Translations under genes and position numbers: made by a program | Shown: piece by piece, positions 1-64,000 of the stretch | Position numbering within the stretch: position 1 is the first letter of the stretch | How the letters are laid out: the number at the start of each line of letters is the position of its first letter | Source: Petrotoga mexicana DSM 14811 | Lineage (GTDB): Bacteria; Thermotogota; Thermotogae; Petrotogales; Petrotogaceae | Length of the DNA: 64,000 bases | NCBI RefSeq assembly: GCF_002895565.1 | Contig: NZ_AZRN01000010.1 | Coordinates: 1 to 64,000 of the forward strand | Direction: 5' to 3' | Notes under the pieces: generated by a model | What the model was told of the DNA's origin: nothing | The model's database searches: none | Seen by the model: the letters and a program-made list of their open reading frames with translations, nothing else

Positions 1-26
1 CATATTTGACAAGGAGCCTTTTTTCT

Positions 27-54
27 TTGACATTATTAAAATTTATGGTAAAAT
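27..54 (+). promoter_or_regulatory. Putative sigma-70 promoter of the spoVS gene
   Basis: TTGACA at 27-32 and TAAAAT at 49-54 are separated by 16 bp and lie about 35 bp before the start codon at 91. A second TTGACA at 6-11 has no matching -10 at a good distance. Seen by eye only. Confidence 0.6.
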
Positions 55-90
55 AAATATATAGCCTGTCCACAAAGGAGGAGCCAAGAC

Positions 91-390
91 ATGGAAGTGT
101 TAAAAGTCAGTCATTCATCTGCACCGAACAAAGTTGCTGGAGCTATAGCAGGAGTTCTGTCAAAAACAGACGAGGTTGAACTACAAGCTATTGGAGCTGG
201 AGCAGTTAATCAAGCAGTGAAGGCTATTGCCATTGCAAAGAGATTTATCGAGGCTAAAGGGAAGGAGATATACGTTATCCCTGGTTTTGTGGAGGTTGAA
301 GTAGGTTCGGAAAAAAGAACGGGTATTAAGTTCAAAGTGGTGGCGAAGGTTTCTGAAAATATTTCCCCAGAAGAGTATTCTCAACAGTAA
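91..390 (+). CDS. spoVS: Stage V sporulation protein S (SpoVS) family protein
   Basis: This 99-residue protein has the SpoVS pattern throughout: MEVLKVSHSSAPNKVAGAIA at the start, then the alanine-rich GAGAVNQAVKAIAIAKRF and a C-terminal IKFKVVAK strand. The family is a small Alba-like fold implicated in nucleic acid binding. In Bacillus it affects spore coat assembly and septation, but it is widespread in non-spore-formers such as Thermotogota, where its role is unknown. The start is supported by AAAGGAGG at 76-83. A 2-bp gap to the next gene suggests cotranscription with the unknown gene and the YqhQ-like gene. Confidence 0.93.
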   Translation: MEVLKVSHSSAPNKVAGAIAGVLSKTDEVELQAIGAGAVNQAVKAIAIAKRFIEAKGKEIYVIPGFVEVEVGSEKRTGIKFKVVAKVSENISPEEYSQQ

Positions 391-392
391 AA

Positions 393-647
393 ATGAATGA
401 AAACGAGAAAGCAATATTGGAAATCATTGAAGCGTGTTCACAAAACACGCATCTTTTTGATATTATAAAAGATATTACAAAATTAGATAATGGTGAAAGA
501 TACAAGCTGCGTAGAATGGCATCTCAAGTACTTAATAAGAACAATGGAATAGACAAAGAGGCTATAAAATTTTACTATGTAGTTACTGAACAAGGTGTTG
601 CAGAAGAGATTTTAAGGAGGATTCAATCTAGTGAAACCAAAACCTAA
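393..647 (+). CDS. Hypothetical protein, 84 aa
   Basis: I do not recognise this small charged protein. It has no signal peptide, no membrane segment and no cysteine cluster, and looks like a soluble helical protein. It lies 2 bp after the spoVS stop and overlaps the next gene by 17 bp, so it is very probably translationally coupled within a three-gene operon. There is no clear Shine-Dalgarno sequence before its ATG, consistent with coupling. It is probably real because it fills the gap exactly, but its function is unknown. Confidence 0.7.
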   Translation: MNENEKAILEIIEACSQNTHLFDIIKDITKLDNGERYKLRRMASQVLNKNNGIDKEAIKFYYVVTEQGVAEEILRRIQSSETKT

Positions 648-1593
648 AACCGTAGGTGGACAAGCGGTTATTGAAGGCGTAATGATGAAAGGAAGAAATA
701 CCGTAGTCGCAGTAAAAAGAAAAGATGGAAGTATAGCAGTTAAAAGGTTAAAGGATAACTCTTGGGGGATTTGGGAAAAAATACCTATTATTAGAGGTTT
801 TTTTGTATTACTACATGCAATGATAATTGGTATGAACGCATTATCTTATTCGGCTAAAGTATCCGGAGAAGAAGAGGAAGAATTAACTACAAAAGATATG
901 GTTATTGCCATATTACTTGCTGTTGCAGTTGCAACTTTAGGGTTCGGTGTTTTACCTGTGTTTATAACCAAACCCTTCAACATCGAATCTGAATTTTGGT
1001 TTGCTTTCACTGAAGGCTTTATAAGAGCGTTTTTGGTTGTTGCCTACATCTGGGGTATTTCTTTCATGAAAGATATAAAAAGAGTTTTTCAATACCATGG
1101 AGCCGAACACAAAAGTGTATTTACCTACGAAAACAATGAGCCTTTAGAGGTCAAATACGCCAAAAAATACCCAACCTTGCATCCTAGATGTGGTACTAGT
1201 TTCTTGATAATTACGGTTTTTGCTTCGATTATTGTTTTTGCTATAACGGGTGGATTAGGCTTCAATTCAACTTTGCAGAAAGTAATTTCTAGAATAGTAC
1301 TTCTTCCACTAGTTGCAGGTTTAGCTTACGAATTTCAAAGGTTTACTGCAAAAATCATTGACACAAAAATAGGAAAAATTCTTGCCTATCCAGGATTGTT
1401 GCTTCAAAAAATTACTACCAAGGAACCTGAAAAAGAACAATTGGAAATTGGGCTCATATCTTTAGAATATGCACTCAAAGAAAATTTTGATGGTGAAGTA
1501 ATTTTAGATAACCATGGAAACCAGATTGAAAATCAAGGTGCAGAACACAAAGTCTTTGCTCCAGACGTAACTTCCCTAAAAGCCGATTCTTAA
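631..1593 (+). CDS. DUF1385 family membrane protein (YqhQ-like)
   Basis: The 320-residue protein opens with the DUF1385 signature GGQAVIEGVMMKGRN. It then has hydrophobic segments near residues 85-110, 125-148, 185-215 and 225-245, so it is a polytopic inner-membrane protein. The conserved motifs HGAEHKSVFTYE (about 155-166) and HPRCGTSF (about 185-192) are present. Bacillus YqhQ is the known relative; its molecular function is not established. The GTG start at 631 has AAGGAGG at 614-620. The C-terminal ~70 residues repeat a GAEHK-like motif and look soluble. In many Gram-positives and Thermotogota this gene sits near prfA/prmC and rho; here rho follows. Confidence 0.85.
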   Translation: MKPKPKTVGGQAVIEGVMMKGRNTVVAVKRKDGSIAVKRLKDNSWGIWEKIPIIRGFFVLLHAMIIGMNALSYSAKVSGEEEEELTTKDMVIAILLAVAVATLGFGVLPVFITKPFNIESEFWFAFTEGFIRAFLVVAYIWGISFMKDIKRVFQYHGAEHKSVFTYENNEPLEVKYAKKYPTLHPRCGTSFLIITVFASIIVFAITGGLGFNSTLQKVISRIVLLPLVAGLAYEFQRFTAKIIDTKIGKILAYPGLLLQKITTKEPEKEQLEIGLISLEYALKENFDGEVILDNHGNQIENQGAEHKVFAPDVTSLKADS

Positions 1594-1625
1594 TGCCCTA
1601 AAATAAATCGGTTGGCTTTTAAAAA
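1578..1625 (+). terminator. Possible terminator overlapping the end of the YqhQ-like gene
   Basis: AAAAGCC at 1578-1584 can pair with GGCTTTT at 1614-1620, with a further GATT/AATC pairing and a bulge inside. A weak T-rich tract follows. The 5' arm lies in the last codons of the gene. The structure is imperfect, so the call is tentative. Confidence 0.4.
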
Positions 1626-1883
1626 GTTTTCTTGTGATTGATACTTTTTAATTTATTTTTCTTGAATTACGGATGGACTTCATTTAGATTCTGCCAAGAA
1701 TATTTCTTGTTCTCCACACTGTACTATTTCTGTGATTGCCCTTTTGTTCTATTAAGGGATTACTTCGTTCTTATTATGTGATATGCTCACAAAGTTTATT
1801 AATAAATTATGATCTGTATGCTATATTCGAACGCTAGCAGACGACTGCCTACATCTATAAAGGAATAATTTGTGGGTGAAAAT
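1594..1883. other. Intergenic stretch without a recognisable gene
   Basis: About 290 bp of AT-rich DNA lies between the YqhQ-like gene and the G-rich leader repeat of rho. No ORF with a ribosome binding site was seen. TATGCTATAT near 1817-1826 could serve as a -10 region for rho but has no good -35. Confidence 0.5.
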
Positions 1884-1960
1884 TAGATGGATGTGAAGGG
1901 AATGAAAGGGTAAAAAATTCCCTTCCTTAGAAGGGCGGGCTGGGGGCAAAGGGGCGCTAA
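1884..1960 (+). repeat. G-rich leader repeat, copy A (upstream of rho)
   Basis: One partial unit (1884-1922) and one terminal unit (1923-1960) beginning TTCCTTAG and ending GGGGCGCTAA. The terminal unit has four G-runs (1933-1935, 1937-1939, 1942-1946, 1951-1954), a G-quadruplex pattern on the sense strand. The first unit contains a self-complementary GAAGGGAAT / ATTCCCTTC pair. It ends 71 bp before the rho start and points the same way as rho. Confidence 0.85.
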
Positions 1961-2031
1961 TAGAAGAAAGAATTTGCCTTTAAAAAGGTTACAGGGCGCA
2001 GCAAAAACTAAATGTAATGAGGAGGATTCAC

Positions 2032-3357
2032 ATGGATGAAAATACTAACAATTTAGTATCAAAGAAACAAAGTAGAGATAATATTCAAGCCATTGAAATT
2101 AATATGGCTAAATTAAACGAAATGACCAGAAAAGAGTTATACGAATTAGCCCGCAAACTCGAAATATCCAATTATTCTAAGATGACAAAAAACGAATTGA
2201 AGTTTGCTATTTTAAGAAAACAAACTGAATCGATCGGATACTTTTTTTATGAAGGGATTTTGGAAGTACTTCCGGATGGTTACGGTTTCTTGAGAAGCGT
2301 AGACAACTCATTGTTGCCGGGAACTGATGATATATACGTTTCTCAATCTCAGATTAGAAAATTCAACCTTTTCACAGGAGACATAATAGCAGGTCAAATA
2401 AGGCCTCCAAAAGAAGGCGAAAGATTTTTTGCTTTATTAAGAATAGAAGCGGTTAATTCTTTACCTCCCGAAAACGCTCGGGATAGAGTGTCTTTTGAAA
2501 ATTTAACTCCTGAGTATCCAAAAACCAGAATGGTTTTGGAACATAAGAACGCACCATACAGCTCAAGAATAATTGATCTTTTCTCTCCTATAGGTTTTGG
2601 GCAAAGAGGGTTAATCGTTGCTCCTCCAAAAGCTGGTAAAACTACGCTGCTAAAAGATATTGCCAACTCTATTGCCGAAAATTATCCTGATACTAGAAGG
2701 TACATACTTTTAATAGACGAACGGCCTGAAGAGGTGACAGATATTCGTGACACGGTAGATGCTAACGTTATAGCAGCCCCGTTTGATATGGACCCAGAAA
2801 ATCAAATAAGAATCGCAGAAATGGCTTTGGACCACTTTAAGAGGCTAGTTGAGTTTGGTCACGATGTGGTTGTTTTAGTTGATAGTTTGACAAGGGTTGC
2901 ACGTGAATATAATCTTTATGTACCATCTAGTGGAAAATTGCTGAGTGGTGGTCTTGATCCTGCCGCTGTAATTTTCCCAAAGAAATTCTTTGGCGCTGCA
3001 AGAAAGATTAGAGAAGGTGGCAGTTTGACCATCTTAGCCACGGCATTAATAGAAACTGGATCGAAGATGGATGAAGTGATATTTGAAGAATTTAAAGGCA
3101 CAGGAAATATGGAGCTGGTGTTATCAAGAGAAATCTCTAATGAGAGAATATTTCCTGCTATAAACTTAAAATTATCAGGTACAAGAAAAGAAGAATTGTT
3201 GTATAATCCTGATGAGATGAAGAATACAATTATTCTAAGAAAGTTCATCAACGATATGTCCCCAAAAGAGGCTTTAGAATTCATCTTGAGTTTATTAAGG
3301 AAACATAAAACTAATGATGAAATAATGGAAGCGATAGAAAATCAAAAAGCTTTATGA
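2032..3357 (+). CDS. rho: Transcription termination factor Rho
   Basis: Rho is a hexameric RNA-dependent ATPase that releases RNA polymerase. The 441-residue protein has the Rho N-terminal helical domain (TRKELYELARKLEI near residue 32) and the cold-shock-like RNA-binding domain (YGFLRS near 84). The Walker A motif is APPKAGKT at 197-204, followed by ILLIDERPEEVTD, and the Q-loop and R-loop region is intact. An ATG at 2017 is in frame but overlaps the ribosome binding site (GAGGAGG, 2019-2025), so the ATG at 2032 is chosen. The gene has its own long leader carrying repeat copy A. Confidence 0.97.
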   Translation: MDENTNNLVSKKQSRDNIQAIEINMAKLNEMTRKELYELARKLEISNYSKMTKNELKFAILRKQTESIGYFFYEGILEVLPDGYGFLRSVDNSLLPGTDDIYVSQSQIRKFNLFTGDIIAGQIRPPKEGERFFALLRIEAVNSLPPENARDRVSFENLTPEYPKTRMVLEHKNAPYSSRIIDLFSPIGFGQRGLIVAPPKAGKTTLLKDIANSIAENYPDTRRYILLIDERPEEVTDIRDTVDANVIAAPFDMDPENQIRIAEMALDHFKRLVEFGHDVVVLVDSLTRVAREYNLYVPSSGKLLSGGLDPAAVIFPKKFFGAARKIREGGSLTILATALIETGSKMDEVIFEEFKGTGNMELVLSREISNERIFPAINLKLSGTRKEELLYNPDEMKNTIILRKFINDMSPKEALEFILSLLRKHKTNDEIMEAIENQKAL

Positions 3358-3364
3358 ACTGTGA

Positions 3365-3370
3365 TATAAT
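3365..3370 (+). promoter_or_regulatory. Possible -10 box giving a leaderless transcript
   Basis: TATAAT lies 6 bp before the ATG at 3377. Transcription starting about 7 bp downstream would begin at or next to the start codon, and no Shine-Dalgarno sequence precedes that ATG. No clear -35 was seen. Confidence 0.4.
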
Positions 3371-3376
3371 TTGTTT

Positions 3377-4114
3377 ATGAAAATATATCATAGATATTAC
3401 TTACCAAACACAAATAACTATAAAAATTTATATCTAATTCACGGTCTTGGAGAATATTCCGGAAGATATGTGAATTTTATTCAGCAATTAAATAAGATAG
3501 GGATTGCTGTTTTTACCTTCGATCTTCCGGGGCATGGTTATACTACTGGGAAAAAAGGCGATATAGAGAATTTTTACGAGATTTATTCTTTTTTAGAAAA
3601 TTATGTTCAAGAAGAATATCTGCTATTTGGACACTCTCTTGGGGGGTTAATCGCTTCAAGATTCGTTGAAATAACGGAGAAAAAACCCGAAAAACTTATT
3701 CTCTCTTCTCCTGCCTTGGGGGATATTAGACAACTAAGTTGGCTTTTAAACCTTTTCTCGATATTTCCAACACTTACTTTTTCAAATGGAATTAATCCTT
3801 ATGACCTATCCACGGATAAAAAAGCATGTGAATTATATAAAAAAGATCCGCTGGTACATGATAAAATAACCGTCCGAACTGCTCGTCAAATGTTCGACGA
3901 ATCTGAAATTGCGTTAAAAGAAATCGAAAAGGTTGATATCCCAACATTGTTGCTTTTTGGAGAGGAAGATAAAATAGTCAACATCGAAGAGTATAAGAAG
4001 ATAAAGAATTCAAACATCGAGAAAGTTCCTTTTTCCAAAGGGAAACATGAGTTATTTGAATGCGTTTACAATAAAAATAAATTTTATGATAAGATTTTCG
4101 AATTTTTAAAATAA
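3377..4114 (+). CDS. Alpha/beta hydrolase, monoacylglycerol lipase-like
   Basis: The ~245-residue protein has the serine hydrolase fold. The oxyanion-hole motif HGLGEYSGRY is near residue 22 and the nucleophile elbow GHSLGG near residue 85. The acid is in LFGEEDKIVN near 200 and the catalytic His in GKHELFE near 225. The family (Hydrolase_4, monoglyceride lipase and lysophospholipase types) cleaves fatty acyl esters; the substrate here is not known. A TTG at 3371 is in frame, but the ATG at 3377 is the more likely start. It has no ribosome binding site and may be read from a leaderless mRNA. Confidence 0.82.
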   Translation: MKIYHRYYLPNTNNYKNLYLIHGLGEYSGRYVNFIQQLNKIGIAVFTFDLPGHGYTTGKKGDIENFYEIYSFLENYVQEEYLLFGHSLGGLIASRFVEITEKKPEKLILSSPALGDIRQLSWLLNLFSIFPTLTFSNGINPYDLSTDKKACELYKKDPLVHDKITVRTARQMFDESEIALKEIEKVDIPTLLLFGEEDKIVNIEEYKKIKNSNIEKVPFSKGKHELFECVYNKNKFYDKIFEFLK

Positions 4115-4129
4115 AGATAAACCCGAGCT

Positions 4130-4205
4130 GTGGGATGGGGAGCGGGTCAAAGGAGCCAAGACCCTTTAATCCTAATGGGCTGGCTGCGGGGTGAAGGGGC
4201 GCTAA
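4130..4205 (+). repeat. G-rich leader repeat, copy B (upstream of pyrE)
   Basis: Two units: 4130-4168 (degenerate) and 4169-4205, the second ending GGGGCGCTAA. G-runs in the terminal unit are 3, 2, 4 and 4 long, so it is a weaker quadruplex candidate than copies A, D, F, G, H and I. The following ATGAGTTTTAGAGTAT matches the tail seen after copies F and J. It ends 51 bp before pyrE and is co-oriented with it. Confidence 0.82.
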
Positions 4206-4256
4206 CATGAGTTTTAGAGTATATAAAATAGAGATATCAGGAGGTAAAAAATCTTA

Positions 4257-4847
4257 ATGAACGATAATACAAAATACGATGAAACTAAAGTATTAGAAAT
4301 ATTAAAAGACACTGAGGCCTTTTTAAAGGGGCACTTTTTATTATCTTCTGGATTACATTCTGACACGTATATTCAATGTGCAAAAGTTCTTAAATATCCA
4401 GAGTATTCGGAACTTTTTGGCAAATTAATTGCTGATAAAGTAAAGTCAAAAATAGACTACGTTGTATCTCCTGCATTAGGTGGAATTATCATAGGATACG
4501 AAGTAGCAAGAGCTTTAAACGTTCCATTTTTATTCGCTGAGAGAGATGAAAATGGGAAAATGAGTTTGCGTAGAGGTCAAGCTATAAATGATAAAAGCAA
4601 AATACTAATAGTAGAAGACGTAATAACTACAGGAAAATCGACGTTGGAAGTTGCAAAATTGATTGAAAGTAACGGAGGAGATGTGATTTCATTCGCCTGC
4701 ATCGTCAACAGATCTTCTAAAAGGTTTTTAGAAAATAGAGAAATCATGTCGCTTGTTACTATAAAAGCTGCTACCTACTCCCCAGAAAACTGCCCTTTAT
4801 GTATCCAAGGTTTAGAATTAATAAAACCAGGTAGTAGAAAACAATAG
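4257..4847 (+). CDS. pyrE: Orotate phosphoribosyltransferase
   Basis: PyrE joins orotate to PRPP to make OMP in pyrimidine synthesis. The 196-residue protein has the type-I PRTase loop ILIVEDVITTGKST near residues 117-130. FLLSSGLHSDTYIQC near residue 24 and the ALGGIIIGYEVARAL segment are also typical of OPRTs. The C-terminal CPLCIQG resembles the longer form found in Thermus/Thermotoga-like OPRTs. AGGAGG at 4240-4245 supports the ATG. No other pyr gene is adjacent. Confidence 0.93.
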   Translation: MNDNTKYDETKVLEILKDTEAFLKGHFLLSSGLHSDTYIQCAKVLKYPEYSELFGKLIADKVKSKIDYVVSPALGGIIIGYEVARALNVPFLFAERDENGKMSLRRGQAINDKSKILIVEDVITTGKSTLEVAKLIESNGGDVISFACIVNRSSKRFLENREIMSLVTIKAATYSPENCPLCIQGLELIKPGSRKQ

Positions 4848-4936
4848 AAAGAAAAAAACTAAAAATGCAAGCTTTTAAGTTTCTTTTAAGAAGTTGGTTT
4901 ATAATTTAAGTGAATAAAATAATTGGAGGTGCTATT

Positions 4937-6298
4937 ATGAAAAAATCTATCTTGTTAATTTTGACTGTATTTTTACTTTCCATATCATCATTTGCAATTG
5001 TGAATGAAGGATACGAAAGTCCAGTAGTTAACGTAGTTGAAGAGGCTGCTCCAGCCGTTGTAAATATTGAATCCACTCGTTCAGCTGCCGTTCCAATAGA
5101 TCCCTACATTCAAGAATTTTTTGAAAGATTCTTTGGCCAAGAAATGCCAGAGTATCAAACAAAAGGGGTGGGGTCTGGCTTTATTTTCGATAAAAGAGGC
5201 TACATATTGACAAACTATCATGTGATAGAAAGTGCAGAACAGATATCTGTATCTTTGCCGAATGGAAAGAACTATGACGCCGAGTTGGTAGGTGGAGATG
5301 AAGATCTCGATTTAGCAATAATTAAGATAAACGCTGATGAAGACTTACCAACGCTGCCTTTAGGTGATTCAGACAAAATTAAGATTGGAGAAGATGCAGT
5401 AGCTATAGGTAATCCATTGGGTTTACAAAACACCGTTACATCAGGGGTTATAAGTGCAACCAATAGAAGTATTCCAAAACCGGATGGAAATGGGAACTAT
5501 GTTGATTTGATACAGACGGATGCAACTATTAATCCTGGTAATAGCGGAGGACCTCTACTGAATATACATGGGGAAGTCATTGGAATTAATACTGCCATCG
5601 CAGTAGATCCTCAATTAGGAAGCGTGAACATAGGTTTTGCTATCCCTATTAACATAGCAAAAAGGTTCGCAGATTCTGTTATGGAAACCGGTTCCTTTCA
5701 AAGAGCTTATTTGGGTGTATACATCAGCAATATAACCGAAGAATTGAAAAAATCTTTGGGGTTAAAAGTAGACAAAGGAGCCTATGTCCAAGATTTAGTA
5801 CCGGGTGGAGCCGCTGAGAAAGCCGGTATAAAAGTAAATGATGTAATAGTGGAAGTCAATGGCAAAAAAATAGAAAATGTGGACGATTTAACTTCTTTAA
5901 TATCCACTTATCCAGCTGGGACTACTGTAGAAGTAGTTGTCGATAGGTTTGGAGAAAGGATTACTTTCAATGTAACTTTGGGGAGCCAAACACCTGAAGC
6001 TGTAGAAGCCTATTTTGGAATCGTAGTTAGAGATATAACTTCAGAGGATAGACAAAAATACAATATAAGAAGTAGTATTCAAGGAGTTATTGTTGAAGAA
6101 ATACAAGACGATACATACGCTCTTGGGCTAAGAGCAGGTGATGTTATTACAGAGATAGCGGTTAATGGGGTTTATTATGACATACAGAATACTGATGACT
6201 GGGAAAAAATAGCTTCCTCAGTTGAAAAGAACAGTTACGTAGCCTTGATAGTTTATAGAAATAATGTTAGGTACGTAATTCAATTTTTCTATAGATAA
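4937..6298 (+). CDS. HtrA/Deg-family periplasmic serine protease
   Basis: A trypsin-like quality-control protease with two PDZ domains, 453 residues. An N-terminal signal peptide (residues 1-20) exports it. The catalytic triad is visible: His95 (NYHV), Asp125 (DLDLA) and Ser203 (NPGNSGGPL). PDZ1 begins near residue 260 and PDZ2 near 355. HtrA proteins degrade or refold misfolded envelope proteins. The upstream in-frame GTG at 4910 is rejected because GGAGGT at 4925-4930 is correctly placed for the ATG at 4937. TATAAT at 4900-4905 may be its own -10 box. Confidence 0.95.
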   Translation: MKKSILLILTVFLLSISSFAIVNEGYESPVVNVVEEAAPAVVNIESTRSAAVPIDPYIQEFFERFFGQEMPEYQTKGVGSGFIFDKRGYILTNYHVIESAEQISVSLPNGKNYDAELVGGDEDLDLAIIKINADEDLPTLPLGDSDKIKIGEDAVAIGNPLGLQNTVTSGVISATNRSIPKPDGNGNYVDLIQTDATINPGNSGGPLLNIHGEVIGINTAIAVDPQLGSVNIGFAIPINIAKRFADSVMETGSFQRAYLGVYISNITEELKKSLGLKVDKGAYVQDLVPGGAAEKAGIKVNDVIVEVNGKKIENVDDLTSLISTYPAGTTVEVVVDRFGERITFNVTLGSQTPEAVEAYFGIVVRDITSEDRQKYNIRSSIQGVIVEEIQDDTYALGLRAGDVITEIAVNGVYYDIQNTDDWEKIASSVEKNSYVALIVYRNNVRYVIQFFYR

Positions 6299-6313
6299 AC
6301 AAGAATAATCATT

Positions 6314-6356
6314 AAAAAAACGGGGCTAATGTGTTAAAAAGCCCCGTTTTTTAAAG
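6314..6356. terminator. Bidirectional terminator between htrA and glmM
   Basis: CGGGGCT at 6321-6327 pairs with AGCCCCG at 6340-6346. Flanking A and T tracts make it usable on both strands, as fits two converging genes. Confidence 0.9.
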
Positions 6357-6361
6357 CTATT

Positions 6362-7684
6362 TTACTCGTTATCAATACTTTGTATAAGTTGGTTAAATTC
6401 TGTGATGCATTTTTCAATTGTTTCTTTATTGGATCCTTCGGTCATTATTCTTATTTTAGGCTCAGTTCCTGAAGGTCTGATTAGAATCCTGAATCCTTTA
6501 ACACTTTGGTATTTTCTTGTTAAATTTTCAATTCTGATGTCCTTCATGATTTTTACTTTATCCTTAACTGTAACGTTTTCCAAGTGTTGGGGATATTTAG
6601 GAATTTCTTGAAGAAAATCATCAAGCGATTTAGAGAAATATTTCAAAGTTTCCAAAGTCTCTAAAGCCGTAATTATTCCGTCTCCTGTTGTAGATCTATC
6701 AAGGAATATAATGTGTCCTGATTGTTCGCCTCCGATTGTAGCATTTTCTTGTAGCATTTTTTCCAAAACGTATTTGTCTCCTACGTTTGTACGTAGAAGA
6801 TGTATTTCATTTTTCTTTAAATACTCTTCCAAACCTAAATTACTCATAATGGTTGCAACAACGATCTTGTTTTTTAATCTTTCTTGAGCTTTCAATTTCA
6901 GAGCATTGATAGCCATCAAAACATCCCCATCTACAAGATTACCGTGGTGATCGATAAAAAGGCATCTGTCCGCATCCCCATCGAACAAGATTCCAAGATC
7001 ATACTTTTCTTCCTTAACGATTTTAGACAAAGTTTGAGGTGAAGTAGAACCACAGTTTTCGTTGATATTGAAACCATCAGGGGCATTTTGGTATACTGTA
7101 TAGTTCAAACCGAGTTCGCCAAAAATGTCATCTATTATCGCTCCAGCGGCTCCGTTACCCACATCAACAGCAATTTTTAAATCATTACCTTGTATATTTT
7201 CTTTGTACAAAGAAACTACGTAATCAACATATTCTTTTTTTGAGGAATCTTCTATGTATCTTCCAATATCTCTATAATCACAGTATTTAAGTAAACCATT
7301 CAAAATTATTTCTTCTAATTTTTCTTCTGTTTCATCGGAAATTTTAAACCCTTCACAAAAAACTTTTAATCCATTGTACATTGGAGGGTTGTGAGATGCA
7401 GAAATGACAACGCCGATAGACTTTTCTTTCTTAGTTATATACGCCAATCCTGGTGTGGTTAGAACTCCGCATGATTCTACATTCATTCCGCCCGCCAATG
7501 CTCCTGAAGCAACGGCCATTTCCAATACCTCTCCTGAATTTCGTGTATCTCTTGCGATATACAATTTTTTATACTCCGAACCAAACAAACTTGCAAGTGA
7601 ATTTCCAAGTTTCATTGCCAAATCAATAGTCAACTTTTCATTAACGACCTCTCTAATGCCATCTGTGCCAAACAAAACTTTCAT
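6362..7684 (-). CDS. glmM: Phosphoglucosamine mutase
   Basis: GlmM converts glucosamine-6-phosphate to glucosamine-1-phosphate for peptidoglycan and envelope sugars. The 440-residue protein has FGTDGIRE at the start, the phosphoserine loop SASHNPP with Ser97, the metal-binding loop FDGDADRC near 235 and the phosphate-binding RPSGTEPKIRI near 400. It is a little shorter and more divergent than typical GlmM, so another hexosephosphate mutase specificity is possible. It lies 6 bp after the ABC permease gene and is probably the last gene of that operon. Confidence 0.85.
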   Translation of the reverse strand: MKVLFGTDGIREVVNEKLTIDLAMKLGNSLASLFGSEYKKLYIARDTRNSGEVLEMAVASGALAGGMNVESCGVLTTPGLAYITKKEKSIGVVISASHNPPMYNGLKVFCEGFKISDETEEKLEEIILNGLLKYCDYRDIGRYIEDSSKKEYVDYVVSLYKENIQGNDLKIAVDVGNGAAGAIIDDIFGELGLNYTVYQNAPDGFNINENCGSTSPQTLSKIVKEEKYDLGILFDGDADRCLFIDHHGNLVDGDVLMAINALKLKAQERLKNKIVVATIMSNLGLEEYLKKNEIHLLRTNVGDKYVLEKMLQENATIGGEQSGHIIFLDRSTTGDGIITALETLETLKYFSKSLDDFLQEIPKYPQHLENVTVKDKVKIMKDIRIENLTRKYQSVKGFRILIRPSGTEPKIRIMTEGSNKETIEKCITEFNQLIQSIDNE

Positions 7685-7690
7685 TCTACA

Positions 7691-8542
7691 TCATCCTTTT
7701 ACGCTTCCGGCTGTTAAACCTTGAACTATCCTATTTTGGAACACTAAAACCAAAATAACCAATGGCATTGTAACTATTACTGACGCAGCCATCAGTTGCC
7801 CCCACGGAACTTCGTAGAAGGTTTTACCCGTAAACATAGCAATCGCAACTGGAACTGTGTATTTTTCCGGGGTTTGCATGAAAGTTAAAGCAAATAAGAA
7901 TTCATTCCAAGCTTGAATAAAAGCTAACAAACCAGTCGTGACCAACCCTGGGGCAGAAAGAGGCAAAACAATTCTCCACAAAGTTTCAAATTTAGAACAT
8001 CCGTCTATATACGCAGATTCTTCTATCTCTTTAGGAAGCTCTCTGAAGAAATTTTGTAATATCCAAGTTGTTAAAGGTAAATTCAGAGCGATATATGGTA
8101 TTATCAAGCCAGGATAAGTGTTTATCAATCCTAAATTTCTGAGCAACTGAAAAAGACCACCCAATATAGAAACTTGAGGGAACATACTTACTGCAAGTAT
8201 TAGTAACATCAAAGGTCCTTTCCCAGGAATCTTTAAGCGAGCTATTGCGTAAGCTGCAAAAGAACCAACGATTATGGAGAAAATAGTCGTGGCTCCGGCC
8301 ACTATTATAGAGTTTAATATATTTAATCCGAAAGGTCTCTCTGTGAAAACTTTTATATAGTTTTCAAAGGTGAAACCTTGTGGCCAAAGCGTAATGTTTT
8401 TTGTAAAAAGGTATTGATCGGCAGTAAAAGAACTTTTGATTGCCCAATAGAAAGGGAAAATGTAAAAGATAACCATCAATATAACCAGAATATATAAAAT
8501 TGTACGTTGAGTATTTCTTTTTGCTCGCATTCCCCATCTCAT
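7691..8542 (-). CDS. Sugar ABC transporter permease (MalG type)
   Basis: The 283-residue inner-membrane protein has six predicted membrane spans, the first near residues 12-32. The inner permease motif EESAYIDGCSKFETLWRIVLPLSAPG, near residues 180-205, contacts the ATPase. It belongs to the carbohydrate uptake (CUT1) family and works with the MalF-type permease upstream. AGGAGGG lies just before the ATG. No ATPase gene is in this operon, so a shared MsmX/MalK-type ATPase elsewhere is likely. Confidence 0.93.
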   Translation of the reverse strand: MRWGMRAKRNTQRTILYILVILMVIFYIFPFYWAIKSSFTADQYLFTKNITLWPQGFTFENYIKVFTERPFGLNILNSIIVAGATTIFSIIVGSFAAYAIARLKIPGKGPLMLLILAVSMFPQVSILGGLFQLLRNLGLINTYPGLIIPYIALNLPLTTWILQNFFRELPKEIEESAYIDGCSKFETLWRIVLPLSAPGLVTTGLLAFIQAWNEFLFALTFMQTPEKYTVPVAIAMFTGKTFYEVPWGQLMAASVIVTMPLVILVLVFQNRIVQGLTAGSVKG

Positions 8543-8555
8543 GTTTTTGCCCTCC

Positions 8556-9458
8556 TCAATCTAATTTAATGTTCAACGAGCGCATATAAATTATTGTAAA
8601 TATTCCAATTATTAAAAATATTACGACCGATAATGCAGAGCCGTAGCCAAACAAACCTCTTGGAGAGAATATATTATCCATTAAAAGTGACCTATTGTAA
8701 ACTGCCAAAGTTTCAGTTCCCACTGCACCCTGTGTCATGATGTAAACGATATCGAAAACCCTCAAAGCGTCCAAAGTTCTGAATATTAACGTTACACCAA
8801 TCGTAGGCCTTAATACAGGCAAAGTGATAGAAGTAAATTGCTTCCATATACTGGCGCCATCAATTCTAGCTGCTTCGTATAACTCATTGGGTATGGTTTG
8901 AAGTCCTGCAAGGAGTAAGAGAGCAACAAATGGAGTAGTTTTCCAGACATCAACGCCTATAATCGCAGTCATAGCCATACCTGGAGTTCCTAGAATGGGG
9001 GTACCTTCCTCGAGTATTCCTAGATTATATAGCATTAAACTTATTACACCATATTGGTCATTATACATCCATTTCCACATTTGGGAAGAGACCGCTGTAG
9101 GTATTGCCCATGGAATTAAAACTGCTGCTCTTACCAAACCTCTCAATTTAAAGTCTGCATTCAATATTAACGCTGTTACTAATCCCAAAAGGAATTCTAT
9201 AAGTACAGAAAAAAAAGTAAAATATATAGTGTTCCATAAAGAACTCAAAAATCTCGGATCTTGAAACAAATTGATATAATTTTGAAATCCTACAAACTCT
9301 CTTTCAAATCCTGGTCTAAGAGACCATTTGAAGAAACTATCATAAAGAGTTTGTCCTAAAGGATAAAAGGCGGTAATACCGATAGCAATTAAAGTTGGAA
9401 TAATGAGCCAAAATGCAAGCCAGATATCGGATCTTTTATACGTACCTTTCACTTTCAT
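8556..9458 (-). CDS. Sugar ABC transporter permease (MalF type)
   Basis: The 300-residue protein has six predicted membrane spans and the permease motif ELYEAARIDGASIWKQFTSITLP near residues 190-212. It pairs with the MalG-type permease, whose gene starts 13 bp downstream. An AGGGGGTG ribosome binding site precedes the ATG. Substrate specificity follows from the binding protein upstream, probably an alpha-glucoside. Confidence 0.93.
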   Translation of the reverse strand: MKVKGTYKRSDIWLAFWLIIPTLIAIGITAFYPLGQTLYDSFFKWSLRPGFEREFVGFQNYINLFQDPRFLSSLWNTIYFTFFSVLIEFLLGLVTALILNADFKLRGLVRAAVLIPWAIPTAVSSQMWKWMYNDQYGVISLMLYNLGILEEGTPILGTPGMAMTAIIGVDVWKTTPFVALLLLAGLQTIPNELYEAARIDGASIWKQFTSITLPVLRPTIGVTLIFRTLDALRVFDIVYIMTQGAVGTETLAVYNRSLLMDNIFSPRGLFGYGSALSVVIFLIIGIFTIIYMRSLNIKLD

Positions 9459-9485
9459 TGACGCACCCCCTAATTATAATCTACT

Positions 9486-9531
9486 ATATTATACAGAAAG
9501 GCGGTAGACGGAGGAACTCCGTTTACCGCCC
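9486..9531 (-). terminator. Strong hairpin between binding-protein and permease genes
   Basis: A 14-bp stem (9500-9513 with 9517-9530, one mismatch or wobble, GAA loop) follows the binding-protein gene on the minus strand, with only a short T tract after it. It probably causes partial termination or protects the 3' end so that binding protein is made in excess. TATAAT on the minus strand just after it could be an internal -10 box for the permeases. Confidence 0.7.
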
Positions 9532-9563
9532 ACCTATGAAAAATTATATCAAATTCTTTGTTT

Positions 9564-10805
9564 TTATTCAACTATAGCTTTGAGATTTTCTGCTAAGTTG
9601 TTTAAGGCTTCTTCGGGTTCAGCTTGCTGTGTTAGAACTTCGTGAACAGCAACTTGTATCTCGTAAGAAATTTCAGCATATATTGGAGAAATTGGTCTTG
9701 GTTCAGCATTCAAGAAAACATCTAGAAGATCAGCATAGAAATCATTCGCTTCAATAGTTCTTGGATCATTGTATGCCTCGATCAAAGTTGGTGTTTGACC
9801 AGCATGAACGGCTTTGTAAACTTGTTGTTCTTTACTAACCAAGAATTTGACCAATTTTTTAGAAGCTTCTATCTCAGCTGGCGAAGAGTTTGCATTTATA
9901 CCAAGGTTCCATCCACCCAACGTAGCAGAATTTCTTCCATCTGGTTCGGGTCCTTTTGGAAGAACCGTTATACCAACTTTTCCAGCAACAGGTGACTCAG
10001 GAGCGTTAACTAAAGGCCATGCGTATGGCCAGTTTCTCATAAACACGGCATCGCCGTTTTGGAAAACTCTTCTACCTTCTTCCTCCATGTAGGTAGTTAC
10101 TCCCGCTGGACTTACGCCATCTTCTATCAATTTGTCCATGAAAGTTATTGCTGCAACATTGTTATCGTAATATTCAGGATCATCAACGACAACTTCTCCC
10201 TCTTTCATTATCTCTCCACCGAAACTGTGAACGAATTCCATAACGTCACAGGTTAAACCTTCATACCTGGCTCCTTGCCATACGAAACCTTCAATTCCTT
10301 CTTTCTCGGAGATATCTTTTGCAGCTGTGTACAGTTCATCCCAGGTTTCTGGAACATCATAACCATATTTTTCCAACAAATCTTTTCGGTAATAAAGAAT
10401 ACCAGCATCAGTAAACCATGGTACGGATACCAAACTTCCATCTACGATATTCGAAGCAACAGTTCCAGGGAAAAATCCATCAAGTCCAAAATAATCATAG
10501 TCATCCGTCAAATCTACTAAGAATGGAGCAAATTCTGCTGGCCAGATAACGTCAAGCATTAATACATCTGGATCCGGTGTACCTGAAGCTAAGTAAGTAA
10601 CGTAAAGATCGTGCCTATCCGTAGAACTGTTGGGCATTGGAAGCACATTTACAGTTATGTCTGGATTCTCTTTACTAAAGATCTCCACCTGTTCATAGAG
10701 AACTTCCAATTCCTTTCCTACTGCACCAGCCGCTATCGTTATGGTAATAGAAAAAGCGCTCAAAACCATTGTCAATATAGCAAATAAAACAACTACTTTT
10801 TTCAT
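9564..10805 (-). CDS. Sugar ABC transporter substrate-binding protein
   Basis: The 413-residue exported protein has a signal peptide at residues 1-19 and the family-1 solute-binding fold (GYDVPETWDELYTAAKDI, VPWFTDAGILYYRKDLLEKYG). The segment GARYEGLTCDVMEFVHSFGG and the overall layout resemble trehalose/maltose-binding proteins of thermophiles; the exact sugar is inferred. It is the first gene of an operon with two permeases and glmM. GGAGGTGG precedes the ATG. Confidence 0.92.
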   Translation of the reverse strand: MKKVVVLFAILTMVLSAFSITITIAAGAVGKELEVLYEQVEIFSKENPDITVNVLPMPNSSTDRHDLYVTYLASGTPDPDVLMLDVIWPAEFAPFLVDLTDDYDYFGLDGFFPGTVASNIVDGSLVSVPWFTDAGILYYRKDLLEKYGYDVPETWDELYTAAKDISEKEGIEGFVWQGARYEGLTCDVMEFVHSFGGEIMKEGEVVVDDPEYYDNNVAAITFMDKLIEDGVSPAGVTTYMEEEGRRVFQNGDAVFMRNWPYAWPLVNAPESPVAGKVGITVLPKGPEPDGRNSATLGGWNLGINANSSPAEIEASKKLVKFLVSKEQQVYKAVHAGQTPTLIEAYNDPRTIEANDFYADLLDVFLNAEPRPISPIYAEISYEIQVAVHEVLTQQAEPEEALNNLAENLKAIVE

Positions 10806-10907
10806 ACTACTGCCACCTCCTGATATGATATAATAAATTAAATAAACAAATTGATCATTTTATATTTTATCACATGTAACTTTCATCTCAAAAGGGAATT
10901 ATTTAGG

Positions 10908-10957
10908 ATTAGAAGCTATTAGAACTGATTAAATCCGACTAAAAGCGATTAGAGCCA
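10908..10957. repeat. Five 10-bp direct repeats upstream of the sugar ABC operon
   Basis: Five consecutive 10-mers share the pattern ATTAGAAGCG: ATTAGAAGCT, ATTAGAACTG, ATTAAATCCG, ACTAAAAGCG, ATTAGAGCCA, in perfect 10-bp register. They lie in the divergent gap between the sugar ABC operon (-) and the reductase gene (+), about 105-150 bp from the former. The 10-bp period places each copy on the same DNA face, as for a cooperative regulator site. The rest of this 322-bp gap shows nothing else clear. Confidence 0.6.
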
Positions 10958-11127
10958 AAAATCTTAGTTTTCTTTGAAAATGATAAATTCTGTTATAAAT
11001 CTTATTGAAAAAACAAAAATAATTTAACATTTCGAACTAATCTACTTAGCTTAAAACGTTAAAGGAGTTTTACTATTCCTAAGATTATTAATTATAAAAG
11101 AATAGAAGTTTAGGGAGGATTAATTAT

Positions 11128-11658
11128 ATGAGAGTAAAGTTAATAATAGTTCAAAGTATCAATGGAAAAATTCGAATGACAGATGATTCACAAAGAAGTT
11201 GGACCTCAGCTGAAGATAAGGAACATTTTTATAATATAACAAAAGATATTGGCATCGTACTTATGGGGAGAAAAACATTTGAAGAGATAGGATCTCCTTT
11301 AAAAAAAAGAATCAATATTGTGTTGACAGGAAATCCTGAAAAATATAAGGAAGTTGAGTTGAAATATGACAAATATCTATACTTTACTGACAATCCTCCA
11401 GAGATATTATTGGATAAACTAGAGCAGAAAGGATACACTGAAGTTGCATTAATAGGGGGTTCTACAATAAACTCCTTGTTTTTAGAAAAAAATTTAATTG
11501 ATGAAATTTTTTTAACTATCGAACCGGTAATTATTCAAGGTGATCTATCAATTTTCAAATACGTGAATGATAAATATAATTTCAAGCTAAATGATTTTAA
11601 AAAATTAAGTGAAGATACTATTCTTTTGCATTATCTGAAAACTGAAGATAAAAAATAA
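11128..11658 (+). CDS. DHFR/RibD C-terminal-like reductase
   Basis: The 176-residue protein has the pattern of the RibD_C/dihydrofolate reductase superfamily: VQSINGKIR near residue 8, IVLMGRKTFEEIG near 48 and VALIGGSTINSLF near 110, the NADPH-binding GG loop. Such stand-alone proteins reduce pteridine- or pyrimidine-type substrates; the substrate here cannot be told. AGGGAGG precedes the ATG. It lies alone, followed by the PfkB kinase. Confidence 0.8.
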   Translation: MRVKLIIVQSINGKIRMTDDSQRSWTSAEDKEHFYNITKDIGIVLMGRKTFEEIGSPLKKRINIVLTGNPEKYKEVELKYDKYLYFTDNPPEILLDKLEQKGYTEVALIGGSTINSLFLEKNLIDEIFLTIEPVIIQGDLSIFKYVNDKYNFKLNDFKKLSEDTILLHYLKTEDKK

Positions 11659-11689
11659 CCTTATGCGAAATAAAAGAATTTTTCAGAGA

Positions 11690-11712
11690 TACGATGGGGA
11701 ACGGGGCAAAGG
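11690..11712 (+). repeat. G-rich leader repeat, copy C (degenerate, upstream of PfkB kinase)
   Basis: A short remnant with two GGGG runs and CAAAGG, matching the middle of the terminal repeat unit but lacking the GCGCTAA end. It ends about 39 bp before the kinase start and is co-oriented with it. Confidence 0.5.
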
Positions 11713-11751
11713 TCGAACTAAACTAAGGTGAAGGAAAGAAGGTGGAATATT

Positions 11752-12675
11752 GTGGTTAATTTTGTTTCGTTTGGTGAAGTGTTAATAGACTTCATCTCTA
11801 AAGATTATGTAAAAGGATTAAAAAATGCAACTTCCTTTGACAAATTTTTAGGAGGCTCACCAAGTAACATAGCTGTTAACATCTCTAAACAAGGTTTCAA
11901 ATCTGCTATGATTTCGAGGATAGGTAAGGATCCTTTTGGAGATTTTATCCTTGAGCAATTAAATAATTATAATGTGGAAGTACAGGGTATATTACAAGAT
12001 GAACGATTTTCTACAGATATTGTTTATGTTTTGAAGTCTAAAACATCACCCGAATTTTATCCATTGAGATCTGCCTCTTTAAATTTAGATATTACTGATT
12101 CATATTTTGATATTGTAAAAAAAGCAAATATCTTTCACTTTTCTTCTTGGTCGTTATCTTCTGATAATAACTTAAAAAATACACTCAAATTGTTAAAAAT
12201 TGCCAAAAAGAATAATGTTTTGATAGGATTTGATCCCAATTATAGAGAGATATTGTGGAAAACATCTTTAGAAATAGAAGATGTTCTAAAATTGATTATG
12301 CCTTACGTGGATTTTATCAAACCCTCTCTAGATGATTGTATACATATTTTCAAGGAAAATAAAAATGAAGAAGAATACATAAATTATTTCCATGAGCTAG
12401 GAGTTAAAAATGTAATTCTTACATTAGGTGAAAAGGGATTTGTATTTTCGGACGGTAAACAAATTACTTATTTTGACTCTTATGCAAAAGAGGTAATAGA
12501 CACAACGGGAGCAGGGGATGCATTTTGGTCAGGTTTGTACATAGGAACGATTATAGGTTTAGATGTTATAAAAGCCGCCAGGTTGGGGAATGCCTTTTCA
12601 GCAGAAAAGTTAAAATATGTGGGAGCGATATGTGATATAAAAAACTATAAAGAACTATTAAAAGAATACCTATAA
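11752..12675 (+). CDS. PfkB-family carbohydrate kinase (fructokinase-like)
   Basis: The 307-residue protein has both PfkB signatures: GGSPSNIAVNISKQGF near residues 35-50 and DTTGAGDAFWSGL near 250, where the aspartate is the catalytic base. It phosphorylates a sugar; fructokinase or 2-keto-3-deoxygluconate kinase specificity are both possible. A GTG at 11728 is in frame, but AAGGTGG at 11739-11745 selects the GTG at 11752. Its 3' end overlaps the converging comF-like gene by 31 bp. Confidence 0.88.
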   Translation: MVNFVSFGEVLIDFISKDYVKGLKNATSFDKFLGGSPSNIAVNISKQGFKSAMISRIGKDPFGDFILEQLNNYNVEVQGILQDERFSTDIVYVLKSKTSPEFYPLRSASLNLDITDSYFDIVKKANIFHFSSWSLSSDNNLKNTLKLLKIAKKNNVLIGFDPNYREILWKTSLEIEDVLKLIMPYVDFIKPSLDDCIHIFKENKNEEEYINYFHELGVKNVILTLGEKGFVFSDGKQITYFDSYAKEVIDTTGAGDAFWSGLYIGTIIGLDVIKAARLGNAFSAEKLKYVGAICDIKNYKELLKEYL

Positions 12676-13265
12676 GCCTTTGCTACTGTAATACCAATTA
12701 AAACATCACATTTATTAATGAGCAAATTACCCACCTCGTTCATCGAAGCCCCCGTAGTGTACACATCATCAATAATAATAATGTTCTTTGGGGGATCCTG
12801 GAGCAATTTTATCTTGTTTTTAACGTTTTCATTTCTCTTTCTAAAATCCAATTGAGCTTGTCTTTTATGAGTTTTTGAAGAAAAGAGATTTATTAAGGGG
12901 AAGCCTAAGAGGTCAGAAAAATGGTGAGCAATTAAGTGAGCAGGTACAAAACCTTTTTCATAAATACTTGAGTAATTTGAAGGTACATATGAGACAGTAT
13001 AATTGAGGTCTGGAAATTTTAAATCTATAAAAAACTTTGCTAGCATATTTCCAAAAATTTGGGCAATTTTTGGATGTGAATGGTATTTGAACTCTTTTAT
13101 TAAGTTGGACAAAGGATATTCGTATTTTCCATAATGATAAATTTTAAAATCACCTTCTGAAAGAGAAGGTGAGTGGAGATTCCCTCTGCAATTGTCGCAA
13201 ATAAGTTCTCCAAAGTCTACCGCTTTTTCACAAACCAGGCAGTGAGGTTCAAAAACTGCGGTCAT
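12645..13265 (-). CDS. ComF-family phosphoribosyltransferase-like protein
   Basis: The 206-residue protein starts with a Cys-rich zinc-finger-like segment (CLVCEKAVDFGELICDNC, residues 9-26) followed by a PRTase domain with the PRPP loop IIIIDDVYTTGASM near residue 160. ComF proteins are linked to DNA uptake in competent bacteria, though many are found outside competence loci. It is the last gene of the envelope cluster and overlaps the converging kinase gene. No good ribosome binding site precedes the ATG, and coupling to the HEAT-repeat gene 7 bp upstream is likely. Confidence 0.88.
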   Translation of the reverse strand: MTAVFEPHCLVCEKAVDFGELICDNCRGNLHSPSLSEGDFKIYHYGKYEYPLSNLIKEFKYHSHPKIAQIFGNMLAKFFIDLKFPDLNYTVSYVPSNYSSIYEKGFVPAHLIAHHFSDLLGFPLINLFSSKTHKRQAQLDFRKRNENVKNKIKLLQDPPKNIIIIDDVYTTGASMNEVGNLLINKCDVLIGITVAKAYRYSFNSSL

Positions 13266-13272
13266 TATCTTT

Positions 13273-14541
13273 TTAAAAATTTACTACCATCTCCGCATTT
13301 AGACGTAGAAGTGCATTTAACGCAGCAAGTTTTAAATTACCGTTTTCATAAGGGTCTTTAAGTATTTGATTTGGGATTTCCCAATAATCTTTTGCTTTAA
13401 AAAATTTCAGTAGATTAACGGCGGCTTTTCTTAGGGAAATAGGATACATTTTGTTGAGAGCGATTAATGATATATCTTCTATAAAATTATCTAATTTTAA
13501 TTTTCTTATTATTTTCAACCCTTCCCTTATTCGTTTGGAGGATAATGAATTTAGAAAGTTAGGAACGTAATCTTTAAGCATATAGTCTTGAAAATAAATG
13601 AGATAGTCACTTGCACCGATGACTAAGTCATCGTCTACGGCAGATAATAAGTCTCTACAAAAATCCACATAACTCATATCTTCCTTTTCAGTAGCTAATT
13701 TCAATCCAAACTTAACGATTTTTGCCTCTTCACTGTTCACCAATTGGTCGATCAACCAGGTAGGAATAGAATCAATTCCACAAACTTTCTTTGAGGTATT
13801 TGCAGCAAGCTGAAGTATGTGGATATCTTTTTCTTCCTGCACGATTTTTTCGATGAATTTATTTATAACTTCACACGGTAAACCCGAAAAGAATTTTATT
13901 ATTATACCTTTTGTTTCATTGTTGCAATCAAAATAAGTTTCTTTTAAGGAGTTAAAAAAGGTATAGGCATCTTCTCTTTCATAAAATCTTCTTAGCGCCA
14001 TAACCTTAACGCTTTTATCTACTTGTTCGGATTTTAAGGTTTCAGAGATGTTCTCCAAAGCTGAAATCAGTTGTTTTATCTTAACGTAGGGATCATTTTT
14101 CATTTTACTAATAATCTTTTCTGAATCTTCTGGGTAGAATTCCAAAAATGTGGATATCAGTTGATATCTAACCATTGGATCAGGATCTTCGGTAAACTCC
14201 AAAATGAATTCTATTGGTTTTATACCCATTTGAATGTAACTAATAATTGCTTCTTTTCTAATGTTTGCTGAAATGTCTTTCAAAGCCTCTTTTATAGTAT
14301 TCTCATCCAAAAAACCCATTTTATCTAAGTACCTATATGCAGAAAATCTGACATTTTTATCGGGATCTTTTAAGTATTCTTTAATCCTTGGGGCATCAAT
14401 TTTTTGTTTTGTTAGTTCCTGAATAGCTTTGGATTTAAAAGAGGGATAAGGAGAATCTAACATATCAAAGTATATTTGAATGTTCTCTGACTTTATTCTT
14501 TCTTCTAAAATTTTGTAGGTTTCGATTATTTCATTTGCCAT
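13273..14541 (-). CDS. HEAT-repeat protein
   Basis: The 422-residue soluble protein consists of helical HEAT-like repeats. Units such as DPDKNVRFSAYRYLDKMGFL (about 58-77), DISANIRKEAIISYIQMG (about 88-105) and DPDPMVRYQLISTFLEF (about 117-133) show the DP..VR..A pattern. Such proteins act as binding scaffolds; the partner is unknown. A 118-bp gap with repeat copy D separates it from the pilin-like gene, so it may have its own leader within the cluster. Confidence 0.8.
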   Translation of the reverse strand: MANEIIETYKILEERIKSENIQIYFDMLDSPYPSFKSKAIQELTKQKIDAPRIKEYLKDPDKNVRFSAYRYLDKMGFLDENTIKEALKDISANIRKEAIISYIQMGIKPIEFILEFTEDPDPMVRYQLISTFLEFYPEDSEKIISKMKNDPYVKIKQLISALENISETLKSEQVDKSVKVMALRRFYEREDAYTFFNSLKETYFDCNNETKGIIIKFFSGLPCEVINKFIEKIVQEEKDIHILQLAANTSKKVCGIDSIPTWLIDQLVNSEEAKIVKFGLKLATEKEDMSYVDFCRDLLSAVDDDLVIGASDYLIYFQDYMLKDYVPNFLNSLSSKRIREGLKIIRKLKLDNFIEDISLIALNKMYPISLRKAAVNLLKFFKAKDYWEIPNQILKDPYENGNLKLAALNALLRLNAEMVVNF

Positions 14542-14575
14542 TGATTAATGATTTCCTCCTAAGTTTTATCGTTAT

Positions 14576-14652
14576 TTAGCGCCCTTTCACCCCGCTCCCC
14601 ACCCGTCTAAGGAAAAGGGGATAAGGGTTTACCCTCCTTCTCCACCCATAAG
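14576..14652 (-). repeat. G-rich leader repeat, copy D (minus strand, upstream of HEAT gene)
   Basis: Two units on the minus strand. Read in that direction the terminal unit begins CCTTAGAC, has G-runs of 3, 4, 4 and 3 (14604 down to 14582) and ends GGGCGCTAA at 14576. It ends 34 bp before the HEAT-repeat start codon. This is the only copy on the minus strand, and the gene it precedes is also on the minus strand. Confidence 0.85.
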
Positions 14653-14659
14653 TATGTTT

Positions 14660-15085
14660 CTATTGGAGTTCTAAATAAAATGGAATGAAAAGTTTTAACT
14701 CGTATTCGTTATTCCATGTTACCTTTAAAAATTTTCCATCGTATGAAAAAGCGGTTATATTTCCTGAAATTAATGTGTATATGTCTCGGAAAATCTTTTG
14801 TTCACTTTTATTGTAGGAAAGACCAACTCTTTTATCGTCAGATGAAATCCCCCAGACAGCTGCTGAAGAATCATAAGAAGTCACATTAATCATCTCACTT
14901 TTTGCAACAAATATTACTTCCATAACAGCGTTGGAAATAAGGTTTAAATTAACCATTTCCTCCAGTGAACTTTTTAAAATGTTAATAGTACCAGAAAAAG
15001 TGCCTATTACAATCAACATTGTTAAAGAAACAATAAAAATTTCAAATACACTCTCTAATAGTAGGAAACCTTGCTTTTTATTCAT
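14660..15085 (-). CDS. Type IV pilin-like (prepilin) protein
   Basis: The 141-residue protein begins MNKKQGFLLLESVFEIFIVS, a class-III prepilin signal. A short basic leader ends in Gly6, the mature protein starts with Phe, and Glu is at position +5 of a hydrophobic helix. The prepilin peptidase would cut after Gly6. It may be a minor pilin or pseudopilin of a pilus or secretion apparatus. No other pilus gene is in the window. It starts 1 bp after the preceding gene. Confidence 0.82.
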   Translation of the reverse strand: MNKKQGFLLLESVFEIFIVSLTMLIVIGTFSGTINILKSSLEEMVNLNLISNAVMEVIFVAKSEMINVTSYDSSAAVWGISSDDKRVGLSYNKSEQKIFRDIYTLISGNITAFSYDGKFLKVTWNNEYELKLFIPFYLELQ

Positions 15086-15086
15086 T

Positions 15087-15602
15087 TCATAAAGGTTCTA
15101 CTAAAAAGATTGAAAAGTCAATTCTTCCATTTATTACCCTCAACTCCAATTTTAAATCATCAATAAAGTCAGCAGGTTTTGGAACTACATAACCGAATTT
15201 TATAGCGAAATAGTTCATGAGGTTATCGGTATTGTTGAATGGATAACCCACGTACAATTTTCCATAGATGTTATTGAAGTTAAAATTAAGCCCACCATAT
15301 GCAAAATTCCATGAAGAGTCTTCACTATACCCCCATAATAAACCCCCATCTAAAAAAGTGTTCGAATTTATATCGAAAATTTTAGCAGAAATATCACTAA
15401 TCATAGTTAGAGACAACGTTTTTTCTTCAAAAGTTGGGCTAAGGTCAAAATCAAAATTGAAAGAATCTGATTCCAAACCACTTCTTAAAGCAAATTTGAA
15501 CTCATCAGGATTCAGCAAAGAAAAACCTAAGTCGTAATATGTTTGAGAATAAATAGGAACAAAGAGAGAAAGTAAGAAAAAAACAACAAAAATCTTCTTC
15601 AT
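15087..15602 (-). CDS. Small exported protein of unknown function
   Basis: The ~171-residue protein has a signal peptide (MKKIFVVFFLLSLFVPIYSQ) followed by alternating aromatic/polar strands such as FNFDFDLSP and NFAYGGLNFNFNN. It ends in an amphipathic strand with a C-terminal leucine. The composition suggests a small beta-rich outer-sheath protein, possibly a small beta-barrel; this is inference. The ATG at 15608 touches the GAGGAGG ribosome binding site, so the ATG at 15602 is preferred. Confidence 0.7.
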   Translation of the reverse strand: MKKIFVVFFLLSLFVPIYSQTYYDLGFSLLNPDEFKFALRSGLESDSFNFDFDLSPTFEEKTLSLTMISDISAKIFDINSNTFLDGGLLWGYSEDSSWNFAYGGLNFNFNNIYGKLYVGYPFNNTDNLMNYFAIKFGYVVPKPADFIDDLKLELRVINGRIDFSIFLVEPL

Positions 15603-15604
15603 GA

Positions 15605-16231
15605 TCATTCCTCCTCTTCTGCTACTTCCAAAATTAAATTAACCGCCTGAGCCTCTATATCGTTGGTTTGCGTATTGAAAGTGGCATATGTTGATGTCAT
15701 ATCAATTTTTTTTACAGAATTTATGATATGGACATTTTCAGAAAGCGTGAGCAAGTTTTCGTTTTCAACAAAAACAAAGGATTTTGCGTTTATTATATAA
15801 TCTTCTTTTTTAATAAAAACCTGATTTTCAGAGCTTCCTTCGTATCTTTTGTTATTGTTATCTATAAGTAGTTCGTTAGAATCTATTTCAATCTCTGATT
15901 CTTCCAAAAAAATCTTAGCTAAAACATTCCCTGAAAGTGTTCCTTTTTCAGTCTGAAGGTCAAAGCTCATAGAAGTGGATGTGGCTTCAAACGTGTCACC
16001 TGTTATATAAACCTTGTCGGTGTTTACATCTCGCCACTCGTCGTCAACGAGTGTGATGGTGGCAAAATCCGTTGAAATAGAAAGATCTTCTTTCTGTATA
16101 AGGACATTATTTTTCAGTATATACCTACTTTCTTCCCCTTTTACTTCATCTGCTCTTACATTTATTTGCGCAGAATAAATGATCAAATTTGTTAATATAA
16201 GCGTTAAAAAAAATACAGTAAAACGCTTCAT
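15605..16231 (-). CDS. OstA/LptA-like exported protein
   Basis: The 208-residue protein has a signal peptide (residues 1-21) and then repeated short beta-strand units of the OstA (organic solvent tolerance A) type: ILKNNVLIQKEDLSISTDFATI, TLSGNVLAKIF, LLTLSENVHIIN. In Proteobacteria LptA bridges lipopolysaccharide across the periplasm. Thermotogota lack classical LPS, so here it probably serves transport or stability of an outer-sheath component. It overlaps the start of the preceding gene by 4 bp. Confidence 0.75.
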   Translation of the reverse strand: MKRFTVFFLTLILTNLIIYSAQINVRADEVKGEESRYILKNNVLIQKEDLSISTDFATITLVDDEWRDVNTDKVYITGDTFEATSTSMSFDLQTEKGTLSGNVLAKIFLEESEIEIDSNELLIDNNNKRYEGSSENQVFIKKEDYIINAKSFVFVENENLLTLSENVHIINSVKKIDMTSTYATFNTQTNDIEAQAVNLILEVAEEEE

Positions 16232-17001
16232 TTTTTGGCCTCCAAAAAATTATTAGCTTGATTTTGACCATCAAAAAAAGCCGACATATTAAAATAATCT
16301 TTCAATTGTTTTTGTGGCTCAATAGTATTAAAACCTTCAGTCAATAAACGATAATTTTTTAATGTTCTAGAGTAAGAAGTTTTTAAAAGAATTTCGACGG
16401 TATTTTTTGGATATGGATAAGTTAAAGCAGGATCAAAAGATATTATTACTGCATCTTTAGGAAATTTTTGAGGAATAAACGATATATATGAGGTTGGAAT
16501 AAAAAATCCACCTTGAAATTCATAGTAACTATAATAAGGTGGAAAAGCTAATTCCATCATTAACATATCAACAATTCTTGTTTCGTTCTCCAGTATAATT
16601 ACTTCTCTTTTTTTTAGCTCGAAGACTTCGAAACTTACATTTGCTTCAAGTGAAGAAAGCGTTTGATCACCAAAATAATCTTCCAAAAACTTTTTTAAAG
16701 AATCTGGATTGTAAAGGGACATTTTTCCTCTTCCCAATCTTATCAATGCCGTTGTTTGAGCGTATCTACTGTTGTATAATTCCGTATTGGTAATTACTTC
16801 ACGTAAAGGGTTGTTTTTTTCGTATATGAAATCTTTTAAACGGCCGAAAAAGTTCACCCCGTACATAGAATAAAATAAACCTCTTAAACTACCTAAACTA
16901 GAGGTATATAGGTTTAAGACTTTTTCTTTTTTTGCTATAGACTCTAAGACGCCAGATTCCCAATAAAAACCTTCAAAAAATCCTCCCATTACTAAGTTCA
17001 A
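16228..17001 (-). CDS. Degenerate patatin-like protein (probable pseudoenzyme)
   Basis: The 257-residue protein aligns by eye with the patatin encoded immediately upstream. The glycine-rich start is MGGFFEGFYWESGVL. The nucleophile elbow reads TSSLG (residues 33-37) instead of GSSVG, keeping Ser35 but losing the first Gly. The DGG catalytic-aspartate motif reads QGG (Gln163), so the acid is missing. It is probably inactive as a lipase, perhaps a regulatory partner of the true patatin. It starts with TTG, 2 bp after that gene. Confidence 0.68.
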   Translation of the reverse strand: MNLVMGGFFEGFYWESGVLESIAKKEKVLNLYTSSLGSLRGLFYSMYGVNFFGRLKDFIYEKNNPLREVITNTELYNSRYAQTTALIRLGRGKMSLYNPDSLKKFLEDYFGDQTLSSLEANVSFEVFELKKREVIILENETRIVDMLMMELAFPPYYSYYEFQGGFFIPTSYISFIPQKFPKDAVIISFDPALTYPYPKNTVEILLKTSYSRTLKNYRLLTEGFNTIEPQKQLKDYFNMSAFFDGQNQANNFLEAKK

Positions 17002-17003
17002 CG

Positions 17004-17798
17004 TTACTCCCTCACTTTATTTTGCATAGATTTTAAAAAGTTTTTAGCATTTTGGTATATTTCATTAAAATAAGAAAAACCCTCCCATGAATACTCTATC
17101 GGGAATGTGTAAACTTCTTCTGCTTTATTTATTTCATAGTTAACCATCAAATCATTTTTAAAATCTTCTATGGAAATAATATAATCCAATCCGTCGTTAA
17201 ATTTAAAATCGTTCTTAACCTCGCCATTTAAATTACTTGCTATTATATAATCTGCTCCTAGCTTTTTAGCTAATTTTACTGGAACAGGAGTTAAAACACC
17301 TCCATCCAAAAGGCTCATGCCCCCTAACCTTAAAGGCGGAAAAACTCCAGGAACACTTGAAGAAGCCATAACAGCATCGATTATGTACCCTTCTGTGATC
17401 TCAACTTCTTCTCCGCTTTCTAAATCATATGAAACGATTCCCAGTTTTATCTTACAATCAGAGAAGCGTTTACGTCCATACAACTGTTTGTAAATATCGT
17501 AAACGAAATCATTTTTTAAAAAGCTCTTGCCTGCAACCATTTTAGGGAAATTAGTAATTCTGTTGTTTAGAGTTCTAAACTGCGAATCTATCATTTTTTT
17601 CTTTTTAAGTGTCAAGTCTTTGAATATTTTAAATAGCTCTACATCAGGATTTAAAGCATAGAGGGCCCCAACTAAAGCACCTACACTGGACCCTGTTACT
17701 ACTTCGACTTTTATCGCTCTTTCTTTCAGTTCATCTATTAAGGCAACGTGAGCAGCCCCTCTTGCACCGCCACTTCCTAAAGCTATTCCGTAAACCAT
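17004..17798 (-). CDS. Patatin-like phospholipase
   Basis: The 264-residue protein has a complete patatin core: glycine-rich oxyanion loop GSGGARGAAH (residues 8-17), nucleophile elbow GSSVG with Ser38 and the catalytic Asp165 in LLDGG. It belongs to the RssA/YlbK-type bacterial patatins, serine acyl hydrolases that act on lipids. No signal peptide is visible, so it is probably cytoplasmic or at the inner membrane. GGAGGAAAGA precedes the ATG. The next gene is a degenerate paralogue. Confidence 0.9.
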   Translation of the reverse strand: MVYGIALGSGGARGAAHVALIDELKERAIKVEVVTGSSVGALVGALYALNPDVELFKIFKDLTLKKKKMIDSQFRTLNNRITNFPKMVAGKSFLKNDFVYDIYKQLYGRKRFSDCKIKLGIVSYDLESGEEVEITEGYIIDAVMASSSVPGVFPPLRLGGMSLLDGGVLTPVPVKLAKKLGADYIIASNLNGEVKNDFKFNDGLDYIISIEDFKNDLMVNYEINKAEEVYTFPIEYSWEGFSYFNEIYQNAKNFLKSMQNKVRE

Positions 17799-17813
17799 TC
17801 TTTCCTCCTGTAA

Positions 17814-19874
17814 TTATTGGAATAATAAAACAATTCCTGCACCAACCAATACTCCAACAAGTCCTACAATTATAGATGAAATATAAGTTTGATTTGGTTT
17901 TTCTATTTCTTCTATTGAATTTTCTAAATTGCCTATTTTTTTTACGTTCTCATCGGTTTTTTGTGAAAGTGTAGCAATGCTTTCATCGTGAAGAAAAACT
18001 GTTTTTTCAATGTTAGAAATCCTTGATTCAACACTTGAAAGTTTATTTTCGATATTGTTTAATTCTTTTTCAAGGGAAACTAACTCCGTTGCTAACTGTT
18101 GAGATAATTCTGCCTTTAGATCGTTTTTTAACATCATAGGATCGTTCAAATATTCAGTCTCACTTTTAATTTCATAGTATTTTTCAAGTAAAGAATTATA
18201 AGAATTTTTAAGCTCTTCTATCTCAGAGGAAGTTATTTGAAAATTGTTCAAAGTATTTTCAATATTGGATAATCTATTCTGTACCTGTATTATATCATTT
18301 TGTAACTGCGCATTAGTTCTATTCAGATTTTGGTAGTTATCATTCAAATAATCAACTGTTTCAGCAATTTTTGTTATATCCCCTATTTGTGATAATGTAT
18401 CTTTATTTAAATTAGTCAAGGTTGCTAAAGAGGATATTTGAGCATCTAACACTTCTGTTTTCTCTTTTAAATTTTGAATATCACCGTTATTTTTTTCTAA
18501 TGCCAAATAAAGTTCGTCCAAATTATTTTTAAATTCTTCGAACATCGTAGCATATACAGTCAGTTCACCAATTTGATCATAATAAGTACCAATCGTTCTT
18601 TCTAAGCTCGAAACTCTTTCTTGCAAATTTTTTATATCCAGAGTATATTGGGAATCAACCATCTCTGATGACGTTGGTGTGAGTTTTGATAATTCAAAAA
18701 TTATATTGTCCAATTTTTTGTTCTGAATTATTATTTGTTCAGAAAGAGTGTTATATTTATTTTGCAAATCTAATATTTTAGAGTTGTAGTAGGCATGCCT
18801 TGCATCGAAAGTTTCTATGTAAGATTGGTTTGAAGCCACTTGATCATATAATACAGATAGATCGTTCGAGAGATTATTAGTTTTTACTTTCATTCCTTCG
18901 ATATCGGCTCTTATTCCCAACAACAATTCATCGTTTAATGTTTCTGTTGAAATACTTGTTGAAACGTTTGATAAGATGAAATTCAACTTAGCCTCGTTTT
19001 CATTAATCTTTTTATTCAGTTCATTATAACTATTTTTATATGGAAGTATCTCACTTTCTATCCTTACAATCCTTTGCTCAAGATTATTCAATGTAGCTGA
19101 CAATGTGTCGTTATAAAGATAAACTTCGTTTTTAGCGATGTTTGTCAAAGAGGTTTTCAACCCATCTATTTCGAGATTTAATCTCATGTCTATATAATTT
19201 TTTAATTCTTCTTTATTTGACTGAGTTGAATCTATCAATACAGATTCCAAACTTTCAATAGTTTGATCGTATTTAGCGTTTAAGTTCATTACCTCTTGTT
19301 CGAAATGATTGAGGCGTTCTTGAAAAATTGTCAAGGATGCCATTGAAGAGTCAGCAATCATTTGAACTTCATCTTGTGCAGTTTTTTTTGCAATATCAAT
19401 TGCTCCTTGAGAGATCTCTTGGAAAATAACGTTGTCTTCGTTAATTGGTTGACTAGGATCAATTACCGCTAAAATATCTGAAACATTTTTCCCTAAATTT
19501 TGGATAGAGGAGTCCAGATAAGATAGTCGGTCATCGTGGGCAAAAACGGTACTTTCTAAATTGTACAATCTTTTTTCGGCATTCAGATTTTCGAGATTAA
19601 GCAATCTATTACTTATTTCTTCAAGTTTTTGACCATAAAGTCCATCTACATAATCAAGCATATTTGAGCCAAACTCTGCCAAATCATATCTTAAAACTTG
19701 CTGAGAACCTCTGAAACGTCCTTGATTGTCCAAATACATAATTCCTGATTCAACCATTCTGACCACTTGAGGATAGATCGGTGAGGATGGTTGTAAATCT
19801 ACTATGTTGGTTTGGGATAACAAACTCAATGAAATAAAAGTAAAAAACAAAAATAAAACTATTTTTTTCGACAT
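17814..19874 (-). CDS. SLH/coiled-coil outer-sheath spacer protein (Omp-alpha-like)
   Basis: The 686-residue protein has a signal peptide (1-20), one SLH-like domain (about 28-85, with YPQVVRMVESGIMYLDNQG and LRYDLAEFG), a long coiled coil of hundreds of residues rich in NLEN/ISNIE heptads, and a C-terminal membrane helix (SSIIVGLVGVLVGAGIVLLF). This is the plan of Omp-alpha of Thermotoga maritima, a rod that spans the periplasm and ties the toga to the cell, and of related rods. This protein is longer than Omp-alpha. The ribosome binding site GGAGGG is well placed. Confidence 0.88.
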   Translation of the reverse strand: MSKKIVLFLFFTFISLSLLSQTNIVDLQPSSPIYPQVVRMVESGIMYLDNQGRFRGSQQVLRYDLAEFGSNMLDYVDGLYGQKLEEISNRLLNLENLNAEKRLYNLESTVFAHDDRLSYLDSSIQNLGKNVSDILAVIDPSQPINEDNVIFQEISQGAIDIAKKTAQDEVQMIADSSMASLTIFQERLNHFEQEVMNLNAKYDQTIESLESVLIDSTQSNKEELKNYIDMRLNLEIDGLKTSLTNIAKNEVYLYNDTLSATLNNLEQRIVRIESEILPYKNSYNELNKKINENEAKLNFILSNVSTSISTETLNDELLLGIRADIEGMKVKTNNLSNDLSVLYDQVASNQSYIETFDARHAYYNSKILDLQNKYNTLSEQIIIQNKKLDNIIFELSKLTPTSSEMVDSQYTLDIKNLQERVSSLERTIGTYYDQIGELTVYATMFEEFKNNLDELYLALEKNNGDIQNLKEKTEVLDAQISSLATLTNLNKDTLSQIGDITKIAETVDYLNDNYQNLNRTNAQLQNDIIQVQNRLSNIENTLNNFQITSSEIEELKNSYNSLLEKYYEIKSETEYLNDPMMLKNDLKAELSQQLATELVSLEKELNNIENKLSSVESRISNIEKTVFLHDESIATLSQKTDENVKKIGNLENSIEEIEKPNQTYISSIIVGLVGVLVGAGIVLLFQ

Positions 19875-19876
19875 AT

Positions 19877-21538
19877 TTATAACCCTCCAAAAAGTTTGTC
19901 TAGATCAACGTACATAGGTTCGTTTACGAAAATTACTACAGACATTTCTCCATTTGAAAACAAAGTTGGTCCTGACGGTAAATAGAAAGTTTTCTGCGTG
20001 TTAGTATATTCTTCGCCATTGATACTATACTTCTCGCCTGTAAAATTTACCTTTACAGGTACAGGGGAATCAAATTCAAAATGTACGAAACTTTTTTTAC
20101 CTGGGTTTATTGTTACTTTCTGTTGTTTAATTTCATTGAACTTCCTAACCTCTACCATATAAACTCCGGATTTTAATGGGTAACCAAAGCAATCCTTATA
20201 ATTCAAATATTGACCATCAATGTAAATAAGAGGATCTTTAACGTTTGTAGTAATAAATAGATTACCAAAATCACTTCCGGTATAAATATCGACACTTTCA
20301 GAAGGTTCCAAAAGTATACTATACGTTCTATTTAATGTTCTTACGTTTACAAACTGGGGATTGTTTAATATATTGTAAAGAAAAAATGCAGGAGTCTTTT
20401 GGGTTTCTCCAAGAAAGCTCACATTTGTATTGGGTATAGCATAAACATTTACTGTGCTAAGCTTATTTAAATCTATACTTTCCATTTTGTAATAAAAATC
20501 CCTATAAATTGGAAATTCTAAACTTTTCTTTCCTGATATAATCCTAACAAAATGTGGTGAATCATCCAAAATAATCGAATCAATTCCTTTTCCTATGTAT
20601 TTTCCATCGATATTGAATTCATAATTTCCAGAATTCAGAAAATTTATTGTATTTAAAAGTGGATTGAGCTCAACATAATATTTATTCAAACCGTTTTGGG
20701 TTAATTCAATCATCAAATTTTTGGACACATATCCTAATTTAGATAATGTTAAATTATATGTTCCAGTAGGGAATAAACCGTTCATCGGAGTACTTCCTAT
20801 ATATTCATTATCCAAAAATACGCCCACATCTTTTGGTTCGCTATCAACAAAAAGTTCTATTCCTTTTTCTAATTCGACTAATATTCTATCATCTTGAGGT
20901 AAATCTTTTAATGTCTTGACTAAATAACCTTCTTTTTCCAACGAAATTATATCGAAATTATCTCTTTTTATGGTAATAGGCGTTTTTCCAATTAACTTTC
21001 CATCTACAAAAACGTTTGCTTGAGGAGGATTTGATTCGAGCAGTATTTCATCAAACGGAATTAAAGTTATACTTAAATTTTTCTTATCAAATGGTTTCAG
21101 TTCAAGGTTTATCTCTTTAGCAAAAAATCCGTCTTTTTCTATAATTATTTTTTCTAAGTTGTAGGGAATATCAATTTCATTAGATGTGGCTAAAAGTTTA
21201 TTGTAATTTTTGTTTAAAAAGGTGTATTTTATATTGGCAGAATCAACGTTGATATCAAAAATAAGTTTAGCTAAAGGTACTTGTTCGGCTGTAATTTGCG
21301 ATTCGTTTCCTAAAATCTCTATATAGGCAATAAAATCACTGTATCCCAGTTTTTTTATTTCTAGATAACCGGACTTATCATCAGGTACTTCGATTGTAAA
21401 AGGTGTTTCGGTAACAGTCCCCATAAATTTAGAATCAAAATAAATCTCACTACCAGTTAATGCTGTTATATTTATTGTATAAGAAAAAAGTAATGTGGTA
21501 AAGATTAATAAAAGAAGCAATATCAACTTTCTATACAC
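19877..21538 (-). CDS. PEGA-domain exported protein
   Basis: The 553-residue protein has a signal peptide (residues 1-19) and several PEGA-type repeats, for instance NPPQANVFVDGKLIGKTPI near residue 168 and EPKDVGVFLDNEYIGSTP near 237. Others are more diverged, such as YEFNIDGKYIGKGI and PLIYIDGQYLNYKD. PEGA domains occur in surface-layer and envelope proteins, and a structural or anchoring role is inferred. The start is a GTG, 2 bp after the MarR gene. Confidence 0.83.
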   Translation of the reverse strand: MYRKLILLLLLIFTTLLFSYTINITALTGSEIYFDSKFMGTVTETPFTIEVPDDKSGYLEIKKLGYSDFIAYIEILGNESQITAEQVPLAKLIFDINVDSANIKYTFLNKNYNKLLATSNEIDIPYNLEKIIIEKDGFFAKEINLELKPFDKKNLSITLIPFDEILLESNPPQANVFVDGKLIGKTPITIKRDNFDIISLEKEGYLVKTLKDLPQDDRILVELEKGIELFVDSEPKDVGVFLDNEYIGSTPMNGLFPTGTYNLTLSKLGYVSKNLMIELTQNGLNKYYVELNPLLNTINFLNSGNYEFNIDGKYIGKGIDSIILDDSPHFVRIISGKKSLEFPIYRDFYYKMESIDLNKLSTVNVYAIPNTNVSFLGETQKTPAFFLYNILNNPQFVNVRTLNRTYSILLEPSESVDIYTGSDFGNLFITTNVKDPLIYIDGQYLNYKDCFGYPLKSGVYMVEVRKFNEIKQQKVTINPGKKSFVHFEFDSPVPVKVNFTGEKYSINGEEYTNTQKTFYLPSGPTLFSNGEMSVVIFVNEPMYVDLDKLFGGL

Positions 21539-21540
21539 TG

Positions 21541-21978
21541 TTAAATCTCACCCCGTTTTTCATTCAAAATCTTGTTGATCTCACTTAATATTTCTATGCT
21601 TCTTTCTTTTTCTCCCAATTTTTCATATACTTTTTCCATTAATTTTACCCTGTTTTTTATCACGTTTTCTATTATATTAGTTCCTTCTTGAGTTATTTGG
21701 ACAACGTATACCCTTTTATCCTTCTTGGATTTTTCTCTAACCAAATATCCTGCAATCTCCAATCTTCTAATGAGTCCTGTTGTTGTGCTTTTAGTTACTC
21801 CCAATCTTTTACTGATATCACTGAGCATTTTAGGACCTTTAAAATAAACGGTTTGCAAAACATCAAACTGAGCTGGAGAAATGTTGAATTCTTTTAAAAC
21901 TTTCCTTCCTTCACTTTTAACTTTTGAACAAATCTCTCTAATTAACTTTTCCATTTGAATTGAAGGATTATTTTCCAT
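21541..21978 (-). CDS. MarR-family transcriptional regulator
   Basis: The 145-residue protein has the MarR winged helix: ISPAQFDVLQTVYFKGP, then LSDISKRLGVTKSTTTGLIRRLE as recognition helix, then the wing VREKSKKDKRVYVVQIT. MarR proteins are dimeric repressors that often sense small molecules. It is the first gene of the envelope cluster, so it probably regulates its own operon. GGAGG precedes the ATG. The 322-bp gap upstream (21979-22300) holds the MATE promoter, a hairpin and repeat copy E. Confidence 0.92.
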   Translation of the reverse strand: MENNPSIQMEKLIREICSKVKSEGRKVLKEFNISPAQFDVLQTVYFKGPKMLSDISKRLGVTKSTTTGLIRRLEIAGYLVREKSKKDKRVYVVQITQEGTNIIENVIKNRVKLMEKVYEKLGEKERSIEILSEINKILNEKRGEI

Positions 21979-22155
21979 TTTATTCCTCCCGAAATTATGA
22001 AATTACCATATTTAGAAACTCTAAAAATTGATTAAAGTACCTATTATTAAAATATAAAGGAATTTTTTAGGTTTCCTGGATTTAACCATCATCAAAATGA
22101 AATATCTAATATAGTATATCATATTCTTGGAAAATCAAACTGACAATTTACAAGG

Positions 22156-22184
22156 TTGAGTTATTTAAACATAAATGGTAAAAT
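22156..22184 (+). promoter_or_regulatory. Putative promoter of the first MATE gene
   Basis: TTGAGT at 22156-22161 and TAAAAT at 22179-22184 with a 17-bp spacer, upstream of a hairpin and repeat copy E. Confidence 0.6.
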
Positions 22185-22192
22185 ATTCAAAG

Positions 22193-22217
22193 GCTCTTAA
22201 AAAGTATTTTTAAGAGC
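22193..22217 (+). promoter_or_regulatory. Leader hairpin upstream of the first MATE gene
   Basis: GCTCTTAAAAA pairs with TTTTTAAGAGC around a GTA loop. It begins about 2 bp after the predicted transcription start and has no T tract after it. It may stabilise the mRNA 5' end. Confidence 0.55.
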
Positions 22218-22221
22218 AAAG

Positions 22222-22265
22222 ACTCCTTTAATTTTTTGGGTGGGAAGCGGGGCGAAAGACGCTAT
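22222..22265 (+). repeat. G-rich leader repeat, copy E (upstream of MATE gene 1)
   Basis: A single unit with three G-runs (22238-22240, 22242-22244, 22249-22252); the fourth is lost (GAAAGACGCTA). It ends 35 bp before the MATE start and is co-oriented with it. Confidence 0.78.
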
Positions 22266-22300
22266 TAATAAAATTATTTTAATGTTTATGGGAGGAATTT

Positions 22301-23665
22301 ATGGAAAAAGATCTAACAAAGGGTAGTATAATTAAGAATATTTTGTTGATGGCCTTGCCCACAATGGTTGGTATGGCAGCCCAAATGGTTTACGATTTAG
22401 TGGATATCTTTTGGATTGGTATGATTTCCAGTGAGGCGATAGCAGGGGTAACAGTTTTTTCAACTATATTTTGGATGGTAGATTCATTAAATGAGATTAT
22501 TGGTGTAAGTTCAATCTCATTGGTGTCTCAAGCTTACGGTAAAAAAGATTATCACCAAACTGCGAGATCAATTGAACAAACGATAAGTTTCAAATTTTTG
22601 GTTGCATTAATAGCTGCAACTTTTATGGCAATATTTTTAGAACCATTAATGTCTCTTTTTGTAGATGAAACTGTTGTAGACTACGGTTTAGCTTATGGTT
22701 ATTTAAGATTATTCTTTTTACCAATAATGTTCTCTTCTTACTCGATAAACACCGTTTTTAGATGTTTGGGCGATGCTAAAACTCCTATGATTATCATGAT
22801 AACGGTTAGCATACTGAACCTTTTTCTTGATCCGATTTTTATCTTTGAAACAGTGCCTTTTATTAACTTACCGGGCTTGGGTTTTGGAGTTTTTGGTGCC
22901 GCAATAGCAACCGTCGTTTCCCAGACCATAGCTTTTCTTATCGGTTTTTTAATACTTTTTACCAGGACACACGAAGCAAAACCTCGTATAAAAGGTTTAT
23001 TTAGACTAAATAAAGATATTGATATCAAGTTAATAACTATAGGGCTACCCAACGGTATAGAAATATTTTTTAGGAATCTATCAAATGTGGTTATATTAGG
23101 TTTTGTCTCACTTTTTGGTAATGAGGCTATCGCAGCAAATGGGATCGCTGGCAGGATATTTGGCTTTGCCTTTGTTCCTTTATTTGGCCTCACTATGGGG
23201 GCATCTTCTGTTGTTGGTCAAACAATCGGAGCAGGAGATATAAGAAGATCGGAAAAAGCCGCAAATCTAACGGGAATACTGGGTTCAGCTGTAATGTTAT
23301 TTTTCATTCTAATGGCTTTTGGATTTGGTGAAAATGTGATCTCTCTCTTCACAAACGATCCTATTGTAATTAAATATGGAACAGAATTTTTAAAGTATGG
23401 ATCAGTGGGTTTAGTGATACTAGGATATGGATTTGGTCTTGCGAGTGCTTTTTCTGGGTCGGGATACAACTTTCCGTTTCTTTTATCCAGCATTATTTCA
23501 AGGTGGGGTATACAATTATGCATTTTAATCGTAGCTATTAATATTTTTAATCAGTCCTTAACATGGGTATGGCTTTCTTATATGTTTGGCGATATTGCAG
23601 AATCTCTTATTCTTTTTTATTTTTATAAAAAGGGCAGATGGAAAGGGAAAAAAGCTTGGCAGTGA
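22301..23665 (+). CDS. MATE-family efflux transporter
   Basis: The 454-residue protein has about 12 hydrophobic segments in two MATE bundles, with the typical start TKGSIIKNILLMALPTMVGM and DPIFIFETVPFINLPGLGFGVFGAAIATVVSQ at about 180-210. MATE proteins export drugs or metabolites using a sodium or proton gradient. GGGAGG precedes the ATG. Its own promoter and leader are visible upstream. The substrate is unknown. Confidence 0.93.
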   Translation: MEKDLTKGSIIKNILLMALPTMVGMAAQMVYDLVDIFWIGMISSEAIAGVTVFSTIFWMVDSLNEIIGVSSISLVSQAYGKKDYHQTARSIEQTISFKFLVALIAATFMAIFLEPLMSLFVDETVVDYGLAYGYLRLFFLPIMFSSYSINTVFRCLGDAKTPMIIMITVSILNLFLDPIFIFETVPFINLPGLGFGVFGAAIATVVSQTIAFLIGFLILFTRTHEAKPRIKGLFRLNKDIDIKLITIGLPNGIEIFFRNLSNVVILGFVSLFGNEAIAANGIAGRIFGFAFVPLFGLTMGASSVVGQTIGAGDIRRSEKAANLTGILGSAVMLFFILMAFGFGENVISLFTNDPIVIKYGTEFLKYGSVGLVILGYGFGLASAFSGSGYNFPFLLSSIISRWGIQLCILIVAINIFNQSLTWVWLSYMFGDIAESLILFYFYKKGRWKGKKAWQ

Positions 23666-23687
23666 AATATAAAAAGAGAAAATATTA

Positions 23688-23735
23688 GTTGCACATGCAA
23701 CCAAATTTTAACGGGAAAATGGTTGTATATGCAAC
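23688..23735 (+). promoter_or_regulatory. Two MarR-type operator palindromes
   Basis: GTTGCACATGCAAC (23688-23701) is a 14-bp inverted repeat; GTTGTATATGCAAC (23722-23735) is a near-identical copy 34 bp downstream. This matches the TTGCA-n-TGCAA form of many MarR sites. The second copy contains the -35 hexamer of the promoter for the marR-MATE pair, as expected of autorepression. Confidence 0.7.
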
Positions 23736-23751
23736 AATTTTTTTTTATAAT
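23723..23751 (+). promoter_or_regulatory. Promoter of the marR-MATE operon
   Basis: TTGTAT at 23723-23728 and TATAAT at 23746-23751 with a 17-bp spacer. The -35 lies inside the second operator palindrome. Confidence 0.72.
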
Positions 23752-23765
23752 TATTTTAGTTAACT

Positions 23766-23864
23766 TTCCTTCCTTATGGGTGGGTAGTAGGGCGAAGATA
23801 CCAAGCTCTCCCTTTCCTTAGACGGGTGGGAAGTGGGGTAAAGGGGCGCTAAAACATGTTTTAG
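23766..23864 (+). repeat. G-rich leader repeat, copy F (upstream of marR gene 2)
   Basis: Unit 1 (23766-23811) and a terminal unit (23812-23852) ending GGGGCGCTAA. The terminal unit has four G-runs at 23824-23826, 23828-23830, 23835-23838 and 23843-23846. The end overlaps a perfect 16-bp palindrome, CTAAAACATGTTTTAG (23849-23864), followed by AGTTTCTAAAG. It starts about 15 bp after the -10 box, so it is in the mRNA leader. It is co-oriented with the gene. Confidence 0.87.
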
Positions 23865-23917
23865 AGTTTCTAAAGACATTAAAAAATAAGATTTTAAAAG
23901 GAGGCGAAAATCAAAAG

Positions 23918-24382
23918 TTGTTTAACTCTGAACAAGATACATCAGTTATTAGCAAGATATCCTGTTTATTCAGAACGATGAATTCGATGATGAAAAAAGA
24001 ACTTCAAAGGTATGACATTGGAAGAGGTCAATTTTACTTTCTTATATACTTACTTAAAAATGGAGATGGAATAAGCCAAGAAGAGTTGAATGAACATTTA
24101 AATTTTGATAAAGCCACTACCGCTAGAGCGATCAAGAAGCTTATAAAAAATGGTTATATTACGAAAAAAATCGATGATAACGATCATAGGATAAATAGGA
24201 TATTCTTGACTGATAAAGCTTACAATATCTATACCGAAATGGAAAAGTTGAATAACTATTGGGAGGAAATTTTAACAGATAATCTTTCAGTTGAAGAAAA
24301 AGAAATGGTTCAGGATATATTGAATAAAATGCTTGATAATATACTAAGATACAAAGCTAAAAATCATGAGGAGGTGTCGTAA
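23918..24382 (+). CDS. MarR-family transcriptional regulator
   Basis: The 154-residue protein has the MarR winged helix with recognition helix FDKATTARAIKKLIKNGYI near residues 65-83 and wing KKIDDNDHRINRIFLT. The start is TTG with AAAAGGAGG at 23896-23904. It is followed directly by a MATE exporter whose TTG start abuts its stop, so the pair is a classic repressor-exporter unit. Two operator palindromes overlap its promoter. Confidence 0.92.
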   Translation: MFNSEQDTSVISKISCLFRTMNSMMKKELQRYDIGRGQFYFLIYLLKNGDGISQEELNEHLNFDKATTARAIKKLIKNGYITKKIDDNDHRINRIFLTDKAYNIYTEMEKLNNYWEEILTDNLSVEEKEMVQDILNKMLDNILRYKAKNHEEVS

Positions 24383-25816
24383 TTGGACGAAAATACCAAT
24401 AAGCTTGAAAACAAGAAGATAGGGCAGTTATTAATGGAACTATCATTACCAGCTATAGCTGCCATGTTGGTGCAAGCATTATACAATTTTGTCGATACTA
24501 TATACATTGCAAGAGGTGTTGGTACACTTGGAATAGCCGGAGTATCTGTTGCCTTTCCAATTCAAATGATCATTATGGCTACTGCTGGAATGATAGGAAT
24601 CGGTGGGGGGACATTAATATCCCGAAGTTTAGGAGCCAAAGATGTTGAGCGTGCAGAAAAGGCTTTAGGGAATATTTTTTCTGCTATATTCGTTTTAAGT
24701 ATAGGTCTATCTATATTGGGGACTATCTTCCTAGATCCTATTTTAGTTCTCTTTGGCGCTACTCCTGATATCCTTTCTTACTCAGAAGATTACATGAGTG
24801 TAATCTTGTATGGAGCAATATTCTTTTCAATTGCAATGGCGAGTCATAATGTTATGAGAGCAGAAGGTAATGCGAAATATGCCATGATCGCTATGATCAT
24901 TCCAGGGATATTAAACATTATTCTTGATCCTATTTTTATATTTGGATTAAATATGGAAGTAAAAGGCGCAGCAGTAGCTACTGTTCTTTCTCAGTTTGTC
25001 GGTGTTGTTTATATAGGATATTACTTTTTCAGTGGTAAAAGTTCATTGAAATTTCATAGAAAGAATTTCATATTAGATAGGCATATCATGTCTGAAACAC
25101 TAGCGGTTGGAGCTTCTGCTTTTGTTAGGCAAGTTGCTGGAAGTTTACTAGCAATAGTTTTAAACAATTTGCTAGGGACGTACGGGAGTTCTCTGCATAT
25201 AGCAATTTTTGGGGTAATAAATAGACTCTTTATGTTCTTTTTTATGCCTATGTTTGGTATCGCCCAAGGTTTTTTACCAATAGCTGGTTATAACTATGGA
25301 GCCAAAAGATATGACAGAGTAAAAGAAGTTTTGAAAAAAGCTACAACTGCGGCTCTTACATGGTCCATAGTTTCGTTCCTATTGGTTCAATTATTTCCAG
25401 AATTTCTGCTTTCTATATTTTCAACGGATCCATCTTTGATTACCGAAGGTATTCCTGCTTTAAGGATAGACGCGATGTTTATATGGGTTGTAGGTTTTCA
25501 AGTTGTAGGATCTGCTTTATTCCAAGCTATCGGTAGAGCTGGTCCGGCGTTGTTATTGTCAATGTCAAGACAAATATTAATATTTATTCCGATGGTTTTT
25601 GTTATGTCACACTTTTTTGGATTAATGGGCATTTGGTACACATTTCCTATTTCTGATGTTTTATCAGCATTGTTGACATTATTTTTTGTAATTAGAGAGA
25701 TCAAAATTCTGAATTCTCTGCAGAAAAAGCAAATTCAAATTAACGATGTAGAAAAAGAAATTGAAGAATCTTATACATCCGAAGGCAAACATGAATATCA
25801 ACCCCAAGAAAAATAA
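24383..25816 (+). CDS. MATE-family efflux transporter
   Basis: The 477-residue protein has about 12 membrane segments and conserved MATE features (QALYNFVDTIYIARGVG, NVMRAEGNAKYAMIAMIIPGI, NIILDPIFIF). It is a different subgroup from the exporter at 22.3 kb. The TTG start has GAGGAGGTG just upstream, inside the end of the marR gene. The last ~40 residues are a charged cytoplasmic tail. It is probably induced when the MarR protein binds its ligand. Confidence 0.93.
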   Translation: MDENTNKLENKKIGQLLMELSLPAIAAMLVQALYNFVDTIYIARGVGTLGIAGVSVAFPIQMIIMATAGMIGIGGGTLISRSLGAKDVERAEKALGNIFSAIFVLSIGLSILGTIFLDPILVLFGATPDILSYSEDYMSVILYGAIFFSIAMASHNVMRAEGNAKYAMIAMIIPGILNIILDPIFIFGLNMEVKGAAVATVLSQFVGVVYIGYYFFSGKSSLKFHRKNFILDRHIMSETLAVGASAFVRQVAGSLLAIVLNNLLGTYGSSLHIAIFGVINRLFMFFFMPMFGIAQGFLPIAGYNYGAKRYDRVKEVLKKATTAALTWSIVSFLLVQLFPEFLLSIFSTDPSLITEGIPALRIDAMFIWVVGFQVVGSALFQAIGRAGPALLLSMSRQILIFIPMVFVMSHFFGLMGIWYTFPISDVLSALLTLFFVIREIKILNSLQKKQIQINDVEKEIEESYTSEGKHEYQPQEK

Positions 25817-25851
25817 TAAGGCTCGATAAAAATACATCGAGCCTTTAATAT
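25817..25851. terminator. Bidirectional terminator between MATE gene 2 and efp
   Basis: AAGGCTCGAT pairs with ATCGAGCCTT around an 8-base loop, with T-rich flanks in both directions. Confidence 0.85.
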
Positions 25852-25860
25852 ATACGTTTT

Positions 25861-26418
25861 TTATGCTCTTTCTAGGTAATCTCCAGTGCGAGTGTCTACT
25901 TTTATTTTTTGGCCTCTTTCCACAAAAAAAGGAACAGTGGTTTTCAGGCCAGTTTCTAACGTTGCTGGTTTGCCCCCACCTGACACGGTGTTTCCTTTGA
26001 AGTTAGGCTCAGTGTCTGTAACGGTTAGAATCACAACGGTGGGAAGTTGAATGGAAATAGGATTCCCGTTAAAGAAGATTAGATCAACTTCCAAATTTTC
26101 GGTTAAATAATATTTTTCTTCTTCTAATTCTTGAGCAGGTAAAGAATATTGTTCATATGTATCGAGTAGCATAAAGTAATAATGATCACCATCATTATAT
26201 AAAAACTGGGCTTTCCTAAAACTTATATCAGCTTCCTGAACCTTTTCACCGCTAGAAAAACTAACCTCTTTTATCAAGCCTGTCATGACGTTTTTTAAAC
26301 GGGTTCTAATTAAACCACTACCTCTTCCCATAAAATGTTTATTGGCTTCAACTACACGATAAACTTCGTTTTGGTAAACGATGAAATTTCCTTTTCTTAA
26401 GTCTCCTACGTCGATCAT
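25861..26418 (-). CDS. efp: Translation elongation factor P
   Basis: EF-P relieves ribosomes stalled at polyproline stretches. The 185-residue protein has the three-domain EF-P layout and C-terminal signature [20 protein letters not shown]. The tip loop of domain I reads HFMGRGSG with Arg32 where Lys is modified in E. coli; this is usual in Thermotogota. AGGAGG precedes the ATG. It is monocistronic, between terminators. Confidence 0.96.
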
Positions 26419-26535
26419 TCATTTTCCTCCTTGGTTTTTCAATCAATCTCACTTAGGGTAATAATAAGAGCTATCGCCTTGAAATCATAATAACTTAATT
26501 ATATTTAAAAATAAGTAAAACTTCATTCCAGAATA

Positions 26536-26564
26536 AATTTAACAATTATTTTTTAACTTGTCAA
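26536..26564 (-). promoter_or_regulatory. Putative efp promoter
   Basis: On the minus strand TTGACA (26559-26564) and TAAATT (26536-26541) are 17 bp apart, about 118 bp before the efp start. The 329-bp gap between efp and the cold-shock gene holds this and the cold-shock promoter. Confidence 0.6.
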
Positions 26565-26656
26565 GTCTTTTCTTGTATATTTTTTTAAAAACTTGTAGCT
26601 AATTATCTTTGCGTTAGATTTACTTATATTTCATCTTTTGTTTATAAAAAATTAAC

Positions 26657-26685
26657 TTGCATTTCTATCCTTTTTGTATTATAAT
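26657..26685 (+). promoter_or_regulatory. Promoter of the cold-shock gene
   Basis: TTGCAT (26657-26662), 17-bp spacer, TATAAT (26680-26685). The predicted start near 26692 leaves a ~56-nt leader before the GTG at 26748. Confidence 0.75.
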
Positions 26686-26747
26686 AGCTTTGGAACACAT
26701 TCCGTATGCTGCAATGGGTGGCACGGTAGAAATTTGGAGGTAACAAA

Positions 26748-26945
26748 GTGAAAGGTAAAGTAAAGTGGTTTGATTCAAAGAAAGGTTATGGCTTCATCAC
26801 TGGGGAAGATGGGAACGATGTATTTGTTCACTTCTCAGCTGTTCAAATGGATGGCTACAGAAAGTTAGAAGAAGATGAGGAAGTTGAATTTGAAGTAGTT
26901 GAAGGCGACAAAGGTCCTCAAGCTTCAAATGTAAGACCCTTATAA
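26748..26945 (+). CDS. Cold-shock protein (CspA/CspB family)
   Basis: This 65-residue single OB-fold RNA chaperone has RNP1 KGYGFIT (residues 12-18) and RNP2 VFVHFS (25-30). It binds single-stranded RNA and DNA and prevents secondary structure. The GTG start has TTGGAGG upstream. It is monocistronic with its own promoter and terminator and is likely abundant. Confidence 0.96.
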
Positions 26946-26982
26946 CCCTTATAAGTGTATACCATAATCTAAACCCAAAATA

Positions 26983-27011
26983 CACCAAGGAGCGCGAAAG
27001 CGCTCCTTTAT
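26983..27011. terminator. Bidirectional terminator between cold-shock gene and deoC
   Basis: AAGGAGCGC, GAAA tetraloop, GCGCTCCTT, then a T-rich tract. It suits the two converging genes. Confidence 0.9.
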
Positions 27012-27761
27012 TTATATCCTTCCTTGAATTATCTTTAGTCCTGAACTCGTTCCTATCCTATCTGCTCCACAACCAATCATTTTTAAAGCTGTTTCCAAGT
27101 CTCTGACCCCTCCAGATGCTTTTACTCTCATATCATTTCCCACAAGAAACTTCATCAAAGCCACGTCCTCCAATTCAGCACCGCCGCTTCCAAAGCCGGT
27201 AGAGGTTTTAACAAAATCAGCACCAGCTAGTTTTGAAATTACAACAGCGGCTATCTTTTCTTCCTTCGAAAGATAACAGGTTTCAATGATAACTTTTAAC
27301 AATTTTTTAGCATCTTTAGTCAATGGAGAAATAGCATGTATTTCTTCATAAATATAATCATACTGTTGTGCCTTAAGCCTTCCTATGTTCAAAACCATAT
27401 CTAATTCATCTGCGCCATTTTTAATCGAATTTTCAGATTCGTACACTTTTGTTTCTATAGTATTGGCTCCCAAAGGGAATCCAATCACTGTTGCTACTTT
27501 CACATCACTATCTGTAAGGATTTCTTTTGATAAACTCACATAAGTTGGATTAATACAAACCGCGTAGAAATTGTTATCTTTGGCTTCCTTGCATAGTGCT
27601 TGTATATCTAAAGGTGTTGAGGATGCTTTAAGCAAAGTATGATCAATATATTTTGCCACTTCTTGGGGTTTTAAATTTGCCTGTCTTTCCTCAAAAGTGA
27701 ATTCCTTTTCAACTCTTCTTGTTTCATTTTTGATTATCTTTTCTAATTCTGAGATTCTCAT
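27012..27761 (-). CDS. deoC: Deoxyribose-phosphate aldolase
   Basis: DeoC splits 2-deoxyribose-5-phosphate into glyceraldehyde-3-phosphate and acetaldehyde in nucleoside breakdown. The 249-residue protein has IDHTLLK near residue 39, the Schiff-base lysine motif ADFVKTSTGFG near 183 and the phosphate-binding VKASGGVRD near 212. An N-terminal extension of ~35 residues is common in thermophile DeoC. AAAGGAG precedes the ATG. No other nucleoside catabolic gene is adjacent. Confidence 0.95.
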   Translation of the reverse strand: MRISELEKIIKNETRRVEKEFTFEERQANLKPQEVAKYIDHTLLKASSTPLDIQALCKEAKDNNFYAVCINPTYVSLSKEILTDSDVKVATVIGFPLGANTIETKVYESENSIKNGADELDMVLNIGRLKAQQYDYIYEEIHAISPLTKDAKKLLKVIIETCYLSKEEKIAAVVISKLAGADFVKTSTGFGSGGAELEDVALMKFLVGNDMRVKASGGVRDLETALKMIGCGADRIGTSSGLKIIQGRI

Positions 27762-27844
27762 ATTTTAACTCCTTTCCCTAAATAATAAAATTGTTTTTCA
27801 AAAATAATTACTAAAATATTTTATCATATTTGAAAAAAATGTGG

Positions 27845-27850
27845 TATAAT
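27845..27850 (+). promoter_or_regulatory. -10 box of the thiamine operon
   Basis: TATAAT lies 22 bp before the TPP aptamer; the -35 region is weak (TATCAT at 27822-27827, 17 bp away). Confidence 0.55.
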
Positions 27851-27872
27851 GAAATCAAAAGTGAATAATAAA

Positions 27873-27960
27873 TAGCCAGGGGAGCTGAAAGGCTGAGAGG
27901 ATGCATAACAGACATCGACCCTGACTACCTGATCTGGATAATACCAGCGAAGGGAGGCTA
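27873..27960 (+). ncRNA. TPP riboswitch (THI element) aptamer
   Basis: The conserved THI-box segments are present in order: GGGGAGC, CTGAGAGGATG, ACCCTGACTACCTGATCTGG and ATAATACCAGCGAAGGGA. P1 is closed by TAGCC (27873-27877) with GGCTA (27956-27960). It senses thiamine pyrophosphate. Every downstream gene up to thiP is thiamine-related except one methyltransferase, in agreement with this call. Confidence 0.97.
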
Positions 27961-27978
27961 AAAATATGTATTCAATTT

Positions 27979-28017
27979 AATCCTGTTCTCACTTTGCTGG
28001 TGAAGAACAGGATTTTT
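27979..28017 (+). terminator. Riboswitch-controlled terminator
   Basis: AATCCTGTTCT (27979-27989) pairs perfectly with AGAACAGGATT (28004-28014), followed by a T tract. Its loop CTTTGCTGGT (27992-28001) is complementary to ACCAGCGAAG in the aptamer core (27943-27952), so aptamer-bound and antiterminated states look mutually exclusive. Confidence 0.85.
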
Positions 28018-28040
28018 ATTTTGCATAACAGGAGGTGAGT

Positions 28041-28829
28041 ATTATAAAACTAGGATTAACGATAGCCGGTTCTGATTCAGGTGGAGGTGCTGGTATACAA
28101 GCAGATATTAAAACTTTTTCTGCCCATGGCGTTTTTGGAATGAGTGTTATTACTTCTGTAACCGCTCAAAACACGATGGGTGTTTTGGGCATAGAAGATT
28201 TAACTCCTAAAATGGTATTGTTGCAAATGAAGGCTGTTTTTGAAGATCTCTTTCCCGATGCAGTGAAAATAGGAATGGTTTCCAATGAAAAGATAATCAA
28301 AACTATAGCAAATGGATTAAGAGAGTACAAGCCTAAAAACATTGTTTTGGACCCAGTAATGGTTTCCAAAAGTGGAGTTCATTTGTTAAAAGAGGACGCT
28401 ATCAATGCTTTAAAAAGTGAACTCATTCCGTTGAGCTTGGTAGTAACTCCAAACTTGATGGAAGCCGAAGTACTAACGGGGATAAAAGTTGGTTCTGTAA
28501 AAGATATGAGAAACGCCGCAAAGAAAATTGTGGAGCTTGGAGCTCAAAGTGTGGTAGTAAAGGGAGGACATTTGATAGAAGACGCCATCGATGTATATTA
28601 TGATGGAAAGGATTTTTTTGAAGTTTCTTCCGAAAGGATACCAACCAAAAATACTCATGGCACAGGCTGCACTTTCTCTTCCGCAATTGCTGCTAACTTA
28701 GCTTTAGGATATGAACTTTTTGATTCTATTAAAAGAGCTAAAGAATACATCACAGGTGCAATTAGAAATTCACTATCTATAGGTCATGGGGTAGGACCAA
28801 CAAATCATTTCTGGAGGTGGAATTTGTGA
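28041..28829 (+). CDS. thiD: Hydroxymethylpyrimidine (phosphate) kinase
   Basis: ThiD phosphorylates HMP and HMP-P to HMP-PP. The ~262-residue protein has the ribokinase-fold ThiD motifs [17 protein letters not shown] near residue 10, PDAVKIGM near 75 and the catalytic [12 protein letters not shown] near 210. The in-frame GTG at 28035 is buried in a perfect AGGAGGTGA ribosome binding site (28030-28038), so translation more likely begins at ATT 28041 or ATA 28044; 28041 is given. First gene of the TPP-controlled operon. Confidence 0.92.
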
Positions 28830-29536
28830 GAAAGAGTGATGGACAAGTGGTTGAAAGAAAACTAGGTAATATTCAAGCTTTTAACGAAGGAGCGGTAGAC
28901 TTTGAAACTTGGTTCAAAAATAATGAAAAATTGTTCTATTCTGAGCTTAATGCCTTAAAAAAAATGGTGATAAATCCAGAAAAATGTATAAGTATCGGCA
29001 TAGGGGATGGTTTGTTTGCTGAAAAACTGGGTATAAAAATTGGAGTAGAACCATCAAAAAGCATGGCGGAACTGGCAAGAAAAAGGGGTATAAAGGTCAT
29101 AGAAGCAAAAGCTGAGGATCTGCCTTTTGAAGACTCAAGTTGTACACAACTTTTGTTAGGGACCATTCTTTGCTATGTTGAGAATCAAGAAAAAGCAATT
29201 GAGGAAGCATATAGAGTTTTAAAAAAGGATGGAGAAGTAATTGTCTCCATTTTGCCAGCGGAAGGGCCTTTTGCTTTATTGTATCGAGTAGCTAAGAATG
29301 AAGGTTATTATGACGAAAAAATATCCCCAAAAATCCCTTACCCGTTAAAATTTATTGAAAAGGCAAATTGGATTGCCAGTGATGAATTAATAGATCTAAT
29401 GGAAAAAGTTGGTTTTAGGGATATCCAATCTGTACAAACATTAATTAATAACCCAAAATACTGTGATGAAGAGATTGAAGAAGCTATTCCAGGTTATAAG
29501 AAAGGTAGCTATATAGTATTTAAAGGGGTTAAATGA
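28826..29536 (+). CDS. SAM-dependent methyltransferase (class I)
   Basis: The 236-residue protein has a Rossmann methyltransferase core: SIGIGDGLFAEKLG near residue 55 (a modified motif I), GVEPSKSMAELARKRG (motif II), AKAEDLPFEDSS and EEAYRVLKKDGEVIVSI. The substrate is unknown. GTG at 28826 overlaps the thiD stop and has GGAGGTGG at 28813-28820; the upstream GTG at 28817 is inside that site. Its place inside a thiamine operon is odd; a role in precursor salvage is only a guess. Confidence 0.82.
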   Translation: MRKSDGQVVERKLGNIQAFNEGAVDFETWFKNNEKLFYSELNALKKMVINPEKCISIGIGDGLFAEKLGIKIGVEPSKSMAELARKRGIKVIEAKAEDLPFEDSSCTQLLLGTILCYVENQEKAIEEAYRVLKKDGEVIVSILPAEGPFALLYRVAKNEGYYDEKISPKIPYPLKFIEKANWIASDELIDLMEKVGFRDIQSVQTLINNPKYCDEEIEEAIPGYKKGSYIVFKGVK

Positions 29537-29537
29537 A

Positions 29538-30194
29538 ATGGATTTTTCTCATATTAAAGATCACACAAAAAAAGAATTAGAGAAATTAATTAACCATCCT
29601 TTTATGGAAGAACTCTATACTGGAGAATTATCTTTTGAGAAATTCGTATTCTTTTTAAAACAAGATTTTCATTATCTAGAGCAATCAATGAAAAATATGG
29701 GGATTTTGATAGCAAAAGCGGAAGATCTTACCGCCAGGAGGATGTTAATAAATATTTTATATAACGAATCAGAAATAGAATTTAAAAATTATTTAAATTT
29801 GCTTGATTTCTTGAATATAGATCCCTCAACATTAAAAAGTATAGATCTTACTAGAGCGAATATTGCTTATAGTAACTATCTTATTTCTCAAAGTGCACAA
29901 AAATCTTTTGTAGTTGGTATGGCAGCCCTTTTGCCTTGTTATTATAGTTACTTAGAAATATACCAATATCACAAAGACAAGCTTAGCAATAATGAAAATG
30001 ATATATATTTAAAATGGGCATCGACTTATGATGAAGCAAAATACAAGAAGTTAGTTGGAGATCTAATTTATATTTTTGAATTATATCTAAATTCAGAAAA
30101 AGAAGAAGAAATAACCCGGGCATATAAAAACTCTCTTAAATTCGAATACGAATTTCTTGAAGACGCCTATTATCAAAAGATTTGGAAGCTTTAG
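29538..30194 (+). CDS. tenA: TenA-family thiaminase II / aminopyrimidine salvage protein
   Basis: The 218-residue helical protein matches TenA: HPFMEELYTGELSFEKFVFFLKQD near residue 15, the dyad-type NES near 75, and ALLPCYYSYLEI near 130 with the likely catalytic Cys. TenA hydrolyses thiamine breakdown products such as aminomethyl-HMP to HMP, feeding ThiD. The ATG follows AAAGGGG. The gene's last 24 bp lie inside the upstream copy of a 64-bp direct repeat. Confidence 0.9.
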   Translation: MDFSHIKDHTKKELEKLINHPFMEELYTGELSFEKFVFFLKQDFHYLEQSMKNMGILIAKAEDLTARRMLINILYNESEIEFKNYLNLLDFLNIDPSTLKSIDLTRANIAYSNYLISQSAQKSFVVGMAALLPCYYSYLEIYQYHKDKLSNNENDIYLKWASTYDEAKYKKLVGDLIYIFELYLNSEKEEEITRAYKNSLKFEYEFLEDAYYQKIWKL

Positions 30195-30234
30195 AGAGAT
30201 GAAAAATATGAATGTGAAGTTCCATGGAATAACT
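30171..30234 (+). repeat. 64-bp direct repeat, left copy
   Basis: This copy covers the end of tenA and the beginning of an abortive thiE reading frame. It matches 31923-31986 with two differences. The thiE ribosome binding site is GGAAG here and GGAGG in the right copy, and the thiE sequence stops matching after the repeat. Confidence 0.85.
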
Positions 30235-30352
30235 ACTGAAAAATTTATACGAACTACTGCTTTAAGATACATTATGATAATCTTGAAATTCTATGAAAGT
30301 CAAAGCTGTATAAAGAAAAACAAAACATTTATTGAGATAGGGAAAAGATAAA
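30199..30352 (+). pseudogene. Truncated thiE start (remnant) and junction sequence
   Basis: ATGAAAAATATGAATGTGAA at 30199 is the same start as intact thiE at 31951, but similarity is lost after about 12 codons. The frame runs on for ~50 codons of unrelated sequence to 30351. It is taken as a broken 5' copy of thiE left by insertion of the thiM1 cassette. Confidence 0.6.
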
Positions 30353-31189
30353 ATGATTAATAAAAAGGATATTCAAAACCAAATAATTCAGGCGGTTGAA
30401 ATAGTAAGACGGGAAAATCCTATAGTGGGATCAATTACCAACACTGTAACAATTAATTTTGTGGCTAATGCTCAACTTGCCGTCGGTGGTTCCGCTGCTA
30501 TGGTTTATTTACCTGATGAAGGTGAATTTTTGGCAAAAGCCAGTGAAGCTACTTATATAAACTTTGGGACATTTATACCACTTTATGAGCAAACTTTACC
30601 TCGTGTATCAAAAGCTTTGCATGAAGCACGAAAGCCATGGGTACTTGATCCGGTAGCAGTGGGTATCGGTTCCCTTAGAACTCAGCTTTTGCTGGAATTA
30701 AAAAAGTATAAACCTACTGTAATTAGAGGGAACGCTTCGGAAATTCTAGCATTGGCTGGCTTATGGGAATTAGAAGGTGGTACAGCTCTATCCACTGTTC
30801 GCGGTGTTGACTCAACGGATTCCGTAACTTCTGCTAAGAATGCGGCTGTTGCGCTGGCAAAGTGTACAGGAGGAGCAGTGGCCGTATCAGGCAAAACGGA
30901 TTTAATAACCGATGGTTCCGTCATAGCCTTTTCTCATGGAGGGTCACATTTTATGGGGAAAATTACTGGGGCGGGCTGTTCGTTGGGTGGAGTCGTTGCG
31001 GTCTATGCAACGGCCGCTTCACCATTTATTGCGGCGCTTACTGCTAGTGCAGTTTATAATTTAGCGGGAACTCGTGCTGAAAAAAAGGTGGACGGTCCCG
31101 GTAGTTTTCAAATTCAGTTTCTTGATGAACTGTATAAAGCGAACGCGGGGGACATTGCTAACAATCCATTTGAAATTGAGGAGGTTTAA
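30353..31189 (+). CDS. thiM: Hydroxyethylthiazole kinase, copy 1 (cassette-borne)
   Basis: ThiM phosphorylates 4-methyl-5-hydroxyethylthiazole. The 278-residue protein has the family motifs SITNTVTINFVANAQLAVGG near residue 25, WVLDPVAVG near 95, VIRGNASEILAL near 125 and the catalytic ITGAGCSLGG near 208. It differs clearly from the second ThiM at 32.6 kb. It is one of two intact genes in the segment between the 64-bp direct repeats and looks acquired: GC-richer, with CCG/GCG-rich codons. Only a weak ribosome binding site precedes it. Confidence 0.93.
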   Translation: MINKKDIQNQIIQAVEIVRRENPIVGSITNTVTINFVANAQLAVGGSAAMVYLPDEGEFLAKASEATYINFGTFIPLYEQTLPRVSKALHEARKPWVLDPVAVGIGSLRTQLLLELKKYKPTVIRGNASEILALAGLWELEGGTALSTVRGVDSTDSVTSAKNAAVALAKCTGGAVAVSGKTDLITDGSVIAFSHGGSHFMGKITGAGCSLGGVVAVYATAASPFIAALTASAVYNLAGTRAEKKVDGPGSFQIQFLDELYKANAGDIANNPFEIEEV

Positions 31190-31192
31190 TCT

Positions 31193-31519
31193 ATGAATAC
31201 ATTAATTGCTGTTGCCATAGCACCTATTGGTATAGGTGATGAGCTTGCACCTAAAGTAGCTGAAGTTATAAAAGTAATTCGTGATTCGGGTTTACCTTAT
31301 CACACAACTTCTATGTTTACAGAGATAGAAGGTGAGTGGGATGAAGTAATGAAAGTCGTTAAAGATGCAACATTTGTACTTGCTAACGAGGGTATCCGTA
31401 CCGAAGTTGTTCTAAAAGCTGACATACGTCCTGGGTTTAAAAATATGATGAATGCAAAAGTCAATAAAATCAACGATATTTTGGACGGAAAAAATAATGA
31501 GCATCAGAAAAACATTTGA
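31193..31519 (+). CDS. Thiamine-binding protein (MTH1187/YkoF-like family)
   Basis: The 108-residue protein matches the small MTH1187-type family: IAVAIAPIGIGDELAPKVAEVIKVI at the start, YHTTSMFTEIEGEWDEVMKVV in the middle. Members bind thiamine or HMP-like ligands and often sit next to thiamine transport or salvage genes, as here. It follows thiM copy 1 by 3 bp with GGAGG before the ATG, and belongs to the inserted cassette. Confidence 0.82.
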   Translation: MNTLIAVAIAPIGIGDELAPKVAEVIKVIRDSGLPYHTTSMFTEIEGEWDEVMKVVKDATFVLANEGIRTEVVLKADIRPGFKNMMNAKVNKINDILDGKNNEHQKNI

Positions 31520-31922
31520 TATATCGGAATACTTAGTTGTGGGCCCTGATAGAAGTTTGTCGGGAATACTTGGGAGAAGATTCAATTATTGGCTTATCGG
31601 CATGAACAAATGAGTTATTTGAATATATCAGAACTGCGGATGTATCTCAGATTGATTATTTTGATGCCGGTCTATAATTAGCTCAAACCGGGGTTCATGG
31701 TTTTTTCGTGGTCACCGCTGTATCTGAAGCTGATGATCCAAAATCGGCGGCCACTAATCTGGTAAAAGCCTGGAACTTATATTCTACAGTGGGCCATAAA
31801 GTTTTAAGTGAAAAACAGATTAAGATATGATTAAAGGAGTAATTTTTTGCTTTAGACAGAGTCAGACTGGACGCTATGCCGTCTAAGATGCAGAGAATCA
31901 TTTTTAACCTTATTGTTCCGCT
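31520..31922 (+). pseudogene. Gene remnants at the end of the cassette
   Basis: The 400-bp stretch has no intact ORF but shows coding-like pieces. A frame at 31633-31830 reads EYIRTADVSQIDYFDAG, stop, then LAQTGVHGFFVVTAVSEADD and ends at a TGA. Another at 31853-31922 reads ALDRVRLDAMPSKMQRIIF and runs in frame into thiE. Several stops and frame breaks are present. I do not recognise the ancestral proteins. It is taken as decayed cargo of the inserted segment. Confidence 0.6.
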
Positions 31923-31986
31923 TATCAAAAGATTTGGAGGCTTTAGAGAGATGAAAAATATGAATGTGAAGTTCTATGGAATAACT
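31923..31986 (+). repeat. 64-bp direct repeat, right copy
   Basis: Matches 30171-30234 with two differences. It contains the thiE ribosome binding site (GGAGG, 31936-31940) and first codons. Confidence 0.85.
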
Positions 31987-32613
31987 GACAGATCGTATCT
32001 AAAGGATCAGAATTTGATTGACGCAATAGAAAAAGCAATAAAAGGGGGCATAACTGTACTTCAACTCAGAGAAAAAGAGTTAAATTCAAGGGATTTTTAC
32101 TATCAAGCATTGAAGGTTAAAGAAGTAACGGATCATTATAGTATACCGTTGATAGTAAATGATAGAGTGGACATTGCTTTAGCTGTAGGAGCTGACGGTG
32201 TACACGTTGGGCAAGAGGATCTTCCTACAAAAATAGCTCGAAAGATCATAGGAAAAGAAAAAATATTAGGAGTATCGGTTGAAAATGTTGAACAGGCTAT
32301 CCAGGCACAAAAGGATGGAGCTGATTATTTGGGAGTAGGTCCGGTGTTCCCATCTCCTACTAAACCAGAAGCGAAAACAATTAGCATCGCTGAAGTTAAA
32401 AAAATCAAGGAGTCTGTCAACATTCCTGTAGTAGCGATTGGGGGAATAACTGCTGAAAATTTATATGATCTCATGAGAGAAACAAATGTGGATGGCGTTG
32501 CTGTTATATCGGCACTTTTTTCAGGTGATGTTGAAGAAAATGCCATACGTATACGCAAGGTAATTGAAAAAGTTGAAATAGTTAACGAAAGGAGCCAAAA
32601 AGATGGTAAATAA
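31951..32613 (+). CDS. thiE: Thiamine-phosphate synthase
   Basis: ThiE couples HMP-PP with thiazole phosphate to give thiamine phosphate. The 220-residue TIM-barrel protein shows VKFYGITDRS, TVLQLREKEL near residue 38, IVNDRVDIALAVGADGVHVGQEDLP near 70 and GVGPVFPSPTKP near 125. VVAIGGI is near 165. The start is ATG 31951; an in-frame extension upstream to 31876 comes from cassette remnants and is rejected. It was originally adjacent to tenA before the insertion. Confidence 0.94.
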   Translation: MKNMNVKFYGITDRSYLKDQNLIDAIEKAIKGGITVLQLREKELNSRDFYYQALKVKEVTDHYSIPLIVNDRVDIALAVGADGVHVGQEDLPTKIARKIIGKEKILGVSVENVEQAIQAQKDGADYLGVGPVFPSPTKPEAKTISIAEVKKIKESVNIPVVAIGGITAENLYDLMRETNVDGVAVISALFSGDVEENAIRIRKVIEKVEIVNERSQKDGK

Positions 32614-33400
32614 CATTTTAGATACAGTAAAAGTGAAAAAACCTCTGATACATCATATTACAAATATGGTAACAATAAATGACTGTGCCAATGTAACTTT
32701 AGCGGTAGGAGGGCTTCCAGTGATGGCCCATGCAATAGAGGAAGTCGAAGAGATGGTATCTAATTCCCAAGCGCTTGTACTTAATATTGGTACGTTAACT
32801 TTAGAACAAGTAAAGGCCATGATAAAAGCTGGGAAGAAAGCCAATTCACTTAATATTCCAGTCATCTTTGATCCTGTTGGTGCAGGAGCAACAAAAATAA
32901 GAACAGATGCTTCTAAAAAAATATTAGATGAAGTACAAATATCCGTTATAAAAGGGAACAAAGCAGAGATTGGTATTCTAACGGGTTCTGGTGGGAAAAT
33001 CAGAGGTGTAGAAGCGGAAAGTAACGATGAAAATATAGAGTCATATAAAAACTTTGCAAAAGAGTATCATTGTATAGTTGCAGCTTCAGGTGTTACAGAT
33101 ATTGTTAGTGATGGTAATACAGTGTATAAAGTTGATAATGGGCATTCTATGTTAGGGACTATCTCAGGTACAGGTTGCATGTTAACGTCTATTATTGCTA
33201 ATTTTTGTGCTGTGGAAAGTAATCATTTACAGGCAACCGTTTCAGCAATGGTTGCATTTGGACTAGCTGGTGAATTAGCTGCTTCACGTTCAGAGGTGAA
33301 AGGTCCTGCTTCTTTTAAAGAAGCGTTCTTTGATGAAATATATAACTTAACAGACGAAAAATTAAGTAGGGGTATAAAGGTACGTGGAGAAGTTAACTAA
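32603..33400 (+). CDS. thiM: Hydroxyethylthiazole kinase, copy 2
   Basis: The 265-residue ThiM has IHHITNMVTINDCANVTLAVGG near residue 15, VIFDPVGAGAT near 90, VIKGNKAEIGIL near 113 and the catalytic ISGTGCMLTS near 188. Its ATG overlaps the thiE end by 11 bp with AAAGGAG upstream. Because it is coupled to thiE and AT-rich like its neighbours, it is probably the resident copy. Confidence 0.94.
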   Translation: MVNNILDTVKVKKPLIHHITNMVTINDCANVTLAVGGLPVMAHAIEEVEEMVSNSQALVLNIGTLTLEQVKAMIKAGKKANSLNIPVIFDPVGAGATKIRTDASKKILDEVQISVIKGNKAEIGILTGSGGKIRGVEAESNDENIESYKNFAKEYHCIVAASGVTDIVSDGNTVYKVDNGHSMLGTISGTGCMLTSIIANFCAVESNHLQATVSAMVAFGLAGELAASRSEVKGPASFKEAFFDEIYNLTDEKLSRGIKVRGEVN

Positions 33401-33427
33401 ATAAATATTTAAAAGAGGTGAGTTAAG

Positions 33428-34405
33428 GTGAAGAAGTTTTTAGCGATGTTGGGTGTTATAGTTGTTTTGTTATCTTTTGCTTTTTCTGAGGAATTGACTG
33501 TCTATATTTACGAAAGTCTCAGTTGGATTGAAGAAGGAACGATTCAAAAGTTTGAAAAGATGAACGACTGCGATGTAAAAGTGGTAAAATTGGGTGATGC
33601 AGGTAACGTTCTCACACGGCTAGTTTTGGAAAAGAAAAATCCTCGAGCGGATGTAGTCATTGGGCTTGATCAATCGCTTGCTGCAAAAGCTATTGAAGAG
33701 GATTTATTGATCCCTTACAAACCAAAAAATATTGAAAATGTTAGAGACAAAGCGTTGTTATTTGATTCCCAATATAATGTAATTCCTTACGACTATGGAG
33801 CTATAGCCATTATTTACGATCCAGAAAAGATACAAGATGAATTAGAATCTTTTGAAGATCTAACTAAATATAAAAATTCGTTGATAATACAAGATCCAAG
33901 AGCATCAAGCACTGGTCAAGCTTTTTTACTATGGACAATAGCCGTGTATGAAAATGAGTGGAAAGACTTTTGGGAAAGACTTATGCCTGCAATATTAACA
34001 GTAAGTCCTAGCTGGGATGATTCCTTTGCAAAATTTGAAATTGGTGAGGCACCCATGATGGTCAGCTATGCAACTGATAGTGCATACTCACAATATTACT
34101 ATGGATCTAGTAAGTACAAGGTTTTTATCCCCAAAGAAGGTGCTTATGTTCAGATAGAAGGTGCCGGTATCGTTAAAGGTACTGATAATTTAGATTTAGC
34201 TCAGAAATTCATAGAATTTATGTTGACAGAAGATTTTCAAAAAGAAATACCTTTAAAACAATGGATGTTCCCAGTAATTGATGTTGAACTTCCTGAGGTT
34301 TACCAATATGCAGTGGTTCCCGAAAAAATTCTGACTATTCCAGCCCAAGAAATTTCAAACAATTTAGAAAGATGGCTGAAAGAATGGGAGGCTCTATTAT
34401 ACTGA
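33428..34405 (+). CDS. thiB: Thiamine ABC transporter substrate-binding protein
   Basis: The 325-residue exported protein has a signal peptide (residues 1-20) and the ThiB/TbpA pattern: LTVYIYESLSWIEEG near residue 23, FEKMNDCDVKVVKLGDAG, PYDYGAIAIIYDP near 120 and IIQDPRASSTGQAFLLW near 155. It captures thiamine outside the inner membrane for the ThiP permease. The GTG start has AGAGGTGAG upstream. Regulation by the TPP riboswitch is implied by the operon. Confidence 0.92.
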   Translation: MKKFLAMLGVIVVLLSFAFSEELTVYIYESLSWIEEGTIQKFEKMNDCDVKVVKLGDAGNVLTRLVLEKKNPRADVVIGLDQSLAAKAIEEDLLIPYKPKNIENVRDKALLFDSQYNVIPYDYGAIAIIYDPEKIQDELESFEDLTKYKNSLIIQDPRASSTGQAFLLWTIAVYENEWKDFWERLMPAILTVSPSWDDSFAKFEIGEAPMMVSYATDSAYSQYYYGSSKYKVFIPKEGAYVQIEGAGIVKGTDNLDLAQKFIEFMLTEDFQKEIPLKQWMFPVIDVELPEVYQYAVVPEKILTIPAQEISNNLERWLKEWEALLY

Positions 34406-34409
34406 ACTT

Positions 34410-35948
34410 ATGAACAATAGAAGAAGCAAGAATTTACTGTTTATTTTATTTTTGTGTTTGTGGTTAATACCTTTTTCTTTTTTATTTAAAGATTTTTTTC
34501 GTTTAGAAGGTTTAGCGAATTTCTTGGATCCGCGTACGTGGCGGATCCTTGGTTTTACTTTTTATCAAGCTATTCTTTCATCTGTGTTGTCATTGGTTAT
34601 AACTTTAATTCCAGCGTATTTTGCTTCAAGAAATGAAGGGATCATATCTAAATTATTAGATAATACCATTTTTATTCCTTTCTTTTTCCCACCCGTCTCG
34701 GCAGTTATGGCTTTCACTCTTGTTTATTCTTCAGTTGGTATTCTTTCAAAATTGGGTTTTAGTTTAGATATTATGTACACTTTGAAAGCAATAATATTAG
34801 CCCATGTCTTTTATAACTCTCCCATATTTGTTCGTTACATATCGGAAGCTCTTAGAAGAGTACCTGCAAGTTTTATAGAAACAGCCAGTATGGAAGGAGC
34901 GGGGAAGTTTAAAACTTTTATAAACATAGAATTACCTTTGATAATTCCGTCCATTTCTAGGGCTTTATTTTTAGTATTTACATATAACTTCACGAGTTTC
35001 GCGATTGTTTTAAGTTTAGGTGGGGTAAAATATTCAACTTTGGAAGTGGCTATTTCTACAACATTGAGAAGTACACTGGATTTTCCCAAGGCTTTGTCTT
35101 ACGCATTGATTCAACTCTTAATCCTTACGATTCTTAATATCTTTATATCAAAATTTGAACCTATCTCTTTTGAATATGAACCATTATCTCAAAAGAAATC
35201 TGGATATTTAAGTAGGACACTATCCATCTTTTACTTGATCTTTGAATATTCAATTGTTTTGGTAGGCATTGCAGCTTCTTTTTTTGATTTTATAAATATG
35301 AAATTTGATATATCTTCATTTCTGAATTTATTTTCTAAAGAATTGAATCGTATATATCCAGTGGTTAGATCAATCTTAAATTCCTTTTTAGTCTCGACAG
35401 TATCAGCTTCCTTTGCCGTAATAACAGCATATTTTCTATTGAAAAATTACAGTAAACTCATAAATGTGAGCGTAATGGCCACTTTGGGTATATCATCAGC
35501 ATTTTTAGGTATGGCTCTACTTTATTTAAATATATTGTTTGATATTCCCTTCGTATTGTTATTGATCCTGGGATATTTCTTAATAACCATACCTATCGCG
35601 TATTCATTTTTGTTCCAACCGATACGCGGATTTGACAATAAAATAGTTGAAGCCGCAAAGATAGACGGGGCAAACAAACTAATCATCTTCCTCAAAGTAG
35701 AGTTACCCCTTCTGCTTTCTTCGTTTACAAGTGCCTTTCTTCAGATATTTGCAATAATTTTTGGTGAATTTACCATCAGTTATACTATGCAAGTAAGGGA
35801 TTACTTTCCCCTTGTCAGCGTGGTTAACTATTCTCTTTCCTCAGGAAGATTATACCAAGAAGCAAATGCTTTAAGCGGGTTGAATATAATTTTAATCTTC
35901 TTTATCTTTTATATAAGCAATAAGTTTGCAAAAAAATCAGGAATTTAA
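34410..35948 (+). CDS. thiP: Thiamine ABC transporter permease
   Basis: The 512-residue protein is a tandem fusion of two permease domains, each with an EAA loop: SFIETASMEGAGKFKTFINIELP near residue 153 and KIVEAAKIDGANKLIIFLKVELP near 412. About 12 membrane spans are predicted. This is the ThiP layout. No ThiQ-type ATPase gene follows; the operon ends here and the last 4 bp overlap the converging gene. The ribosome binding site (GGGAGG) is rather far from the ATG, so coupling with thiB is likely. Confidence 0.9.
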   Translation: MNNRRSKNLLFILFLCLWLIPFSFLFKDFFRLEGLANFLDPRTWRILGFTFYQAILSSVLSLVITLIPAYFASRNEGIISKLLDNTIFIPFFFPPVSAVMAFTLVYSSVGILSKLGFSLDIMYTLKAIILAHVFYNSPIFVRYISEALRRVPASFIETASMEGAGKFKTFINIELPLIIPSISRALFLVFTYNFTSFAIVLSLGGVKYSTLEVAISTTLRSTLDFPKALSYALIQLLILTILNIFISKFEPISFEYEPLSQKKSGYLSRTLSIFYLIFEYSIVLVGIAASFFDFINMKFDISSFLNLFSKELNRIYPVVRSILNSFLVSTVSASFAVITAYFLLKNYSKLINVSVMATLGISSAFLGMALLYLNILFDIPFVLLLILGYFLITIPIAYSFLFQPIRGFDNKIVEAAKIDGANKLIIFLKVELPLLLSSFTSAFLQIFAIIFGEFTISYTMQVRDYFPLVSVVNYSLSSGRLYQEANALSGLNIILIFFIFYISNKFAKKSGI

Positions 35949-36658
35949 ATGTTATCTTTTTCTACTACAGCAATAGCAAACTCAGTAATAAAATATGCTT
36001 TCATCATATAATATTTTTCGTTTTCCTCATTACTTAAAATCTCTTCAAACAATTTATCGTTAGGAATATTAAGTTTATTCCTCAATATAACTAACATATT
36101 GAATTCTCTAATCTCGTCTATTTCAAAATATTTCACGAGTCCAGTAGCCTTTAAATAATTATTTACAGCAGTTTTTATATAATTGTATATCTTTTGTTTT
36201 ATTGGTAAAAATTTAAAAAAGTTGTTTCTCATCAAACTAGCAATTTTCATTGCGCCAATCTTTCTAATAGATAAAAGTTCAAAAACATTGTCATATTTAA
36301 AATTAATATACATTCCAAAAAATTTTCCGCTCAATCTCCCTTTGGCATCTTTTTCTTTCAACATCTCACTGTTGATAGTTAATGCAAACGGAAATATAGT
36401 TATAGTCTCTAAAAAGTTATCAAAATTAATTTCTAAATCATCGATATTGTAATTTAATTTTTCCTCAACTTCTGACCGTACACTGATCTCTGCTTCTTTG
36501 AATTTGTAAGCCGCCTCTTTTAAATTTTCTATAATTTCATCCATTTCACTGGGATCTGCATTTTTTAAAAATTCAAGATTAAATTTTTGAAGCTCAGGGT
36601 GTTCCTTAAACAATCTATCTAAAAATTTTTTAAATTCTTCTTCATCGTAATCGCTCAT
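35945..36658 (-). CDS. Hypothetical protein, 237 aa
   Basis: I do not recognise this soluble, acidic protein. The first ~90 residues are helical and highly charged (DEEEFKKFLDRLFKEHPELQ). A middle part is beta-rich (GRLSGKFFGMYINFKYDNVFELLS) and the end is helical. It has no signal peptide or metal motif. The ATG at 36658 is preferred over that at 36685 because GGAGGA lies between them. It is monocistronic and converges on thiP. Confidence 0.7.
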   Translation of the reverse strand: MSDYDEEEFKKFLDRLFKEHPELQKFNLEFLKNADPSEMDEIIENLKEAAYKFKEAEISVRSEVEEKLNYNIDDLEINFDNFLETITIFPFALTINSEMLKEKDAKGRLSGKFFGMYINFKYDNVFELLSIRKIGAMKIASLMRNNFFKFLPIKQKIYNYIKTAVNNYLKATGLVKYFEIDEIREFNMLVILRNKLNIPNDKLFEEILSNEENEKYYMMKAYFITEFAIAVVEKDNI

Positions 36659-36744
36659 AATACATTCCTCCAAGCAAAGTTTCAATGAAAATATTTCTCT
36701 TCCACATTAATTATAACATACATTGTGATTTATCTAGGAATTTT

Positions 36745-36771
36745 TTGAAAAAAATAAAAAAATGGTATAAT
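36745..36771 (+). promoter_or_regulatory. Putative promoter of the vapBC-encapsulin region
   Basis: TTGAAA (36745-36750) and TATAAT (36766-36771), 15-bp spacer, 36 bp before the start of repeat copy G. Confidence 0.55.
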
Positions 36772-36806
36772 TTTAAATGAAAAAGTAAATTTGTAGAGCA
36801 GGTTGC

Positions 36807-36848
36807 GTTCCTAATGGGTGCGGTGGGCAGCGGGGCGAAGGGGCGCTA
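36807..36848 (+). repeat. G-rich leader repeat, copy G (upstream of the vapBC-encapsulin genes)
   Basis: A single terminal unit ending GGGGCGCTA. Four G-runs at 36816-36818, 36825-36827, 36832-36835 and 36840-36843 with loops of 6, 4 and 4 bases. It ends 51 bp before the antitoxin start, followed by AAGAGTTTCTAGAAAT, a version of the common tail. Confidence 0.86.
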
Positions 36849-36872
36849 TATAAAGAGTTTCTAGAAATAGTC

Positions 36873-36891
36873 AATCAAAAATTAAAGGAGG
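36873..36891 (+). repeat. Short leader duplication, left copy
   Basis: AATCAAAAATTAAAGGAGG before the antitoxin gene recurs, with one extra A, at 37512-37531 before the ferritin-like gene. The two copies flank the toxin-antitoxin pair. Confidence 0.6.
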
Positions 36892-36899
36892 TAAAGATC

Positions 36900-37112
36900 A
36901 TGCATGAAAAAGAAATCGAGGAAAAAATTCAAAAGCTTCCCGAAAATTTGAGGCGAGAGGTTTTAGATTATTTGGACTTTTTACTAGGTAAATATCAAGG
37001 CAGAGAAAATTCAAGAGGTAAATTCAAGTTCGACTGGGAAGGAGGCCTATCAGAGATAAGAGAGGAATTCACTTCTGTTGAACTGCAACACAAATCTTTG
37101 GAGTGGAGATAA
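36900..37112 (+). CDS. VapB-like antitoxin (DUF2281 family)
   Basis: The 70-residue protein begins EIEEKIQKLPENLRREVLDYLDFLLGKYQ, the usual DUF2281 N-terminal helix pair, followed by a flexible polar tail (FDWEGGLSEIREEF) likely to bind the toxin. Such proteins pair with PIN-domain toxins. Its stop overlaps the toxin's ATG by one base (TAATG). AAAGGAGG precedes the ATG. Confidence 0.85.
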   Translation: MHEKEIEEKIQKLPENLRREVLDYLDFLLGKYQGRENSRGKFKFDWEGGLSEIREEFTSVELQHKSLEWR

Positions 37113-37489
37113 TGTTTTTAGTTGATACGAACGTATTTTTAGAAATTCTCCTCAATCAGGACAAGAAAGATGATTGCAAGGCGTTTCTCAATAACAATAT
37201 CGGAAATCTCAACATAACGGATTTTTCCCTGCATTCTATCGGCGTAATCCTGTTTAGATATGGCAAAGAAGATATCTTCCGGAGATTTGTTGAAGATGTC
37301 ATGCCTAACACCAAACTTCTTTTTTTACCGATGGAGCTATACAGAGAAGTTGTAAATGTAAGAAAAATCCTGAAATTAGATTTTGATGATGCATATCAAT
37401 ATAGCATAGCTAAATACCATGGATTGAAAGTAGTTACAATGGACAAGGATTTTGAGAGAATAAAGGATGTAGAAACTTTGTTTTTATAG
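37112..37489 (+). CDS. VapC-like PIN-domain toxin
   Basis: The 125-residue protein has a PIN domain: FLVDTNVFLEI with Asp5, a middle acidic region and the C-terminal DFDDAYQYSIAKYHGLKVVTMDKDFERI carrying the remaining metal-binding aspartates. PIN toxins cleave tRNA or rRNA. The in-frame GTG at 37103 is rejected in favour of ATG 37112, coupled to the antitoxin. Its position between a leader and the encapsulin genes suggests insertion. Confidence 0.88.
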   Translation: MFLVDTNVFLEILLNQDKKDDCKAFLNNNIGNLNITDFSLHSIGVILFRYGKEDIFRRFVEDVMPNTKLLFLPMELYREVVNVRKILKLDFDDAYQYSIAKYHGLKVVTMDKDFERIKDVETLFL

Positions 37490-37511
37490 GACATTACTTA
37501 ACAGAGCAGTA

Positions 37512-37531
37512 AATCAAAAATTAAAAGGAGG
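37512..37531 (+). repeat. Short leader duplication, right copy
   Basis: AATCAAAAATTAAAAGGAGG, repeating the sequence at 36873-36891 with one inserted A; contains the ribosome binding site of the ferritin-like gene. Confidence 0.6.
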
Positions 37532-37539
37532 GAAACTAA

Positions 37540-37902
37540 ATGCAAGATTACCATGAACCTTATGAAGAACTAAGTGACAAAGATCGTTCTTACGTCTATG
37601 CATTAAACAGTTTAAAAGAGGAGATAGAAGCGATAGATTGGTACAACCAAAGGGCAGCTGTTTCTAAAGATCCAACCATCAAAGAAATTATGGAGCACAA
37701 TAGAGATGAAGAAATTGAACATGCGGTAATGCTTATCGAATGGTTGAGAAGAAACATGAATGGATGGGATGAAGAACTGAGGACTTATCTTTTCACAGAA
37801 AAACCATTGCTGGAAGTAGAGGAAGAAGCTGTTGAAGGAGAAAGCAAAGTAGAGTCTTCTTCAAATAAAAAAGGTGATTTAGGACTAAGAGGATTGAAGT
37901 AG
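37540..37902 (+). CDS. Encapsulated ferritin-like protein (encapsulin cargo)
   Basis: The 120-residue protein matches encapsulated ferritins (EncFtn/Flp): EEIEAIDWYNQRA (residues 27-39) and HNRDEEIEHAVMLIEWLRR (53-71). By homology Glu28, Glu58 and His61 form the iron-oxidising centre at a subunit interface. A ~30-residue flexible linker ends in the cargo-loading peptide GDLGLRGLK, which docks inside the encapsulin shell. The shell gene follows after 32 bp. It stores iron as mineral inside the compartment. Confidence 0.94.
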   Translation: MQDYHEPYEELSDKDRSYVYALNSLKEEIEAIDWYNQRAAVSKDPTIKEIMEHNRDEEIEHAVMLIEWLRRNMNGWDEELRTYLFTEKPLLEVEEEAVEGESKVESSSNKKGDLGLRGLK

Positions 37903-37934
37903 AAAAAATACTAAAGATGAAGGAGGGGTAAAAA

Positions 37935-38732
37935 ATGGATTTTCTTAAAAGAGAGTTAGCTCCGATAACTGAAGAAGCTTGGGAAGAATTAGACGAAAGG
38001 GCAAAGGAGATTTTTAAGAACAAATTAAAAATAAGACCAATTATTGATGTAGAAGGTCCTTATGGATGGGATTATTCTTCATACAATTTAGGTACTAACG
38101 AACTCGTTGAAAACCCAAGAGATGGATTGGGATGGGGAATAAGACAAGTTTTACCTCTAGTAGAGATTAGAAACCCATTTGTTTTGAAACAATGGGAGCT
38201 TGATAATATCGAAAGGGGTTTAGAAACTCCGGATTTGGAAGGGTTAGAAACCGCTGCTAAGCAGTTGGCTTCATTTGAAAATAAATTAATTTTAAAAGGT
38301 ATAGAAAAAGCCAATATAATTGGCTTACAAACGTTAGCTAAGCAGAATTCTGTAGAAAGTTCCAAAGAAAGCGTAAAAGATTTTGTTAAATCCTTATTTG
38401 AAGTAAAAAAAAGGTTCATGGAGCAAGGGATTGAAGGGCCATATACTTTAGTGATTAACAAAGAAATATGGCAAGATTTATTTTCTATGAATCTATCGTA
38501 TCCTTTGGATTTAGTTGTAAAAGAAATTATAGATGCCAAAGTGAAACCTATGCATGATGTCGATGAAAGTTTTGTAATTTCTAATCGTGGTGGAGACTTT
38601 AAATTAATTTTAGGACAAGATATTTCCTTAGGATATGATAGCAAGTTCGATGAGCAACTCAAATTTTTCTTCACTGAAAGTTTAACTTTCCACGTAGTAA
38701 CGCCGGAAGCTATAGTTGGATTAGAAATGTAA
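37935..38732 (+). CDS. Encapsulin shell protein (family 1)
   Basis: The 265-residue HK97-fold protein closely follows the Thermotoga maritima encapsulin: FLKRELAPITEEAWEELDERA at the start, VEGPYGWDYSSYNLG near residue 38, EGPYTLVINKEIW near 165, and SNRGGDFKLILGQDISLGY near 212. It self-assembles into an icosahedral protein nanocompartment. The Trp in QWELDNIERG matches the flavin-binding Trp of the T. maritima shell. GGAGGGG precedes the ATG. With the ferritin-like cargo it forms an iron-storage compartment. Confidence 0.96.
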   Translation: MDFLKRELAPITEEAWEELDERAKEIFKNKLKIRPIIDVEGPYGWDYSSYNLGTNELVENPRDGLGWGIRQVLPLVEIRNPFVLKQWELDNIERGLETPDLEGLETAAKQLASFENKLILKGIEKANIIGLQTLAKQNSVESSKESVKDFVKSLFEVKKRFMEQGIEGPYTLVINKEIWQDLFSMNLSYPLDLVVKEIIDAKVKPMHDVDESFVISNRGGDFKLILGQDISLGYDSKFDEQLKFFFTESLTFHVVTPEAIVGLEM

Positions 38733-38780
38733 CTTACTTTTAAAACATTTGCTGAAACAACCTGATTATTATAAATAAAA

Positions 38781-38834
38781 AAATCGGCCTCAATTTGTTC
38801 TTGTTTAAATCATATAATTTGAGGCCGATTTTTT
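38781..38834. terminator. Bidirectional terminator between encapsulin and dnaA
   Basis: AAATCGGCCTCAA (38781-38793) pairs with TTGAGGCCGATTT, ending in a T tract. A and T flanks suit both strands. Confidence 0.88.
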
Positions 38835-38840
38835 CTATTT

Positions 38841-40205
38841 TTATAAAGTAAGAATCCCTTTTTCGTCTTCCAATTTGTTCTTGATATTATTGATCTTATT
38901 TTTTATCATTTCATTTCCCATCAACAAAGAATGTTCTATTTTTTTGATGGAATGAATAATAGTGGAATGATTTTTATCTAATTTTTCGGAGATATCTTTC
39001 GTTTTCAACTTCATAGTAGTCTTAAAAAGATAAGCTAAAACTTGACGTGCTAATGCTATTTCTTTTTTTCTGGATGATGAGAAGATATCCTTTCTATTAA
39101 TATTAAATTCAGCAGCGACCAAATCTATAACGGTATCTATTTTGACAGTTTCCAGAACTTCTGGTGATTGGAATCTAACTTTGTTTGCGTTCATTCTCAT
39201 CATTGAATTGACTATCGTTTTTGCAGATTCAATATTCACTGGCGCACCCGAAATTTGGCTTTGCAATAGAAGGTTCATAATAGCGCCCCGAAGTTTTCTT
39301 AGGTTTTTATCGACATGTTCAGCTAAATAATAAGCAACATCATCGGTTAATTGAAGAGAAATCATTTGTGCCATTTTCTTGGCTATTAAGTACTTCGTTG
39401 CCTTATCAGGTGCTTGTATATCAGTTATCAAACCCATTTCAAATCTACTTATTAATCTGGGATGAAAGGTTGCCAATTCATCAGGTGTTCTATCGGAACA
39501 TATTACTATCTGTTTTCTTGAGTTAAAAAGAGAATTAAAAGTATGGAAAAGTTCACTTTGTACGGTATTTTTTCCAATTAAAAATTGAACATCATCTATC
39601 AATAAAAAATCGACATTTCTTCTAAAGCGTTCTCGGAAGTTCTCCATATCACTTGCTCTTATTCCATCCATCATTTGATTCATAAAATCCTCAGCAGTTA
39701 CATACTTCACCTTCAAATCAGGGGCATTTTCCATCAAAAAGTTCCCTATTGCATGTAAAAGATGTGTTTTACCTAGTCCAACATCTCCATATATAAATAA
39801 AGGATTATATTTGCCAGGATTCTTGCAAACTTCCAAGGCTGAATAATAAGCTATCCTATTGGAATTTCCCGTAACAAAGCTATCAAAAGTGAATTCAGGA
39901 TTAAACTCTGATAGTTTCAAAGGCCTGTTTTTTATTATTGGACCATTTACTGCATTTTTCTGTTCTTTACTAATGGGTATTTCTTTAAAAATAACTTCTA
40001 GAGGCTTTCCAGTAATATTATTTATAGTTTCTTTTATTATTGAACCGAATCTTTTCTCGACAGCCTCTTTAATAAATAAATTTCCCAATCCAACAACGAC
40101 CTTTTTATCGTCTAATTCCAAAATTTGAGCCGTTGTAAGCCAGTTATTCCAGGTATCTCTAGACATATTGGAACGTAGTTTTTCTATTAGTTCATGCTTT
40201 TCCAT
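38841..40205 (-). CDS. dnaA: Chromosomal replication initiator protein DnaA
   Basis: The 454-residue protein has domain I, the AAA+ domain with Walker A GDVGLGKT (140-147) and Walker B FLLIDDVQF, and the C-terminal DNA-binding domain with SRKKEIALARQVLAYLF and KNHSTIIHSIKKIE. The GTG at 40214 lies in the ribosome binding site (AAGGGGTG), so ATG 40205 is preferred. It stands alone; dnaN is not adjacent and no DnaA-box cluster was seen upstream. Confidence 0.97.
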   Translation of the reverse strand: MEKHELIEKLRSNMSRDTWNNWLTTAQILELDDKKVVVGLGNLFIKEAVEKRFGSIIKETINNITGKPLEVIFKEIPISKEQKNAVNGPIIKNRPLKLSEFNPEFTFDSFVTGNSNRIAYYSALEVCKNPGKYNPLFIYGDVGLGKTHLLHAIGNFLMENAPDLKVKYVTAEDFMNQMMDGIRASDMENFRERFRRNVDFLLIDDVQFLIGKNTVQSELFHTFNSLFNSRKQIVICSDRTPDELATFHPRLISRFEMGLITDIQAPDKATKYLIAKKMAQMISLQLTDDVAYYLAEHVDKNLRKLRGAIMNLLLQSQISGAPVNIESAKTIVNSMMRMNANKVRFQSPEVLETVKIDTVIDLVAAEFNINRKDIFSSSRKKEIALARQVLAYLFKTTMKLKTKDISEKLDKNHSTIIHSIKKIEHSLLMGNEMIKNKINNIKNKLEDEKGILTL

Positions 40206-40591
40206 TATTTTCACCCCTTGGAATAAAACCCAATATATACTTTATCATAAGGGAGAAACTTAATCAAGAAAATTTTTGATTAAAAATCTGATTAGACGCT
40301 ATTTATGCTTGATATAGAACTTAAAATTTTTAGATCCCTCGTCTTCAAAAGATTTAAGAAGCAAATTGTGGAACGCAAATTGTTAAATCTTTGTTTTAAA
40401 AAATAGAAATGTATAATATACAAACGTATTAATTTTAGAATAATAAGAAGTGTTAATATATATTATGTTAATTTAAAATAACTTAATTTAAGAATAGATC
40501 TATTTAAAAGTTAGAAAAGGTTCAATGCTTAAATCCAATCTTCTGATATTTTTTGTTCCTTCTCCCGCTAGTTATGATTTTTTATTGTTAC
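40206..40591. other. AT-rich non-coding stretch between dnaA and the peptide ABC operon
   Basis: About 390 bp with no ORF. It has AT-rich runs and TTAATTTAA motifs near 40471 and 40486. I saw no cluster of TTATCCACA-type boxes or of the Thermotoga-type 12-mer, so I do not call an origin. Confidence 0.5.
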
Positions 40592-40620
40592 TTGACTCTT
40601 AAAGATATTAATTGTATAAT
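40592..40620 (+). promoter_or_regulatory. Strong promoter of the peptide ABC transporter operon
   Basis: TTGACT (40592-40597), 17-bp spacer, TATAAT (40615-40620). The predicted leader is about 190 nt. A perfect palindrome TTAATTTAAATTAA (40634-40647) lies just after the start point and could be an operator. Confidence 0.75.
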
Positions 40621-40820
40621 AGAGATAATTAATTTAATTTAAATTAAGTTACCAATCGAGGCTTTATTTTTGAAATTTTTGTCAATATGAGACGTGCTGT
40701 GAAATTTTTTTCATATATCTGTAAAATTTGTCGCAGATTTAATAAGAAATGTTATAAGGTATTGTTGCAGAACAAGTGTTTAAGTTTTTCATATCAGCAT
40801 ATTTTACGAGGAGGGATTTT

Positions 40821-42326
40821 ATGAAAAAGTATTTGGTAAGTTTATTCGTTATGTTGGTTTTATTTGTCGGCGTTTGGGCACAATCTACCATAGTTGTTGG
40901 TACCACAGACAAAATTAGAACTCTAGACCCAGCTTTGTGTTATGACTACTTTTCCAGTAATATTTTACAAAATGTTTTATCTGGACCAGTAGACTACAAG
41001 GTTAATTCCACGGAAATTGAGCCAAATTTATTCGAAAGTTGGGAAGTATCTGAAGATGGATTAGAGTATCTTTTCCACGTTCGAAAAGGTGTAGTTTTCG
41101 AAGATGGAACCCCTATAGATGCATCCGTATTTAAATTCTCCTTCGATAGGGTTATAAAACTTGGAGGAGATCCTGCATTCTTACTTTCGGATATAGTTAA
41201 AACAACCGAAGTGGTCGATGATTATATCTTCAAAGTAACTCTCGAGTATCCTTTTTCAGCTTTTGTTTCAGTATTAGGTTACACTGTTGGCTGGCCTGTC
41301 AATCCAAACATATTCTCAGCAGATAGTTTTTATGATGGAGCGCCTTCCGCTTCTGGTCCATACAAAGTCACCGAATGGATAAGGGACGTAAGAATTACAT
41401 TGCAAGCAAATGACAAATATTTTGGTGAAAAACCAAAAACAGATAGAATCATCATTTTATTCTACGAAAACGCTGCAACGTTGAGATTGGCTTTGGAAAC
41501 CGGTGAAATAGATATTGCTTTCAGACATTTAGACCCAAGAGACATACAAGATTTAAAAAGTTCTCAAAATGTTCAAGTTATCCAGGGTGAAAGTCCACAA
41601 ATCAGAATGCTAGTATTCAATGCACAGAAAGAACCTTTCGACGATCCTTTGGTAAGACAAGCGATTTCCTTGGCTGTTGAAAGAGATGTAATCGTTGAAG
41701 ATGTATTTTTGAATATGGCATCACCATTATATTCTCTTGTCCCAATGGGAATGTGGAGTCACGAAGATGTCTTCCAAGAAGGAGATCTTGAGGCTGCAAA
41801 ACAACTTCTGTATCAAGCTGGTTACGACGAAAAAAACAAACTAGTGATTGATCTTTGGTACAGCCCTACTCATTATGGAACAACCGAAGCAGATGTAGCC
41901 CAAGTTTTAATGGAATCCTTAGAAAAGACAGGAATTATCGATATCAACTTAGAATATGCGGAATGGGCAACCTACGTTGACTATTTTTTAAACGGAACTA
42001 TGGGTATGTTCTTATTGGGTTGGTATCCTGATTACATAGACCCTGATGATTACCTCTGGCCATTCTTAAGTGAAAGTGGAGCTAGATCGATGGGTAGTTT
42101 TTATGTTAACCCAATAACTGAAAGTGTGATGAGAGCAGCAAGAGTAGCGACTGACCAAGAAGTTAGATCTCAATTGTACAAATTGGTCCAACAAGATCTA
42201 GCTTTCAACGCACCATACGTTTCACTTTGGCAAGGTGTAGAAACGGTAGCTGCCCAAAATAATATTAAAGGAATTTTGTTGGAACCTTCTCAGGTCTTTA
42301 GATATTATTTGCTTTACAAGGAATAA
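40821..42326 (+). CDS. Peptide-type ABC transporter substrate-binding protein
   Basis: The 501-residue exported protein has a signal peptide (residues 1-20) and the family-5 solute-binding fold (TLDPALCYDYFSSNILQNV near residue 33, WEVSEDGLEYLFHVRKGVVFEDG near 75, VRQAISLAVERDVIVED near 265). Family members bind di- or oligopeptides, but in Thermotogota many bind oligosaccharides. ATG 40821 has GAGGAGGG upstream; the in-frame ATG at 40776 is rejected. Confidence 0.93.
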   Translation: MKKYLVSLFVMLVLFVGVWAQSTIVVGTTDKIRTLDPALCYDYFSSNILQNVLSGPVDYKVNSTEIEPNLFESWEVSEDGLEYLFHVRKGVVFEDGTPIDASVFKFSFDRVIKLGGDPAFLLSDIVKTTEVVDDYIFKVTLEYPFSAFVSVLGYTVGWPVNPNIFSADSFYDGAPSASGPYKVTEWIRDVRITLQANDKYFGEKPKTDRIIILFYENAATLRLALETGEIDIAFRHLDPRDIQDLKSSQNVQVIQGESPQIRMLVFNAQKEPFDDPLVRQAISLAVERDVIVEDVFLNMASPLYSLVPMGMWSHEDVFQEGDLEAAKQLLYQAGYDEKNKLVIDLWYSPTHYGTTEADVAQVLMESLEKTGIIDINLEYAEWATYVDYFLNGTMGMFLLGWYPDYIDPDDYLWPFLSESGARSMGSFYVNPITESVMRAARVATDQEVRSQLYKLVQQDLAFNAPYVSLWQGVETVAAQNNIKGILLEPSQVFRYYLLYKE

Positions 42327-42365
42327 TTTTTTCTTAAAGTTCTTTTGAAGATTTGAAACTAAGAC

Positions 42366-42402
42366 AATTGCCCCGATTTATTTAATAATCGGGGCAATTT
42401 TG
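42366..42402 (+). terminator. Strong hairpin after the binding-protein gene
   Basis: AATTGCCCCGATT (42366-42378) pairs perfectly with AATCGGGGCAATT (42387-42399), 13 bp. Only a short T tract follows, so partial termination or 3'-end protection is likely, leaving lower expression of the permease genes. Confidence 0.8.
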
Positions 42403-42436
42403 AGAAAACCAACCTCAGAAAAGAAGGGTGATCTAA

Positions 42437-43444
42437 GTGTCTCTGAGAAATTATATTATTGTGAGAATCTTGTTGGCAATCCCCATGCTTTTTGTTCTTT
42501 TAGTAGTTATATTTTTCGTTATTAGGATAATTCCCGGAGATCCTGTTGCAGCAATGTTAGGTGGGAGAGCCTCTCAAGAGGTTATTGAAGCCAGGAGAGC
42601 AGAATTAGGACTTAACGATCCCATACTGATTCAATTTTTTAAATATGTAGGGGGGCTATTCAAAGGTGACTTGGGAACTTCAACAATGACGGGAAGGCCC
42701 GTACTTGATGAGATATTAGAAAGATTTCCTGCCACACTTGAATTAACGATTTTTGCATTTATTATAGCTGTAGTTATAGGGATCTTTTGGGGTTCAAAAG
42801 CCGCACAAAAAAGAGACAAACCCATAGATATAATTGCCAGGGGATTTTCGATGCTTATGTATGCTGTACCGGTATTTTGGTTTGGTCTGATGATGCAATT
42901 CATTTTTGGAATGCAGTTGAAATGGTTACCCATTGCCGGGAGGATCGGGGCTACAGTTCAATTTGAAGAAATAACAGGTTTGTTTTTACTGGATTCTCTT
43001 TTAAGAGGGAATTGGACAGCTTTTTGGGATGTCTTACAACATTTGTTGTTGCCTGGTATTACTCTTGGCTTAGTTATCTCGAGTATTTTTTTAAGAATGG
43101 TTCGAAATAATACAATTTTAACGTTAACCTCTGACTATGTTAAATCTGCTAAAGCAAGAGGGATACCTGAAAATAGAATATTGTACAGACATGCTTTAAG
43201 AAATGCTTTAGTTCCTATTTTAACGGTCATGGGATTACAGCTTGCACTATTGATGGCTGGAGCTGTTTTAACTGAAACAACTTTTTCTTGGCCAGGGATT
43301 GGAAGTTATCTCATCATGAAAATCAGATACAGAGATTTCCCCGCTATTCAAGGAACGATAGTCTTTTTCGCTATTTTTGTAATAATAATTAACATTATAG
43401 TAGAAATTATCAACGCCTTAATAGACCCAAGGGTAAGGTACTGA
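42437..43444 (+). CDS. Peptide-type ABC transporter permease (DppB family)
   Basis: The 335-residue inner-membrane protein has six spans and the DppB/OppB features: RIIPGDPVAAMLGGRAS near residue 28, YVKSAKARGIPENRILYRHALRNALVPILT near 235 (permease loop) and a C-terminal INALIDPRVRY. GTG start. It pairs with the DppC-type permease that follows after 13 bp. Confidence 0.94.
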   Translation: MSLRNYIIVRILLAIPMLFVLLVVIFFVIRIIPGDPVAAMLGGRASQEVIEARRAELGLNDPILIQFFKYVGGLFKGDLGTSTMTGRPVLDEILERFPATLELTIFAFIIAVVIGIFWGSKAAQKRDKPIDIIARGFSMLMYAVPVFWFGLMMQFIFGMQLKWLPIAGRIGATVQFEEITGLFLLDSLLRGNWTAFWDVLQHLLLPGITLGLVISSIFLRMVRNNTILTLTSDYVKSAKARGIPENRILYRHALRNALVPILTVMGLQLALLMAGAVLTETTFSWPGIGSYLIMKIRYRDFPAIQGTIVFFAIFVIIINIIVEIINALIDPRVRY

Positions 43445-43457
43445 GGAGGGTATAAAA

Positions 43458-44333
43458 TTGGAAGAACATAAATTCATTTCATCGAAGATTGGAAAGAGCT
43501 TCTCCAGATTCTTTAGAGGTTCAAATGCTTGGCTTACCTTCATAGGTATGGTTATTTTGATTTTTTATATTTTCTTGGCCATTTTTTCTCCTCAAATAGC
43601 TCCTTACGACCCTACAGAAAGGGTTGGAAGATCTCTAACTTCTCCTAGTAGTGAGTTTTGGTTTGGAACGGACAATCTTGGCAGGGATGTGTTTAGCAGG
43701 GTTGTTTATGGAGCTAGAATTGCCTTAACAATAGCTTTTGTTTCCGTAGCAATAGCTTCAGCAATTGGTATACCGTTAGGTTTATTATCGGGATTCGTGG
43801 GAGGAATATTCGATAGAATAATGACCATAGTTATGGATGCTATATATTCCTTTCCAGGTTTAATTCTCGCCATAGCGATAGCTGCATTTTTAGGGCCAGG
43901 TATTATGAATATCGCTATTTCCATAGCCGTTGTTTACATACCCACATACTTTAGGGTCATTAGAAATCAAGTATCTTCAGTAAAAAACGAACTTTATGTC
44001 GATGGAGCCAGAGCTATAGGTGCATCAAACTTATCTATTTTGGGAAGGTATATACTTCCAAATGTACTGCCATCCGTTGTGGTTGTTCTTTCAATGAACC
44101 TGGCAGACGCCATAATGACAGAAGCTGGATTGAGCTTTTTGGGATTGGGAATAGCTCCTCCAACTCCCGATTGGGGTTTTGATTTGAGCAATGGTCAAAG
44201 ATTTATTTTGAGTGGTGCTTGGTGGGCTTTGACATTTCCAGGTGTTGCTATAATGACTGTTACACTCGGATTTTCTATGTTCAGTGAAGGTCTAAACGAG
44301 ATGCTGAATCCAACAATTAGGGAAAGAAGGTAG
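43458..44333 (+). CDS. Peptide-type ABC transporter permease (DppC family)
   Basis: The 291-residue protein has the OppC N-terminal segment (FSRFFRGSNAWLTFIGMVIL), the motif FWFGTDNLGRDVFSRVVYGAR near residue 68 and the permease loop YVDGARAIGASNLSILGRYILPN near 178. Six spans are predicted. TTG start with GAGGAGGG upstream. Confidence 0.94.
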   Translation: MEEHKFISSKIGKSFSRFFRGSNAWLTFIGMVILIFYIFLAIFSPQIAPYDPTERVGRSLTSPSSEFWFGTDNLGRDVFSRVVYGARIALTIAFVSVAIASAIGIPLGLLSGFVGGIFDRIMTIVMDAIYSFPGLILAIAIAAFLGPGIMNIAISIAVVYIPTYFRVIRNQVSSVKNELYVDGARAIGASNLSILGRYILPNVLPSVVVVLSMNLADAIMTEAGLSFLGLGIAPPTPDWGFDLSNGQRFILSGAWWALTFPGVAIMTVTLGFSMFSEGLNEMLNPTIRERR

Positions 44334-44338
44334 TAAGC

Positions 44339-45328
44339 GTGCTTGAAGTAAAAAATCTGAAAGTTTATTATAAAAGTGAAGATGGGATTATAAAAGCGGT
44401 TGACGATGTTAGTTTTAATGTAAAAGATGGGGAAACACTTGGACTAGTGGGAGAATCAGGCTGCGGGAAATCCACCTTGGGACAAGCTATAATGAAAATA
44501 TTGCCTTTAAATGCACAATTGTATGGAGAAATTAAATTAAATGGTCAAAATATAACTACAATGAACGAAAAACAAATGCGAGAAATTCGTGGTAGAGATA
44601 TAACCATGATCTTTCAAGATCCGATGACTTCCCTGAACCCAATTATGAAAGTTAAAGACCTATTTGTTGAGATTGTGAAAGCTCATTTTCCTGATATATC
44701 TGAGCAAAAAGCTATAGAAATGGGAGGTAGTGTCCTAAAGGATGTGGGAATAGACCCAAGCAGGATGAATCAGTACACATTTCAATTCAGTGGTGGTATG
44801 AGGCAAAGGGTGATGATCGCACTAGGATTAGTTTTAAAACCATCTTTTGTTATTTCCGATGAGCCAACTACTTCATTGGATGTAATAGTTCAAGCTCAAA
44901 TAATAGAGTTGATGAATAAATTAAGGGACGAATATCAAATGTCCATGTTGCTTATAACACATGATTTAGGTGTAGTTGCTCAACTTGCAGATAAGATTGG
45001 AGTTATGTATGCCGGTCATTTGGTAGAAATATCTTCAAAGGAAAATATTTATTACAATCCCAAGCACCCTTATACAAAAGCACTTTTAGAGTCGATTCCG
45101 AATACAGATATCAACGACAAAGATTTAAAATATATACCCGGAAGTCCTCCAGATTTGGGTAAACCTCCAAAAGGATGCCGATTCGCTCCGAGGTGTGAGT
45201 ACGCAATGGACATCTGTCATGAACAAGAGCCTAACAGCTTTTTAATCGAAGGCTCAGAAGTTAAATGCTGGCTATATGAAAATTCTCAAGATTTAAAACA
45301 TGTAAATGTGGGTGGTACTAGTGACTGA
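44339..45328 (+). CDS. Peptide-type ABC transporter ATPase (DppD family)
   Basis: The 329-residue ATPase has Walker A GESGCGKST (about 39-47), signature FSGGMRQRV near 158 and Walker B KPSFVISDEPT near 177. The C-terminal OppD-type extension ends in GCRFAPRCEYAMDICHEQEP; these four Cys in related proteins bind a [4Fe-4S] cluster. GTG start with GAAGG upstream. Confidence 0.94.
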   Translation: MLEVKNLKVYYKSEDGIIKAVDDVSFNVKDGETLGLVGESGCGKSTLGQAIMKILPLNAQLYGEIKLNGQNITTMNEKQMREIRGRDITMIFQDPMTSLNPIMKVKDLFVEIVKAHFPDISEQKAIEMGGSVLKDVGIDPSRMNQYTFQFSGGMRQRVMIALGLVLKPSFVISDEPTTSLDVIVQAQIIELMNKLRDEYQMSMLLITHDLGVVAQLADKIGVMYAGHLVEISSKENIYYNPKHPYTKALLESIPNTDINDKDLKYIPGSPPDLGKPPKGCRFAPRCEYAMDICHEQEPNSFLIEGSEVKCWLYENSQDLKHVNVGGTSD

Positions 45329-46334
45329 AAATGCAATTTTAAAAGTTGAAGGTTTAAAAAAATATTTTCCTCTAAAAAGATCAGTGGGTGAAGTTTTAAC
45401 TAGAACCCCTCCTAAATATGTAAAGGCGGTAGATGAGATTGATTTTGAAGTAAAAAAAGGTGAAACTCTTGGTTTAGTTGGTGAATCAGGGAGCGGAAAA
45501 ACAACTACAGGTAGGTTAATTACAAGATTAGAAGATCCTACTGAAGGAAAAATTTTATTCAAAGAAAAAGACATCAGTACATTAACAAAAAAAGAACTAA
45601 AACATGTAAGAAAAGAGATTCAAATAATCTTTCAAGATCCACTTGCAGCCTTGAACCCTCATATGAGGATTGGTGAGGCTGTGATGCATCCTCTACAAAT
45701 ACACAATATTGGGAAAGACCGTTCCGAAAAACAGAAGCTTGTTATGGAAATGTTGGAAAGGGTACAGTTATCACCAGCAAGTGAGTATTATTACAGATAT
45801 CCTCGTGATTTATCTGGTGGCCAAAGACAAAGGGTTGTAATAGCTAGGGCTTTGATCTTAAAACCTACCTTTGTAGTGGCGGATGAAGCAGTTGCGATGT
45901 TGGATGTTTCTGTTAGGTCTCAATTGTTACAACTGATGATCAACTTAAAAAATGATTTTGATTTGACTTATCTTTTCATCACACACGATTTAGCTACGAC
46001 TAAATATATTTGTGACAGAATAGCCGTAATGTACTTGGGCAAAATTGTCGAAGTTGGAAATTTTGAACAAATATACACAAAACCAAAACATCCTTACACT
46101 CAAGCTCTAATATCAGCGGTTCCTGAACCTGACCCTAAAAGCAAGAAAGAAAGAATAATACCTCAAGGAGAAGTTCCAAACGCCGTTAATATCCCCACAG
46201 GTTGTAGGTTTCATCCTAGATGCCCATATGCAAAAGAGATTTGTAAAATTCAAGAACCCACTTTGAAAAATGTTGAAAATCAACAAGTTGCTTGTCATCT
46301 ATATGATTCGGAATACGAAAAGAGTGTCATTTAG
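45321..46334 (+). CDS. Peptide-type ABC transporter ATPase (DppF family)
   Basis: The 337-residue ATPase has Walker A GESGSGKTT near residue 58, signature LSGGQRQRV near 170 and Walker B KPTFVVADEAVAMLD. The Ala for Thr/Pro substitution in the D-loop region (EAVAMLDVS) is a variant. The C-terminal Cys motif GCRFHPRCPYAKEICK is present. The GTG at 45321, overlapping the previous gene, has GGTGG at 45311; the ATG at 45306 is inside that region. End of the operon. Confidence 0.93.
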   Translation: MTENAILKVEGLKKYFPLKRSVGEVLTRTPPKYVKAVDEIDFEVKKGETLGLVGESGSGKTTTGRLITRLEDPTEGKILFKEKDISTLTKKELKHVRKEIQIIFQDPLAALNPHMRIGEAVMHPLQIHNIGKDRSEKQKLVMEMLERVQLSPASEYYYRYPRDLSGGQRQRVVIARALILKPTFVVADEAVAMLDVSVRSQLLQLMINLKNDFDLTYLFITHDLATTKYICDRIAVMYLGKIVEVGNFEQIYTKPKHPYTQALISAVPEPDPKSKKERIIPQGEVPNAVNIPTGCRFHPRCPYAKEICKIQEPTLKNVENQQVACHLYDSEYEKSVI

Positions 46335-46337
46335 ACC

Positions 46338-47822
46338 TTATTTTCTTTTAAAGAAAAGGTTTATAGCTAATTTTAACTTTTTTGAACCTATAAGGTACGC
46401 TGATAAGAAATAAACGAGGACGCTTAGAGCAATTAGAAGAACGACTAACAGTCTAGAATCAAAAAATCCTTTACTAGTCACGATAAATATAGACATAACA
46501 GCGCTTGCGATGAAAATTTTAAGTATTTCTATCCAATCTTCACCAGTCAAACCTTTAATAATATTGAAACCTGTCATGAACATGCCGATAATACCGGAAA
46601 TAGCAGTTGCAAATGCGATACCTACAACACCATATCTGAAAGCCAACAAAACATCGAGAGTCGCGTTCACTAAAAGCATTAACACTGCCACTAAAGAAGG
46701 ATATCTTGTATTTAATTTAGAGTGGTAAGTTCTGATAAAGATAGTATGTAAAGAATAAAATGGAAGCCCCAGAGAATAATATAACAATGTTTTTGCTGTT
46801 ATTAACGTATCTTCAAAAGTAAAACTACCGTGTTGATATATCAAAGCCACGATCTCATTGTTTAAAAATATCAAACCGAACATTGAAGGAATTGCAAAGA
46901 ATAAAGTTAGTTCTATACTATCTTTCAAATTCTTGTTGTATTCTTTTTCATCTTTAATACTTGAAGAATACGATAATTTAGGTAAAAGGGCGTTTGCAAC
47001 ACTTATGGCGAATATGCTTAAAGGGAGCTGATAAATTCTTAGAGCGTATTGAATGGTCGAAACACCTCCCGTACCGGTCCATGTTGCGATATTGGTATCA
47101 ACCAATGTATTCAAGGAAGCCACAGCTACTCCTAATAATGCGGGACCGAACAAATTCATTATACTTTTCAGATCTTTGAAATTAAAATCAAGTGTCATCC
47201 GGAAATGAATCTTTCTTAAGATATAAAAAACTAACAAAAACTGTAAAATTCCTCCTACTGTGAATCCTATAGTTGGTCCTAATATTCTTGGGGAAAAGTA
47301 AGAAGATAAAAAGATAAACACGACACTGCAAAGGTTAGATAAAGCCGGAGCGAATGCAGGTCCAAAATAGATATCGTTACTATTTAAAACGCCTGTAGCT
47401 ACTGCCCACAAAGAGATAAAAATTATGAAGGGATATGTAATTTTCAACAAATAAGAGGTTAATTCCATCGTTGATTCAGACAAGCCAGTTCCCAAAACTA
47501 AAACTATTTGGTCCGAAAAAAAATAAACAGGTATATATAATGAAACAGTCGTTATTAATACAAACCATATTGTGGTGCTGAGAAAAACCTGAGAATCTTT
47601 TCCTTGTTTTCTTGTAAACAAAGGAATAAAAGCTGAGGAGAGGGCTCCATCAGCGAAGATTTTCCGAAGAAAGAAAGGAAGAATAATTGCTACTAAATAT
47701 GCATCGTACTCTGCACTAATTCCAAAATAATGAGCAAAGGTAGCATCCCGTAAAAGGCCTAATAATCTACTTATAAAAGTTGCCAAAGAGAAAAGAAATG
47801 TATGCTTCAACAATTTCGACAT
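46338..47822 (-). CDS. murJ: Lipid II flippase MurJ (MviN)
   Basis: The 494-residue membrane protein has about 14 spans and MurJ signatures: FISRLLGLLRDATFAHYFG near residue 17, AYLVAIILPFFLRKIFADGALSSAFIPLF near 40 and ARATYS-like segment replaced by GVGVSTIQYALRIYQLPLSIFAISVANALLPKLS near 240. It moves the peptidoglycan precursor lipid II across the inner membrane. GGGGGC precedes the ATG. Its stop lies 3 bp from the converging ABC operon. Confidence 0.93.
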   Translation of the reverse strand: MSKLLKHTFLFSLATFISRLLGLLRDATFAHYFGISAEYDAYLVAIILPFFLRKIFADGALSSAFIPLFTRKQGKDSQVFLSTTIWFVLITTVSLYIPVYFFSDQIVLVLGTGLSESTMELTSYLLKITYPFIIFISLWAVATGVLNSNDIYFGPAFAPALSNLCSVVFIFLSSYFSPRILGPTIGFTVGGILQFLLVFYILRKIHFRMTLDFNFKDLKSIMNLFGPALLGVAVASLNTLVDTNIATWTGTGGVSTIQYALRIYQLPLSIFAISVANALLPKLSYSSSIKDEKEYNKNLKDSIELTLFFAIPSMFGLIFLNNEIVALIYQHGSFTFEDTLITAKTLLYYSLGLPFYSLHTIFIRTYHSKLNTRYPSLVAVLMLLVNATLDVLLAFRYGVVGIAFATAISGIIGMFMTGFNIIKGLTGEDWIEILKIFIASAVMSIFIVTSKGFFDSRLLVVLLIALSVLVYFLSAYLIGSKKLKLAINLFFKRK

Positions 47823-47842
47823 CCAATTGCCCCCGATATTCT

Positions 47843-49434
<1,592 letters not shown>

Positions 49435-49452
49435 ATAAAATCATCAACTCCT

Positions 49453-50361
49453 TTACGGTACATCATGACCTAGTGCAGCTTCATAGATCTTAAACCATTG
49501 TTCTCTCGTCAATTTTATGTTCAGGGCTTCAACAGCGTTCTTAAGCCTTTCTAATCTACCGCTTCCTGAAACAGGGATTATCCCGACAGGATGGTTTAAA
49601 AGCCAGGCGTATACAAGAGTATCCATAGAATCGATACCGAGTTCTTTGCCAACTTCTTTCAACGTCGTCAATATTCTTACTGACTTGTCGTTTGAGACAT
49701 CGAATAACTTTCCTCCCGCCAAAGGCGACCAAGCCATTGGATTGAGGTTTTTTCCTTTTAAAAAATAAATATTATCGTTTTCAAAATGTTCTAAATTGAA
49801 TGGGGAAATTTCTATCTGATTAGTCACCAAAGGAAGGTTTAATTTTGATTGTAAAGCTTCAAATTGATTGATGGTGAAGTTTGACACTCCGAAGAAACGA
49901 ACTTTACCAGATTTATGTAACTCTAAAAAGGCTTCTGCAATTTCTTCTGGGTTCATGAAGGGATCTGGGCGATGTATAAGGAGTAAATCGATATAGTCTG
50001 TATGAAGGTTACGAAGGGAATTATCTACAGATTTCAATATATGTTCTTTGCTTGTATCGTAATAATGAATTCTTTTTGTCTCCTTGTTGGGGAGCACTAT
50101 ACCGCACTTGGTTACAATCTGTATCTTATCTCTTAAAGAAGGGTTTGATTTAAAAACCTCTCCAAATAAACCCTCACAAGTATAATTTCCATAAATATCG
50201 GCATGATCGAAAGTGGTTACTCCTAAATCTATTGCTTTCATAATAAAATCTTCTGTTTCTTTTGTTGAAAAATTCCAGTCTCTAAGTCTCATCATCCCTT
50301 GTACTATTCTTGATAAATACAAACCACTATTAGAAACGTTTGTTTGCATTGTTTCACTCAT
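49453..50361 (-). CDS. Aldo/keto reductase
   Basis: The 302-residue NADPH-dependent oxidoreductase has the AKR barrel features: FDHADIYGNYTCEGLFGE near residue 51 (catalytic Asp and Tyr), KCGI near 85, DYIDLLLIHRPDPFMNPEE near 122, the invariant His and FFGVSNFTINQFE near 156. It resembles the YdhF-like subgroup. First gene of the minus-strand group; TATAAT on the minus strand at 50411-50416 is its likely -10 box. Confidence 0.94.
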   Translation of the reverse strand: MSETMQTNVSNSGLYLSRIVQGMMRLRDWNFSTKETEDFIMKAIDLGVTTFDHADIYGNYTCEGLFGEVFKSNPSLRDKIQIVTKCGIVLPNKETKRIHYYDTSKEHILKSVDNSLRNLHTDYIDLLLIHRPDPFMNPEEIAEAFLELHKSGKVRFFGVSNFTINQFEALQSKLNLPLVTNQIEISPFNLEHFENDNIYFLKGKNLNPMAWSPLAGGKLFDVSNDKSVRILTTLKEVGKELGIDSMDTLVYAWLLNHPVGIIPVSGSGRLERLKNAVEALNIKLTREQWFKIYEAALGHDVP

Positions 50362-50479
50362 TATTTCACCTCACAATTTAAAAGAATTTTCCACACTTTT
50401 TGATCGATTTATTATAACATATTTTCTTCCTAGCTATCGTTTGGAATATAAAAAAAGCAACAAACTTTTAATTTTTTGA

Positions 50480-50485
50480 TATAAT
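50480..50485 (+). promoter_or_regulatory. Possible -10 box upstream of repeat array H
   Basis: TATAAT on the plus strand, 40 bp before the repeat array; no good -35 was seen. Confidence 0.45.
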
Positions 50486-50525
50486 TAAATGTATAAATGG
50501 TTCTGTGGGACAAACTCCTCTTCTC

Positions 50526-50779
50526 TTTCCTTAAATGGGCGGGCTGCTGGATGAAAGGGTAAAGAACTTTTTCCTTATGGGTGGGGCAGCGGAGCAAACC
50601 TCTATCCTCTTTCCTTAAATGAGTGGAGAGTGGAGAAAAGGGGTAAAGGTTCCCTTTCCTTAAGGCGGGGAGCGGGGCGAAGTGGTAAAGGTTCCCTTTC
50701 CTTAAATGGGTGGGCTGCTGGATGAAAGGGTAAAGAACCTTTTCCTTATGGGGTGGGCAGCGGGGCGAAGGGGCGCTAA
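50526..50779 (+). repeat. G-rich leader repeat, copy H: six-unit array
   Basis: Six units start at TTTCCTTA at 50526, 50570, 50610, 50655, 50697 and 50741 (40-45 bp apart). Five are of the internal type and end near AAAGGGTAAAG or GGTTCCC; the last is terminal and ends GGGGCGCTAA. The terminal unit has G-runs at 50750-50753, 50755-50757, 50762-50765 and 50770-50773. The array precedes the HAD phosphatase and is co-oriented with it. Units are alike but not identical. Confidence 0.9.
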
Positions 50780-50892
50780 TAAGGGCTAAGCGCAGCTTAT
50801 GCAAAAACCATTAAGCAATTAACTCACAAAAAGCTCTCTGCTTTTAAAAGGGTCAGGGGACGCGCAATTAAATTTTAAAAAAGGTGGTTTTT
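50780..50892 (+). other. Leader segment between array H and the HAD gene
   Basis: About 110 bp. GCGCT at the array end can pair with AGCGC near 50789-50793. CTTTTAAAAGGGTCAGGGGACGCGC near 50833 resembles the segment after copy A (1979-2000), so the two leaders share a second motif. Confidence 0.4.
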
Positions 50893-51717
50893 ATTCTGAT
50901 AAACAATATAAAAACAATCGAAAAATTAAAACAAATAGAACTCTTCGTTTTAGATATAGACGGCACTTTTTATATCAGTCAAAAATTAGTTAACGGTGCG
51001 CTAAAATTCTCCAACCTTTTGAAAAGACTAAATAAAAAGCTTGTCTTTTTAACCAACAACTCCAACAAATCCAAGATAGAATACCTACAAGAGTTTCACG
51101 CCTTAAACTATCCAATTAAAGAAAACGAGATCTACACTGCGGGCATAGCTGCTGCAGAATATATAAAAGATAAGTTTGGGCCAAAAAGAATTTTTTTGGT
51201 GGCTACTCCCTCAATGATAAAAGAATATGAAAAATTAGGCCATCAAATTGTCGCAGATTCCCCTGAGATGGTTGTAGTTACCTTCGATAAAAGTTTAACC
51301 TATGATAAATTGGCAAAAGCCTCCATATTTGTATCTAAAGGAGCCTTCTTTTTTGTTACCAATCCAGATTTGAACTGTCCAACCGAAGAAGGGCCTATTC
51401 CAGATACCGCTGCTATTGCAAGTGTAGTATCTAAAGCATGTAATAAAGAACCTGACATCGTCTTTGGGAAACCAGATCCCAAGATCTTAGAAATGATAAT
51501 GAAAGATTATCAAGTAACCCCAGAAAAAACTTGTATAGTTGGAGACAGGTTGTATACCGATATATTAATTGGAATAAACGCTGGTACATTATCTACATTA
51601 GTATTAACCGGGGAAGCAAAATTAGAGGATCTAAAAGATTCTGCAATAAAGCCAGATCTTGTAGTTGACGATTTAGGACAACTTGCGGATCTCATTATGG
51701 GTGAAGAAAGTGGCTAA
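50893..51717 (+). CDS. HAD-family sugar phosphatase (NagD/p-nitrophenylphosphatase type)
   Basis: The ~274-residue protein has HAD motif I FVLDIDGTFY near residue 18, motif II LTNNSNKSK near 50, motif III Lys and motif IV GDRLYTDILIGINAG near 220. The class-II cap places it with NagD-like phosphatases. The in-frame GTG at 50884 is part of the ribosome binding site (AAAGGTGG), so translation probably begins at ATT 50893 (or CTG 50896). Followed by repeat I and the methionine synthase genes. Confidence 0.88.
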   Translation: MLINNIKTIEKLKQIELFVLDIDGTFYISQKLVNGALKFSNLLKRLNKKLVFLTNNSNKSKIEYLQEFHALNYPIKENEIYTAGIAAAEYIKDKFGPKRIFLVATPSMIKEYEKLGHQIVADSPEMVVVTFDKSLTYDKLAKASIFVSKGAFFFVTNPDLNCPTEEGPIPDTAAIASVVSKACNKEPDIVFGKPDPKILEMIMKDYQVTPEKTCIVGDRLYTDILIGINAGTLSTLVLTGEAKLEDLKDSAIKPDLVVDDLGQLADLIMGEESG

Positions 51718-51734
51718 AGGAGTAGTTTTTTATT

Positions 51735-51905
51735 TTTCCTTAGATGGATCGGGGGACGTGGCGAAAGGCATAGCCTTTTATTCTTCCTTAGATGGGTGCG
51801 GATTAGGATGAAAGGATAAAAGAATCTTTTCCTTATGGGTGGGGAGTTGGATGAAAGGGTAAAGAATCTTTTCCTTATGGGCGGGCTGCGGGGCGAAGGG
51901 GCGCT
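51735..51905 (+). repeat. G-rich leader repeat, copy I: four-unit array
   Basis: Units start near 51735, 51783, 51828 and 51870 (48, 45 and 42 bp apart). The terminal unit ends GGGGCGCTA with G-runs at 51879-51881, 51883-51885, 51890-51893 and 51898-51901. It lies between the HAD gene and the MetH activation gene, both on the plus strand, and ends 55 bp before the latter. Confidence 0.89.
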
Positions 51906-51960
51906 ATCATGTGACTTTCTAAAGATGTTTTTTATCGAAATAACAGGAGGGGAAAATTTT

Positions 51961-52515
51961 ATTAAAATCTACATTCCAGAAATTTATGAAATAATGCCTC
52001 AGAAAAAAATATACTTACTCCGAGCAGGCTTTAATGGAACTAAATTCCAAATCAACGACAAATTAAAAGAAGAAATAAATAAAATATACAAGCTCGGTTT
52101 AGAATTAGCACAACCAAAAGCTGTATGTGACACATATAAAATAGAGACAATTCCTACAGAACTTATTCCTAAATCTTTTGAAGGTGTTAACTCTATCACT
52201 TTTTTTGTATCCACATTAGGGTACGAAATAGACAACTATATATCAAACGCAAATACTCTCTCTTCCATGTTAATGGATGCTTGGGCTTCAGAAGCCATAG
52301 AGGCTTTCAACGAATCTATCGATAAAAAGCTGAGAAAAGATTTCGGTAAAGGTACCAGGAGGTTTTCTCCTGGATATTCGGATATAGATGTGAGAAAAAA
52401 TTGGGATATCGTCAGTAATTTACTGAAAACAGAGATAGTAGTTGTCAACAAAGAAACTGGTATCATAACTCCAAGAAAAAGTACTGTATGTATGATAGGG
52501 TGGTATGATGAATAG
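51961..52515 (+). CDS. Stand-alone methionine synthase reactivation-domain protein
   Basis: The ~184-residue protein matches the C-terminal activation domain of MetH: RRFSPGYSDIDVRKNWDIVS and ITPRKSTVCMIGW near its end, the SAM-binding region of that domain. It reactivates oxidised cobalamin by reductive methylation. The open frame extends up to 51835 through the repeat array, which I reject. GGAGGGG at 51946-51952 is placed for ATT 51961, with ATG 51925 as an alternative. It overlaps the methionine synthase gene. Confidence 0.85.
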   Translation: MKIYIPEIYEIMPQKKIYLLRAGFNGTKFQINDKLKEEINKIYKLGLELAQPKAVCDTYKIETIPTELIPKSFEGVNSITFFVSTLGYEIDNYISNANTLSSMLMDAWASEAIEAFNESIDKKLRKDFGKGTRRFSPGYSDIDVRKNWDIVSNLLKTEIVVVNKETGIITPRKSTVCMIGWYDE

Positions 52516-54832
52516 AAAAGATTTTGCACAAATATTGAATAAAAAGATACTTATTTTAGACGGAGGATATGGAACTGAATTTATAAAAAGAGGATATAAA
52601 GAAATTCCTGCTGAAATTTTAAACATCAGATATCCAGAAGTAGTTTACAATCTACAAAGTGAATACGTAAAATCGGGAGCAGACATTCTTTTAACCAATA
52701 CCTTCAGTGCAAATCGAAAAAAACTCAAAGAGTTAAATTATGAAGAGGCGTTCGAAAAAGTTAACGTCAAAGCAGTTGAAATTGCCAAGCAAGCATCGAA
52801 AGGTAAGGCTTTGGTCTTTGGAGATCTATCCTCTCTAGGAGAGTATCCAAATCCTATGGGGTTGCTTGAAATGGACGAAGCTATAGATGAGTATTATCAA
52901 CAGGCAAAAGTGTTGTTTGAAAGCGGTGTAGATGGATTTATCGTTGAAACGATGACAGATATAAAAGAGTTAAAAGCAGCTATATATGGAATAAGAAAAG
53001 TAACAGAAGATTTACCTTTAATAGCTCATATGACGTTTGAAGAGAACGGACGTTCCGTTACAGGAACTTCTGTGGAAATCTTTGCGAATGTTTTCAACGA
53101 TTTAGATGTAGATGTACTAGGAATTAACTGTACTTTGGGTCCAGAAGAACTTTTAAAGGTTTTTGAACGTCTATCACTCTCAACAAACAAGTTCTTATCA
53201 GTTGAACCAAACGCTGGTAAACCTGTTTTCGATGGAAAACATTTGGAATACAAAATGACGCCCGAAATATTTGGAATGTTTGTAGAAGACTATTTAGATT
53301 TAGGAGTAAATATTATTGGAGGCTGTTGTGGTACCTCTCCAGAACATATAAAAGTTATTAGAAATATGGTAAAAAGAAGACCTAAAAAAATAGTAAAAGA
53401 AATACCTATTATGTACTCTTCAAGAACGATCTTAAACAAATTTCATCCTTTCACCGTTATTGGGGAGAGAATAAATCCTGCCGGGAACAAAAAATTTCAA
53501 AATGAAATTGAAGAATTCAACTTCGAGAATGTAATAAAAAGAGCCAACAGTCAAAAAAGCGTAAAGGCCCATGCAATAGACGTTAACTTGGGTATCGAAA
53601 AGATTTTGAATGAAGAACATTTCAAACAAATTATCATAGAACTAGACAAACATTCTTCTCTTCCAATTTCTTTTGACATTCAAAATATTGGATTTTTAGA
53701 AACCGCTTTAAAAGAATATCCAGGAAGACCAATAATCAATTCTTCTAAATTAAGTAAAAAAGATCTGGACAGAAAACTCGAGTTGATTAAAAAATATGGC
53801 GGATTACTAATTGTATTAGCACTCGAGAAAGAAATCTTAGAATCTGCTGAAGAAAGACTACAACTAGTGCTAAGAAAATGGCCGTACATAGAAAGTAAAG
53901 GAATAACTAAAGATAGAATTATAGTTGATCCGTTGGTGTTGTCCCTTGCTGCCAATAATGATCCAAATATTACATTGGAGACAGTAAAGTTACTTTCGCA
54001 AAATGGGTTCAATACCACTATGGGTCTTTCGAATCTTAGTTTCGGTTTACCAAACAGAAATTATATAAATGCAGCCTTTCTTTCAAGGGCAAAAGGTAAA
54101 GGCTTGACTTCAGCCATCTTAAATCCCGAAGATGAGTTCCTTATGAACACGTTGAATGGTAACCTATTGTTGGATAAAAATATTGTAATACCAAGTAAGG
54201 TTGAAAAACAAGACGAATTAACCGAGAAGATCCTACAAGGTGAAGAAGGTGAAGTAAAACGAATCATTGAAAATCAGTTAAAAGAGAAAAGTCCGTTAGA
54301 AGTTAGCCAAGATGTGCTTGGTAAAGCAATGGAAAAGATCGGAGACCTTTATGCACAAGGGAACATATATCTCCCAGAGTTGTTGTTAGCTGCCGAAACT
54401 GTCAAACCCATTTTTGATTACTTAAACAATTTGATTCCCGAATCTCAAAACGATAAAAAAGCTAAGGTAGTACTAGCCACGGTGGAAGGGGATATACACG
54501 ATATTGGTAAAAATATAGTGGCAGCGGTATTAAGAAGCGCAAACTTCAAAATTATAGATCTTGGCAAAGATGTAGAAACTTCTACAATAATCAACGCTGT
54601 ACAAAAAGAGAAACCGAATATTTTGGGGTTATCAGCTATGATGACAACTACAGTGGGAAAAATAGAAGAGGTGGTAAATGAACTAAAAAAATTAAGTATT
54701 AAAGTAAAAGTTATTGCCGGCGGTGCCTCGATGAACAGAAAACTTGCTGAAACCTTTGGCTGCGATGCCTACGCTAAAGATGCAAGCGAAGGGCTCAAGA
54801 TATGTAAAAGCTGGGTCAATTTGAATTCATAA
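52508..54832 (+). CDS. metH: B12-dependent methionine synthase lacking the activation domain
   Basis: The ~774-residue protein has three MetH modules in order. The homocysteine-binding barrel (1-295) has zinc-ligand GGCCGTSPEH near 276. The methyl-tetrahydrofolate (pterin-binding) barrel starts with FTVIGERINPAGN near 320, and the cobalamin domain (about 580-774) has EGDIHDIGKN near 662, where His binds cobalt. The usual fourth domain is missing here and is encoded by the gene just upstream. ATG 52508 fits GGGTGG at 52498-52503 better than ATG 52505. Confidence 0.94.
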   Translation: MNRKDFAQILNKKILILDGGYGTEFIKRGYKEIPAEILNIRYPEVVYNLQSEYVKSGADILLTNTFSANRKKLKELNYEEAFEKVNVKAVEIAKQASKGKALVFGDLSSLGEYPNPMGLLEMDEAIDEYYQQAKVLFESGVDGFIVETMTDIKELKAAIYGIRKVTEDLPLIAHMTFEENGRSVTGTSVEIFANVFNDLDVDVLGINCTLGPEELLKVFERLSLSTNKFLSVEPNAGKPVFDGKHLEYKMTPEIFGMFVEDYLDLGVNIIGGCCGTSPEHIKVIRNMVKRRPKKIVKEIPIMYSSRTILNKFHPFTVIGERINPAGNKKFQNEIEEFNFENVIKRANSQKSVKAHAIDVNLGIEKILNEEHFKQIIIELDKHSSLPISFDIQNIGFLETALKEYPGRPIINSSKLSKKDLDRKLELIKKYGGLLIVLALEKEILESAEERLQLVLRKWPYIESKGITKDRIIVDPLVLSLAANNDPNITLETVKLLSQNGFNTTMGLSNLSFGLPNRNYINAAFLSRAKGKGLTSAILNPEDEFLMNTLNGNLLLDKNIVIPSKVEKQDELTEKILQGEEGEVKRIIENQLKEKSPLEVSQDVLGKAMEKIGDLYAQGNIYLPELLLAAETVKPIFDYLNNLIPESQNDKKAKVVLATVEGDIHDIGKNIVAAVLRSANFKIIDLGKDVETSTIINAVQKEKPNILGLSAMMTTTVGKIEEVVNELKKLSIKVKVIAGGASMNRKLAETFGCDAYAKDASEGLKICKSWVNLNS

Positions 54833-54979
54833 TCGTTCATCTTCCGATCTTTATATATCAAAAATGTTAATAAAAAGAAAAAGTTTTAAGTTGATAAAAT
54901 ATGATAAAATCTGTCGGTTTTCTTGAAATACCTGTAAATAAAAGATTTCGAGCAAATATAACGAAATTTTTTTCAAATT

Positions 54980-55007
54980 TTGATAAATGGAGATTTCGGT
55001 GTATAAT
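54980..55007 (+). promoter_or_regulatory. Putative glnA promoter
   Basis: TTGATA (54980-54985), 16-bp spacer, TATAAT (55002-55007). The predicted leader is about 300 nt and includes repeat copy J. The rest of the 481-bp gap between metH and glnA is AT-rich with no ORF. Confidence 0.62.
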
Positions 55008-55170
55008 CGCAAATAAATCCTTCTAATCATAAATATTTACCAATAATTAGAAATAATGAAACAATTTTCAATTTAAACTAATTTTTGAAAATAATATCTT
55101 AACGAATTTATTTTTAGACATTTTAGAAATAAAATGATCGTAGACTGCGGTTAAAAGGGGAGAGAGCATC

Positions 55171-55253
55171 TATCCTTAGAGGATGAGGAGCAGTTTAAGG
55201 AATAAAAATTCTTTTATACTTAGAAGGTGGGGAGCGGAGTGAAGGGGCGCTAA
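55171..55253 (+). repeat. G-rich leader repeat, copy J (upstream of glnA)
   Basis: A diverged unit (55171-55211, CCTTAGAGGATGAGG) and a terminal unit (55212-55253) ending GGGGCGCTAA. G-runs in the latter are 2, 4, 2 and 4, so quadruplex potential is weak. The tail AAGTTTTTGAGTTACTAA matches that of copies B and F. It ends 60 bp before glnA and is co-oriented. Confidence 0.8.
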
Positions 55254-55313
55254 ATCAAGTTTTTGAGTTACTAATGACAGTAAAAATTCTATTTTATTGG
55301 GAGGGAGAAATTT

Positions 55314-56639
55314 ATGACAAAAGAGGAACTATTGGAACAGATAGAAAGTCAAGGTATAAAGTATATTAGACTCCAAATTACAGATATCAACGGTGCCTTG
55401 AAAAACGTTGAAATTCCATCTACAGAGTTAGAATCTTCTTTGACTAACGGGACTATGTTTGATGGTTCATCAATTGAGGGTCTAGTAAGAATCAACGAAT
55501 CAGATATGTTACTTAAACCTGACATAGACACATTTACAGTTTTACCATGGACAGTTGAAAGAGAAAAAGTGGGTAGGTTTATTTGTGACATTCACACTTC
55601 TGATGGTAAACATTTCCCAGGGGACCCAAGATATGTGTTGAAGAAAGTCATGAATGAAATGAAAGAGTACGGTTATACCCCATATGCCGGTCCAGAACCA
55701 GAATTTTTTATTCTCCCAAGGGATGAGAAGACAAGGCAGCCAGTATTATCTCCTCTTGATAAGGGAGGATATTTTGATTTACTTCCCATAGATTTAGGGG
55801 AAAGGGTCAGAAAGAACATGGTGGAAACTCTACAAAGTATGGGTATTCGAGTGGAGGCTGCTCACCACGAAGTAGCGAATTCCCAACATGAGATTGATTT
55901 CAGGTACGACAACGCCCTAAAAACGGCTGACAATATTCAAACTTTTAAATTGGTTGTAAGGACGATAGCCCTATTGAACGGACTATGGGCAACATTTATG
56001 CCTAAACCATTTTTTGGTATGAATGGTTCAGGGATGCATACCCACTTGAGTATCTTTAAAGACGGAAAGAATATCTTTTACGATCCAAACGGTACTTATC
56101 AGTTAAGCAATGAGCTTAGATGGTTTATTGGGGGAGTTTTTAAACATATTGATTCGATAACCGTTTTGGCAAATCCTACGATAAACTCATATAAAAGGTT
56201 AGTCCCTGGTTACGAAGCTCCTGTTAACATCGCATGGTCTGTATCAAACAGAAGTGCTTTAGTGAGGATACCCATGCAGAGAGGTGATGGAACTAGGTTA
56301 GAACTGAGATCTCCAGATCCAACAGCAAATCCTTATTTACTGTTAGCAAGTGTATTTTCAGCTGGTTTAGAAGGTATAAAAAACAAGATTGAACCTCCTC
56401 AACCTGTTGATGGAAATATTTACGAAATGGACCACAGAGAAAAGAACGAAAAAAATATTAGATATTTACCTGGTTCACTCCAAGAATCCTTGGAAGCCTT
56501 GAAAAAGGATGAACTTATGAAAGATGTTTTGGGAAAACATATATTTGAAAAATTTGTAGAATTAAAAGAAAAGGAGATTGAAGAGTATAAGATAGCGGTA
56601 ACTGATTGGGAGATTAGTAGGTACATAAACCAATTTTGA
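55314..56639 (+). CDS. glnA: Glutamine synthetase, type I
   Basis: The 441-residue enzyme makes glutamine from glutamate, ammonia and ATP. It has MFDGSSIEG near residue 51, GPEPEFF near 124 and GSGMHTHLSIF near 240. The loop NPTINSYKRLVPGYEAPV near 287 and RSPDPTANPYLLLA near 330 follow. The E. coli adenylylation sequence NLYDLP is absent (IYEMDHRE here), placing it in the GSI-alpha-like group typical of Thermotogota. GGGAGGG precedes the ATG. It heads the nitrogen cluster. Confidence 0.97.
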   Translation: MTKEELLEQIESQGIKYIRLQITDINGALKNVEIPSTELESSLTNGTMFDGSSIEGLVRINESDMLLKPDIDTFTVLPWTVEREKVGRFICDIHTSDGKHFPGDPRYVLKKVMNEMKEYGYTPYAGPEPEFFILPRDEKTRQPVLSPLDKGGYFDLLPIDLGERVRKNMVETLQSMGIRVEAAHHEVANSQHEIDFRYDNALKTADNIQTFKLVVRTIALLNGLWATFMPKPFFGMNGSGMHTHLSIFKDGKNIFYDPNGTYQLSNELRWFIGGVFKHIDSITVLANPTINSYKRLVPGYEAPVNIAWSVSNRSALVRIPMQRGDGTRLELRSPDPTANPYLLLASVFSAGLEGIKNKIEPPQPVDGNIYEMDHREKNEKNIRYLPGSLQESLEALKKDELMKDVLGKHIFEKFVELKEKEIEEYKIAVTDWEISRYINQF

Positions 56640-56709
56640 TAAACCTTTAACACCTATTATTATTATCTTTTTTTGTGCATAAAACCGGGGTTCCAAAAAG
56701 TATTATACA

Positions 56710-56750
56710 GAAACACACTGTATTGGGGCAGTCTCCAATATAGGAGGGAG
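56710..56750 (+). promoter_or_regulatory. Hairpin just before the gltB ribosome binding site
   Basis: TATTGG (56720-56725) pairs with CCAATA (56735-56740) around a loop, directly before TAGGAGGGAGGG. It could limit access to the ribosome binding site. The sequence is too short to judge. Confidence 0.35.
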
Positions 56751-56757
56751 GGTTAAA

Positions 56758-59700
56758 ATGAATAAAGGACTTTACGATCCAAAATTTGAGCATGATGCTT
56801 GTGGTGTTGGATTAGTTGCAAGTACAAAAGGAATAAAGTCACATGAAATAGTTGACAAATCGTTGACTGTTTTAAAAAATATGGCTCATCGTGGTGCACG
56901 AGGCAGAGGAGAAAATGATGGGGACGGAGCAGGGGTACTGCTGCAGATTCCTCATGATTTTTTAATAAAAGAATCAAAACACTTAGGATTCACTCTTCCA
57001 AATGAAAGTGAATATGCCGTGGGTATGATTTTCTGCCCGCGTGATAAAACTCTTACAAATATCTTCAAACAGCAATTTGAAAAAATAGCCACCAATCAAG
57101 GCCAAAAGGTGATAGGTTGGAGAGATGTACCTATCAATGAAGCATTTGTTGGCCCAACTGCATTAAAAAGTATGCCATCTTTTCTCCAAGTTTTTATCGT
57201 TAAGAATCCTACCTTGAAATCTAGAATAGAATTTGAAAGAAAATTATATCTAATTAGGAAAAAAAGTGAAAAGGAGATAAAAATACCGCACATATATCCA
57301 AATAAGGCCTTTTATATAGCCAGTTTATCTTCTAAAACAATTGTCTATAAAGGGATGTTAACGGCGGAACAATTAAAGTACTTTTTCTCAGATTTGACTG
57401 ATCCTCTTTTCAAATCAGCATTTTCTATTGTACACTCCAGATTCAGTACGAACACATTTCCCAGTTGGGAAAGGGCTCATCCCTATAGGTATATGGTTCA
57501 CAACGGAGAGATAAACACTATAATTGGTAACGTTAATTGGATGAGGGCAAGGCAATCCAAGGTAAGCACTGATATCTTTGGAGAAAACATCAACGATATT
57601 TTTCCCATAATCGATGAGGATGGTAGTGATTCAGCAATGTTTGACAACAATTTAGAATTCCTTTATTTATCTGGTAGATCGTTACCACATTCGATAATGA
57701 TGATGATGCCAGAACCTTGGGAAAACAATCAAACAATGGATGCAGAAAAGAAAGCTTTTTATGAATATCATAGTTGTTTGATGGAACCTTGGGATGGTCC
57801 CGCGGCGATTATTTTTACCGATGGCTTAAAGGTAGGAGCAACACTGGACAGAAACGGATTGAGACCGTTAAGATACTACATAACGGAAGATGAATTGATT
57901 CTTGCTTCGGAAGCTGGGGTTCTTGAAATACCTCCTCAAAAGATTTTAAGGAAGGGAAGGATCACCTCAGGGAACATGTTGTTGTTGGATATTGAGAGTG
58001 GTCGAATACTAAATGACGAAGAGATAAAACGACCGATAATTTCAGAAAAGCCCTATTTCTCGTGGGTAAAAGAGAACATTGTGAATCTAGAAGACCTTCC
58101 TGAGCATTCAAAAAAGGGAAATATGGAAATCGATGAGGTACCTTTAACTACAAAACAAAAATGTTTCGGATACACATTTGAAGATATTGAGATGATCATA
58201 GAACCTATGGTTATAGATGCTTCTGACCCCGTTGGGGCTATGGGGGATGACACACCTTTGGCCGTTTTATCTGAACGTCCAAAGTTGTTGTATGAATATT
58301 TTAAACAGCTTTTCGCTCAAGTAACCAATCCTCCTATAGATGCGATAAGAGAAAAAATTATCACCTCTACCCATCTTTACATAGGTTCTGAAGGTAATCT
58401 TATTGATCCATCATCCATCAATTGTAGGCAAATTAAGATCAAAAACCCTATTCTCACCAACGATGAAATGGAAAAGATAAAAAATCTTGACTTAGAAGGT
58501 TTTAAAGCGATCACCTTACCCATCTTATACAAGGTAAAAGATGGAGAAGAAGGATTAAAAAAGGCGATTACAAAACTCTTTCAAAAAGCAGATTCTGTCA
58601 TAAACGATGGTGTTAACATATTGATATTGACAGATAAAGGAGTTAACCAAAATTATGCACCAATTCCAGCTTTATTGGCGGTATCGGGTCTTCATCACCA
58701 TTTGGTTAGAAGAGAAAATAGAACAGAGATTGGAATAATTTTGGAATCTGCAGAACCAAGAGAGGTACACCATTTTTGTACACTTCTAAGTTATGGAGCT
58801 TCTGCTATCAATCCATATCTCACCTATGAAAGTATTGAAAGTTTAGTTAACAAAGGTTACATTAAAGGTTTGAAATATGAAGAAGCCGTTCAAAGGTATA
58901 AAGATGCATCTTTGAAAGGTATTCAAAAAGTGTTATCAAAGCTTGGGATATCAACCCTCCAAGGTTATCAAGGGGCTCAAACCTTTGAAATAGTAGGAAT
59001 AAAAAAGTCTATCGTAGAGCAATTTTTTACAGGAACCACTTCACAAGTAGAAGGGATAGGCTTAAAAGAAATAGCTCAAGAAGTTTCTAAACGCCATTCG
59101 AGTGCATTTAATCAGTTTAATAGAGGAGCGTTACTTGATTCAGAAGGTCTTATGAAATGGAGGGCAAAAGGTGAGTATCACTTGTACAACCCTAAATCCA
59201 TTTATTATTTACAAAATGCTGTTAAAAACAACGATTATGAACTTTTCAAAAAGTTTTCACAATCTATAGTCGATGAAGACGCAAAATTATACAGTTTGAG
59301 AAGTCTTTTTGAGTTCAATTTCGATAAAACGAAAGCAATTCCCCTTGACGAAGTAGAACCTGTCGAATCGATTGTTAAAAGGTTCAAAACAGGAGCTATG
59401 TCTTTTGGTTCAATAAGCCAAGAAGCCCACGAAACCATAGCAATAGCTATGAATCGAATAGGTGCAAAGAGTAATACAGGTGAAGGAGGGGAGGATTCAA
59501 ACCGTTTTGCAAAAGAACAAAATAGGGATTCAAAGAATAGCTCAATAAAGCAGGTGGCTTCTGGAAGATTCGGAGTCACGATCGACTACTTAAACAACGC
59601 TCAAGAGATCCAAATAAAGGTAGCCCAAGGTGCAAAACCTGGAGAAGGGGGAGAGCTACCTGGGAATAAGGTCTATCCATGGGTAGCAAAGGTAAGGAAC

Positions 59701-61338
59701 TCTATTCCAGGAGTTACTCTCATTTCACCTCCTCCACATCACGATATCTACTCGATAGAAGATTTAGCAGAATTGATATACGACCTAAAAAACGCCAATA
59801 GAAACGCTCGAATAAACGTAAAATTGGTTTCAAAATCTGGTGTAGGAACCATAGCAGCGGGTGTAGCAAAAGCTGGAGCGGATGTAATATTGATAAGCGG
59901 TTTTGATGGTGGTACCGGAGCTTCGCCACGTACTAGTATAAGGCATGCAGGTTTGCCATGGGAATTAGGATTAGCTGAAACTCATCAGACCTTGGTGTTG
60001 AACAAGTTGAGAGACAGGGTCACTTTGGAAACGGATGGTAAGTTGCTAACTGGAAAAGACATAGTGATTGCAGCACTTTTAGGCGCAGAAGAGTTTGGAT
60101 TTGCCACAATTGTGTTAGTTGCCTTAGGTTGTGTCATGATGAGAGTTTGCAATTTGGATACATGTCCTGTGGGAATTGCGATACAAAACCCTGTACTGAG
60201 AAAAAATTTCAAAGGTGATCCTCAATACATTGTCAACCTCATGTACTTTCTCGCATCTGAAGTAAGGGAATATATGGCCAAGTTAGGATTCAGAACGTTT
60301 AGTGAAATGGTGGGACGTGTTGATAAATTAAGACAAAAAGAAATAAAAAGTCATTGGAAAGCACATAGTATTGATCTTTCAAAATTATTATACAAACCAG
60401 AAATAAAAGATTACTCATTCAGCCAATATCCTAAACCAATAAATAACGGATTATCAGATATCTTGGATATAACCAAATTACTTCCCATTTGCCAGAATGC
60501 ATTAGAAAATGGTGAAAAGATTGAGGCCACTTTAGCTATAAAAAATGTGAATAGAACCGTTGGAACAATTTTGGGAAGCGAAATAATTAAAAGGTATGGT
60601 GAGGAAGGTCTGCCTGAAGATACAATAAAAATACATTTCAAAGGATCAGCTGGCCAAAGTTTTGGAGCCTTCATTCCCAAGGGGGAAACGTTGATATTAG
60701 AAGGCGATTCAAACGATTACATAGCGAAAGGTTTATCGGGTGGAAAAATTATAGTATACCCCCCGAAGGATTCTCGATTCTATGATGAAGAAAATGTAAT
60801 TGTTGGTAACGTTGCATTGTATGGAGCAACAAGCGGTGAAACATACATCAGTGGTTTAGCGGGTGAACGCTTCGCAGTCAGAAACAGTGGCTCTACTGCT
60901 GTGGTTGAAGGTGTTGGCGAACATGGCTGTGAATATATGACTGGTGGAAAGGTTGTTATACTTGGTAAAACGGGTAGAAACTTTGCCGCAGGTATGTCAG
61001 GTGGAATAGCTTACGTATATGACAAAGACAATAGCTTTGAATCGAAATGTAACAAAGACACTGTTTTGTTGGAAAAAGTTGAAGATGAGAATGAAAAGAA
61101 CGAAATAAAAGAGTTGATAAAAAAACATTATAAGTACACGAGTAGTAATGTGGCTAAAAACATTTTGAACAACTGGGGGAAAACTAAGGAAAGATTCGTT
61201 AAGGTTATACCAAAAGATTACAAAAGAATGATGGATGTTGTAAATAGGATGCATATTGAAGGAATTACTGGCGAAGAAGCTCTTATGAAGGCATTTGAAG
61301 AGAATTACAAGCAACAATCTTTGGTTCAAACGCATTGA
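56758..61338 (+). CDS. gltB: Glutamate synthase, large subunit
   Basis: The 1526-residue protein is a full-length bacterial GOGAT alpha subunit. The N-terminal glutamine amidotransferase domain begins after a 14-residue propeptide at Cys15 (HDACGVG), the nucleophile. The FMN-binding synthase barrel is near residues 850-1200, with GAKSNTGEGGEDSNRF near 905. The [3Fe-4S] ligands are in CVMMRVCNLDTC near 1125-1136, followed by the C-terminal beta-helix (GLSGGKIIVYPP). AGGAGGGAGGG precedes the ATG. Confidence 0.97.
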   Translation: MNKGLYDPKFEHDACGVGLVASTKGIKSHEIVDKSLTVLKNMAHRGARGRGENDGDGAGVLLQIPHDFLIKESKHLGFTLPNESEYAVGMIFCPRDKTLTNIFKQQFEKIATNQGQKVIGWRDVPINEAFVGPTALKSMPSFLQVFIVKNPTLKSRIEFERKLYLIRKKSEKEIKIPHIYPNKAFYIASLSSKTIVYKGMLTAEQLKYFFSDLTDPLFKSAFSIVHSRFSTNTFPSWERAHPYRYMVHNGEINTIIGNVNWMRARQSKVSTDIFGENINDIFPIIDEDGSDSAMFDNNLEFLYLSGRSLPHSIMMMMPEPWENNQTMDAEKKAFYEYHSCLMEPWDGPAAIIFTDGLKVGATLDRNGLRPLRYYITEDELILASEAGVLEIPPQKILRKGRITSGNMLLLDIESGRILNDEEIKRPIISEKPYFSWVKENIVNLEDLPEHSKKGNMEIDEVPLTTKQKCFGYTFEDIEMIIEPMVIDASDPVGAMGDDTPLAVLSERPKLLYEYFKQLFAQVTNPPIDAIREKIITSTHLYIGSEGNLIDPSSINCRQIKIKNPILTNDEMEKIKNLDLEGFKAITLPILYKVKDGEEGLKKAITKLFQKADSVINDGVNILILTDKGVNQNYAPIPALLAVSGLHHHLVRRENRTEIGIILESAEPREVHHFCTLLSYGASAINPYLTYESIESLVNKGYIKGLKYEEAVQRYKDASLKGIQKVLSKLGISTLQGYQGAQTFEIVGIKKSIVEQFFTGTTSQVEGIGLKEIAQEVSKRHSSAFNQFNRGALLDSEGLMKWRAKGEYHLYNPKSIYYLQNAVKNNDYELFKKFSQSIVDEDAKLYSLRSLFEFNFDKTKAIPLDEVEPVESIVKRFKTGAMSFGSISQEAHETIAIAMNRIGAKSNTGEGGEDSNRFAKEQNRDSKNSSIKQVASGRFGVTIDYLNNAQEIQIKVAQGAKPGEGGELPGNKVYPWVAKVRNSIPGVTLISPPPHHDIYSIEDLAELIYDLKNANRNARINVKLVSKSGVGTIAAGVAKAGADVILISGFDGGTGASPRTSIRHAGLPWELGLAETHQTLVLNKLRDRVTLETDGKLLTGKDIVIAALLGAEEFGFATIVLVALGCVMMRVCNLDTCPVGIAIQNPVLRKNFKGDPQYIVNLMYFLASEVREYMAKLGFRTFSEMVGRVDKLRQKEIKSHWKAHSIDLSKLLYKPEIKDYSFSQYPKPINNGLSDILDITKLLPICQNALENGEKIEATLAIKNVNRTVGTILGSEIIKRYGEEGLPEDTIKIHFKGSAGQSFGAFIPKGETLILEGDSNDYIAKGLSGGKIIVYPPKDSRFYDEENVIVGNVALYGATSGETYISGLAGERFAVRNSGSTAVVEGVGEHGCEYMTGGKVVILGKTGRNFAAGMSGGIAYVYDKDNSFESKCNKDTVLLEKVEDENEKNEIKELIKKHYKYTSSNVAKNILNNWGKTKERFVKVIPKDYKRMMDVVNRMHIEGITGEEALMKAFEENYKQQSLVQTH

Positions 61339-61368
61339 ACATTAGAAATTTGTAAAGGAGGTCACTAT

Positions 61369-62889
61369 ATGGGCGACCCACAAGGATTTCTAAAGTACGA
61401 AAGAAAAAACCCTGAAGAAAGACCCCCAAAAATGAGAATAAATGATTGGGAAGAATTATATATAGAAATGGAAAAAGACGAACTCCGAATACAAGCAGCA
61501 AGATGTATGAACTGTGGCACGCCGTTTTGTCACTCTGGTATATTGATAAATAATATGGTTTCAGGGTGCCCCTTGAATAATTTGATTCCAGAATGGAACG
61601 ATTTAGTCTATAGAAACCTTTGGAGAGAAGCTTATGAAAGGTTGATCGAAACAAACAGTTTCCCGGAGTTCACAGGCAGGGTCTGTCCGGCTCCTTGCGA
61701 AAAAGCTTGTGTAAACAATTTGGTAAAGGATCCAGTTTCCATTAAAAGTATTGAATATTATATCATAGAAGAAGCGTTCAAAAATGGTTGGGTAGAAGAG
61801 GATAAACCATCTTACTCTACTGGTAAAAAGGTAGCTGTTGTAGGTTCTGGACCGGCAGGGTTGTCGTGTGCTTGGGAGTTAAACAGATATGGTCATGAAG
61901 TTACCGTTTTTGAAAAGAACGAATACCCAGGGGGCTTATTAACTTACGGCATACCAAATATGAAATTGGACAAAAAGATTGTAAAAAGGCGTATAGAATT
62001 GATGGGAAAATCAGGTATACAATTCAAGACTAATGTGGACGTTGGTAAAGATTACCCAGTTCAAAAGCTAAAAGAAGAATTTGATGCCGTTGTATTATGT
62101 GGAGGTACCGCTAAAGCGAGGGATCTAAATGTGGAAGGAAGAAATCTAAAAGGGATATACTTTGCCACAGAATTTTTGAAGAGTGCGAACGAGAGAATAC
62201 TGTCTCGACTTTTAAAAAGTGAAAAAGATATTGAGGAGATCTCTGCCAAGGGTAAAAATGTTATCGTAATCGGAGGAGGCGATACAGGAACGGATTGTGT
62301 GGGAGTTAGTTTAAGGCAGGGTTGTAAAAGTGTGGTACAGTTTGAAATTATGGACAAACCTCCACTTTTAAGGAGGCAAAACAATCCTTGGCCAGAATGG
62401 CCCAAGGTTTTAACTGTTGATTATGCTCAGGAGGAATATGCCGAACAATTCGGTAAAGATCCAAGATTGTACAATATTTCAACTAGAAGATTTGTTGGAG
62501 ATACAAAAGGCAAAGTTAAAGAGGTTCATACCGTTGAAGTAGAATGGGAACATGATAAAACAGGGAAATTGTTTCTAAGAGAAATAGATGGAACAGAAAA
62601 GGTATGGAAGGCAGATTTAGTTCTGTTAGCCTTGGGATTCTTAGGCCCTGAAAACTATTTAATTGAGCAATTAAATGTAGAAACAAATAAAAGATCAAAC
62701 GTTAAAACCGGAGAAGGAAAATATTCGACAAATGTGGAAGAGATTTTTTCAGCTGGAGATATGAGAAGGGGACAAAGTTTGGTAGTATGGGCAATAAATG
62801 AAGGGAAACAAGCGGCTAAAGAGTGTAATGAATACTTAATTTCTTCCAATAATAACAATAATAAACAGCGTCGGCTCAAAACGCTGTAG
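61369..62889 (+). CDS. gltD: Glutamate synthase, small subunit
   Basis: The 506-residue flavoprotein passes electrons from NAD(P)H to the large subunit. N-terminal Cys motifs RCMNCGTPFCHSG (near 45) and CPLNN, with RVCPAPCEKACV near 105, bind two [4Fe-4S] clusters. FAD-binding VAVVGSGPAGLSCAWEL is near residue 152, NAD(P)-binding VIVIGGGDTGTDCVG near 297 and the C-terminal FAD segment SAGDMRRGQSLVVWA near 460. AAAGGAGG precedes the ATG. Its last codons overlap a possible antiterminator arm. Confidence 0.97.
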   Translation: MGDPQGFLKYERKNPEERPPKMRINDWEELYIEMEKDELRIQAARCMNCGTPFCHSGILINNMVSGCPLNNLIPEWNDLVYRNLWREAYERLIETNSFPEFTGRVCPAPCEKACVNNLVKDPVSIKSIEYYIIEEAFKNGWVEEDKPSYSTGKKVAVVGSGPAGLSCAWELNRYGHEVTVFEKNEYPGGLLTYGIPNMKLDKKIVKRRIELMGKSGIQFKTNVDVGKDYPVQKLKEEFDAVVLCGGTAKARDLNVEGRNLKGIYFATEFLKSANERILSRLLKSEKDIEEISAKGKNVIVIGGGDTGTDCVGVSLRQGCKSVVQFEIMDKPPLLRRQNNPWPEWPKVLTVDYAQEEYAEQFGKDPRLYNISTRRFVGDTKGKVKEVHTVEVEWEHDKTGKLFLREIDGTEKVWKADLVLLALGFLGPENYLIEQLNVETNKRSNVKTGEGKYSTNVEEIFSAGDMRRGQSLVVWAINEGKQAAKECNEYLISSNNNNNKQRRLKTL

Positions 62890-62938
62890 TATTGTTGTTA
62901 TAAAGCCGACGCAGAAAAATTAATGCGTCGGTTTTTTT
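62868..62938 (+). promoter_or_regulatory. Competing hairpins between gltD and amt (attenuator-like)
   Basis: Three segments can pair alternatively: A GCGTCGGCT (62868-62876, inside gltD), B AGCCGACGC (62904-62912), C GCGTCGG (62925-62931). B with C plus AAAG/TTTT gives an intrinsic terminator with the T tract at 62932-62938. A with B (9 bp) would prevent it. Ribosomes finishing gltD cover A, favouring termination. Confidence 0.6.
62904..62938 (+). terminator. Intrinsic terminator after gltD
   Basis: CCGACGC (62906-62912) pairs with GCGTCGG (62925-62931), extended by AAAG with the first Ts of a 7-T run. Confidence 0.88.
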
Positions 62939-63024
62939 ATTTGGTAAAAGGAGGTGAAAAAAGTCTAGGTTAAGCACCATATTCTGGGGTTTGTAAAAAA
63001 TCAAAAAAGGAGTGTGAGGGTATT

Positions 63025-64000
63025 ATGAAGAGAGCTTGGAAGAGTTTGTTGATGTTGTCGGTTGCCTTTATTGTTCCAACCGCCTTACTCGCAGATAGTA
63101 TTACTATGGAGGAAGTGGTACGCTCCATTGATACTATGTGGACTTTACTCGCAGCGTTTTTAGTGTTTTTTATGCAAGCTGGATTTGTGCTCGTGGAAGC
63201 AGGGTTTACAAGATCAAAGAATACGGTAAACATCATTATGAAAAATTTTACTGATTTTTTGGTCGGCTCAATACTTTACTGGATAGTAGGATTTACAATT
63301 ATGTTCGGAGTTGGAAATGGTTTCATAGGTTGGCAAGGAAGTTTTGAATATCTGGGGTTAAACATTCCGCTTAACGCTTTTTTAATATTCCAGACGGTAT
63401 TTGCTGCAACCGCTGCAACTATTGTATCCGGAGCGATGGCGGAAAGAACTAAATTCACTGGCTATCTGATCTACAGTGTTTTCATCAGTGCATTTATATA
63501 TCCCATAGTTGGTCATTGGATATGGGGTGGAGGTTGGTTATCAGATATGGTCGATTTTGCAGGTTCCACAGTTGTCCATTCTGTAGGCGGCTGGGCAGCA
63601 CTGATGGGAACAATGGTTTTAGGACCAAGAACCGGTAAATACAGATCAGATGGAACGCCGAACAAGATACCAGGACATAGCTTAGTTTTAGCTGCTTTGG
63701 GTGTTTTCATCCTATGGTTTGGATGGTTTGGTTTTAACCCAGGAAGTACCATTTCGGGTTTAAATCTCAAAATCGGTGATATAGCAATGACCACAAATTT
63801 AGCTGCCTCGGCAGGAGGATTAGGAGCATTGACGATAGGTTGGTTTATCTACAAAAAACCGGATGTCAACTCTACCCTAAATGGTGTTTTAGCTGGATTA
63901 GTGGGGATCACTGCCGGTTGTGCCAGCGTTACAAACGTTGGAGCTGCAATAATAGGAGCTTTATCCGGTAGTTTAGTTGTGTTAGCTATAGAATTTTTTG
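63025..64000 (+). CDS. amt: Ammonium transporter (Amt family), truncated by window end
   Basis: The frame runs from ATG 63025 to the window end (325 codons visible). It starts with a signal-like hydrophobic segment, then MWTLLAAFLVFFMQAGFVLVEAGF near residue 38. VHSVGGWAALMGTMVLGPRTGKY near 189 includes a pore His, and WFGWFGFNPGS near 230 precedes further membrane segments. Amt proteins conduct ammonium into the cell. GGAGTGTGAGGG lies upstream. Its position after gltBD fits nitrogen assimilation; a glnB-type gene may follow beyond the window. Confidence 0.95.
   Translation, partial: MKRAWKSLLMLSVAFIVPTALLADSITMEEVVRSIDTMWTLLAAFLVFFMQAGFVLVEAGFTRSKNTVNIIMKNFTDFLVGSILYWIVGFTIMFGVGNGFIGWQGSFEYLGLNIPLNAFLIFQTVFAATAATIVSGAMAERTKFTGYLIYSVFISAFIYPIVGHWIWGGGWLSDMVDFAGSTVVHSVGGWAALMGTMVLGPRTGKYRSDGTPNKIPGHSLVLAALGVFILWFGWFGFNPGSTISGLNLKIGDIAMTTNLAASAGGLGALTIGWFIYKKPDVNSTLNGVLAGLVGITAGCASVTNVGAAIIGALSGSLVVLAIEFF

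Follow-up and report, generated by a model that had tools for sequence, protein, structure and literature searches.

A piece of a Bacillota-type thiamine operon lies between the tenA and thiE genes of a resident thiamine salvage operon in the window (the whole 64,000-nucleotide stretch of DNA analysed here; all features below are on the + strand). The inserted segment (30235–31921, 1,687 bp, missing in G002) is flanked by a 65-bp direct repeat and carries a second thiM gene (thiM2), a gene of the Thiamine_BP family, a dead thiE, and the start of a HAD-hydrolase gene. We have very little doubt about the repeat, the empty junction in a relative, the donor affinity, the dead thiE or the HAD-gene start; the best explanation as a whole, including the way the segment was joined, we hold with moderate confidence, and within it we infer the joining mechanism, the co-expression and the function. 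Horizontal gene transfer is clear here, if ordinary: mosaic operons are already known, this one is well preserved, and it leaves knowledge of thiamine metabolism unchanged. Its value is that an operon is caught turning mosaic, with the empty junction, the duplication of the landing site, the donor operon and the dead donor gene all visible, and that it provides a usable worked example of the way in which foreign genes reach a riboswitch-controlled operon with no mobile element involved.

The resident thiamine salvage operon

The operon is headed by a TPP riboswitch (27868–27972; Rfam RF00059, 70.1 bits compared to a gathering score of 54.3) that is present in all six genomes of the genus. It is followed by thiD (28035–28829; PF08543, E=6.5e-100; 98% DNA identity to G002), a SAM methyltransferase-like gene (28817–29536; PF08241, E=1.1e-15), tenA (29538–30194; PF03070, E=2.7e-38), and, to the right of the insert, an intact thiE (31951–32613; PF02581, E=2.3e-68; 96% identity to G002) and thiM1 (32603–33400; PF02110, E=6.5e-83; 96% identity to G002 over 257 columns). 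The methyltransferase-like gene is intact in the window and is cut by a deletion to a 3′ remnant in G002. Downstream of thiM1 are the substrate-binding protein and permease genes of an ABC transporter (33428–35948; the binding protein matches PF13343, E=6e-24), which in sister species follow immediately after the TPP riboswitch; the transporter is likely to be involved in uptake of thiamine or a precursor. None of the six genomes of the genus yielded a ThiC, which was recovered from 13 of 14 controls, and the pyrimidine therefore depends on salvage or uptake.

The direct repeat and the empty junction

The two copies of the repeat (30170–30234 and 31922–31986) are identical at 63 of 65 positions, with a start-to-start spacing of 1,752 nucleotides; the original prediction was correct as to the repeat and its two differences, and one base short in giving its length as 64 bp. 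Chance is excluded as its source, because the other direct repeats in a 10-kb search are all 29 nt or shorter, and any beyond 20 nt reach only about 70–80% identity. In the whole 2.13-Mb genome the 65-mer has just these two copies. The repeat search and comparison with G002 bear out the proposed division of the copies: the left one consists of the last tenA codons and an abortive thiE start (ATG at 30199, stop at 30349–30351), and the right one of an orphan tenA end and the start of the intact resident thiE (ATG at 31951). The abortive frame (30199–30351, 50 aa, from the ORF list and the sequence) remains open through 118 bp of AT-rich DNA, and its stop is 1 nt upstream of the thiM2 ATG, a spacing that makes translational coupling a possible candidate.

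In G002, a genome of the same genus (C33), tenA and thiE are joined directly across a single 65-bp copy with no insert, so the two genes were originally contiguous, as predicted. The G002 copy matches the right copy except at position 6, where G002 has G and both window copies have A; at the two sites that set the window copies apart, it is the left copy that differs from the other two. One of these changes turns GGAGG into GGAAG, and the pair fits relaxed constraint on a copy that has ceased to be the start of a gene. An assembly artefact is scarcely credible as the origin of this arrangement: the genome is a draft of 36 contigs, which could accommodate one, but there are two differences between the repeat copies, genome contamination is 0.02%, and the insert is unlike every donor-type locus compared (best 89%).

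The resident thiD, tenA, thiE and thiM1 genes differ between G000 and G002 with dS values of 0.04–0.09, and if G002 never had the insert, then the insertion is younger than this divergence. The insertion may accordingly be young on this proviso, with the heavy decay of the donor thiE partly older than the transfer, and the intact state of thiM2 and the Thiamine_BP gene would then prove little. The single copy in G002 could instead have been regained by recombination between the repeats, the insert being old in the operon and lost from G002 exactly. Direct repeats of 65 bp can remove a segment in this way, the single copy is compatible with it, and the tract of resident operon is common to both lineages at raised identity; however, we find this alternative distinctly unlikely, since it explains nothing otherwise unexplained, alters the date of the insertion and not its origin, and leaves contiguity of tenA and thiE as the older state, the right copy still having its orphan tenA end.

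Content of the insert

Matches to donor-type loci cover the insert except for its leftmost 101 bp and its last ~30 bp. The 101-bp left end (30235–30335) is AT-rich (23.8% GC), and neither donor upstream regions nor the resident thiE nor the rest of the genome match it convincingly. We asked whether this end is what is left of a thiE copy that was once fuller and lost the part between two GGAATAACT repeats (at 31978 and 32443), and dropped the idea because about 10–25% of shuffles (32/300 and 72/300) score as well as the 20-nt resemblance behind it. The imported hydroxyethylthiazole kinase gene thiM2 (30353–31189, 278 aa; PF02110, E=3.6e-61) is intact, as is the Thiamine_BP-family gene (31193–31519, 108 aa; PF01910, E=6.2e-25), the sole copy found in the genome. 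These are the only Pfam matches among the intact genes of the insert, and they confirm both the second thiM and the thiamine-binding protein gene that had been proposed from the sequence.

The ~400 bp of decayed coding sequence in the original prediction is real, and we identify it as the donor's own thiE and the start of its HAD-hydrolase gene. Matches to the intact thiE genes of donor-type loci place the dead thiE at 31498–31810, where codons 1–20, about 105–144 and about 196–238 are left; there are two deletions of about 260 and 147 bp (~407 bp in total), a frame change, and in-frame stops. To its right is the 5′ end of the HAD-hydrolase gene (~65 bp, 31827–31890), truncated, and frameshifted by an extra T relative to the donor-type loci, as seen in alignment with L015, L007, L016 and L017; this piece has no protein-level match, as expected for so short a stretch. 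What had been missed is that, with the decayed stretch being the donor's own thiE, a thiE-bearing fragment came to lie precisely where the resident thiE begins. The description of the segment as GC-richer applies to thiM2 (43.2%, z=+2.9 compared to 49 window genes; codon-use z=-3.0) and mildly to the dead thiE (38.8%), but not to the Thiamine_BP gene, which at 35.5% GC (z=+0.4) and with a codon-use z of +0.1 is no outlier.

Donor-type operons and the origin of the insert

Thirteen loci elsewhere encode a relative of thiM2, 12 of them at a protein identity of at least 78%. They are mostly from Bacillota, together with metagenome-assembled genomes (MAGs) labelled Caldiserica, Spirochaetaceae and Sumerlaeota, for which binning errors are possible. 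The usual gene order is thiM – Thiamine_BP – thiE – (HAD) – thiD – thiC, with the HAD-hydrolase gene following thiE in several operons and the Thiamine_BP gene missing from some loci; these genes were identified from translated ORFs and family knowledge, Pfam having been applied to thiM and Thiamine_BP in the window copies only. The insert has the gene order and sequence of the Bacillota operon (e.g. L007, L012 and L017), with which it is colinear, and is one contiguous piece of such an operon, although limited to thiM, the Thiamine_BP gene, the dead thiE and the HAD start. The best match among the donor-type loci is a Mahella MAG, with 89% DNA identity from 30336 to 31523 (1,188 bp), and thiM2 itself shares 91% protein and 89% DNA identity with its counterpart there. 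Behind its Thiamine_BP gene the Mahella MAG has metE-like sequence, not thiE, and past 31523 the insert matches the thiE of other donor-type loci and then the HAD start. The exact donor is not among the 13 loci, the closest of which is at 89% DNA identity, and no plasmid carrier of thiM2 was found at 60% identity or above.

In a ThiM tree, ThiM2 is placed with the Bacillota-type set, and resident ThiM1, together with that of G002, is set apart by a long, supported branch; the pairing of ThiM2 with Mahella is weakly supported (83/21) despite their 91% identity. Only 34% identity is shared by thiM2 and thiM1, which with the long supported branch rules out an origin of the two as recent paralogues. 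The phylogeny upholds a foreign origin, and this result and the lack of both insert and second repeat copy in G002 favor the original prediction.

Mosaic operons, reportedly described by Omelchenko and colleagues in 2003 (cited in PMC2259305), are said to arise from horizontal transfer into resident operons. Here too a foreign gene of the same pathway stands within a resident operon beside its resident counterpart, the inserted genes group with a distant lineage, and a relative (G002) has the uninterrupted operon. The present case differs in that the foreign copy was added and the resident gene not replaced, and in the 65-bp duplication and donor debris left behind.

Values of dN/dS relative to Mahella are 0.11 for thiM2 and 0.18 for the Thiamine_BP gene, and mostly mirror history outside of the present host. 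The branch counts for thiM2 in the window lineage (23 synonymous and 11 non-synonymous) blend the history of the donor with that of the recipient, and are no proof that the gene is used in its new host. The best solved DeoC relative (3r12, a Thermotoga protein), together with the size and GC of the genome, points to Thermotogota and perhaps Petrotoga as the host. If the host is a Petrotoga, an independent precedent for transfer involving Mahella and Petrotoga, both found in oil wells, is a 727-bp sequence reported as identical in Mahella australiensis, Petrotoga mobilis and a methanogen (PMC8270642).

Joining of the insert

We favor a template switch or end joining, for which a donor fragment would suffice. 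A linear piece of a Bacillota-type operon (thiM – Thiamine_BP – thiE – HAD start) would have entered the cell and been joined illegitimately at the tenA/thiE junction of the TPP-riboswitch-controlled operon. At thiE codon 12, replication or repair would have switched from the native template to the donor piece, and then back to the native template at a point 65 bp upstream; staggered broken ends, once filled in, would give the same appearance. The 65-bp duplication would be a by-product, by virtue of which tenA and thiE both stay whole, and the imported thiE may have died before or after the transfer.

The duplication had been taken to point to a circular or homologous donor, a step that our results do not support: the 65 bp have no DNA similarity in the donor-type loci compared, and a template switch or staggered-end joining explains the anatomy as well. 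A Campbell-type single crossover with a circular molecule containing the donor genes and 65 bp of tenA/thiE homology would yield precisely such direct repeats flanking an insert, and single crossovers in Escherichia coli with partly deleted circular plasmids gave duplications of 109–950 bp (PMC3240628). However, because none of the 13 donor-type loci has DNA similarity to the 65-bp repeat (the true donor is not among them), an earlier event joining recipient sequence to donor DNA would be required, and plasmid backbone is absent from the insert; we regard such a crossover as unlikely, if a serious contender. The system in that study, homology-facilitated illegitimate recombination, resembles the present one in the illegitimate integration of foreign DNA and the duplication of a target stretch on single-crossover integration, but no donor–target homology was found here and 65 bp is shorter than any duplication in that range. 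A literature search found nothing on the thiM–Thiamine_BP operon or on long target duplications.

Transposition had been discounted in the original prediction, and we agree, finding no transposition signature in the ORF list, in Pfam, or in an inverted-repeat search. A transposon, integron cassette or att-site island with the 65 bp as att-like repeats might be suggested by a segment flanked by direct repeats and by related thiM–Thiamine_BP segments in scattered phyla. It is nonetheless very improbable, and was rejected on the Pfam, 65-mer and inverted-repeat searches: there is no recombinase, transposase or integrase gene, there are no terminal inverted repeats at the ends of the insert, and the 65-mer is confined to this locus in the genome. 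The donor-type loci stand in varied contexts without such 65-bp repeats, and the segment ends within the HAD gene.

Expression and placement

The imported genes are on the same strand as the operon and tightly spaced, and transcription of thiM2 and the Thiamine_BP gene probably proceeds as part of the host operon, controlled by its TPP riboswitch. On their predicted functions, the host would gain another hydroxyethylthiazole kinase besides its own, together with a thiamine-binding protein. The operon occupies ~7 kb of the 2.13 Mb, giving a blind-chance landing of ~0.3%, a post hoc figure, the case having been picked because of this feature. The placement needs no steering mechanism, being explained by selection for expression under the riboswitch. 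Because the thiE fragment hit the resident thiE start exactly, without alignable DNA homology, one might speculate that foreign pathway genes are steered into the matching operon by residual micro-homology of orthologous operons or by strong selection for riboswitch control, an idea that we consider quite improbable.

Probable loss and exchange of the operon within the genus

Comparison of window positions 28029–33390 with G001, G004 and G005 (L022, L024 and L023) shows that in these three sister species the riboswitch runs almost directly into the transporter genes, with the thiD–thiM1 block deleted. The deletion scar is 34–38 bp of thiM1 (window 33129–33166), with breakpoints that agree within a few bases. 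Identity between G000 and G002 is 88–93% up to 28,000, leaps from 89% to 98% where the operon begins with thiD, stays at about 95% to 35,000, and is then back to 90%. Because three species share the scar, and the G000–G002 identity of the block is above that of its flanks, our reading of these alignments is that the salvage genes probably disappeared in a single loss and that the operon-bearing allele has since then probably been exchanged by homologous recombination, a history of the resident operon that the original prediction missed. To the right of the transporter genes, at about 36808–36916, is a short dispersed repeat family, a stretch of ~30–100 bp of which dozens of partial copies lie throughout the genome and in those of sister species.
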